Positions 1 to 34,519 of a DNA stretch of 34,519 nt are shown here, in pieces. Location of the stretch: positions 1 to 34,519 of IMG/VR virus record IMGVR_UViG_3300045738_002456, one strand, 5' to 3'. Source of the DNA: a virus. The notes beneath the pieces were generated by a model, which saw only the letters and a list, made by a program, of their open reading frames with translations, was not told the DNA's origin and did not search any database. A program made the translations under genes and the position numbers. Numbering within the stretch: position 1 is the first letter of the stretch; every line of letters begins with the position of its first letter.

Positions 1-279
1 ATGACTGCCACCGAGACCCGCCACAGCATTTGCGACATCTGTGACGAACCGATCTCGATCACGGCGATCGCTGGACGCACCTGTTGGTGCGACGTCACAT
101 GGACGCACACCGAGGGCGCCTACTCCCCCAAGGGACACGCCGCCGTGCCCGAGGTGCGGTTCGTGATCGACGCGACCTGCCCCGGATGCAACTTCCCCGA
201 GATCGGATTCGCACCCGCTCGCGAGGAGTTCGTCTGCTCACGCTGCGGCCACACCCAAGAGACGAGGCCCGCAGCATGA
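1..279 (+). CDS. Small zinc-ribbon-like protein
   Basis: A 92-residue protein with four CxxC-type pairs: CDIC near residue 11, a central Cys pair, CPGC near residue 60 and CSRC near residue 79. This spacing suggests one or two zinc ribbons, possibly binding nucleic acid or a protein partner. The ATG is the first base of the window, so an upstream start or ribosome site cannot be assessed. The stop overlaps the next gene by ATGA, which suggests translational coupling. I do not recognise a specific family. Confidence 0.7.
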   Translation: MTATETRHSICDICDEPISITAIAGRTCWCDVTWTHTEGAYSPKGHAAVPEVRFVIDATCPGCNFPEIGFAPAREEFVCSRCGHTQETRPAA

Positions 280-626
280 CCACGCTGAGCGCCCATGCCG
301 AGGCCCCCAACCACCACACCCCACCGGCGTGCCCGTCCAACCAGGACGCGACCTGCATCTGCGGCGACACCCTCGCCGACCACCAGGTCAAGGACTACAA
401 GACCGTCGCCGACCTCGGCGACAGGTGCCCCGACTGGGCCGGCCACTTCACCCTGACCGGCGGCGAAACCCTCGACTGTCCTCACGTCGACGACTGCACC
501 GTCTGCGGCGTCACCATCTGCACCGAGCACTCGGACGAGTTCACTACCTGCGCCGACAGCAACCTCGAGGCCCACCACCTCGACTGTGCCCACCAGTGCA
601 CCTCCTGCGCGGAGACGAACCGATGA
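276..626 (+). CDS. Cys/His-rich small protein
   Basis: A 116-residue protein rich in Cys and His, with CICGD near residue 26, CPHVDDCTVC in the middle and a C-terminal HQCTSC, so it probably binds zinc. The ATG at 276 overlaps the previous stop by four bases, which is why I prefer it to an in-frame start at 84 lying inside the first gene. Its stop overlaps the next gene by ATGA. The function is unknown. Confidence 0.65.
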   Translation: MTTLSAHAEAPNHHTPPACPSNQDATCICGDTLADHQVKDYKTVADLGDRCPDWAGHFTLTGGETLDCPHVDDCTVCGVTICTEHSDEFTTCADSNLEAHHLDCAHQCTSCAETNR

Positions 627-805
627 GCGCCGGGATCAGCCTGCACGGCTCCACCCGTGCAGCGTTCGAAGCCGCCGAAACCGCGCACGAGACACGACTC
701 CTCGACCAGTACGTCGACGAGTACGGCGACGGCCCCGACATCGACCCCACCGAAGAAGCCGCCCTCGCCTACCTCGACGAGCGCTGGGGAGGCGAAGCAG
801 CATGA
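623..805 (+). CDS. Small acidic hypothetical protein
   Basis: A 60-residue acidic protein with no Cys cluster or membrane segment. It has a helical look (an Ala/Glu-rich N-terminal half and an EEAALAYLDERW segment near the end). It overlaps both neighbours by ATGA and belongs to the same early operon, just before the Cas4/RecB-like nuclease. No family is recognised. Gene calling rests on the overlap pattern and G/C-ending codons. Confidence 0.6.
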   Translation: MSAGISLHGSTRAAFEAAETAHETRLLDQYVDEYGDGPDIDPTEEAALAYLDERWGGEAA

Positions 806-1869
806 CCGACACCACCCACGACATGCCCCTACCCGACGGCCCGGCCATGCTCGACAGCCCCGAGGTCCCCATCCCCACTGACCGACCCATGGACCATAAG
901 ACCCAGCCGAAGAAGAAGGACAAGGGCCCCATTCCAGCCCGCCAGGGCAACGGATATTACGCGGACCATGTCACCGGCGACCGGCTCCGCTCTGTCACGA
1001 CCATCCTGTCCGGCGGTGTCCCGAAGCCCGCGCTCATGTTCTGGGCCGCGCAGGTGTGCACCGACTCCGCGATCGAGCACCTGCCCCAGCTGGTCGCCGC
1101 ATCCCGCGACCGCGAGCAGCTGCAGGAACTGGCCCGGTGGATCAAGCGGGCCCACACCAGGAAGAAGGACGAGCGCGCCGACGTCGGCTCGGCGGTGCAC
1201 ACCATCATCGAGTCCCGCCTGTTGGGTACCCCGATCCCCGAGGCGATCGAGGTCGGCGACCAGCTGGTCCGCCTCGACTCGGACGACCTGGCCCCGTTCG
1301 TGGTGCAGATCGACCGGTTCCTGTCCGACTGGCACCCAACGTTCACCGCGTCAGAGATGGTCGTCGCGAACCCCGCTCACGGGTACGCCGGGACGTTGGA
1401 CTTCATGATCCGGGCCGACGGCCTGATCGGTGACATGCTCCGCGCCGCCGGCTACTCGGTGGACCCGGACGGCGACGTCATGGGTGACACGAAGACCGGC
1501 GGCGACTGGGACCGGGCGACCTCGTCCGGCCACGTGCACGGGGTGTACCCCGAGGCGGGTCTACAGATGTCGGCCTACCGCAAGGGCACGACCGCTTGGT
1601 TGCGTGATGGTCAGCGTGTGCCGATGCCGCCGGCCGCTGAGGTCGGTGTCGTGCTGCACCTGCGGCCGGAGGGTTACCGGCTGTACCCGGCCCGGTGTGG
1701 GGACAGGGAGTACGCGTACTTCCGTCACGCGCAGATGGTCGATGAGTGGGCGTCGCGGGTCGCGTCGGCGAAGGCCGATGACCCGGTGATCGGTGCCCCG
1801 CTGGTGCTGCCGTGCTGCGACGGCTCCGGCTGCACCTCCTGCGAACACTCCGATGCGGCGGTGGCCTGA
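802..1869 (+). CDS. Cas4/RecB-like PD-(D/E)XK exonuclease
   Basis: A 355-residue phage nuclease of the RecB/Cas4 superfamily, expected to resect double-stranded DNA ends for recombination or replication. The motifs appear in the expected order. GSAVHTIIE near residue 130 carries the conserved His, and SEMVV near 184 gives an acidic residue. The catalytic core is GTLDF (Asp200) followed by GDTKTG (Asp229, Lys231), then LQMSAY (Gln255), the usual QxxxY element. The C terminus has a Cys group (CCDGSGCTSC) that could bind zinc or an iron-sulfur cluster, as in Cas4, though a full four-Cys Cas4 layout is not proven. The start overlaps the previous gene by ATGA. Base composition changes from C-rich to G-rich within the gene. 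Confidence 0.82.
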   Translation: MTDTTHDMPLPDGPAMLDSPEVPIPTDRPMDHKTQPKKKDKGPIPARQGNGYYADHVTGDRLRSVTTILSGGVPKPALMFWAAQVCTDSAIEHLPQLVAASRDREQLQELARWIKRAHTRKKDERADVGSAVHTIIESRLLGTPIPEAIEVGDQLVRLDSDDLAPFVVQIDRFLSDWHPTFTASEMVVANPAHGYAGTLDFMIRADGLIGDMLRAAGYSVDPDGDVMGDTKTGGDWDRATSSGHVHGVYPEAGLQMSAYRKGTTAWLRDGQRVPMPPAAEVGVVLHLRPEGYRLYPARCGDREYAYFRHAQMVDEWASRVASAKADDPVIGAPLVLPCCDGSGCTSCEHSDAAVA

Positions 1870-2093
1870 TGCGCACCGTTGCCACGTTCGACAAGAACCC
1901 CCGAACGACCGTCGAAATCGACATCCCCGACGACGTCGAGCCACTCGACCACGTCGCCCACGTGATCGCCCAGAACCTCGGCCTCTTGCGCTTCGAGGTG
2001 CAGATCGGCAACCACGGCGGATCCATCCGGTCTATCGGCGACTCCGGCCGCGGCCTCTCGTTCACGCTCACACCCAACTTGAAGGACTCCTGA
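1869..2093 (+). CDS. Small hypothetical protein between nuclease and gp3-like gene
   Basis: A 74-residue protein whose ATG shares TGATG with the nuclease stop. It looks like a compact alternating strand/helix fold with no Cys or membrane segment. Its tight placement between the RecB-like nuclease and the gp3-like gene suggests a role in the same DNA-processing module, but nothing in the sequence gives a function. Confidence 0.65.
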   Translation: MRTVATFDKNPRTTVEIDIPDDVEPLDHVAHVIAQNLGLLRFEVQIGNHGGSIRSIGDSGRGLSFTLTPNLKDS

Positions 2094-2094
2094 C

Positions 2095-3213
2095 ATGCCC
2101 ATCTCGCCCATCACCCTGCAGCGCAGGCAGGCCGAACTCGGCCGCATCCGACTCGGCCAGCAGATCACCGGCACCAGCAAGGCCGGCAAGACCTACACCC
2201 GACCTGCCAAGCTCGACCGCTTCCGCTTCACCAGCGTGTCCGAGCAGTACATCCGCGACCTCGCCGACCTCTACGGCGGCGAGGCGCAGACCTGGGACAA
2301 CAACGGCATCCCCTCCTGGGAGGTAGTCACCACCGCCACCTCTATCCCCGTCATCGTCGTCAAGGGCGGCCTGTCCCAGTGGATGGAGACCTGGTCCGGC
2401 GGCGGATGCATCCACCGGTGCGACGGACAGCAGCTCGTCGACGGGACACCCTGCGAGCAGGACACCGCCACCATCACCATCAAGGGGAAGACCTACACCG
2501 CGCACGAGGTGGCCAAGCCCACCACCCGCCTGTCCGTCATGCTCCCCGAACTCGACGCGATCGGCGTGTTCCGCATGGAGTCCCACGGCTGGAACGCCGC
2601 CGCCGAGATCCCCGCCGTCGCCGAGCTCGCCCAGTTCGTCGGCGACCTCGTCCCCGCCGTCCTCCACCTCGTCGAGCGCCGCACGATCAAGGACGGCGAG
2701 ACGTCCCGGTTCGTCGTCCCCGTCCTCGACCTCAAGATCGGCGCCCAGAAGCTCCGCGAGGTCGTCGCCGCCGCGTCCGGCATGAACGAGCTCGAGGCAC
2801 CGGCCCAGTCCGGTGCGCCCGCGATCGAGGGGGCCCGGCCCGATTATGTCGCCCTCGCAGACGACGCCACCACCGTCGAGGAGGTCCGCGGAATCTGGAA
2901 GGACGCCCAAGCCGCCGGCCACCTGGACAACACGCTCAAGGCGCACCTGACGGCACGCTCCAAGGAGGTCGCCCCCGAACCGACTTCCGAACCGGACCCG
3001 TCCACCGACGAGGTGATCGACGCCGAACCGCTCGACGAGGACGTGCAGGCCGCCTGGCAGAAGTGCCTGACCGTGGGCGGCGAGCTCGGGATCAGCCTGT
3101 ACGACCTCGAGGACATGTTCGCCGAGGCAAACGACGGGCTGTCGTCGGTCGACGCGACCGCCGAGCAGATGGGCGCGTTCCTCACCGACCTGCAGAAGCG
3201 GCAGGCCGCGTGA
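2095..3213 (+). CDS. phiC31 gp3-like (recombination directionality factor family) protein
   Basis: A 372-residue protein matching the family of phiC31 gp3, often labelled 'hydrolase or metal-binding protein' in actinobacteria. Recognisable elements are RRQAELGRIRLG near residue 10, RPAKLDRFRFTS near 37, a WSGGGCIHRCDG motif near 100 with Cys105 and Cys109 plus Cys120 as likely metal ligands, and TRLSVMLPELDAIGVFR near 144. phiC31 gp3 converts its serine integrase to excision. Here the only integrase in the window is a tyrosine recombinase, so a directionality role is doubtful and a replication or recombination role fits the neighbours better. Residues beyond about 250 form an acidic, Pro-rich linker and a helical C-terminal tail, which makes the protein longer than gp3 (about 240 residues). 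Family assignment is from memory of the motifs. Confidence 0.72.
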   Translation: MPISPITLQRRQAELGRIRLGQQITGTSKAGKTYTRPAKLDRFRFTSVSEQYIRDLADLYGGEAQTWDNNGIPSWEVVTTATSIPVIVVKGGLSQWMETWSGGGCIHRCDGQQLVDGTPCEQDTATITIKGKTYTAHEVAKPTTRLSVMLPELDAIGVFRMESHGWNAAAEIPAVAELAQFVGDLVPAVLHLVERRTIKDGETSRFVVPVLDLKIGAQKLREVVAAASGMNELEAPAQSGAPAIEGARPDYVALADDATTVEEVRGIWKDAQAAGHLDNTLKAHLTARSKEVAPEPTSEPDPSTDEVIDAEPLDEDVQAAWQKCLTVGGELGISLYDLEDMFAEANDGLSSVDATAEQMGAFLTDLQKRQAA

Positions 3214-3362
3214 TGGCCGACTTGGGCCCCGCGTGGTCCCCCACCGGCCGCCACGCCGCCACCTACGACGACGGCGCGTACCGGCACGACATGGCCCTCG
3301 CGTTCTTCCCGTCCCTCGACAACCCGCCCCGCCACCGCCAAGACCAGGAGCACACCTCATGA
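3213..3362 (+). CDS. Very small hypothetical protein
   Basis: A 49-residue protein whose ATG shares TGATG with the gp3-like gene and whose stop overlaps the exonuclease gene by ATGA. It is basic at the C terminus (RHRQDQEH), with an aromatic-rich middle (ALAFFPSL). No family is recognised. The double overlap is the main reason to accept it. Confidence 0.55.
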   Translation: MADLGPAWSPTGRHAATYDDGAYRHDMALAFFPSLDNPPRHRQDQEHTS

Positions 3363-4102
3363 GCTGGCACGAGCAGACCGCCTATGCAGCGGACGCAGAA
3401 TCCACCGGGGTCAACGTCCTGACCGACCGGATCGTCACCTTCACCGTCGTCAAGCTCGTCACCAACGCCGAACCCGTCTCCCGGAACTGGCTCATCAACC
3501 CCGGCGTCCCCATCCCCGAATCGGCCACCGCGGTGCACGGCATCACCACCGAGCACGCCACCACCAAGGGTCGGGACCCCGCCGAGGCGCTCGAGGAGAT
3601 CGCCGCCACCGTCACCGGTGTCATGCGCTCTGGGCACCCGCTCGTGTTCTTCAACGCTGCCTACGATCTGTCGATCCTCGAGGCCGAGCTGCGTCGCCAC
3701 GACCTGCCGTCACTGCACGACCGGGTCGGCGTCGAGCACTGGCACACGATCATTGACCCGTTCGTCCTCGGGAAGGGCATCGACACCCGGGACCGGAACT
3801 TCCGCAAGGGCCGCAAGTACAAGCTCCCCGACCTCTGCGAGCGGTATCAGGTCCACTTCGTCGAGTCCCACGACGCGTTGGCCGACGCGACGGGCGCGGG
3901 ACGCCTGGCACGGAAGATCGGCGAGCGCGACGCGGTCGGCGACATGGGGCCGGCGGCGTTGCATCAGCTGCAGGTGACGTGGAGGCGTGAGATGTGCAAG
4001 AGCCTGCGGGAGTACTTCGACTCCCACGGGATCGAGCACGACGGCGTCGACGGCGGGTGGCCCCTGCACACGGCCCTGCAGGCCCAGGCGGTGTCGGCAT
4101 GA
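3359..4102 (+). CDS. DnaQ-like DEDDh 3'-5' exonuclease
   Basis: A 247-residue exonuclease of the RNase H-like DnaQ superfamily. All five DEDDh residues are visible: Asp12 and Glu14 in AADAESTG, Asp103 in FNAAYDLSIL, and His171 with Asp176 in SHDALADATGA. AVHGITTEHA near residue 58 is the usual second-helix signature. Such enzymes remove 3' nucleotides for proofreading or single-strand trimming. No DNA polymerase is encoded nearby, so it may act with host polymerase or in recombination. The start at 3359 overlaps the previous stop by ATGA and removes a poor N-terminal extension that an upstream start would add. Confidence 0.88.
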   Translation: MSWHEQTAYAADAESTGVNVLTDRIVTFTVVKLVTNAEPVSRNWLINPGVPIPESATAVHGITTEHATTKGRDPAEALEEIAATVTGVMRSGHPLVFFNAAYDLSILEAELRRHDLPSLHDRVGVEHWHTIIDPFVLGKGIDTRDRNFRKGRKYKLPDLCERYQVHFVESHDALADATGAGRLARKIGERDAVGDMGPAALHQLQVTWRREMCKSLREYFDSHGIEHDGVDGGWPLHTALQAQAVSA

Positions 4103-4701
4103 GCCTCTACACGATCAAGCCGCTCGACGACCGGACCGGCTTCAAGGGGCAGCGACGACAGTCCCCATTCGAGTCCTCGTGGACCAGCACCCGCGAACTG
4201 CTCGCGCGCGAACTGCGCCAGCTGCACGCACGCAACGTCATCCTCGAGGTCGATGTGCTGCCCGGGCAGATCCGCCTCGACGGCGAGCTCTATGCCGCTG
4301 CCAAGGTCCAGAGCCCGGCCGTCCGGCTGCACTTCGACACGAACGACGGCCACGTCTCGTTCCCGGCCGACCGGTTCACCGGGTGGCAGGACAACGTTCG
4401 TGCGATCGCACTGGCCATGGAGGCCCTGCGCAAGATCGAGCGATACGGCATCGGCCGCGGGGACGAGCAGTACTCCGGGTTCCTGCAGCTCGAGGCCGGG
4501 CAAGGTGTGGCCCTCGGCGGCATGGCTCGCGACCAAGCAGAGCGGGCGCTCGCGGAGTGGGGCGGACCGTTCGAGAGCCCCGCAGGAATGCGGGTCGCGT
4601 ACCGCCGGGCTCGTGCAGCAGCACACCCGGACCGTTCAGGTGATCGCTCGGCGTGGGAGCTCGTCGAGAACGCCGCCCGCGTGCTGGGGCTGACGTCATG
4701 A
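4099..4701 (+). CDS. Phage protein with C-terminal J-domain-like HPD motif
   Basis: A 200-residue protein. The N-terminal part (about 1-120) is a mixed alpha/beta region of unknown family, with LHFDTNDGHVSFPADRF near its centre. The last 60 residues contain YRRARAAAHPDRSGD with HPD at 176-178, followed by a helix (WELVENAARVLG). That is the layout of helix II, HPD loop and helix III in DnaJ proteins, which stimulate DnaK ATPase. The match is short and could be coincidental. It overlaps neighbours by ATGA on both sides. If real, the motif suggests recruitment of host DnaK to a replication complex. Confidence 0.55.
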   Translation: MSLYTIKPLDDRTGFKGQRRQSPFESSWTSTRELLARELRQLHARNVILEVDVLPGQIRLDGELYAAAKVQSPAVRLHFDTNDGHVSFPADRFTGWQDNVRAIALAMEALRKIERYGIGRGDEQYSGFLQLEAGQGVALGGMARDQAERALAEWGGPFESPAGMRVAYRRARAAAHPDRSGDRSAWELVENAARVLGLTS

Positions 4702-4883
4702 TCACCGCCCTCGTCCTCCTCCCCGCGCCGCTGTTCCTGGTCTGGCTCGGCCGCCAGATCATGCGCCAGGCCGACGTCGACGACTTCATCAACCGGCACA
4801 TGCCCGCCGCCGGGACGGTCGACGACACCATCCCCGGCCCCGGCCCCATGGCACGCACCGACAGGAAGGTCACCCACCCATGA
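4698..4883 (+). CDS. Small single-pass membrane protein
   Basis: A 61-residue protein with one N-terminal hydrophobic segment (ITALVLLPAPLFLVWLG, residues 2-18) followed by a polar tail of about 40 residues. A single-pass inner-membrane protein with a cytoplasmic tail is the simplest reading. It overlaps both neighbours by ATGA. No family is recognised. Confidence 0.6.
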   Translation: MITALVLLPAPLFLVWLGRQIMRQADVDDFINRHMPAAGTVDDTIPGPGPMARTDRKVTHP

Positions 4884-5158
4884 CCACCACCCCCACCGCG
4901 GCACCCGCCGTCACCACCATCGACCACCTCGACTTCGACGCGATCTGCCACGTCCGCAACCGCCGCATCCGCTGCGAGCAGACCGCCGACTGGTGGGTCA
5001 TCGCCCGCGCACACTGCCGCCCCGACGCGACCGTGCAGGGCTTCTGGTGCGACGAGCACTACGCCCAAGTCATGGCCGGGACCATGTACCGCTGCACGCG
5101 CTGCGGCGAACCGCACCAGGTGATGTCGCTCATCATCCGAACCGAGCGCATCCGATGA
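4880..5158 (+). CDS. Zinc-ribbon-like protein
   Basis: A 92-residue protein with Cys at about residues 23 and 33, a CRPD Cys near 46, CDEHY near 58 and a C-terminal CTRCGEPH. The FWCDEHY pattern resembles small actinophage zinc-binding proteins of unknown role. It overlaps both neighbours by ATGA, placing it immediately before the Holliday-junction-resolvase-like gene. Confidence 0.65.
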   Translation: MTTTPTAAPAVTTIDHLDFDAICHVRNRRIRCEQTADWWVIARAHCRPDATVQGFWCDEHYAQVMAGTMYRCTRCGEPHQVMSLIIRTERIR

Positions 5159-5520
5159 CCCGCAACCGCGCCTCCGCCAAAGCCGCCGGCGCCCGCTTCG
5201 AACGCCACATCGCCGACACCCTCGCCGAACACGTCGACGACCGCATCGACCGCCGCGTCAAGACCGGCGCCAAAGACCGCGGCGACATAGCCGGCATCCG
5301 CCACATGGGCCACCGCGTCGTCATCGAGTGCAAAGACACCTCCCGCACCGAGCTCAGCGTCTGGACCACCGAGGCCGAGATCGAACGCGGCAACGACGAC
5401 GCCCTCGCCGGCCTCGTCGTCCACAAGCGCCGCGGCCACGGCGACCCCCTCGACCAGTACGTCACCTGCACCGTCCGCGACCTCGTCGCCCTCCTCACCG
5501 GGACGAGGGTCGATCGCTGA
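5155..5520 (+). CDS. PD-(D/E)XK nuclease, Holliday-junction-resolvase-like
   Basis: A 121-residue nuclease with a basic N terminus, FERHIADTLAEH near residue 15, then KTGAKDRGDIAGI (Asp44) and HRVVIECKD (Glu58, Lys60). This is the compact PD-(D/E)XK core seen in phage and archaeal Holliday junction resolvases and related VRR-type nucleases. It probably resolves branched DNA during replication or before packaging. Length fits the family (about 120-140 residues). The exact substrate cannot be told from sequence. From here to about 7900 the + strand becomes strikingly C-rich and G-poor. Confidence 0.78.
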   Translation: MTRNRASAKAAGARFERHIADTLAEHVDDRIDRRVKTGAKDRGDIAGIRHMGHRVVIECKDTSRTELSVWTTEAEIERGNDDALAGLVVHKRRGHGDPLDQYVTCTVRDLVALLTGTRVDR

Positions 5521-5696
5521 TGCCCCGCCCACGCCCCCACCACCCCACGCGCACCGCACACTGCGCGGGCTGCGGCCACAAGGGCCGCACCGAGGCATCC
5601 GTCTACATCTGCCGCCGCTGCAGCGACCACAACGCCCTGCTCGACGGGACCTGGCGCCGCCGCGGCCTCATCCAACGATGGGAGCCAGCCGCATGA
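5520..5696 (+). CDS. Very small zinc-ribbon protein
   Basis: A 58-residue basic protein with HCAGCGHKG near residue 14 and ICRRCSDH near residue 30, a four-Cys zinc ribbon with 13-16 residues between knuckles. Its ATG shares TGATG with the resolvase stop. A nucleic-acid-binding role is plausible from its charge, but no function is known. Confidence 0.65.
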   Translation: MPRPRPHHPTRTAHCAGCGHKGRTEASVYICRRCSDHNALLDGTWRRRGLIQRWEPAA

Positions 5697-5995
5697 GCGC
5701 ACTGCAGCTCGAGCTCCCGGGCCTCACCCTCGAGGTCCGCCCCACGACGGCCATGCGCGACGGAAGCCAACGGATCTTCCAGTGCGCCCAGTGCGGAACC
5801 GTCGTCGTCCAGACCGGCCGCCACGACCTCGGCCCCTGCCCCTCCTGCCAGGCCACCACCTGGTGGCGCCAGCGCCTACCCCTCGCTGGCCTCCACGAAT
5901 CCGCACTCGCCCGCTACGAGCTCGACGACGACGGCGAACCCACCGAGGTCTGGCCCCGCATCACCACCGTCCACCCCACCAGCGGGCTCCTATGA
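5693..5995 (+). CDS. Zinc-ribbon protein
   Basis: A 100-residue protein with CAQCG and CPSC knuckles (near residues 31 and 48) flanking GRHDLGP. A C-terminal region without Cys follows. The ATG at 5693 overlaps the upstream stop by four bases and is preferred over the ATG at 5678 inside the preceding gene. The function is unknown. Confidence 0.65.
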   Translation: MSALQLELPGLTLEVRPTTAMRDGSQRIFQCAQCGTVVVQTGRHDLGPCPSCQATTWWRQRLPLAGLHESALARYELDDDGEPTEVWPRITTVHPTSGLL

Positions 5996-6204
5996 CCTGC
6001 CCCGACTGCGGCGCCGACGTCATCCACACCCCCACCCGACTCCTCGACCCCCGCCGCTCCCGCGTCGGCCGCTACCTCCCCGACAACACCGAAATCACCC
6101 CCAACGAACTCCGCCAAGGCGTCCGCGCCCACCACCTCCACCACTGCCAACCCGGCACCACACCACCCGCAACACCCGCACCCGAACAGCAACCACTGTT
6201 CTAA
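5992..6204 (+). CDS. Small CxxC protein
   Basis: A 70-residue protein beginning MTCPDCGADV, with a second metal-ligand candidate in RAHHLHHC near residue 46. A single zinc site made from the CPDC pair plus His/Cys is plausible. The tail is Pro/Thr-rich. It starts by ATGA overlap and is followed by a 19-bp gap with a good ribosome site (AAGGAG) for the next gene, so translational coupling is broken here. Confidence 0.6.
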   Translation: MTCPDCGADVIHTPTRLLDPRRSRVGRYLPDNTEITPNELRQGVRAHHLHHCQPGTTPPATPAPEQQPLF

Positions 6205-6223
6205 CCCCACCAAGGAGCACCAC

Positions 6224-6556
6224 ATGACCACCAAGATCACCAGCACCCTGCCCAAGTCCGACGAGACCAACGGCCTCAACCACATCACCGCCGACCTCTG
6301 CGACGACCCCCAGAGCCTCCACGTCGCGATCGTCGTCCTCGACTGCGCCCAGATCACCACCGACATCGACACCGGCGAGTCCATCCCCACCGCCCGCATC
6401 CGCCGCGTCGAAGTCATCGACCGCCCCGAGGACAAGAAACGACTCGGCGACCTCGCCACCAGGGCCTTCGAGACCCGCACCGGCGCCACCGTCCTACCCC
6501 TCGAGCTCGAGGACGAACTCCGCGCAGCCTTCGGCGACACCGACACCGACGACTGA
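6224..6556 (+). CDS. Conserved-looking phage protein of unknown function
   Basis: A 110-residue acidic protein with AAGGAG about 8 bases before its ATG, suggesting stronger expression than the coupled genes upstream. The central part (HVAIVVLDCAQITTDIDTGE, then PTARIRRVEVID) looks like a beta-rich domain followed by a helix with an EDKKRLGDLATRAFETRTG stretch. I have seen this layout in actinophage early genes but cannot attach a function. Codons are strongly C-ending, like the neighbouring helicase. Confidence 0.65.
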   Translation: MTTKITSTLPKSDETNGLNHITADLCDDPQSLHVAIVVLDCAQITTDIDTGESIPTARIRRVEVIDRPEDKKRLGDLATRAFETRTGATVLPLELEDELRAAFGDTDTDD

Positions 6557-6576
6557 CAGCACCACCGCGGCAACGC

Positions 6577-6607
6577 GCCCGGGCAGGCAACGACGACCAG
6601 CCCGGGC
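6577..6607. repeat. Paired GCCCGGGC palindromes upstream of helicase
   Basis: Two copies of the 8-bp palindrome GCCCGGGC (6577-6584 and 6600-6607) with start-to-start spacing of 23 bp lie in the 75-bp gap before the helicase gene. Two equal palindromes about two helical turns apart could form an operator or a hairpin. In a high-GC genome this could also be chance. Confidence 0.4.
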
Positions 6608-6631
6608 CCACCACCCCCGAGGAAGGCACGG

Positions 6632-8095
6632 ATGACCCACGTGTCCTACGACGACACCCCACCACCACCCCCCGACCCCCACGACGGCGGCTACGGGAAC
6701 GTCACCCCACTACGCCCCCACGCCAACACCCACGCCGAAGCCGCCCTCATCTCCGTCATCCTCACCGAACCCGACCGCGCACCCCACCTCCTCGAGCTCG
6801 TCCACCCCGAAGAGTTCTACGAACCACGCCACGAAGCGTTCTGGGCCGCAGCCCAAGCCGTCCTCGCCCAAGGACTCCTACCCGACCACGCCACCCTCAG
6901 CGAACAGCTCGCCAAGACCGGCGACCGCCACAAGATCGACTTCACCACCTACACCACCGCCGGCCAAACCCCACCATCAGCCGCCCAAGCCGACTGGCAC
7001 GCCGAAACCGTCCGCACCCACGCCATCGGCCGCCACGCCACCACCAGCCTCAACCGCGCCACCCTCCAACTCCAAGCCGCCACCGACCCCACCACCCTCT
7101 CCGAAGCCCTCGCCGGCGCCAGCGACACCATCGACCACGCCGTCCGCACCCTCCACAACGCCGGCACCACCAACACCATCCACGTCCCCACCATCGGCGA
7201 CCTCCTCGCCGAAGCCGACGACGAATACGACTGGGTCATCCCCGGACTCCTCGAACACCAAGAGCGCGTCATCCTCACCGCAGCCGAAGGCGCCGGCAAA
7301 TCCACCCTCCTACGCCAGATCGCCATCTGCGCAGCCGCGGGCACCCACCCCTTCACCGGCGAAACCATTACTCCCCAACGCGTCCTGCACGTCGACGTCG
7401 AGAACTCCCGCCGACAGTCCAAGCGGCAGTACCGCCCCCTGCACACCCAAGCCGGCGCCACCTTCGACGACGACCTCCTCCGCATCGAGATCCGCGTCCA
7501 AGGCATCGACCTCACCACCACCGAAGACCGCACCTGGCTGGCCAACACCGTCCGATCAGTCGCCCCCGACCTCATCGTCATCGGCCCCATCTACAAGCTC
7601 GCCAACGGCGACCCCACCGAAGAGGCCTCCTCCAAACCCGTCGCCATGGCCCTCGACCAGATCCGCGCCGACTCCGACGCAGCGATCATCCTCGAAGCCC
7701 ACTCCGCCAAAGCCAACGGCATGAGCAAGAAACGCCCCCACGAACCCTACGGCTGGTCCGGCTGGATGCGCTGGCCCGAGATCGGCATCTTCCTCGACGA
7801 CGACGGCAAGCTCACCCACTGGCGAGGCGCCCGCGAAGAACGCTCCTGGCCCACCGAGCTCAAGCGCGGCGGCACCTGGCCCTGGACCGCGATCCCCTCA
7901 GACGCCGACCGCATCTGGGAACAGGTCCGCACTGCACGCCTCAAGGCCGGCCAACCCATCGGCCTGCGCGGCCTCGAGGAGACCCTCTCGATCTCCCGCT
8001 CAGCCCTGCAGCGCGTCATCGGAAACGGCGGCGCCTACGGCCACATCTGGCCCAGCTACAACCGCAACATCCACCCCGGTGAGGAACGACGATGA
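6632..8095 (+). CDS. DnaB/RepA-like replicative helicase
   Basis: A 487-residue ATPase. Residues about 33-130 resemble the DnaB N-terminal domain (AEAALISVIL, then EEFYEPRHEAFWAA). The P-loop is AAEGAGKST (217-225, Lys223), with a Walker B-like VLHVDVEN near 251 and a DLIVIGPIYKL strand later, as in RepA/AAA_25-type RecA-fold ATPases. The C-terminal 60 residues contain a probable winged helix or HTH (LRGLEETLSISRSALQRVIG) that could bind DNA. GAGGAAGG precedes the ATG. The gene ends directly against the candidate origin, which fits a helicase loaded beside its own gene. The + strand here is very C-rich (row 7021-7080 has 34 C and 10 G by hand count). Confidence 0.82.
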   Translation: MTHVSYDDTPPPPPDPHDGGYGNVTPLRPHANTHAEAALISVILTEPDRAPHLLELVHPEEFYEPRHEAFWAAAQAVLAQGLLPDHATLSEQLAKTGDRHKIDFTTYTTAGQTPPSAAQADWHAETVRTHAIGRHATTSLNRATLQLQAATDPTTLSEALAGASDTIDHAVRTLHNAGTTNTIHVPTIGDLLAEADDEYDWVIPGLLEHQERVILTAAEGAGKSTLLRQIAICAAAGTHPFTGETITPQRVLHVDVENSRRQSKRQYRPLHTQAGATFDDDLLRIEIRVQGIDLTTTEDRTWLANTVRSVAPDLIVIGPIYKLANGDPTEEASSKPVAMALDQIRADSDAAIILEAHSAKANGMSKKRPHEPYGWSGWMRWPEIGIFLDDDGKLTHWRGAREERSWPTELKRGGTWPWTAIPSDADRIWEQVRTARLKAGQPIGLRGLEETLSISRSALQRVIGNGGAYGHIWPSYNRNIHPGEERR

Positions 8096-8101
8096 CCAAC
8101 G

Positions 8102-8122
8102 TTATCCACAGGGTTATCCACT
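8102..8122 (+). promoter_or_regulatory. Two DnaA boxes
   Basis: TTATCCACA at 8102-8110 is an exact DnaA consensus. TTATCCACT at 8114-8122 differs only in the last base. They are in the same orientation, 12 bp apart, at the left edge of the repeat cluster. In this G/C-rich sequence two such AT-richer boxes side by side are unlikely to be accidental. Confidence 0.65.
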
Positions 8123-8302
8123 GTCCCAAACCGGCCCAAAATCCTGGGACACCCACCCTGTCCCAGACCGTCCCACACTCCCTTGGGACACCCTCTGACC
8201 TGCGTAAACACCCCAGCGCAGGGGTGTCCCAAACGAAACACCCTGGGACACATAATTACAGCCTGTTTTTCCCTGCAATCCCGGCTGTCCCAACGTGTCC
8301 CT
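8122..8302. repeat. TGTCCCA iteron-like repeat cluster
   Basis: Seven exact copies of the heptamer TGTCCCA occur in 171 bp: four on the + strand (8122, 8159, 8225, 8286) and three inverted (8145, 8184, 8244). There are also near copies CGTCCCA (8169) and TGTCCCT (8296). Six exact copies form three facing pairs, with starts 23, 25 and 19 bp apart. The last pair extends to 8 bp (GTGTCCCA at 8224, TGGGACAC at 8244). The arrangement suggests binding sites for a dimeric initiator or regulator, or a set of hairpins. Confidence 0.7.
8208..8227. repeat. ACACCCC/GGGGTGT hairpin in candidate origin
   Basis: A perfect 7-bp inverted repeat (8208-8214 and 8221-8227) with a 6-base loop AGCGCA. It overlaps the TGTCCCA copy at 8225, so protein binding and hairpin formation may compete. 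Confidence 0.55.
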
Positions 8303-8306
8303 ACTA

Positions 8307-8346
8307 CGTAGGTGGGCGCAACCCCGCCGCCACACCCCCACCTACG
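8307..8346. repeat. 10-bp inverted repeat flanking the origin region
   Basis: CGTAGGTGGG (8307-8316) and CCCACCTACG (8337-8346) are perfect complements around a 20-base spacer. The left arm overlaps the palindrome CTACGTAG (8304-8311). It could be an operator, a hairpin or a terminator lacking a U tract, and it lies 40 bp before the next gene. Confidence 0.55.
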
Positions 8347-8385
8347 CAGTCGGGAACCACCAAAACCAACCACCAGGAGCACCCC

Positions 8386-8496
8386 ATGAACCAACACCGA
8401 ACACCCACCCTCATCACCCTCATCACCGCCAACCTGCTCGTCTTCGGACTCGCCGTCTACGGCCTCATCCAGCTCATCGGCGCGGTGACCCGATGA
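8386..8496 (+). CDS. Tiny single-pass membrane protein
   Basis: A 36-residue protein that is almost entirely one hydrophobic helix (LITLITANLLVFGLAVYGLI) with a short polar start and an Arg at the end. CAGGAG sits 7 bases before the ATG, the reason to choose this start rather than the in-frame ATG at 8092, which would translate the repeat region. The stop overlaps the next gene by ATGA. Its role is unknown. Confidence 0.55.
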   Translation: MNQHRTPTLITLITANLLVFGLAVYGLIQLIGAVTR

Positions 8497-8963
8497 ACGG
8501 GCAGGACGCCGGGACCGGGCGAGTGGGTTCGCACATGTACGAGCTGTCGGCGGCTGCGGTCGAGGCGGCAGCACGGGCGGCAGCGATACACGAGGACTAC
8601 GACGGATGTTTTGAGCGGCTAGACGCGTGGGAAGCGGCGTCGGTCGAGGAGCGCGAACTCGGGCTGGTCGAGGAGCCGATGAGCACCGATGTCGAGGACG
8701 CCGACCTCTGGCGCGCGCGGATGAGGTCGGCGCTCCCTGCCGCGTACCCGCACATGGTGGCGGGGGTGGTGGAGCCGCTGCCCGAGATTCGCTTCAAGGG
8801 ACCAGACGACACGGACGCGTCGATGTTCCGTCGCATGGCGTGGAATCTGCGCAACGGGTACCCGGCGGGTGGGTCCAACGCCTGCGATGCTCTCGCTCGT
8901 CTGATCGACCGAGAAGTTGACCGCGCAGGACTCGACTCCCTGCCGGGTGGTGAGCGGGCATGA
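8493..8963 (+). CDS. Hypothetical accessory protein
   Basis: A 156-residue acidic, largely helical protein (an Ala-rich helix around residues 12-30, then a charged region and a C-terminal ACDALARLIDREVD helix). There are no clear catalytic or metal motifs. Composition shifts here: row 8521-8580 has 28 G and 15 C, the reverse of the helicase gene. It overlaps both neighbours by ATGA and heads a block of small accessory genes. Confidence 0.6.
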   Translation: MNGQDAGTGRVGSHMYELSAAAVEAAARAAAIHEDYDGCFERLDAWEAASVEERELGLVEEPMSTDVEDADLWRARMRSALPAAYPHMVAGVVEPLPEIRFKGPDDTDASMFRRMAWNLRNGYPAGGSNACDALARLIDREVDRAGLDSLPGGERA

Positions 8964-9319
8964 GCGCACCTGAGGATGCAGCAGTCGCCGGTGAGGTCTG
9001 GCAGGAGAGCGACGGGTGCCTCCTGACCGTCATCGTCCCCGGCGAGTCGTGGGCTGCGTTCCAACGCGGACCGCTTCTCGACTGGCACGCGCCCACGATC
9101 GCTCGGCCCCTGCGGCGCCTGCTCGATCCCAAGGGACGTCTCGTGCTCGCCGCCCTGCCGTCCGAGCCCGTGCCGAACGAGGACCGCGAGGCGCTGGCGC
9201 AGGCGATCGGCCCGATGCGATACGGGAACGAGGACCGCGAATACAAGCGTGGGTTCAATGCCGGACTTGAAGTGGCCAGACGCATCGTCCGCACGCATGG
9301 GACGGGTGGCCTGTCATGA
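8960..9319 (+). CDS. Hypothetical accessory protein
   Basis: A 119-residue protein. The C-terminal third (PMRYGNEDREYKRGFNAGLE, then VARRI) resembles the 'YxxGFxxG' helix found in many small phage proteins, which suggests a helix-packing or oligomerisation role, not catalysis. No specific family is recognised. It overlaps both neighbours by ATGA. Confidence 0.6.
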   Translation: MSAPEDAAVAGEVWQESDGCLLTVIVPGESWAAFQRGPLLDWHAPTIARPLRRLLDPKGRLVLAALPSEPVPNEDREALAQAIGPMRYGNEDREYKRGFNAGLEVARRIVRTHGTGGLS

Positions 9320-9447
9320 GCACCGACCGCGAGGCGCTGCCACCCTGCCTGATCTGTTCCCGCGAGGAGCACGAGCACCGCGACCTCAACGGGCACGGAT
9401 ACGTTCCCGCCCGCATCGCCCGGACCACCGACGGCGGTGGGTCATGA
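9316..9447 (+). CDS. Very small CxxC protein
   Basis: A 43-residue protein, MSTDREALPPCLICSREEHE at its start, with one CLIC knuckle followed by His residues, so a CCHH-like zinc site is possible. It overlaps the previous and next genes by ATGA, the main evidence for a real gene at this length. Confidence 0.5.
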   Translation: MSTDREALPPCLICSREEHEHRDLNGHGYVPARIARTTDGGGS

Positions 9448-9746
9448 GCGAGCGATCCGTCAAGTGCCCGGCGTGCCCGTTTTCCTTCGCTCGACTCGTT
9501 GATGCGGGCGACCATCATGCCTACCACTGCCCGACGTGTGAGTGGCAGAAGCCGACCACGGACCGACGTCCCGGCAACCGGCCAGCCGACGTCTGCGCTC
9601 TCTGCGACACGCCCATCGACCTGACACAGCGCGATTACCACCTGTACCTCGGACCCGGGTGGGTGCACGGCGGTGGGCGAGAGAACATCCCCGTCCACCT
9701 GTCTTGCGCCAACTTCCACCCCCGACCGCTGGCGGAGATCGCATGA
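9444..9746 (+). CDS. Double zinc-finger-like protein
   Basis: A 100-residue protein with CPACPF (residue 8) paired to HHAYHCPTC (about 24-32), then CALCDTPID (about 51) and a later HLSC. The second half, with CALC, GWVHGG and LSC, looks like a treble-clef-type zinc site. A DNA- or RNA-binding role is possible. No family is recognised. It overlaps both neighbours by ATGA. Confidence 0.6.
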   Translation: MSERSVKCPACPFSFARLVDAGDHHAYHCPTCEWQKPTTDRRPGNRPADVCALCDTPIDLTQRDYHLYLGPGWVHGGGRENIPVHLSCANFHPRPLAEIA

Positions 9747-9871
9747 CCGCACACGAATGCTCGGACTGCGGACACGTGCACACACCGCACGGATGCTCAG
9801 GCGATCCGACTCCATCCGACCTCTGGGCAGGCGTGACTCCGGCGGTCTGCGATTGCGGTGACGACTCATGA
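9743..9871 (+). CDS. Very small Cys-rich protein
   Basis: A 42-residue protein with CSDCGHVH, HGC and a C-terminal VCDCG, enough ligands for one zinc ribbon. It overlaps both neighbours by ATGA. Function is unknown. Confidence 0.5.
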   Translation: MTAHECSDCGHVHTPHGCSGDPTPSDLWAGVTPAVCDCGDDS

Positions 9872-10212
9872 CCGCCCCCGAGGACATCACCCGCGTGCTG
9901 GGCTGCGACCTTGCCGAGTGGCTGCGAGACACGAGATTGTCGTGGTGCCAGCACTCGTCCGAGCTCTTCCCAGACTGCTGCGTTGTGTGCCTCCGCGACC
10001 GACTCATCGCCGCCGCCCTCGCGCCCCTGATCGAGGACGCACGGGCTGAGGGCGGTCGACAGGCGCTACTGGATTGGGCCGACTGGATCGACCGCGGGAC
10101 GCAAGCGGCTGGACTTCCAGAGCCGTTCACCCTGCGCACGGTCATCAACTGGATGCGATCAGGGCGACAGCCATTCGGTGCCGCCGCACACACCACCACG
10201 AAGGAGAACTGA
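9868..10212 (+). CDS. Hypothetical Cys-containing accessory protein
   Basis: A 114-residue protein. The N-terminal half carries Cys and His at WCQHSSELFPDCCVVCLRDR (residues about 26-45), a possible zinc site. The rest is helical (LIEDARAEGGRQALLDWADWI). It starts by ATGA overlap and is followed by AAGGAG for the next gene. No family is recognised. Confidence 0.6.
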   Translation: MTAPEDITRVLGCDLAEWLRDTRLSWCQHSSELFPDCCVVCLRDRLIAAALAPLIEDARAEGGRQALLDWADWIDRGTQAAGLPEPFTLRTVINWMRSGRQPFGAAAHTTTKEN

Positions 10213-10215
10213 CCC

Positions 10216-10476
10216 ATGCGTAACCCATTCCGCCGGACGAAGACCGCGACCTACGCCGTGCCCGACAGCCCGAAGATGCTGCGCGAGACCTTGTGTGTCG
10301 CCCAGTCGGGAATCGCGGCGCTCATGCGGGACGGCCAGAAGTCGGCCGGCGGGTCGATGCAGTCCCATATGGACCGCCTCTCGCGGCTCATCGAGGAGTG
10401 CGACCGCCACCGCCCACTCGGACGCGGCGGCAAGCACGGCAACCTGCACACGCCGACCTGTGGGTGCTCCCGATGA
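10216..10476 (+). CDS. Small basic hypothetical protein
   Basis: An 86-residue protein with a basic N terminus (RNPFRRTK), a central helix (SMQSHMDRLSRLIEECDRH) and a Cys/His-containing end (HTPTCGCSR). AAGGAG lies about 10 bases before the ATG, across the previous stop. Function is unknown. Confidence 0.6.
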   Translation: MRNPFRRTKTATYAVPDSPKMLRETLCVAQSGIAALMRDGQKSAGGSMQSHMDRLSRLIEECDRHRPLGRGGKHGNLHTPTCGCSR

Positions 10477-11006
10477 CCGCCGACACCCCCGACCTCGACA
10501 GGCTCGACGCGCTGGCAGGGGCAGCGACGCAGGGGCCGTGGAGTCGCGGCGACCGTTGGCACGTGGCCGGAGTCAACGGCAGGTTCGGCAAAGACCGGTG
10601 CGCCTACTGCGGGCATCACGGGCAGCCGACGTGGATCGGCCAGCGCGACATCAACGGCACGAAGATGCTCGCCCACGTTCACACCGACGACGAGCCGTGG
10701 CACAAGACCTCCGTCTACGCCGAACGTGAGGACGGTCCGGTCACGGTGATCGTCGAGACCGACGAGTACGGCGAGATGACCGACGAGGATGCCGCCTTCA
10801 TCGTCGCCGCCGATCCGACCACCGTCCTCGCCCTGACCGCCGAACTGCGAGACCTGCGAGCCAAGGTCGCAGCGGTGGAGGCGCTGGCCGATCTACTGAC
10901 CGAGCAGGGTGAGCACCATGTCGAGGGTTGCCGGGGACAGGCCGATTGCGCTCGATGCGTTCAGATCGACCTCCGCAACGCCCTGAACGCGAAGGCCGAC
11001 CAGTGA
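10473..11006 (+). CDS. Ead/Ea22-like phage protein
   Basis: A 177-residue protein with the layout of Ead/Ea22-type phage accessory proteins: LDRLDALAGAATQGPW at the start, a variable middle (including CAYCGHHG), then DEDAAFIVAADPTTVLALTAEL near residue 108. A helical region follows, with a Cys group near the end (CRGQADCARC). These proteins are common in temperate phages and their role is not established. It overlaps both neighbours by short stop/start overlaps. Confidence 0.6.
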   Translation: MTADTPDLDRLDALAGAATQGPWSRGDRWHVAGVNGRFGKDRCAYCGHHGQPTWIGQRDINGTKMLAHVHTDDEPWHKTSVYAEREDGPVTVIVETDEYGEMTDEDAAFIVAADPTTVLALTAELRDLRAKVAAVEALADLLTEQGEHHVEGCRGQADCARCVQIDLRNALNAKADQ

Positions 11007-11140
11007 GCCGCGACAGCCGATGCCTCCTCGGCTCCCTACCCCACCGACCGCACTGCTGGAAGCTCATCACAGACCTGTTCGACCGATCCGCCTGGCGCGA
11101 ATGCCCAGGTGCGCCCGACCCGAGGAAGGCCCGCCGATGA
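11003..11140 (+). CDS. Very small basic protein, GTG start
   Basis: A 45-residue protein starting at GTG, overlapping the upstream stop as GTGA. Its stop overlaps the next gene by ATGA. It has Cys residues at about 7, 18 and 34 and a Lys/Arg-rich end. No family is recognised. It is accepted on overlap pattern alone. Confidence 0.45.
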   Translation: MSRDSRCLLGSLPHRPHCWKLITDLFDRSAWRECPGAPDPRKARR

Positions 11141-11919
11141 CCCTCGACCTCCACCACCTCATCACCGAACTCACCCAATGGCACACCCACCGCGAACCCC
11201 GCGACTACGACAACGACGGCACCCGCTGGACCGCCGACCACATCACCCACCAACCACCCCTCATCGAACAAGTCCTCGGCACCGTCGGCACCCGCGGCCA
11301 AGGCGGCGAAATCGGCTCCACCATCGCCGTATCCAAACCCGCCGCCAACCTCGACGCCATCGACTGCGGCATCCGCATCGACCTCGCCGCCGCCCGCTGG
11401 GTCCGCGACCTCGGCGAAGACGACCCCGGCAACACCACCGACTGCATCCGCCGCCTCTACGCCCTGTCCGCCTCCACCCACCGGTGCGGCCGCGCCGCAG
11501 GCAGGGCCGGCAACGACTGCTGCGCCTACCACGCCATCGAGGTCGACGTCCGCTCCTGGTGGATCCAAGCCCGCGTCCTGACCGGGTGGGAGACCGCGTC
11601 GGTCAAGCTCGACGGGACCTGCCCGCTGTGCGGCAAGCACGGCGAGGTGAGGGTCCGGTACTCCTCAGCGGTCGGCACGTGCACGGCCTGCCACGAGGTG
11701 TGGGGCCCGGACACGATCGGGCTGCTCGCTGAGCACATGCGGGCCGAGGAGGAGGCTGAACGGTTCGCCCCCCGCACGGCGGCGGCGGTGTGTGCGCCGG
11801 ACCCGGATGTTGAGGTGGGGCCGCGGATGATGTTGTGCCCGGACTGTGGGTCCTCGAGGTGTGTGAAGGTGCAGGATCAGCGGGTGGGCCGGCTCGTGGA
11901 CCACCGCCGCGCGATGTGA
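11137..11919 (+). CDS. Conserved actinophage protein with zinc-ribbon region (DUF7341-like?)
   Basis: A 260-residue protein. The N-terminal 110 residues contain HITHQPPLIEQVLG and a region ending in the RAAGRAGNDCCAYH Cys/His cluster. The middle carries SWWIQARVLTGWE followed by CPLCGKHGEVRVR and CTACHEVWGPDTIGLLAEHMR, a four-Cys zinc ribbon. A last pair (CPDCGSSRC) lies near the C terminus. I recall this layout from many actinophages, usually just before the packaging genes, as a protein of unknown function. The DUF7341 name is a tentative memory. Base composition flips within the gene near 11570: row 11221 has 30 C and 9 G, row 11701 has 16 C and 26 G. Confidence 0.65.
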   Translation: MTLDLHHLITELTQWHTHREPRDYDNDGTRWTADHITHQPPLIEQVLGTVGTRGQGGEIGSTIAVSKPAANLDAIDCGIRIDLAAARWVRDLGEDDPGNTTDCIRRLYALSASTHRCGRAAGRAGNDCCAYHAIEVDVRSWWIQARVLTGWETASVKLDGTCPLCGKHGEVRVRYSSAVGTCTACHEVWGPDTIGLLAEHMRAEEEAERFAPRTAAAVCAPDPDVEVGPRMMLCPDCGSSRCVKVQDQRVGRLVDHRRAM

Positions 11920-11983
11920 GGGAATGCCGCCGCGCCCGCGGCACTTGCCAACGGGTCAGCGTTCGTGTCATCCTGGTCACGCA

Positions 11984-12003
11984 GTTTTCGCGACCCCGAA
12001 AAC
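11984..12003. repeat. GTTTTCG/CGAAAAC hairpin
   Basis: A perfect 7-bp stem (11984-11990 with 11997-12003) and a 6-base loop CGACCC. It is AT-rich compared with its surroundings, which makes a chance match less likely. Confidence 0.5.
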
Positions 12004-12006
12004 ATC

Positions 12007-12034
12007 AACCCCGGAGCCCAGGTGGCCCGGGGTT
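12007..12034 (+). terminator. Terminator-like hairpin upstream of terS
   Basis: An 8-bp stem AACCCCGG/CCGGGGTT (12007-12014 and 12027-12034) with an inner GCC/GGC pairing (12016-12018 and 12024-12026). The U tract is short (TTTCGT). It may terminate early transcription or be part of the packaging site. Confidence 0.45.
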
Positions 12035-12092
12035 TCGTCGTACGGCAGGAGGCCAGGAGCCCCGCCCGACCCCACTGCGAGGTGACCAGATC

Positions 12093-12620
12093 ATGACGTC
12101 TCGCGCCCCCAACCCGCTGACCGACGACGAGAAAGCCACCATCCGGCGGATGCACGCCGACGGCGCTACCCGCAACGACATTGCCCGCGCGCTGGCCCCC
12201 CGTTCCGGGAACACCATCACCCGCTGGTGTGCCCGCCAGGACCCGCCGTTGACGTTCGACCGCACCAGGATCAAGGCCGCCACCGAGGCACGCCTCGCCG
12301 ACCTCGCCGAACGCCGCGGCCTGCTGCGTGAGAAGTTCCTCACCCGCGCCGACGAGCTCCTCGACATGTTCGACAAGCCCGTCACCGTCTTCAACTTCGG
12401 CGGCCGAGACAACACCTACGAGGAACGCCAGCTCGACCGCCCCACCATCAGCGACATGCGGTCCCTCGTCCAAGCCGCTGCGACCGCGTCCACCCAAGAG
12501 ATCCGCATCGCCCAAGCCGACGCAGGCCACGGCGACGACGCCGCCAAGAGCCTCCTCATGGGCCTGGCCGCAGCGATCGGCGTCACCTCCCCCGACCCGC
12601 CGGCCGATGACAACGACTGA
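12093..12620 (+). CDS. terS: Terminase small subunit
   Basis: A 175-residue protein whose first 60 residues form a helix-turn-helix (LTDDEKATIRRMHADGATRN, then IARALAP and NTITRWC), as expected for the DNA-recognition part of TerS. A charged helical oligomerisation region and an Ala-rich C-terminal helix follow. It would bind the packaging site and load TerL. The gene lies directly before terL and overlaps it by 14 bases in another frame. The start at 12093 has GCGAGGTG upstream and removes a long unlikely extension. The identity rests on position and fold impression. Confidence 0.8.
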   Translation: MTSRAPNPLTDDEKATIRRMHADGATRNDIARALAPRSGNTITRWCARQDPPLTFDRTRIKAATEARLADLAERRGLLREKFLTRADELLDMFDKPVTVFNFGGRDNTYEERQLDRPTISDMRSLVQAAATASTQEIRIAQADAGHGDDAAKSLLMGLAAAIGVTSPDPPADDND

Positions 12621-13887
12621 CCTGCCCCTGTCGCCTACACAGCTCGAGTCGGTCCGCGACTCCGGTGGCCGCGTGAACGTGTGGGAAGGCGCGATCCGAT
12701 CCGGGAAGACGATCGGGTCGATCCTGCGGTGGCTGATCTTCATCGCCATGGCACCCAAGGGCGGCGAGCTCGTCATGATCGGCCGCACCCGCGACACCGT
12801 GTGGCGCAACGTCATCGCCCCCATGCAGGACACCAGCCTGTTCGGCCCGATCGCGAACACCGTCAAGGGCAACTACGGCGCCCCGACGGTCACGATCCTC
12901 GGCCGCCGGATCTACGTCCTCGGCGCCCACGACGCGAAGGCGGAGAAGATCCTGCGCGGCCTCACGCTCGCCGGCGCCTACGTCGACGAGATCACCGTCG
13001 TGTCCGAGGAGTTCTTCACCCAGCTGCTGGGCCGCATGTCGGTGCCTGGTGCGCAGCTGTTCGGGACGACGAACCCCGACTCGCCGGCGCACTGGCTCAA
13101 GCGGAAGTTCCTCGACCGGCTCGAAGCGTTGCCGGACTGGCGCCGGTTCCACTTCACACTGGGCGACAACCCGTCGCTGACGGCCGAGTATGTGGCGTCG
13201 ATCAAGCGGGAGTTCACCGGCCTGTGGTACCGGCGGTTCATCCTCGGCGAGTGGGTGCAGGCCGAGGGCGCGATCTACGACATGTGGGACCCCGCCCGCC
13301 ACGTCGTTCCAGTCGACCAGCTGCCGACGATGGACCGGGTGCTCGCGCTCGGCGTCGACTACGGAACCACGAACCCCACCCGCGGCCTCATCGTCGGCGT
13401 GGCCCGCGACCGCCTCTGGGCCGTCGACGAGTGGGCGCCACCGGCCGGGACCGACGCGGACCTGTCCGCCGGCATGCTGACCTGGATGGGGCGCCGTCCC
13501 GTCGAATCGTGGCGATCCCCCGAATGGGTGTTCGTCGACCCGGCCGCTGCGTCATTCAAGATGCAGCTCCGCAGGGACGGACTCACCAACGTCCGCGGCG
13601 GCGTGAACGAGGTGCTGCCCGGCATCCGGACGATCGCGTCCCTGTTCGCGACTGACCGACTCAAGGTGTCTGCGTCCTGCACGAACCTGATCGAGCAGAT
13701 CCCCGGGTACGCGTGGGACCCGAAAGCCACCGAACGCGGCGACGACGCCCCGATCAAGGTCAACGACCACGAGGTTGACGCCCTGAGGTACGCCGTCCAG
13801 TCGTCGCGCCGTCTGTGGCGCAACGAGATTCCCCTGACCGCCACTGTCGACCCCGATCCTGACGACACGCTCGAGGAGGCCGCCTGA
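12607..13887 (+). CDS. terL: Terminase large subunit
   Basis: A 426-residue packaging motor. The Walker A is EGAIRSGKT (27-35, Lys34) and Walker B is GAYVDEIT (Asp127, Glu128). Nuclease-domain acids are Asp251 (GVDYGT), Asp311 (VFVDPAA) and Asp391 (NDHEVDALRYA), the RNase H-like arrangement of TerL. It pumps DNA into the prohead and cuts it. LFGTTNPDSPAHWLK near 151 is the usual motif III/coupling region. The length is typical. The start at 12607 lies inside terS, the only in-frame ATG that gives a normal N terminus. Confidence 0.95.
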   Translation: MTTTDLPLSPTQLESVRDSGGRVNVWEGAIRSGKTIGSILRWLIFIAMAPKGGELVMIGRTRDTVWRNVIAPMQDTSLFGPIANTVKGNYGAPTVTILGRRIYVLGAHDAKAEKILRGLTLAGAYVDEITVVSEEFFTQLLGRMSVPGAQLFGTTNPDSPAHWLKRKFLDRLEALPDWRRFHFTLGDNPSLTAEYVASIKREFTGLWYRRFILGEWVQAEGAIYDMWDPARHVVPVDQLPTMDRVLALGVDYGTTNPTRGLIVGVARDRLWAVDEWAPPAGTDADLSAGMLTWMGRRPVESWRSPEWVFVDPAAASFKMQLRRDGLTNVRGGVNEVLPGIRTIASLFATDRLKVSASCTNLIEQIPGYAWDPKATERGDDAPIKVNDHEVDALRYAVQSSRRLWRNEIPLTATVDPDPDDTLEEAA

Positions 13888-14066
13888 TGACTGACCACCT
13901 CCTCGCCACCGTCACGATCACGAAGACCCTCACCGACGACGACGTCATCATCGACATCACGGCGTGCGACCCCGAAGGCGACACCATGCCCCTGGTCGAC
14001 GCGCTCGGCATGATCGAGCTCGGCAAGGACTCACTGATCCGCAGCTCGATGGGCGAGGACCACTGA
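13887..14066 (+). CDS. Small protein between terL and portal
   Basis: A 59-residue acidic protein. The N-terminal half is beta-like (LLATVTITKTLTDDDVIIDI) and a short helix follows (LVDALGMIELGKDSL). The ATG shares TGATG with the terL stop and its own TGA shares TGATG with the portal start, so it is firmly in the operon. Function is unknown. Confidence 0.65.
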   Translation: MTDHLLATVTITKTLTDDDVIIDITACDPEGDTMPLVDALGMIELGKDSLIRSSMGEDH

Positions 14067-15646
14067 TGCCCCTCCCCACCGGAAACATCACCTGGCCCCC
14101 CAAGCAGCTCGCCACCATCACCCCCCAGATCGCACAATGGGCCGCCTGGTACTCCGGCAACCCCGACGACCTCACCTCCGCCTACGGTGGCACCGACACC
14201 GCCGGCCGCCCCCTCGAGCGGATCCGCCCCGCCCAGTTCTCCGGCGGCGTCGTCGGAGCTGTCGCCCGCTGGTTCTGGGGCCAGCCCACCGCCGACGGCA
14301 ACCAGCGAACCAAGCTCCACGTCCCCCTCGCCTCCGACATCGCGACCGCCTCGGCCGACCTGCTGTTCTCCGAGCAGCCCCGCATCGTCACCAACGAGGA
14401 CGAGGACAAGAAGTCTGTCCGCAAGGAGCGGCTCGACACGATCCTCGAAGGGGCCTCGTGGGAGTCGCTGCTCCCCGAGGCTGGTGAGGTTGCCTCTGCC
14501 CTGACCGGGGTGTACCTGCGGATCGTGTGGGACGACGAGATCGCCGACCACCCGCTGATCACCGCCGTCCACGCCGACGCCGCTTGGCCCGAGTTCCGCA
14601 TGGGCCGCCTGTCCGCGGTCACGTTCTGGCAGATCGTCGACACCCACGGCAGCACCGTGGTCCGCCACCTCGAGCGCCACGAGCCGGGCCGGATCGAGCA
14701 TGGCCTCTACGAGGGTCGGGCCAACGACCTGGGCCGCCCGATCCCACTGACCGAGCACCCTTCGACCGCTGACCTGTCCGTTGATGCGGACTCCGGCATC
14801 GCGACCGGCACGAACCGGATGACGGCCGTGTACGTGCCGAACGTCCGCCCGAACCGGAAGTGGCGCAACGACCCGGTCGGGTCGAACCTGGGTCGCTCGG
14901 ACTTCGACGGCATCGAGGGCCCCATGGACGCCCTCGACGAGACGTACACGTCGTGGATGCGGGACGTGCGGATCGGCAAGGGCCGCATCCTCGTCGACCA
15001 GACCGCGCTCGAGTCCCAGGGTCGCGGGAAGGGTGCCAGCGTCGACCTCGACCAGGAAGTGTTCGTCGGCCTCAACGTGATGGGCGAAGGCGGCGAAGGT
15101 GCCCCGTTCAGGCCGCAGCAGTTCGAGATCCGTGCAGCCGATCACCAGGCCACCATTCAGGGCCTCCTCGAGCGGATCATCTCCGGCGCTGGCTACAGCT
15201 TGCAGACGTTCGGCTTGGCCAACACCGACGGCGGCGCGCAGACTGCGACCGAGGTGTCCGCCCGCGAACGCAAGTCCATGACGACCCGAGAGAAGAAGAC
15301 CCGCTACTGGTCGCCCGCGCTCGGACACCTGCTGCAGGCGTTGCTCGAGGTCGACGCCGCGAAGTTCGGTGGTCCGGGCCCGTTCGAACGGCTCAAGGTC
15401 GAGTTCCCGCCGTCGGTGCAGCCGACGATCATGGAGCTCGCGTCGACCGCACAGGTGCTGAAGACGGCGCAGGCCGCGTCGATCGAGACGCTGGTACGCC
15501 TCACGCATCCGGACTGGGACAAGCCGGCCGTGGACACCGAGGTCGCTCTCATCAAGGATCAGAACGCGCTCACCGTCCCCGACATGGGGCCCCTGCCGGG
15601 TGAGGCCGGCAGTGAAGCGCCGGCCACCGTCGACTCCGACGCCTAG
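14066..15646 (+). CDS. Portal protein
   Basis: A 526-residue portal. The N terminus (WPPKQLATITPQIAQWAAWY, then SAYGG), KLHVPLASDIATASADLLFS near residue 85 and the Thr/Glu-rich C-terminal region with QTATEVSARERKSMTTREKK are characteristic of actinophage portals of the SPP1 gp6-like superfamily. It forms the dodecameric ring at the head vertex through which DNA passes and on which TerL and the connectors dock. The position between terL and the MuF-like gene agrees. It begins by TGATG overlap. Confidence 0.9.
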   Translation: MPLPTGNITWPPKQLATITPQIAQWAAWYSGNPDDLTSAYGGTDTAGRPLERIRPAQFSGGVVGAVARWFWGQPTADGNQRTKLHVPLASDIATASADLLFSEQPRIVTNEDEDKKSVRKERLDTILEGASWESLLPEAGEVASALTGVYLRIVWDDEIADHPLITAVHADAAWPEFRMGRLSAVTFWQIVDTHGSTVVRHLERHEPGRIEHGLYEGRANDLGRPIPLTEHPSTADLSVDADSGIATGTNRMTAVYVPNVRPNRKWRNDPVGSNLGRSDFDGIEGPMDALDETYTSWMRDVRIGKGRILVDQTALESQGRGKGASVDLDQEVFVGLNVMGEGGEGAPFRPQQFEIRAADHQATIQGLLERIISGAGYSLQTFGLANTDGGAQTATEVSARERKSMTTREKKTRYWSPALGHLLQALLEVDAAKFGGPGPFERLKVEFPPSVQPTIMELASTAQVLKTAQAASIETLVRLTHPDWDKPAVDTEVALIKDQNALTVPDMGPLPGEAGSEAPATVDSDA

Positions 15647-15655
15647 GATCAGGCC

Positions 15656-16723
15656 ATGGCGGTCAGCGCGGACTACACGGCGAATCTTGCCGCGGACGTG
15701 GTCGGCCTGTACCAGGACGCCGAGCAGATCCTGCTGCAGCGGATCGCCCGCGCGCTCGCGCAGGACATGGACGCCCCCGACTGGGCCGAACGCAAACTGC
15801 TGCAGGTCCAGCTCCTGCAGCAGCAGACGGTTCGCCAGCTGCAGGAGCTCACGGGCCGGTCGGCGCAGGAGGTCGCCGCGGCGGTCCTGAAGGCGTACAA
15901 CCGGGGCCAGGCGCTCGCTGCGACCGATCTGGCGGCGTTGGCCGCTGGTGCGACCGGGGACCCGGGCGGGTTACCCCCAGGCCTGCCGGCGGTGGAGTCG
16001 CTGGTGACCGAGACGGTCGGCGCCGTGCAGGCCACCCACGCGGGGATCCTGCGGTCCGTCGACGACGTGTTCCGCGAGGTCATCGCCCGATCAGCCCCGC
16101 AGGTGCTGTTGGGTGTGCAGACGCGCCGGGAGGCCGCTCAGTCCGCGTTGGACCAGTTCGCTGCCCGCGGGGTGACCGGGTTCACCGACAGGGCCGGTAG
16201 GCGGTGGGCGCTTGAGTCCTACGTCGAGATGGCCACGAGGGCCGGTACTGCGAACGCCGCGGTGGACGGCCATGTTGCCCGGCTCGCTGCTGGCGGGCAT
16301 GACCTGGTGATCGTGTCGGACGCCCCACAGGAGTGCAAGATCTGCCGGCCGTGGGAGGGCAAAGTTCTGTCGATCGCTGCGGTGCGGCGGGTCGATGGGC
16401 CGGCGGTGGACACGTTGGCCGCTGCCCGCCGTGATGGCCTGTTCCACCCGGGGTGTCGGCACAGTGTGTCGGCGTACCTGCCTGGCGTGACGAAGACCCC
16501 GACGCGGACCGCTGACCCTGAGGGGGATGCGGCGCGGCAGAGGCTGCGGTATCTCGAGCGGCAGACGCGGGCGGCGAAGCGTCAGGTGGCGGTCGCGCTC
16601 GACGACACGGCCCGGGCTGCTGCGCAGGCGCGGGTGCGGGCGTACCAGTCCAAGATCCGCGCGCATGTCGGCTCCACAGCTGCGAAGCGGCAGCCGGGCC
16701 GCGAACGTCTCGGCGCCCTCTAG
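15656..16723 (+). CDS. MuF-like minor head protein (phage_min_cap2 type)
   Basis: A 355-residue minor capsid protein. The N-terminal half is helical. The C-terminal MuF-like region shows YVEMATRAGTANAAVDGHV, then APQECKICRPWEGKVLS and FHPGCRHSVSAYLPG, the signature of the phage minor capsid protein 2 family, with a possible Cys/His metal site. Such proteins sit inside the head with the portal and may be ejected with DNA. The last 60 residues are very basic and coiled, fitting DNA contact. AGGATCAGG precedes the ATG. Confidence 0.88.
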   Translation: MAVSADYTANLAADVVGLYQDAEQILLQRIARALAQDMDAPDWAERKLLQVQLLQQQTVRQLQELTGRSAQEVAAAVLKAYNRGQALAATDLAALAAGATGDPGGLPPGLPAVESLVTETVGAVQATHAGILRSVDDVFREVIARSAPQVLLGVQTRREAAQSALDQFAARGVTGFTDRAGRRWALESYVEMATRAGTANAAVDGHVARLAAGGHDLVIVSDAPQECKICRPWEGKVLSIAAVRRVDGPAVDTLAAARRDGLFHPGCRHSVSAYLPGVTKTPTRTADPEGDAARQRLRYLERQTRAAKRQVAVALDDTARAAAQARVRAYQSKIRAHVGSTAAKRQPGRERLGAL

Positions 16724-16820
16724 CCGCCGCGCTCTCCCCCACGATCAACCCGTCCAGGTGGCGGGTGTTTCACCCTGCCCAGGCGGCAGGTCCAACCGAC
16801 GAGCCCAGGAGGCCCGCAGC
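16724..16820. other. Intergenic region before scaffold with hairpin elements
   Basis: A 97-bp gap. CCTGCC/GGCAGG (16774-16790, loop CAGGC) is a weak hairpin. ATCAACCC (16744-16751) and CCAGGTGGC (16754-16762) followed by GGGTGTTTC repeat the words of the hairpin upstream of terS. CAGGAGGC gives a strong ribosome site for the scaffold gene. Confidence 0.4.
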
Positions 16821-17540
16821 ATGACCGCAGACACCAGCACCACCGAGACGACCGGCACCGACACCGGGACGGAGACCGCGGCCACCGAGGCGGCGGCCAC
16901 CGAGACGGGAACGGGCGAGTCCACGGCCGAAACCCAGGCCGCCCAGACCACCGACGAGACCGCCGAAGCGAAGGCCACCCGCCTCGAAACCGAGAATGCT
17001 CGCCTCCGACGTGAGAACGCCTCCGAGCGTGTCTCGGCCAAGGAACAGGCCGCCGAGGAAGCCCGCACCGAACTGCTGGCCACCCTGACCAAGGCACTCG
17101 GCGGCGAGACCGGCGACGAGGCGCCCACGGTGGAGCAGCTCGCCACCCAGCTCACCGAGCAGACCACCAAGACCGAGGCCGCCGCGGCCATCGCCCGCGA
17201 CACGCAGGCCGAACTCGTCGTGTGGCAGAACGCCACCGACCTCAAGGTCGACCCCAAGGCGCTGACCGACTCGCGAGCCTTCGAGAAGGCCATCAAGGAT
17301 CTCGACCCGACCGACGACGCGTTCGCCGAGAAGGTCAAGGAAGCCGCCCAGGAGGCGGTCAAGAACAACCCCAAGCTCGGCGCAGCCCAGGCGGCTGGCA
17401 AGAGCGGCACAGAGCTCAACGGCGGGTCCGGTGAGGGTGCCACCACGCAAGACCAGTTCAACCAGATGACCGGGGCCGAGCGCAACCAGCTCGCCCAGAC
17501 CAACCCCACCCTCTACGCCCGGCTCTCCGGCCGGGAGTAG
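16821..17540 (+). CDS. Head scaffolding protein
   Basis: A 239-residue protein with a low-complexity Thr/Glu/Ala-rich start, a charged coiled-coil from about residue 50 to 110 (EAKATRLETENARLRRENAS and beyond) and a polar helical C terminus ending LYARLSGRE. This composition and the position directly before the major capsid gene are typical of scaffolds, which guide prohead assembly and then leave. A strong ribosome site (CCAGGAGGC) fits high expression. No protease domain is visible. Confidence 0.85.
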   Translation: MTADTSTTETTGTDTGTETAATEAAATETGTGESTAETQAAQTTDETAEAKATRLETENARLRRENASERVSAKEQAAEEARTELLATLTKALGGETGDEAPTVEQLATQLTEQTTKTEAAAAIARDTQAELVVWQNATDLKVDPKALTDSRAFEKAIKDLDPTDDAFAEKVKEAAQEAVKNNPKLGAAQAAGKSGTELNGGSGEGATTQDQFNQMTGAERNQLAQTNPTLYARLSGRE

Positions 17541-17566
17541 CAACCCGCCCCTGAAGGAGCACCATC

Positions 17567-18460
17567 ATGGCCAAGACCCTCTCCACCGACCTGTACATCC
17601 CGGAGGTGTGGGCCGACCTCGCCGCCGAGTCGTACTCGACCAAGGCGATCGTCGGCACCAGCCCCGCCGTCCTGACCGACGACTCGCTCGCCGGCCAGCC
17701 CGGCGAGCTGATCAGCTTCCCGAAGTGGATGCTGCTCGACGACCTCGAGGACCTCGACGAGACCGACGTCCTGGTCCCCGAGAAGCTCAGCCAGTCCGCC
17801 TCGCAGGCCGCGATCAAGGAGGCCGGCAAGGCGGTCGAGTGGACCGACAAGGCCAAGCTGACCGGCATCGGCAACGTCCAGGACGAGGCCATCCGCCAGT
17901 TCGGTGAGCTCGCCGCCCGCAAGGTCGACGCCGACCTGATCACCGCCGCGCAGGCCACGGTGACCGACGGCGTCACCTACGCCGACGGGTCCACCGCCGA
18001 CGACTCGGCACCCCTGGCGCACACCATCACCAACGCCGGCGGCACGATCACCTGGGACGGCCTGGTCGACGGGCTCGAGCTGTTCGGTGACGACTTCGAG
18101 CCCTCGGAGTACGCCGGCCTGTACGTGTCCGCGCGTGGCCGCTCGCAGATCATGAAGGACGACGACTTCATCCGGGCGTCCGAGCTCGGCACCGGTGGCC
18201 CCGGTTCGGTGCTGCGTCGCGGGTTCGTGGGCGAGATCGCCGGCCTGCCGGTGTACGTGACGAACCGGCTCGCGAACACCAAGGCGCTGGTCCTGAAGCG
18301 GAACAGCCTCGGCCTGTTCTACAAGCGGCGCCCGGTCGTCGAGCAGGATCGCGACATCCTGGCCCGCACCACGGTCGTGGCGACCAACATGCACTACGCC
18401 ACGAAGCGGGTCAACGACAAGGGCGTCCTCGTCGTGACGCTCGCGGTGGACGCGGGCTGA
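17567..18460 (+). CDS. Major capsid protein
   Basis: A 297-residue HK97-fold capsid protein. The N-terminal pattern (LYIPEVWADLAAES, LAGQPGELISFPKW, AAIKEAGKAVEWTDKAKLTG, LAARKVDADLITAA) matches proteins often labelled N4-gp56-family major capsid. Length and position after the scaffold agree. GAAGGAGC upstream is a strong ribosome site, and codon use is very regular, as in highly expressed genes. A GC-rich hairpin lies after the next small gene and may limit readthrough. Confidence 0.92.
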   Translation: MAKTLSTDLYIPEVWADLAAESYSTKAIVGTSPAVLTDDSLAGQPGELISFPKWMLLDDLEDLDETDVLVPEKLSQSASQAAIKEAGKAVEWTDKAKLTGIGNVQDEAIRQFGELAARKVDADLITAAQATVTDGVTYADGSTADDSAPLAHTITNAGGTITWDGLVDGLELFGDDFEPSEYAGLYVSARGRSQIMKDDDFIRASELGTGGPGSVLRRGFVGEIAGLPVYVTNRLANTKALVLKRNSLGLFYKRRPVVEQDRDILARTTVVATNMHYATKRVNDKGVLVVTLAVDAG

Positions 18461-18465
18461 TCGTC

Positions 18466-18600
18466 GTGGGAATGCTGATCAACCGGCACCGCGACCGGCA
18501 CGAGACTCCGGCGAAGAAGCCGGCGGCGAAGAAGGCGCCAGCTGCAAAGAAGGCCCCGGCGAAGAAGCCGGCGGCGAAGTCCGAGTCGTCCGACTCGTGA
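18466..18600 (+). CDS. Lys/Ala/Pro-rich small protein after capsid gene
   Basis: A 44-residue protein from GTG at 18466 (or ATG at 18472, in frame). After a short basic start (MLINRHRDRHE) it consists of histone H1-like repeats, PAKKPAAKKAPAAKK and similar, then an acidic SESSDS end. No strong ribosome site precedes it, so it may be translated by coupling to the capsid gene. Similar KAAKK-type small genes follow capsid genes in other actinophages. The function is not known; binding to packaged DNA or a disordered decoration role is possible. Confidence 0.6.
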   Translation: MGMLINRHRDRHETPAKKPAAKKAPAAKKAPAKKPAAKSESSDS

Positions 18601-18606
18601 CCGTGC

Positions 18607-18635
18607 GGGCGGGGCCCACGACCTGGGTCCCGCCC
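18607..18635 (+). terminator. GC-rich hairpin after capsid genes
   Basis: A 12-bp stem with one G-T wobble (18607-18618 and 18624-18635) and loop CGACC. No U tract follows, so it may act as an attenuator or mRNA-stabilising end of the capsid message, not as a full terminator. GAAGGAGGC for the next gene follows. Confidence 0.55.
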
Positions 18636-18668
18636 GTGCACCCCATCACCGTCTGAAGGAGGCGCCAC

Positions 18669-19085
18669 ATGCCTGCACCTGTGTACGCCACCCAGTCGGA
18701 CTATGACGCCTGGATCGACGACCCGGGCTCCACGACGATCGCCACCGTCGTGTTCCGCACCGCGTCCTCGATCATCGACGAGGCCCTGATCGGCGCCGTC
18801 TACGCCACCGACCCGACCACCGAGCTCCCCACGGACGCACGCGTGGCCGAGGTCCTGCGGGACGCGGTCTGCGCACAGGTGCAGTGGATGGACGCCGAGG
18901 GCGACACGACCGGCCTCGGCGGTGCCGAGGTCGACTCCGCGTCGATCGGATCGGTGTCGTTCTCCGGGCAGCGGTCCACCCAGCCCCCGATGCGGTTGCC
19001 GTCCGGGCGGCAGCTGTCGGCCGCGGCGTCGGCGGTCCTGCGGGTCGAGGGGATGCTCCCGGCCGGTGTGATCGTCCATGGCTGA
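18669..19085 (+). CDS. Head-tail connector protein (gp6-like)
   Basis: A 138-residue protein with a helical N terminus (TQSDYDAWIDDP, then TASSIIDEALIG), TTELPTDARVAEVLRDAVC in the middle and a beta/loop end. It looks like the helical adaptor that binds the portal (HK97 gp6/SPP1 gp15 type). The first gene after the capsid unit is the usual place. GAAGGAGGC precedes the ATG. The assignment is from layout and motif impression. Confidence 0.72.
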   Translation: MPAPVYATQSDYDAWIDDPGSTTIATVVFRTASSIIDEALIGAVYATDPTTELPTDARVAEVLRDAVCAQVQWMDAEGDTTGLGGAEVDSASIGSVSFSGQRSTQPPMRLPSGRQLSAAASAVLRVEGMLPAGVIVHG

Positions 19086-19401
19086 GATCCCCGCCCGCTA
19101 CCTCGTGCACACCGTGGCGGTCCAGCCGTACACCGGCGACACCGCCTACGGCCCCACGCACGCGACCACACGCGACCACCGGGCGTTCGTCGATGAGGAG
19201 CGCAAGCTGGTGCGCAGCTCATACGGCTCCGAAGTCGTCTCCGAGGCCGCCCTGTACCTGCGTCGCGCAGCCGCACCGGACTTCCCCCTCAACACCCTCG
19301 TGACACTGCCCTCAGGGCGTGTTGCGACCGTCCTGGCCGTCTCGGACCGCTCCGACGGCGGACAAGGGTCCTGGCAGCACCTGCAGGTCGACCTGACGTG
19401 A
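19078..19401 (+). CDS. Head closure (stopper) protein
   Basis: A 107-residue mostly beta protein (VHTVAVQPYTGDTAYGPT, FVDEERKLVRSS, LNTLVTLPSGRVATVLAVSD). The pattern fits the small beta-barrel head-closure protein (SPP1 gp16 type) that plugs the connector after packaging. It overlaps the adaptor gene by 8 bases and the next gene by GTGA, which supports the assignment to the neck module. Confidence 0.7.
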   Translation: MAEIPARYLVHTVAVQPYTGDTAYGPTHATTRDHRAFVDEERKLVRSSYGSEVVSEAALYLRRAAAPDFPLNTLVTLPSGRVATVLAVSDRSDGGQGSWQHLQVDLT

Positions 19402-19748
19402 GCTGGTCGACCAGCTCGATCGAGATCCGCCTACGCCGGATCGCCGCCGAGAAGCGAGAGGCCGCAGCGAAGGGCCTCACCCTGGCCGCCGAGCACGTGC
19501 TGCAGGTGTCTCGCACCAGGGTCCCGATCGAGGAGGGCACCCTCGAGCGGTCGGGGTCCGTCTCGGTCGACGCCGACGAGCTTGTCGCGCACATCTCCTA
19601 CGACACCCCCTACGCCGTGCGCCAGCACGAGGACATGACCCTGCGGCACGACGCCGGCCGCCAAGCGAAGTACCTCGAGTCCGCGCTGACCGGGGAGAAG
19701 AAGACGATCCGGCAGATCATCGCCGACACCATCCGCGACGCCGACTAG
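19398..19748 (+). CDS. HK97 gp10-like neck/tail completion protein
   Basis: A 116-residue protein starting at GTG with GTGA overlap. VSRTRVPIEEGTLERSGSVS near residue 36 and ISYDTPYAVRQHEDMTLRH near 66 are the typical signature of HK97 gp10/minor capsid-type neck proteins. YLESALTGEKKTIRQIIAD closes it. It probably helps join the tail to the head. Confidence 0.82.
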   Translation: MSWSTSSIEIRLRRIAAEKREAAAKGLTLAAEHVLQVSRTRVPIEEGTLERSGSVSVDADELVAHISYDTPYAVRQHEDMTLRHDAGRQAKYLESALTGEKKTIRQIIADTIRDAD

Positions 19749-19762
19749 AACGGGGGCCCCGG

Positions 19763-20215
19763 ATGCGCGACGTGTTCCTCGACGGCATCGCCCGCCACCT
19801 GGCCGACAACGTCGACACCGCCACCTACAACCCGGACGGGATCTACACGGCCGGCCAGCTCGGCATCATCATCGCGGCCCGCCCCGCCGACCCTGCCGAC
19901 CTGATCAGCATCTCGGCGTACTCCGTCGATGACGACCCGACCCTGTCGGACAGCACGTTGGGTCTGCAGGTCTGGGCGCGCCGCGACAGCCGTGACCCGC
20001 GGGTCGTCGGTCGCACCGCAGACGCCGTGTTCGACACCCTGCACGGCCTGCACGACCTGCGCCTCCCGTCAGCCGAAGACGGGCCGGCAGGGGTGTGGCT
20101 GACGTCCTGCGAACGCCGCTCGCACGTGTCCGGCGGGCAGGACGACAACGGCCGCTGGGCGGAGATCAGCAACTTCTACTGCCTCGTGCACTACCCATCG
20201 ACCCACCGAATCTGA
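19763..20215 (+). CDS. Tail terminator protein
   Basis: A 150-residue protein with FLDGIARHLADN at the start, IIAARPADPADLISISAYSV, LGLQVWARRDSRDPRVVG and a C-terminal beta segment (WAEISNFYCLVHYP). This matches the tail terminator/minor capsid 3 fold (lambda gpU type), which caps the tail tube and joins it to the neck. The position just before the tail tube gene agrees. Confidence 0.78.
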   Translation: MRDVFLDGIARHLADNVDTATYNPDGIYTAGQLGIIIAARPADPADLISISAYSVDDDPTLSDSTLGLQVWARRDSRDPRVVGRTADAVFDTLHGLHDLRLPSAEDGPAGVWLTSCERRSHVSGGQDDNGRWAEISNFYCLVHYPSTHRI

Positions 20216-20226
20216 GGAGCACCGTC

Positions 20227-20445
20227 ATGGCCGCATCGAAGAACGACACCACGGACACCAAGGCCGACGTCCAGCCGGACGCCGAGACCGCCGAGCAGGC
20301 CGAGCAGGCCCCCTCCGAGACCGCCGAGCAGGCGCCCGCCGCGGGTCCGACCCACCGGAACCAGCACGGCGACCCGGTCCACATCCAACCCGGCCTGCAC
20401 GCCTTCGTCGAGGGCCGCGGGTTCACGCCCATCGACGCCCACTGA
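20227..20445 (+). CDS. Small acidic protein before tail tube gene
   Basis: A 72-residue protein. Residues 14-43 are low-complexity (AETAEQAEQAPSETAEQAP), followed by a basic HRNQHGDPVHIQPG segment and a short C-terminal motif. GAGGAGC precedes the ATG. Its low complexity resembles an extension or decoration peptide. The function is unknown. Confidence 0.6.
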   Translation: MAASKNDTTDTKADVQPDAETAEQAEQAPSETAEQAPAAGPTHRNQHGDPVHIQPGLHAFVEGRGFTPIDAH

Positions 20446-20488
20446 CCAGCCCCAGCCACACCACCACCGCCCCGAAGGAGCACACCTC

Positions 20489-20992
20489 ATGCCTGTCACC
20501 ACCAAGGCCCCCCTCGGGGCCCCCACCCTGAACCGCAAGTGGCGCGTCGACGTCAACACCGGCACCTCCGAGACCCCCGTCTGGTCGCCCCTGCGGGGCA
20601 TGGCCGAGCTCACGACCGGGAAGAACTACACCACCCAGGACACCTCGGACTTCGACTCCGAGGGCTACACGTCCCAGGCGGTCACCGCGCTCGGCTGGTC
20701 CTTGGAGTCCAAGGTCAACCGCAAGGTCGACCCCACCGACCCGACGATCTACGACGTCGCGCAGGAGGCTCTGCGGACGGCGTCGGACATCATCGGCCTC
20801 GGCAACGAGGTCGAGGTCCGGTTCTACGAGTACAGCGGCGCCAGCGGCCCCGCGGTCGAGGCGTACTCCGGGCGCGTGTCCGTGCAGTACGTGGACGACG
20901 GCGGCGGCATGGACGCGCTGTCGACGGCGACCGTGACCCTGACCGGGTGCGGCAAGCGCAACCCGATCACCCACCCCGCCGACGAGAGCTGA
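20489..20992 (+). CDS. Major tail (tube) protein
   Basis: A 167-residue protein with WRVDVNTGTSETPVWSPLRG, TQDTSDFDSEGY, GWSLESKVNRKVDP and a beta-rich C terminus, the usual pattern of siphovirus tail tube proteins. GAAGGAGC before the ATG fits high expression, and a perfect 14-bp hairpin follows the gene. It polymerises around the tape measure to form the tail tube. Confidence 0.88.
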   Translation: MPVTTKAPLGAPTLNRKWRVDVNTGTSETPVWSPLRGMAELTTGKNYTTQDTSDFDSEGYTSQAVTALGWSLESKVNRKVDPTDPTIYDVAQEALRTASDIIGLGNEVEVRFYEYSGASGPAVEAYSGRVSVQYVDDGGGMDALSTATVTLTGCGKRNPITHPADES

Positions 20993-21008
20993 TCGCTCGT
21001 CCCTGAAC

Positions 21009-21048
21009 GACTGCGGGTCGGGCCACGGCTGGACCCCGACCCGCAGTC
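21009..21048 (+). terminator. Strong hairpin after tail tube gene
   Basis: A perfect 14-bp stem (GACTGCGGGTCGGG at 21009-21022, CCCGACCCGCAGTC at 21035-21048), with an inner CCA/TGG pairing over a CGGC loop. There is no U tract. It probably attenuates transcription or protects the abundant tail tube mRNA. Confidence 0.65.
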
Positions 21049-21081
21049 CCAGCCACCCTCAACCAGCCGGAGGAACCCACC

Positions 21082-21528
21082 ATGGCCATGAAGCGCCTCG
21101 CCACCCTCGACTCGCTACGCCTCCCCCTCGGGGATGAGGTGTACGAAATCCCACCGGTCGACGCCGACCTCGGCCTGTTCCTGACCGAGTTCTCCGCGAC
21201 TCTGGCATCCGTCAAGTCCGCCCAGGACGACGGCGACACCGAGTACAACATCGCCCCCGAGCAGATCGAACGCCTCAAGCGGATGTCGGAGACCTTCAAC
21301 GAAGGCGACACCCTCGAGCGGATGCTCGGGCCCGGCACCTACGACTCGCTCAAGGCCGACGGTGTCCCGTGGGCCACGATCCAGATCGTCGCTCACACCG
21401 TCATGATCTGGACCGTCTCCGGCGAAGCGCAGGCCGAGGAGTTCTGGAACACCGGCGGCCGCCCCCCAAAAGGACGGGCGCCGCAGGACAGGAAGCCGAA
21501 GAAGAAGACTTCCTCCCGTCGGGGGTGA
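21082..21528 (+). CDS. Tail assembly chaperone, short form
   Basis: A 148-residue protein (lambda gpG-like) with an acidic helical core (LGLFLTEFSATLASVKSAQD, LERMLGPGTYDSLKADGVPW). The end is basic and low-complexity (KPKKKTSS). It lies between tail tube and tape measure genes, as expected. It binds the tape measure protein during tail assembly. The slippery site near its end gives the longer product. Confidence 0.88.
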   Translation: MAMKRLATLDSLRLPLGDEVYEIPPVDADLGLFLTEFSATLASVKSAQDDGDTEYNIAPEQIERLKRMSETFNEGDTLERMLGPGTYDSLKADGVPWATIQIVAHTVMIWTVSGEAQAEEFWNTGGRPPKGRAPQDRKPKKKTSSRRG

Positions 21529-21767
21529 CGTGGACGGCCCTGCTGAACAACTGGGAGGCGATCGCTGCCGACCTGCACGAACGGTTCGCGATCGACGTCG
21601 ACGACGACACCGTCATGTACTCGCGGTCCTGGTTCTGGCTGGCTGACCGCATCGGTCAGCTGCTGACCACGCCCCCGGTGGTGCAGTACCGCACCTCGAA
21701 GAAGTCACTGCTACTGCCGGCCACCCGCATCCAATGGGCGCTCGACCCCCCGAAACTGAAGGAGTGA
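21082..21767 (+). CDS. Tail assembly chaperone, -1 frameshift fusion
   Basis: The long form (gpGT-like) reads 21082-21471 and then, after a -1 slip on CCCAAAA, 21471-21767, giving about 228 residues. The added part contains EDFLPSGVTWTALLNNWEAI, then LHERFAIDVDDDTVMYS and RSWFWLADRIGQLL, which looks like the usual second chaperone domain. The -1 frame is open over this length and lacks a plausible separate start, so the fusion is the natural reading. The stop is followed at once by the tape measure gene. Confidence 0.9.
21465..21471 (+). promoter_or_regulatory. -1 programmed frameshift slippery site
   Basis: C CCA AAA in the zero frame of the short chaperone is a canonical X XXY YYZ heptamer. 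Slippage by one base joins GGRPPK to RTGAAGQ. It lies 57 bases before the short-form stop. Confidence 0.9.
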
Positions 21768-21771
21768 CCTG

Positions 21772-23991
21772 ATGGATCTTGGCACCCTGATGGGCTCGAT
21801 CGGGCTCGAGGACTCGAAGTTCACGTCCGTGCTGATGGGCGCGGTCGACAAGCTCGCGGACTTCGGCCGCAAGGGCGCCAAGATCGCTGGTGTCGCTGGT
21901 GCCACGATCGCGCTCGCACTCGCAGGATCGATCGTGGCGAACCTGTCAGTGGACGCGGCGAACGACAAGCTGTCCGCGCAGCTCGGCCTCACGCAGGCTG
22001 AGTCGGAACGGATCGGTGGGGTCGCCGGCCAGCTGTACGCGGACGCCTACGGCGAGTCGATGGAGCAGGTCAACGACGCCGTCGCGTCGGTGATGACGTC
22101 GATCGATGGCATGTCGACCGCCTCGGACGCGGTCCTGCAGGGCGCAACGACCCGGGTCCTGGACTTCGCGTCCGCGTTCGGTGTCGACGTGACCCGCTCC
22201 GCCCAGCTGGCCGGTCAAATGATCCGCACCGGCCTGGCCGCCGACGCTGACGAGGCGTTCGACCTGCTGGTGACGTCCTCGCAGCGGGTGCCGGCGGCCC
22301 TGCGCGACGACCTCCTCGACGCTGTCGACGAGTACGGCCAGTTCTTCTCCACCCTCGGGTACTCCGGTGAGCAGGCGTTCGCCGTCCTCGTCGAGGGGTC
22401 CGAGAAGGGCATGTATGGCATCGACAAGGCCGGCGACGCGGTCAAGGAGTTCACGATCCGCGCGACCGACATGTCGACCGCGAGCAAGGCGGCCTACGAC
22501 ACGATCGGGCTGGACGCCGAGGACATGGCGAACAAGATCCTCAAGGGCGGCGACGACGCGGCCGGCGCGACCCAACAGGTCATCGACGGCCTGTTGGGCA
22601 TCAAGGATCCGGCGACGCAGGCGAACACGGCGATCGCCCTGTTCGGCACCCCGATCGAGGACCTCAACACGTCCGAGATCCCGGCCTTCCTGAAGTCGCT
22701 GTCGTCCGGGTCGGACGCCATGGACGGGTTCTCCGGTGGGGCCGAGCGCATGGGCGAGACCCTGAACTCCAACGCGCAGACCTCGATCACTCAGTGGAAA
22801 CGCACTGCACAGCAGGCGTTCCTCGGGCTCGGGAACTGGGCAATCCCCCACGTCGACGCTCTCGCCGACGCCGCGGCCACCAACCTGGGTCCCGGGCTCG
22901 AGGTCGCCGGTGACGCCATGGCGTGGCTGTGGGGTGCCTCGCAGGACGCCATCGGGTTCATCGAGGACCACCAGACCACGTTCTCCATCATCGCCGGCAT
23001 CATCATGACCCTGCTCGTCCCCGCGTTCATCGCGCTCGGCGTGCAGGCCAGCATCGCCGCGGCCAAGACCGTCGCCGGCTGGGTCGCGACCGCGGCCGGG
23101 GCGACCATGTCCGCAGGGTTGCAGCTCGCCTCCCTGACGCTGATGGGTGGCCGGTGGATCTGGGCCGGCGCGCAGGCGCTCCTCGGCGCCGCCCGGATGG
23201 CTGCGGCGTGGCTGATCGCGCTCGGCCCGATCGGTCTGGCGATCGCAGCGATCGTCGCTGTCGTCGTCGCCGTCGTGAAGAACTGGGACACCATCAAGGC
23301 CAAGACCGCCGCCGTGTGGGACTGGGTCGTGTCCAAGGTGAAGAAGGTCCCCGGCATGATCGTCGGGTTCTTCCTGAACTTCACCCTCCCCGGCCTGATC
23401 ATCAAGCACTGGGACTCGATCAAGAACACGTTCTCCAAGGGCGCCGACAAGGTCGTTTCGTTCATGAAGTCCCTGCCCGGGCGGCTCCTGCGGGCCGTGG
23501 GCAACCTCGGCAGCCTCCTCAGGGGCGTCGGCGAGGACATCATGAACGGGCTCGTGCGGGGCATCGACAAGGGTCTCGGTTGGGTGCGGTCGAAGCTCTC
23601 CGGCGTGGGCCGCCTGATCCCCGGCTGGCTGAAGAAGGTCCTCGGGATCAGCTCCCCGTCGAAGGTGATGCGCGACCAGGTCGGCCAGTGGATCCCCGCG
23701 GGCATCGCTGAGGGCGTCGACGACGGCATCGGACGGTTCCTGACCCCCGCACTGGACCGCATGGCCGGCGCCACAGTGATCCCGATCACCGCCGCAGCGT
23801 CGTACCAGGCGTCCGTGGACGCCGCGAACCGCTCCACCAGCGGGGTCGGCGGACTGTCGGCCACCGGCACCGACGGGATGCCCGCAGGGACCACGGTCAA
23901 CCAGGTCATCAACGCCGCCCCCGGCATGAACGAAAAGCAGGTCGGCGACGCCGCCGCCAACCGGGCCGTCTTCGCCCTCGGGAACGGCTGA
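21772..23991 (+). CDS. Tape measure protein
   Basis: A 739-residue tail length protein, TP901-type. The N terminus has the usual membrane-like helix (GVAGATIALALAGSIVANLS, near 38) and the region AQLGLTQAESERIGGVAGQLY. The central segment has long hydrophobic stretches (TTFSIIAGIIMTLLVPAFIA, then GPIGLAIAAIVAVVVAVVK) and WDTIK/WDSIK repeats, as in tape measure proteins that insert in the host membrane. LGISSPSKVMRDQVGQWIP near 623 is a frequent C-terminal motif. By the rule of about 0.15 nm per residue the tail would be near 110 nm. GAAGGAGTG precedes the ATG. Confidence 0.93.
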   Translation: MDLGTLMGSIGLEDSKFTSVLMGAVDKLADFGRKGAKIAGVAGATIALALAGSIVANLSVDAANDKLSAQLGLTQAESERIGGVAGQLYADAYGESMEQVNDAVASVMTSIDGMSTASDAVLQGATTRVLDFASAFGVDVTRSAQLAGQMIRTGLAADADEAFDLLVTSSQRVPAALRDDLLDAVDEYGQFFSTLGYSGEQAFAVLVEGSEKGMYGIDKAGDAVKEFTIRATDMSTASKAAYDTIGLDAEDMANKILKGGDDAAGATQQVIDGLLGIKDPATQANTAIALFGTPIEDLNTSEIPAFLKSLSSGSDAMDGFSGGAERMGETLNSNAQTSITQWKRTAQQAFLGLGNWAIPHVDALADAAATNLGPGLEVAGDAMAWLWGASQDAIGFIEDHQTTFSIIAGIIMTLLVPAFIALGVQASIAAAKTVAGWVATAAGATMSAGLQLASLTLMGGRWIWAGAQALLGAARMAAAWLIALGPIGLAIAAIVAVVVAVVKNWDTIKAKTAAVWDWVVSKVKKVPGMIVGFFLNFTLPGLIIKHWDSIKNTFSKGADKVVSFMKSLPGRLLRAVGNLGSLLRGVGEDIMNGLVRGIDKGLGWVRSKLSGVGRLIPGWLKKVLGISSPSKVMRDQVGQWIPAGIAEGVDDGIGRFLTPALDRMAGATVIPITAAASYQASVDAANRSTSGVGGLSATGTDGMPAGTTVNQVINAAPGMNEKQVGDAAANRAVFALGNG

Positions 23992-24869
23992 TGACCACCG
24001 ACCGACTCACCCGCGTCACCGTCGACGGCCTCGAGCTCAACGAGGTCGACACCAACGGCACCGCCTGGGAGTTCCTGACCATCGACGGCTGGCACACCGG
24101 CCCCGGCGTCACCACCACCCAGACTCAACGCGTCACCGGCCACGGCCAGTTCGCCCAGGACTCACACCGCACCGGCCGCGTCATCGCGATCACCGCACAG
24201 ATCCGCGCACACGCGCGCACCCACATCGCCGACGCCATCGACACCCTCGCCGCCCTCCTCGCCGACGGCGGGTTCGGGAGGTTCGAGTTCTTCGACGTCG
24301 ACCACGGACACCGGTGGGCCGACGTGCAGCTACTCACCGAACCGGACTTCGCCTGGAACGGGTCACCGTACCTGCGGTACCAGCTGCAGCTCCTCGCACC
24401 CGGGTCCTACCGGTACGGGGTCACGTCGACCGAGACCACCGGATTCGCCACCGACCCGACCGGGGTCGGCGCCGTGTTCCCCGCCTTCGGCGCCGGCGTA
24501 TTCGAATTCGGCGACGTGGACACCGGCAACGTCGGCGTCGTCACCGCCCGCAACCCGGGCAACGCACCAGCCACTCCCCTGTTCACGGTCACCGGCCCGG
24601 CACCGGCCGGCGGGTTCACGATCACCGAGACGACGACCGGGCGAACCATCACCTACCTGGGCACCCTGCCCGACGGGTCCACGCTCGTGATCGACCCGTC
24701 CGACGCGTCCGCCCTGATCGACGGGGTCGCGGACCGCTCCGGCGACGTCGTCGTGACCGGCGGCTGGCCGACCGTGCCCGCCAACAGCGAACGGGACTAC
24801 CTGTTCCAGTCCAACGGCGAGGCCACGGCGGCCGAGCTGACCCTCACGTGCACGGCGACCTACTGGTGA
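23991..24869 (+). CDS. Distal tail (Dit-like) minor tail protein
   Basis: A 292-residue protein directly after the tape measure gene, its ATG overlapping the TGA. The N-terminal half (VTVDGLELNEVDTNGTAWEF, GRVIAITAQIRAHAR, FDVDHGHRWADVQL) looks like the Dit/phage_tail_2 domain. The C-terminal half is beta-rich (NPGNAPATPLFTVTG, ITYLGTLPDGSTLVID), as in actinophage Dit proteins. It forms the hub at the tail tip. Confidence 0.85.
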   Translation: MTTDRLTRVTVDGLELNEVDTNGTAWEFLTIDGWHTGPGVTTTQTQRVTGHGQFAQDSHRTGRVIAITAQIRAHARTHIADAIDTLAALLADGGFGRFEFFDVDHGHRWADVQLLTEPDFAWNGSPYLRYQLQLLAPGSYRYGVTSTETTGFATDPTGVGAVFPAFGAGVFEFGDVDTGNVGVVTARNPGNAPATPLFTVTGPAPAGGFTITETTTGRTITYLGTLPDGSTLVIDPSDASALIDGVADRSGDVVVTGGWPTVPANSERDYLFQSNGEATAAELTLTCTATYW

Positions 24870-24882
24870 ACGGAGCAACCCA

Positions 24883-25992
24883 ATGACGGCACAGCGCGGC
24901 ATGTGGATCGCACAGGACAGCAACGACGACGGCACCACCCCCAAGGGTGCCCGCCTCGCCACCGGTGGCCTCCTCGCCCACGACGGCGCCAGCCCGCTCG
25001 GTGTCCGCAAGGGCGTCATCCACGATGGTGGCGGCCCCGTCGTCGCCGGCACCGCCGGCATGTCCTACGACGTCCGCGCCCACGTCGCCGTCACCATGGC
25101 GTCCTCAACCAACGGGCCCACCGTGATCGCCAACGACGCAACGGTGAACGTGCCCACGACCGCAGCCCCCGGGTCCGGGTCACGCATCGACGTCATCTGG
25201 GTGCGGCAGAAGCTCATCACCGGCGACGGCGGTTCGGAGTCCACGAACGAGGCCGAGTACGGCGTCACCCAGGGCACCGCATCAGGGTCGCCGTCCGCGC
25301 CCGCGATCCCCACCGGCGCCATGGCACTGGCACAGACCACCGTCGGGGTGGGCGTCACGGCCACCAACACGCTGGTGTTCACCCGCGCCCACCAGTGGAC
25401 CGCGGCCGCCGGCGGTGTCGTCCGCGTCGAGTCCGACACCGAACGGTCCGGCATCACCCTGGACGGGACCCTGATCCACTACGTCCCCGACAACGTCCAC
25501 CAGGTCCGCATCGGCGGCGCATGGCAGCCCGTGGGCGGCTCGACCGACGCCCCCGTGCACGGCCTGTGGCCACTGACGGCGGACTTCACCACCGCAGGCA
25601 GCGGCGGGGTCATCGTCGGCGGGTTCGCGAAGAACGACACCTGGTCCCACGCCGACGTCAACTCCTACATCACCCTCGCCGGCGGCAACACGTGGAACGT
25701 GCAGAAGGCCGGCCGCTACCGGATCGTCATGCGCCAGCGGTGGGACGCCAGCAGCTCCGGCTACCGGCACCTGTACATCCGGTTCAACGGCTCCGATTCG
25801 GAGCAGCTGTCGATGAACAACATGTCCGCCGTCGACAGCCTCCTGCGGTGGGAGGCCGAGACGATGCCGCTGACCGTCGGGCAGTACTTCCAGATGAAGG
25901 CGTACCAGACGTCCTCGTCGTCGAGCCTGGCGCTGCGAGGCAACGGGTCCCACACCGAGACCTACGTCTACTTCCAGTACCTCGGGGCCTGA
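24883..25992 (+). CDS. Minor tail protein, possible host-contact protein
   Basis: A 369-residue protein. Residues 1-190 resemble actinophage baseplate proteins (RGMWIAQDSNDDGTTPKGAR, LGVRKGVIHDGGGPVVAGTA, SRIDVIWVRQK). The last 130 residues (NTWNVQKAGRYRIVMRQRWD to YVYFQYLGA) look like a C1q/TNF-like jelly roll, often found at the receptor-binding ends of phage fibres. This points to host recognition, though the exact receptor is unknown. It sits between Dit-like and hub-like genes. Confidence 0.72.
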   Translation: MTAQRGMWIAQDSNDDGTTPKGARLATGGLLAHDGASPLGVRKGVIHDGGGPVVAGTAGMSYDVRAHVAVTMASSTNGPTVIANDATVNVPTTAAPGSGSRIDVIWVRQKLITGDGGSESTNEAEYGVTQGTASGSPSAPAIPTGAMALAQTTVGVGVTATNTLVFTRAHQWTAAAGGVVRVESDTERSGITLDGTLIHYVPDNVHQVRIGGAWQPVGGSTDAPVHGLWPLTADFTTAGSGGVIVGGFAKNDTWSHADVNSYITLAGGNTWNVQKAGRYRIVMRQRWDASSSGYRHLYIRFNGSDSEQLSMNNMSAVDSLLRWEAETMPLTVGQYFQMKAYQTSSSSSLALRGNGSHTETYVYFQYLGA

Positions 25993-25995
25993 GAC

Positions 25996-27138
25996 GTGGC
26001 AGTCGGGTACCGGTGGCTGTTCGGCGACCTGCGCACCGGCAAGATCGTGCGCACCGTCGACCTGACCGGCGGACGCTGGTCGCTGCCATTCGACGGCCCC
26101 GGCACCATGGAGGGCACCTTCCCTCTGCGGTCCGGCGAGTGGCCCACAGCCCGCGCCGACGCCGCCGTGGGGAAGAACTTCGTAGCCGTCGCCTACGTCG
26201 CCGCCGACGGGACCGAGACGTTCCTCGAGGCCGGCCCCCTGTGGACCACGAAGTACGCGCGCGCAGCCGGTGAGCTCGTTGTCGGCGGTGCCGGCCTGTG
26301 GACGTACTTCGACCACCGCAAGCTGCTCCCGGTCCTGGCCGGCGACCAGTCCGCGGCCGAGGCGTCGCTGACCTATGACGGGTCGCTGGCGCTGATCGCG
26401 AAACGCCTCATCGAGCAGGCCCAAGCGCACACCGGCGGAACCCTGCCGATCGTGCTCCCTGACGACGCCGACCTCGGCACCGGCGCGAACACCCGCACCT
26501 ACCCCGGGTACGAGCTCGGCTGGGTCGGGGAACGCCTCAAGCAGCTGACCGAGGTCGAGGACGGCCCCGAGGTCCAGTTCGTCCCACGCCGCCGCACGGA
26601 CGACCCACGGTTCATCGAATGGGTCATGGTCGTCGGGACCGAGCCCACCGGCGGGATGGTGTACCGGCCCGGCGCACCGCACCTGATCGACGGCGCCGCA
26701 CCGAAGTCGCCGCTGCGTGACCTGACGATCGCCGCCAGCGGGTCCGCGATCGCCGAACGGGTGTGGGCCGCCGGCCAGGGTGAGGCGCAGGGCCGCCCGA
26801 TCGTGTCGGTCACCGACCCATCACTGCTCACGCTCGGGTACCCGCTGCTCGAGGCGGAAGTCTCGTCCACCGACAGCGTCGAGCAGGACTCCACCCTGGT
26901 CGCGCACGCCACCGAGCTCGCCGCCCAGTCCTCACGCCCCGTCGAGACGTGGCAGGTGTCCCTGTCGCGCGACGGCCGCCCCCACGTAGGCCTGGTGCGT
27001 CCCGGCGACTGGGCCCGGTTCCGGATCGCCGGCGACGTCTACGTCCCGGACGGCGAGTACCAGATGCGGATCACGGCCATGAGCGACGACGGTGACGCTG
27101 TCGTGCTGGACCTCGCGCCCCGGCTGGGTGACATCTGA
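25996..27138 (+). CDS. Tail hub (Tal-like) minor tail protein
   Basis: A 380-residue protein starting at GTG. WLFGDLRTGKIVRTVDLTGG, GTMEGTFPLRSGEWP and FLEAGPLWTTKYARAAGELV at the N terminus, with DWARFRIAGDVYVPDGEYQM near the end, are typical of the actinophage hub protein that follows Dit, related to lambda gpJ/Tal N-terminal domains. No lysis domain is fused. Its stop shares TGATG with the next gene. Confidence 0.78.
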   Translation: MAVGYRWLFGDLRTGKIVRTVDLTGGRWSLPFDGPGTMEGTFPLRSGEWPTARADAAVGKNFVAVAYVAADGTETFLEAGPLWTTKYARAAGELVVGGAGLWTYFDHRKLLPVLAGDQSAAEASLTYDGSLALIAKRLIEQAQAHTGGTLPIVLPDDADLGTGANTRTYPGYELGWVGERLKQLTEVEDGPEVQFVPRRRTDDPRFIEWVMVVGTEPTGGMVYRPGAPHLIDGAAPKSPLRDLTIAASGSAIAERVWAAGQGEAQGRPIVSVTDPSLLTLGYPLLEAEVSSTDSVEQDSTLVAHATELAAQSSRPVETWQVSLSRDGRPHVGLVRPGDWARFRIAGDVYVPDGEYQMRITAMSDDGDAVVLDLAPRLGDI

Positions 27139-28043
27139 TGGCCGGCGGCTACCAGCACCGTCCCGACGGGATCGAGGGGCTCACGAAGGTCCTCAGGGAC
27201 CTGCAGCGCCAGATCAACGAACTGCGGGGCGCGGCGGGTCGCAAGTCGCTGATGATCAGCGAGGGCGGTCTGACGACGTTCAACCCGGGCAGCGGCGCCC
27301 GCAGCTTCCTCGGCGAGGGGAACCTGTCACTGTGGGCCGACTACACCGACAACCCTGACCGGCCGGGCCTGATCTACTGCGACCCCGACCCGGCGTTGAG
27401 CATCATCCGCCTGTTCCCGCCGTACTACGAGGGCAACGGGAACGAGAACTCGCTGACGATCCAGGGTCGCCGCGAGGGGCTCCCGGGCGCGGCGTGGATC
27501 TACACCGACGGCGACCTGCTGCTGTCGGCCGACGGGACCACGTTCCTGCGCGGCGGACATTTCTCGCTCGACGTCCCGAAGTTCACGATCCGCACACCCG
27601 AGTTGCCGATCTACGACTTGCCGACGACGTCGGGGTCGGCGAACCTGCGCCTCGACACCATCGGCGGCGTGTGGACGCTGGGCTACATCTCGTCGTCGGC
27701 CCGGTACAAGACCGACATCGGCGAAGCGGTCGTCGACTCCCGTGAGGTCATCAACCTGACCGGGCGCACGTGGGTCGACAAGCACGAGATGAACAACGGC
27801 CCTGTCGGTGACGTGGCCCGCGATGTGGGGTTCGTCGCCGAGGAGCTCGACGAGCAGCCCAGTCTGCGGCAGTTCGTCGAGTACGACGACCAGGGCCGCC
27901 CTGACGGTGTGAAGTACGACCGCCTGTCGGTGGCGCTGCTGCAGGTCGTCAAGGACCAGCAGTCTCAGATCGACCGCCTGTCCGAGCGTGTCGACGCCCT
28001 CGAAACCGACACAACACCTCCCGCCCCCGAACCGTCCGAGTGA
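27138..28043 (+). CDS. Tail fibre with peptidase S74-type C-terminal chaperone
   Basis: A 301-residue fibre. An N-terminal coiled coil (LTKVLRDLQRQINELRG) and a beta-rich shaft are followed by a C-terminal intramolecular chaperone: SSSARYKTDIGEA at about 185-197, with Ser186 and Lys191 as the likely dyad (the usual form is SDxRxK), GRTWVDKHE, GFVAEELDEQPSLRQFVEYD, YDRLSVALLQVVK and a terminal coiled coil. In this family the chaperone trimerises the fibre and cuts itself off. The dyad is present but the second position is Ser, not Asp. Self-cleavage is inferred. Confidence 0.83.
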   Translation: MAGGYQHRPDGIEGLTKVLRDLQRQINELRGAAGRKSLMISEGGLTTFNPGSGARSFLGEGNLSLWADYTDNPDRPGLIYCDPDPALSIIRLFPPYYEGNGNENSLTIQGRREGLPGAAWIYTDGDLLLSADGTTFLRGGHFSLDVPKFTIRTPELPIYDLPTTSGSANLRLDTIGGVWTLGYISSSARYKTDIGEAVVDSREVINLTGRTWVDKHEMNNGPVGDVARDVGFVAEELDEQPSLRQFVEYDDQGRPDGVKYDRLSVALLQVVKDQQSQIDRLSERVDALETDTTPPAPEPSE

Positions 28044-28056
28044 TCTAGGAGTCCTG

Positions 28057-29922
28057 ATGGCTTACCCCGAGTACGTGCCGACCCGCGTGGTCACTGTGGG
28101 CGGTGCGTCCGTGCTGGAATCGGCCGCGCTGTTGCGTCCGATCGTGTCGGTGAAGGCGTCGCGGTCGCTGATCTGGATGGACACCGGTTACCGGATGGAG
28201 TCGGTCGAGTCCCCTGATGCGGCTGAGGCTGGTGCCGAGGTGTCGATCGAACTGCCCCGCTGCGACGTGCAGGGGTGGAAGGATGCGAAGACCAACATGG
28301 TCCTCGACGTGTCCGCCGAGGGCGCCTACTCGCACACGTACACGATGCGGCTGTCGTTCAACAGTGTCGAGGGGCGGGCGGTCGCTGGGCCGTACACGAT
28401 CGGCCCGTTCGTGGTGCCGGCCGGTGAGGGTCCGATCGACCTGGATTCACTCATCCCGGTGGGGACGTCGTCGGGGACGCTGGTCAACGTTCCCGACCAG
28501 TGGAGCGCCGCTGTCGCTGCCGCCGAGGCCGCCGCGTCCGATGCTGCCGACGCCCTGACCGATCTCGACCCGACCGTCGCGGACCTGATCGACACCCCGG
28601 GCTCGGCGATCGAGACCGCGGTTTCTGCCAAGATTGATCCGTCCGCCACATCGACGCTCGCCGACGTAGCGGGCAAGATCGTTAACGGCGTCAACGACAT
28701 CAGCATCCTGCTGATCGGCGACTCGGTGACAGCAGCGGGCAGCGGATGGTCCAGCATGGTTGCGGCCGACCTCGCTGAGCGTTTCCCGACACACACCGTC
28801 ACCAAGCGATACTGGACGGACGGCACCCCAGGATCATGGGCCGCCGCAACCACCGTGGCGACCGGCAGCAGCCCGCGCACCATCGCCGTCCACGTCGCAG
28901 CCGTAGCGGGCAAGACGTGGGAATACCACCTCGACGCCTCTCGCCGAGACCTCATGTTGGGCGTCGCTGCTGACGCCGTGTTCATCAGCCTCGGCCACAA
29001 CGAAGACAACGGCGGCGGGGGGATGAACGTCGGCAACGCCCGCATCGAGCGGAGCAAGATCATTGGCGGGATCGGCGAAATCCAACTGACCGCAGGCCCG
29101 GGGGCGTATGACGCACCCGGGCAGACCTATGTCGGCGAACCGGCCATCATCCTCATGTCGACCAACCCACTCGCCTCGGCTACGTCCGCGTCCGAGTTCC
29201 GGGCAGACCTCTACCGCCGAACCGCGCGCCTTCTCGGCCTCGGATTCCTCGACATCTGCAAGGCATTCCACGACGACGGCAGGACCATTCACACCACCCT
29301 CGTCGCCGACGGCGTGCACCCGACCATCGCGGGCTACCGGATCATCGCCGATCAGGTGCAGGAAGCATTCAGGCAAGCGGTGGCCGCAAAGCCGCAGCCC
29401 ACCTTCGCGCCCTGGACAACCAAGACGGCGCTCAACCTGCTGCCCGACGGGGGCCTCACCAACCTGGACGGCTCCAACAAACCGCCCGCTTGGCAGCTCG
29501 TGAACGCGACCGCCACGATCGACACATCCGACTACGAGACCGGCACCAAGAGTCTGGTCTTCAAGGCCAACGGCACCGCGAGCACACCCTACGTCCGCGT
29601 CCCACTCCCAGCCGTCGTCAAGGGCCGCACCATCACCCTCGCCATCCGGGCCAAGACCCAGACCGGCAAGTGGTCGAACAACGGCGTCGGCTCGATCGGC
29701 TTCTACAACGGCGTCACCAACCCGTCATCGCCCGCGTGGGCGCAGCACGACCAGTGGGTGTGGCGGATCTTCACCTACAGGTTCGCGGCCTCCGCTACAG
29801 CGACGGACGTGCGGATCTATGTCGGCAACAACACCAGCCCCGCAACCGACGAGCTCAAGATCGACCGCGCCATCTGCTGCCTCGGCGCGATTCCGGCCGA
29901 TCTGAACACGACGCCTGCCTGA
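28057..29922 (+). CDS. Tail protein with SGNH/GDSL hydrolase domain
   Basis: A 621-residue protein. Residues 1-150 form a beta-rich tail-attachment region. An Ala-rich linker follows, then an SGNH hydrolase from about 214 to 435: ILLIGDSVTAAG (Ser223), SLGHNEDN (Gly313, Asn315) and DGVHPTIAGY (Asp418, His421). These are the four SGNH catalytic blocks. The last 180 residues resemble a carbohydrate-binding beta-sandwich (GTKSLVFKANGT, RTITLAIRAKT, TATDVRIYVGNN). It probably removes acetyl or other ester groups from host surface glycan during adsorption. TAGGAG precedes the chosen ATG. Confidence 0.82.
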   Translation: MAYPEYVPTRVVTVGGASVLESAALLRPIVSVKASRSLIWMDTGYRMESVESPDAAEAGAEVSIELPRCDVQGWKDAKTNMVLDVSAEGAYSHTYTMRLSFNSVEGRAVAGPYTIGPFVVPAGEGPIDLDSLIPVGTSSGTLVNVPDQWSAAVAAAEAAASDAADALTDLDPTVADLIDTPGSAIETAVSAKIDPSATSTLADVAGKIVNGVNDISILLIGDSVTAAGSGWSSMVAADLAERFPTHTVTKRYWTDGTPGSWAAATTVATGSSPRTIAVHVAAVAGKTWEYHLDASRRDLMLGVAADAVFISLGHNEDNGGGGMNVGNARIERSKIIGGIGEIQLTAGPGAYDAPGQTYVGEPAIILMSTNPLASATSASEFRADLYRRTARLLGLGFLDICKAFHDDGRTIHTTLVADGVHPTIAGYRIIADQVQEAFRQAVAAKPQPTFAPWTTKTALNLLPDGGLTNLDGSNKPPAWQLVNATATIDTSDYETGTKSLVFKANGTASTPYVRVPLPAVVKGRTITLAIRAKTQTGKWSNNGVGSIGFYNGVTNPSSPAWAQHDQWVWRIFTYRFAASATATDVRIYVGNNTSPATDELKIDRAICCLGAIPADLNTTPA

Positions 29923-29967
29923 CCTTTCCACCGCCTCTGTCGGCACCTTTCCACCGCCTCTGTCGGC
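29922..29967. repeat. Perfect 23-bp tandem repeat
   Basis: Two identical 23-bp units (29922-29944 and 29945-29967), beginning ACCTTTCCACCG, start at the last base of the SGNH gene stop. A partial third match (ACCTTTC) lies near 29980. Their origin may be a slip duplication. Confidence 0.75.
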
Positions 29968-29980
29968 TCAGGTCCCCTGA
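29968..29980 (+). terminator. Short terminator-like hairpin
   Basis: TCAGG (29968-29972) and CCTGA (29976-29980) form a 5-bp stem with loop TCC, followed by CCTTTCT. It is weak and is proposed only because it sits at the end of the tail module. Confidence 0.3.
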
Positions 29981-30030
29981 CCTTTCTGACGACTCTGCTC
30001 GACCCCGACCACACGCCGCCAGGAGGCCCC

Positions 30031-30459
30031 ATGCCCGATCGCACCGGACCCATCATCGTCAGATCAGGCCGAGGACCCTACGCCGTCTCCATCGCCCTGG
30101 GACTACTCCTCGCCTCCACCTACGGCATCATCGTCAGCTTCCCCTCCAGCAACGTCGACGACGCCCTCAACCACCAGCTCGCGCTCATCTGGTCGATCAT
30201 CGGAGTCACCGCCTCACTCCTGGTCCTCGTGGGCCTGTACATGTCCAACCAGCTCGCCGGCATGGTCGTCGAGCGCATCGGACAGACCCTGATCTTCACC
30301 GGCGCCTCCGCCTACGTCGCGGTCCTGTGCGTCGAGTCGACGTTCGGCCAGTCCGGCCTCGTCGTCATGACCGCGTGCTCCATCTCGGTCGCCTCACTGA
30401 TCCGGGTCGTGCAGATCACCATCGACCTACGACGCCAGGGCAAGGGGGTCGCTCAGTGA
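30031..30459 (+). CDS. Four-helix membrane protein, possible holin
   Basis: A 142-residue protein with four hydrophobic segments (about residues 18-36, 50-70, 85-103 and 109-125) and a basic tail (RRQGKGVAQ). CAGGAGGC precedes the ATG. The position between the tail genes and endolysin fits a lysis function, but similar actinophage proteins have unproven roles. Confidence 0.65.
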   Translation: MPDRTGPIIVRSGRGPYAVSIALGLLLASTYGIIVSFPSSNVDDALNHQLALIWSIIGVTASLLVLVGLYMSNQLAGMVVERIGQTLIFTGASAYVAVLCVESTFGQSGLVVMTACSISVASLIRVVQITIDLRRQGKGVAQ

Positions 30460-30731
30460 GTCTGCTCCCCACCGTCGTCGCTGCCGTCTTCGCTGGCGGA
30501 GGTGGTGCAGCGGTCATCCTGCTGCTACGCCTCCCAGCCGACCTACGCAAGACGAAGGTCGACACGTCGGCCACCCTCAACGACATCGCCCTCGAGCTCG
30601 TCGAGCCGCTGCGCTCCGAGCTGTCCGAGGCGCGCAAGGAGGTCGGCCAGCTGCGAGAGCAGATGCAGGAGATGCGCGACGACCTGGCCGAGTACCACCG
30701 CCTGTACGGGCCACTGCCAGCCACGACCTGA
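30456..30731 (+). CDS. Membrane-anchored coiled-coil protein
   Basis: A 91-residue protein from GTG (GTGA overlap). One N-terminal transmembrane helix (VVAAVFAGGGGAAVILLL) is followed by a strongly charged coiled coil (LRSELSEARKEVGQLREQMQ and beyond). It might be a holin partner or spanin-like protein. Gram-positive phages usually lack spanins, so the function is open. Confidence 0.62.
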   Translation: MSLLPTVVAAVFAGGGGAAVILLLRLPADLRKTKVDTSATLNDIALELVEPLRSELSEARKEVGQLREQMQEMRDDLAEYHRLYGPLPATT

Positions 30732-30788
30732 CGCCTGCTCCACCATCTCAGCCCGCACCGCCTGGTGCCGGGCCACCTCGTCATGCCC

Positions 30789-30794
30789 AGGAGG
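30789..30794 (+). promoter_or_regulatory. Ribosome binding site deciding endolysin start
   Basis: AGGAGG lies 6 bases before the ATG at 30801. An in-frame ATG at 30783 precedes the site, so the 30801 start is chosen. The same CAGGAGGC box recurs before the scaffold, the 30031 gene and the 32632 gene. Confidence 0.7.
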
Positions 30795-30800
30795 CGCCAC

Positions 30801-32603
30801 ATGGCCACACCGATGACCCCGGACCAGATGCTCAAGACCCTGCAGGACGAGGGCCTCACCGTCGTCGAGGTCCCGGGCTGGCGTGAGCGGTGCCGCTGCT
30901 GCCCCGACACCGTCGCGCACCGACCGGCTGGCCCCTTCGTGCGCGGCTGGGGCGACATCAACGGTCAGCTCGCGCACATCACCGCGGGCGGCCTCGGCTC
31001 CCGCACCGTGCTGCAGTACATCCGCGACATCATCAACGGCGACCCCGGCGTGCCGGTCAAGTCGCACACCGTGATCCCCGACGAGAAGCGCACCGTCTAC
31101 CTGAACAGTGCCGGGCGGTGCAACCATGCCGGCAAGGTCGGCGGCAGCGTCCGCAGCCACATGATCGCCGCCGACTTCTCCACCACGGACGACTTCGACA
31201 ACCGGTTCACCGGCGGCACCGCCGACGGCAACGCGTTCACCTACGGCGATGAGTGCATCGCCGCCAAGTCAATGAGCGCCGACCAGTACGACACGCTCGT
31301 GCGCGTCCACGCCGCCCGGGCAAGGTTCCACGGGTGGACCGGTCAGGAGTCCGTCGGACACGGCGAGGTGTCCAACCAGCGCGGCAAGGGCGACCCGAAC
31401 CGGCACATGGGCCAGTTCCGCCGCGACGTCATGGCCAGGGTCAAGGCCGGACCGCTCGGCGGCGACGTCGACCCCGACCCCGTCGAGCCCGACCCGGATC
31501 CGGTGGTCACGGACCCGCCGGACATCGTGATCCCGGACGACGCCAGCCAGTCGTGGCTCGGCCGGCTGCTCGCCGCCGTGCTCGCCGCGCTCGGGAAGAC
31601 TCCCGCCCCCGTCGAGCCGACCGAGCCCGCCGAACCGGATCCGACACCGACGACACCGCCGTCCGACACCGCCGTCTGGGGTGTGCCCAGCAGCTGGTCC
31701 ATCGGTGCCACCGGCCCGGACGTCACCCGCCTCGGGCAGCGACTCGTCCTGTGGGCCGCCTACTACGGCCTGACCGCCCCGTACAAGGTCGGGCCGGGCC
31801 CGGAGTTCACCGAGACCGACCGGCAGGCCGTGGCCGCGTTCCAGCGCGCCCAGGGCTGGTCCGGTGCCGACGCCGACGGGTACCCCGGCCCGGAGACGTT
31901 CGCCCGGCTCGCCGCCGGCCCCACGGCCGTCCGGTCCCCGAACACGTCCGCCCCGACTGCGCTGCCGTCGTCGATGGTGAAGATGTACCACGTCCCCGAC
32001 GGCGGCTGGTACGCGATCGAGAACTCCGTGCTCGGACTCAAGACCGCACTGGCGCTCGGCTACCGGTGGATCGACATGGACTGCCACGTCACCAGTGACG
32101 GTGTGTTCGTGTTCGGGCACAACGCGGAGATGGCCAAGGACCACTTCACCCTCCCGGCCGCGTTCGTCGCGAAGTACGGCGCCGACGCCACGATCGAGCA
32201 GGTCACGTGGGCCGACCTGAAGACGCTCCGCACCCCGGTCACGACCTGGCGCGGCGAGAAGCTCGCCCTGCAGTACGTCGACGCGCAGACGGTCCTGTCG
32301 TGGCTCGCGCTGAACCCGAGGATGAGCGTCGCGCTCGAGCTGAAGGCGGGGGCCGCGTTCGACGACCCCGACACGTTCCGCCGCCTGCGTGACCTCGCGT
32401 TCGCCGAGCGCGTGAACCCGGACCGGCTGCTGGTGATGAGCCAGCCGCCGTGGCCGAACCTGCTCGGCCGGTTCAAGGCCGCGCACCCGTACTTCACGAC
32501 CGCGGTCCAGCGGCTCAGCTGGAAGAAGCCGGCCGACTGGGCGCAGATCGCCCCGCACGTCGACTACTACCGCTCCGGCAACTGGGGCACGAAGACCCGC
32601 TAA
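30801..32603 (+). CDS. Endolysin: amidase, PG-binding and GDPD-like domains
   Basis: A 600-residue lysin of three domains. Residues about 40-212 are a type-2 amidase: GQLAHITAGG (His59), HGEVSNQRGKGDPN (His187, Lys196, Asp198), consistent with its zinc site. A Pro/Asp-rich linker (about 222-293) follows. Residues 298-373 form a peptidoglycan-binding domain (IGATGPDVTRLGQRL, AVAAFQRAQGW, YPGPETFARL). Residues about 392-598 resemble glycerophosphodiester phosphodiesterase: His397, ENS (407-409), DMD (425-427), TSDGVFVFGH (His440) and ELK (513-515). The amidase cuts muramoyl-alanine bonds. The last domain may attack teichoic acids or wall lipids. The usual HRG motif is altered, so activity is uncertain. 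Confidence 0.8.
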   Translation: MATPMTPDQMLKTLQDEGLTVVEVPGWRERCRCCPDTVAHRPAGPFVRGWGDINGQLAHITAGGLGSRTVLQYIRDIINGDPGVPVKSHTVIPDEKRTVYLNSAGRCNHAGKVGGSVRSHMIAADFSTTDDFDNRFTGGTADGNAFTYGDECIAAKSMSADQYDTLVRVHAARARFHGWTGQESVGHGEVSNQRGKGDPNRHMGQFRRDVMARVKAGPLGGDVDPDPVEPDPDPVVTDPPDIVIPDDASQSWLGRLLAAVLAALGKTPAPVEPTEPAEPDPTPTTPPSDTAVWGVPSSWSIGATGPDVTRLGQRLVLWAAYYGLTAPYKVGPGPEFTETDRQAVAAFQRAQGWSGADADGYPGPETFARLAAGPTAVRSPNTSAPTALPSSMVKMYHVPDGGWYAIENSVLGLKTALALGYRWIDMDCHVTSDGVFVFGHNAEMAKDHFTLPAAFVAKYGADATIEQVTWADLKTLRTPVTTWRGEKLALQYVDAQTVLSWLALNPRMSVALELKAGAAFDDPDTFRRLRDLAFAERVNPDRLLVMSQPPWPNLLGRFKAAHPYFTTAVQRLSWKKPADWAQIAPHVDYYRSGNWGTKTR

Positions 32604-32631
32604 CGCACGACCACACCCACCAGGAGGCACC

Positions 32632-32862
32632 ATGTCCCGCTTCATCGCCTACATCCGATCCGCTGCCGCCGGGTACGAGCCCGTCGTCGCCGCGCAGGTC
32701 GTGGCCGCCGTGTTCAGCCTGCTCGCCGGGCTGGGCATCGCGGTCGCCGACTGGTCCGACAAGGCCGACGCCGTGCTCGCGTTCGTCGGCGTCGTCGCCC
32801 CGTTGATCGCTGGCGCCTACTCGCGGTCGAAGGTGTCGCCCGTCCACAACATCGGCGGCTGA
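32632..32862 (+). CDS. Putative holin
   Basis: A 76-residue protein with two transmembrane helices (about 19-40 and 45-64, GLGIAVADWSDKADAVLAFV forming the turn and second helix start) and a short polar C terminus. Two helices, small size and a place directly after the endolysin, with CAGGAGGC as ribosome site, are typical of a holin that opens the membrane at lysis. Confidence 0.72.
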   Translation: MSRFIAYIRSAAAGYEPVVAAQVVAAVFSLLAGLGIAVADWSDKADAVLAFVGVVAPLIAGAYSRSKVSPVHNIGG

Positions 32863-32864
32863 GG

Positions 32865-33008
32865 ATGCTGCGTGTCGTGCTGGTCGTCGCCCGGACCCTC
32901 TACGGATCCGCCGCGTGCGCCACCGAGCTGCTGCTCGAGGTCGTCCGCCAGCACGGCGCAGGCGCCGAAGCCGAACGCCACGAGCACGTCTTCGGTCGCC
33001 GACGATGA
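32865..33008 (+). CDS. Very small hypothetical protein
   Basis: A 47-residue protein starting two bases after the holin stop. It begins hydrophobic (MLRVVLVVARTLYGSAAC) and ends His/Arg-rich (HEHVFGRRR). Its stop overlaps the next gene by ATGA. Function is unknown; a short membrane-associated peptide is possible. Confidence 0.5.
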   Translation: MLRVVLVVARTLYGSAACATELLLEVVRQHGAGAEAERHEHVFGRRR

Positions 33009-33385
33009 GCACCCTGTCGCCGCGCGAGATGTTCCTACTCGACCTCGCCTGCACACCGCTGGCCGAAGCGTTCGACGCAACCCCCTACCTCGTGGGCACT
33101 ACCATGCAGCCCCGCGGTGACCGCGCACCCAGGGACGTCGACGTGCGCCTCATGCTCGAAGACGACCACTACGACCGCCTGGCCGCCACGGGAGTCTCGC
33201 TCGCGTTCCTCGGTCTCGCGATCGGGCAGTACGTCGCGAGCCTGACCGGCCTGCCGATCGACTTCCAGCTGCAGCGCCGCACCGAGGCGAACGCCCTGCA
33301 CCCGGGTGCGCGAAACCCTCTCGGACGGCGGACCCTCGACCGTTTCGAGGGTGACTGTCCTGTCCACCCTGACGGCACCGACTGA
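33005..33385 (+). CDS. Nucleotidyltransferase-like (MNT/pol-beta fold) protein
   Basis: A 126-residue protein. PYLVGTTMQPRGDRAPRDVD around residues 27-46 matches the hG[S/T]...DhD motif of the polymerase-beta nucleotidyltransferase superfamily (Gly31, Asp44, Asp46). LPIDFQLQ (Asp86) supplies the third acid. Similar genes are frequent at the right end of actinophage lysis modules, but no activity is known to me. It starts by ATGA overlap and is followed at once by the terminator. Confidence 0.62.
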   Translation: MSTLSPREMFLLDLACTPLAEAFDATPYLVGTTMQPRGDRAPRDVDVRLMLEDDHYDRLAATGVSLAFLGLAIGQYVASLTGLPIDFQLQRRTEANALHPGARNPLGRRTLDRFEGDCPVHPDGTD

Positions 33386-33412
33386 CCACGCCCGGCCGGT
33401 CGGACCGCACCG

Positions 33413-33445
33413 CCCCCGTCTCCCCCGCACCAGGGGAGACGGGGG
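33413..33445 (+). terminator. Strong rho-independent terminator
   Basis: A perfect 13-bp stem (33413-33425 with 33433-33445), loop CGCACCA, followed by CCTCTTTCGTTTC. It ends the late transcript and separates it from the integrase gene. Confidence 0.9.
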
Positions 33446-33571
33446 CCTCTTTCGTTTCTCCGGCCACAGGCGTACCCTCAACCCCACCACTGACGGGCGG
33501 AGCCGCCCGGGACGGACATCCCGAACGGCTCCTCACGCCCGCCGAATCGCCTAACACGATCGGAGAACGCT
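33446..33571. other. Region between terminator and integrase
   Basis: A 126-bp stretch with two neighbouring small inverted repeats: CGGGCGG/CCGCCCG (33494-33509) and CGGGA/TCCCG (33508-33523). GGAG precedes the GTG start of the integrase. It must hold the integrase promoter if the terminator works. It could also hold attP, which in many phages lies by int. No tRNA-end-like core was recognised. Confidence 0.45.
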
Positions 33572-34519
33572 GTGCAGCACCCTACCCAGACACACCAGCC
33601 CATCCCCTTCGACACGACCGGGGCCGGCCACCATCGAAGCCCCGACGACCTCGCCATCGCCGGCTGGCTCGCCCGCTACGGCGGCAACACCGCCGAGACG
33701 TACCGCACCCACATGCGCGTGTTCGTGCAATGGTGCGTCGCCAACAGTGTCCGCCCCCTCGAGCTCAAGCGCCCCCAGATCGAACTGTTCCTGCGCCACT
33801 GCGAACGCGAGCGCGGGAACCGGCCCCAGAGCGTCGAGAAACGACTCAACGCGCTGCGCTCGTTCTACACCTACGCCGTCTACGACGAGTACATCCCCGC
33901 GAACCCCGCCTCCCTGGTCCGCGCACCCGTGTGGCACCGCGACGAGTCCCGCCTCGTCCGCCTCGGCCGCCGCGAAGTCGACCGGCTCGTCGCCGCCGCA
34001 GCCGCCGGCACACCCTGCGAAGAAGCCCTCATCACGCTGCTCCTGTTCCTCGGGCTGCGCAACCACGAGGCCCGCGCCGTCCGCGTCGAGCACATGACCG
34101 ACATCGAACGAGGCCACCGCGTCGTCCACCTGATCGGCAAGGGCTCCAAGGCCGCGACCCTGCCCCTGCCCGTCGTGGTCGCCAGGTCGCTCGAGCGCGC
34201 GATCGGAGGCCGCACCCACGGGCCGCTGCTGCTGTGCGACTGGGGTGGTGGTCAGCCCCTGTCGGCGGCCTCAGCACGAACCGGGGTCCGCAGGGTCGCG
34301 CACCGTGCGGGCCTCGACGACAAGCACGTCCACCCGCACGCGCTGCGACACGCCATGATCACGATGGCGCTCGAGCTCGGCCTCCCGCTGCACATCGTGC
34401 AGGACTCCGCCCGCCACGCCGACCCCCGCACCACGATGGCCTACAGCCGCGCCCGGCACTCGCTGGACAAGCACGCCGCCCACACCCTCGCCGCGCACTT
34501 CGGCAACGACGCCGCCTAG
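33572..34519 (+). CDS. int: Tyrosine integrase
   Basis: A 315-residue XerD-like tyrosine recombinase starting at GTG with GGAG upstream. The N-terminal core-binding domain contains GGNTAETYRTHMRVFVQWC. The catalytic residues are all present: Arg163 (LGLRNHEARA), Lys190/193 (IGKGSK), His256 and Arg259 (HPHALRH), His282 (SARHADPRTT) and Tyr291, nine residues later. It would integrate the phage into the host chromosome. The arm-binding domain seen in lambda Int is short or missing. The gene ends on the last base of the window. Confidence 0.93.
   Translation: MQHPTQTHQPIPFDTTGAGHHRSPDDLAIAGWLARYGGNTAETYRTHMRVFVQWCVANSVRPLELKRPQIELFLRHCERERGNRPQSVEKRLNALRSFYTYAVYDEYIPANPASLVRAPVWHRDESRLVRLGRREVDRLVAAAAAGTPCEEALITLLLFLGLRNHEARAVRVEHMTDIERGHRVVHLIGKGSKAATLPLPVVVARSLERAIGGRTHGPLLLCDWGGGQPLSAASARTGVRRVAHRAGLDDKHVHPHALRHAMITMALELGLPLHIVQDSARHADPRTTMAYSRARHSLDKHAAHTLAAHFGNDAA

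Follow-up and report, generated by a model that had tools for sequence, protein, structure and literature searches.

A repeat block behind a DnaB-fold helicase gene of an actinobacterial phage, probably an origin read by the tail of the helicase itself

Introduction

A cluster of short TGTCCCA repeats lying directly behind a helicase gene in phage DNA raises two questions: does replication start at the repeats, and which protein reads them? The window examined here (the whole stretch of DNA that was analysed, a 34,519-base virus record) has phage genes for terminase, exonucleases and a recombination-directionality-like protein. The original prediction took the interval 8096-8346 to be the phage origin, used by host DnaA together with a separate phage protein that binds TGTCCCA. 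As set out below, the block is very probably the replication start site, and sequence comparison suggests that the repeats are most likely read by the helicase, acting via a C-terminal helix-turn-helix (HTH) tail.

Results

Composition of the repeat block

Seven exact copies of TGTCCCA, in both orientations, fall inside 171 bp (8122-8292). The window has 11 exact copies in all, against 4.7 expected for its whole 34.5 kb and hence about 0.02 for a 171-bp stretch; the four remaining copies (2293, 2372, 15515 and 23284) are at chance level. The elements of the block, in order, are as follows.

8102-8110, plus strand: exact DnaA box TTATCCACA (motif search)
8114-8122, plus strand: DnaA box with one mismatch, TTATCCACT (motif search)
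8122-8128, plus strand: iteron 1, exact TGTCCCA
8145-8151, minus strand: iteron 2, exact
8159-8165, plus strand: iteron 3, exact
8169-8175, plus strand: near iteron CGTCCCA (from the sequence); an exact copy with the same spacing in the relative L003
8184-8190, minus strand: iteron 4, exact
8193-8212, plus strand: conserved accessory motif CTCTGACCTGCGTAAACACC; TGACCWGC or GCAGGTCA in 20 of 21 related blocks
8225-8231, plus strand: iteron 5, exact
8244-8250, minus strand: iteron 6, exact
8250-8281, plus strand: A+T-richer patch with TGTTTTTCCCTGCAATCCC (from the sequence), a putative unwinding or loading site before the terminal iteron pair
8286-8292, plus strand: iteron 7, exact, first of the terminal direct pair
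8296-8302, plus strand: near iteron TGTCCCT (from the sequence), second of the terminal pair; such a pair is common in other blocks
8301-8346, plus strand: short palindrome CTACTACGTAG and hairpin (arms 8307-8316 and 8337-8346; folding), the end of the block

The facing iteron pairs are 8122/8145, 8159/8184 and 8225/8244. Everything that the original prediction had named in the interval was thereby recovered: seven exact and two near heptamers in both orientations with three facing pairs, an exact DnaA box and a near copy, a hairpin and an A+T-rich patch, all directly after a DnaB-like helicase gene (6632-8095, DnaB-N plus AAA_25). DnaA-box matches with at most one mismatch number three in the whole window, which is chance level, so that only the adjacency of two of them is notable. 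The GC content of the block is 59%, compared with 69% for the whole window; GC skew has no clean sign change at the block and is uninformative. Searched as nucleotides against phage records, the interval gave chance matches only.

Coding status of the interval

The block lies in an open frame of 134 codons (8092-8496), which overlaps the helicase stop. All three reading frames and both strands of this interval contain iterons, and the frame has no match in Pfam or PHROG. Protein-level conservation of the frame, which the original prediction had named as evidence that would count against an origin, was checked in the nearest relative, L003, and was not found: the counterpart there encodes an unrelated product with an early stop. 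The iteron spacings (14, 25, 41, 19 and 42) are identical in the two, L003 having one extra exact copy. A sharp difference from neighbouring genes at codon third positions had also been claimed. The contrast is real, with GC3 of 0.65-0.70 in the frame against 0.83-0.94 in five nearby genes, but it is less sharp than stated, the two genes just downstream being at 0.75-0.78. A protein-coding gene at 8092 was rejected on GC3, on the comparison with L003 and on the presence of iterons in all frames. One probable true small gene is nested in this spurious frame.

8386-8496, plus strand: 36-aa membrane-like product, with AGGAG at 8375-8379

As in iteron-type origins, the repeat cluster is thus well above chance and sits in DNA that is non-coding and A+T-richer than its surroundings.

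Blocks in related elements

Relatives of the helicase were gathered from IMG/VR, genome collections, plasmids and phages, and are referred to by L numbers. About 20 related elements have a block of the same plan, mostly 6-70 bp past the helicase stop; in L004, L005 and L177 it is 1.2-1.8 kb downstream of the helicase. The treatment of L004 and L005 as exceptions without a block was dropped on finding their blocks 1.3-1.8 kb downstream. The repeat word differs among elements, and was set partly by hand where the automatic 7-mer had shifted in register (L002, L007, L177 and L186).

TGTCCCA: window, L001, L003, L112, L175
TGGCCCA: L008, L173
TGGTCCA: L009, L023, L171, L177, L184
TGTTCCA: L002
TGATTCA: L024, L172, L174, L195
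TGTTTCA: L004, L005
TGTCTTG: L007
TGTCACA: L186

The blocks have 4-13 exact copies over 110-330 bp together with an A+T-richer segment, and their GC is lower than that of the locus in every case (52-68% versus 64-72%), only marginally so in L008 and L173. In the place of the A+T-richer patch of the window, relatives hold AAAACCGCAGGTCAG or TTTTCCCTGCAATTCC. Most blocks end in a terminal direct iteron pair followed by a hairpin, and a closing hairpin was present at the corresponding place in all 18 blocks examined. The accessory motif (GCAGGTCA or TGACCWGC, often as AAAACCGCAGGTCAG or CTGACCTGCNNAAACNCC) occurs in 20 of 21 blocks, and exact DnaA boxes in five (window, L003, L004, L005 and L177). 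The view of the interval as an iteron-type origin beside a helicase gene gains support from this comparison, in which spacing, flanking motif and hairpin are kept in about 20 relatives and coding potential is not.

Several further observations concern these elements. In six of 18 blocks (L172, L173, L024, L112, L177 and L186) an iteron in minus orientation is placed inside the closing hairpin or next to it, and L195 has one in a neighbouring hairpin. The accessory motif, at 8193-8212 in the window and also seen as CTGACCTGC, has copies in L031-L150, L151-L170 and L254-L283. Beyond these origins, 80 Streptomycetales genomes yielded 61 copies of AAAACCGCAGGTCAG / CTGACCTGCGGTTTT and none of the reversed control, and at least 120 viral contigs had the motif, compared with 68 for the control. 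A role for AAAACCGCAGGTCAG as a tRNA or attachment marker was set aside, there being no tRNA near 42 loci with AAAACCGCAGGTCAG or the shorter ACCGCAGGTCAG. Genes for VapE-like (D5-type) helicases, a different family, are likewise followed by TGTCCCA blocks that end in a terminal tandem pair and a hairpin:

L375, 2791-3079
L381, 1585-1763
L397, reverse strand
L400, 6080-6314

The helicase and its C-terminal tail

The gene directly before the block, and the parts of it that bear on repeat recognition, are these.

6632-8095, plus strand: DnaB-fold replicative helicase, the proposed initiator-helicase, with DnaB N-terminal domain, AAA_25/RecA core and C-terminal HTH tail
7901-8020, plus strand: HTH in the tail, residues 424-463, the proposed iteron-reading domain (AlphaFold2 and HTH family matches)
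7997-8020, plus strand: recognition helix, residues 456-463, with covarying positions 456, 457 and 460 (column scan of the protein)

The protein matches Pfam AAA_25 (1.7e-27) and DnaB (7.3e-14), and its full AlphaFold2 model matches solved DnaB structures (Foldseek E 1e-14); with both a DnaB N-terminal domain and a RecA-like core, it belongs to the DnaB family. The HTH fold of the tail is predicted: modelling of the full protein, and also of the tail alone, gave helices at 424-439, 445-452 and 456-463 with pLDDT of ~84-92. Matches to HTH families were obtained for the tails, HTH_IclR in 13 of 24 and the best being MarR_2 (1.2e-5). Foldseek with the isolated tail returned no significant match, the top hits being mostly HTH proteins. 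The distance from the WRGxR motif to the C-terminus is 80-95 residues in all block-bearing helicases, versus 24-65 in the others.

Two relatives depart from this domain order. In L112 (3376-5088), weak Toprim (primase-like) matches replace the DnaB N-terminal domain, making a possible primase plus AAA_25 helicase plus HTH. L195 (2963-4876) likewise has no DnaB-N match and resembles primase/helicases of Arthrobacter phages; in the Arthrobacter phages Ranunculus and Wilde, the HTH gene is separate and lies upstream of that for a primase-helicase.

Linkage of tail and block, and separate initiator genes

The block accompanies 21 of 23 tailed helicases (L590 included); the other two, L193 and L204, have no recognisable block in the available DNA. 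Among 83 tailless helicases, not one is accompanied by a block of the TGTCCCA-type plan. Four tailless helicases, that of plasmid pSCL1 among them, have another word in at least five copies downstream; in pSCL1 (L014) this is ACCGTCA, nine times inside 300 bp, starting ~100 nt after the helicase stop.

Upstream genes divide along the same line. Of 71 genes lying directly upstream of tailless helicases, 38 have a match to the single family PHROG 270 ('replication initiation protein'), and many match further initiation families. Phmmer with the upstream proteins of other loci gave matches in 79 of 83 tailless loci, which is an upper count because a few of those proteins are methyltransferases or similar. 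The upstream genes of tailed loci gave no initiator match in PHROGs and Pfam (0 of 16), and phmmer over all ORFs of the 23 tailed loci gave a single match, in L195 (3.4e-07, to the upstream ORF of L216), which was not counted as an initiator, being judged a methyltransferase from the L216 sequence. The 110-aa gene upstream of the window helicase (6224-6556) was considered as the repeat reader and rejected: it has no family match, and the upstream genes in other tailed loci are unrelated. The separate HTH initiator gene that marks the pSLA2/pSCL1 type was therefore not found in the tailed loci. Initiator gene plus helicase, and helicase with a reading tail, look like two alternative arrangements.

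Covariation of recognition helix and repeat word

If the tail reads the repeats, helix and word might be expected to change together. Among 19 non-redundant tailed helicases, similarity of the iteron word gave r = -0.09 with core identity and r = 0.49 with five recognition-helix positions (0 of 5000 label permutations). The five positions were picked after seeing the data, so that the independent test is a scan of the 188 variable columns. The top three columns tracking the word were 460, 456 and 457, all within the recognition helix (456-463), which happened in 0 of 5000 shuffles. The best single-column correlation, 0.38, was reached somewhere by 1047 of 5000 shuffles (21%), and it is the clustering of the top three that is decisive.

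Arg at 456 goes with TGTCCCA or TGGCCCA (6/6), Gln at 456 with TGATTCA (4/4) and Lys-Thr at 456-457 with TGGTCCA (3/3 non-redundant). L172 and L173, whose cores are 84% identical, pair TGATTCA with the helix PQPSVSR and TGGCCCA with PRSTIQR, respectively. L590, which was found through a DNA search for TGGTCCA pairs rather than through its protein, has a tailed helicase with the helix AKTTVHR; helix and word fit the Lys-Thr rule. Recognition is not one-to-one: SRSTVQR-type helices occur with both TGTCCCA and TGGCCCA, and L003 (SKS) has TGTCCCA in common with R-type helices. A core-only tree places the tailed helicases in one clade (SH-aLRT 87) and requires the iteron word to have changed at least 13 times among them.

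Discussion

We put at roughly three in four the probability that 8096-8346 is the replication origin of a temperate actinobacterial phage or prophage and that its repeats are read by the adjacent helicase's own tail. This reading draws together the block, its kept plan and non-coding state, the predicted fold of the tail and its tight association with the block, the lack of a separate initiator gene and the covariation of helix and word. Copies of the helicase would bind TGTCCCA via their own C-terminal HTH (residues 424-463) and assemble on repeats in both orientations; this assembly may open the A+T-richer DNA that precedes the final pair of repeats, whereupon a DnaB-type ring could load itself at the block and replication would start there. 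A helicase that reads and loads on its own repeats would need no separate initiator gene. With somewhat less confidence, we also think it probable that a clade of DnaB-fold helicases in actinobacterial phages and prophages gained an origin-reading C-terminal HTH once and so became a stand-alone initiator, and that word and helix have since switched together at least a dozen times, in a readable protein-DNA code.

The original prediction would have host DnaA open the origin at the two DnaA boxes and another phage protein bind TGTCCCA. The tandem of exact and near box beside the iterons fits this scheme, as do the exact boxes in L003, L004, L005 and L177. With 16 of 21 blocks lacking an exact box, however, DnaA is not a general ingredient, and the role of the boxes is at most accessory. 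As to a second protein, no helicase-adjacent gene is common to the tailed loci or matches an initiator family, and the covarying helix residues belong to the helicase, which most likely takes the place of the separate binding protein. We consider the DnaA scheme improbable.

The repeats might instead be operators through which the helicase tail or another regulator controls transcription across the boundary between the helicase and downstream genes, or limits initiation, the origin being elsewhere. Iteron-binding initiators commonly autoregulate, and both the direct succession of block, hairpin and next gene and the iteron at the closing hairpin in a third of the blocks examined would suit such control. 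The block is, however, downstream of the helicase gene and not at the promoter of that gene, 1.2-1.8 kb away in three elements, and so many exact copies (4-13 over 110-330 bp) with an A+T-richer segment are origin-like; moreover, the equivalents in the same position in SaPI and SCCmec are origins or putative origins (PMC7581432). An operator role therefore also seems unlikely.

Far less likely still is a centromere-like role, with a ParB- or Par-like protein binding the block as a partition site. Centromeres do typically consist of clustered short repeats, and one of the 16 upstream genes of tailed loci is ParB-like, but no par genes recur beside the blocks, and it is with the helicase helix that the repeats covary. 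Finally, that the interval is part of a coding gene (8092-8496) whose repeats encode a peptide repeat is refuted for practical purposes, the open 134-codon frame overlapping the helicase stop being outweighed by iterons in three frames and on two strands, the unrelated L003 product, the low GC3 and the lack of a Pfam or PHROG match.

In the literature searched, which took in only a minority of subscription papers, we found no description of a DnaB-fold helicase that carries an origin-reading domain of its own; such a protein appears undescribed there, which is no proof of novelty. The queries used found no tailed relatives among 50,697 phage and 72,556 plasmid records. Bacterial-type DnaB rings normally need a separate initiator and often a loader. 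If the reading is right, a helicase of this fold that locates its origin unaided would be a minimal initiation system and would show how the gain of a DNA-reading tail can give rise to initiator-helicases. The pairs of helix and word would then provide a natural series of replicons of differing specificity, suited to direct helix-swap tests of origin specificity, and possibly orthogonal replicons that are compatible with one another for use in actinobacteria.

The proposed arrangement can be set beside several known ones. Iteron plasmids and lambdoid O-protein origins have clustered iterons, an A+T-rich stretch and sometimes DnaA boxes, but there the iterons are read by a separate protein, Rep or O, and host DnaB is recruited by it. 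Phage P4 alpha unites a primase, a helicase and an origin-binding domain in a single polypeptide, with an SF3 helicase and an unrelated primase; L112, with its Toprim-like matches, AAA_25 and HTH, resembles it in this respect, and the window protein has no primase domain. The two-gene modules of actinophages and Streptomyces plasmids (pSCL1; pSLA2-type Rep1/Rep2) have a homologous AAA_25 helicase with no HTH tail and a separate HTH initiator gene directly upstream, whereas the window helicase has the tail. Mycobacteriophage RepA prophage origins, which like the window come from actinobacterial prophages, involve a RepA-like protein with an N-terminal HTH, described in a text that does not use the word helicase (PMC7157519). 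SV40 large T antigen and papillomavirus E1 are helicases fused to an origin-binding domain that read short repeats and load themselves (PMC3401641), but there the origin-binding domain stands on the N-terminal side of the motor, which is a helicase of another kind, and we claim no homology. The closest parallel is with SaPI Rep and SCCmec Cch2, whose C-terminal domains recognise short repeats lying immediately 3' of the genes that encode them, with no separate initiator, a self-reading design that has experimental support (PMC7581432). They and the window protein have in common a C-terminal DNA-reading domain (predicted in the window) and iterons 3' of the gene; their helicases are of the DUF927 and D5/Primase_Cterm kinds, whereas that of the window is DnaB-fold (AAA_25) with a small HTH reader. 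By analogy, the window helicase, which is not a member of the SaPI Rep/Cch2 type, would work in the same way.
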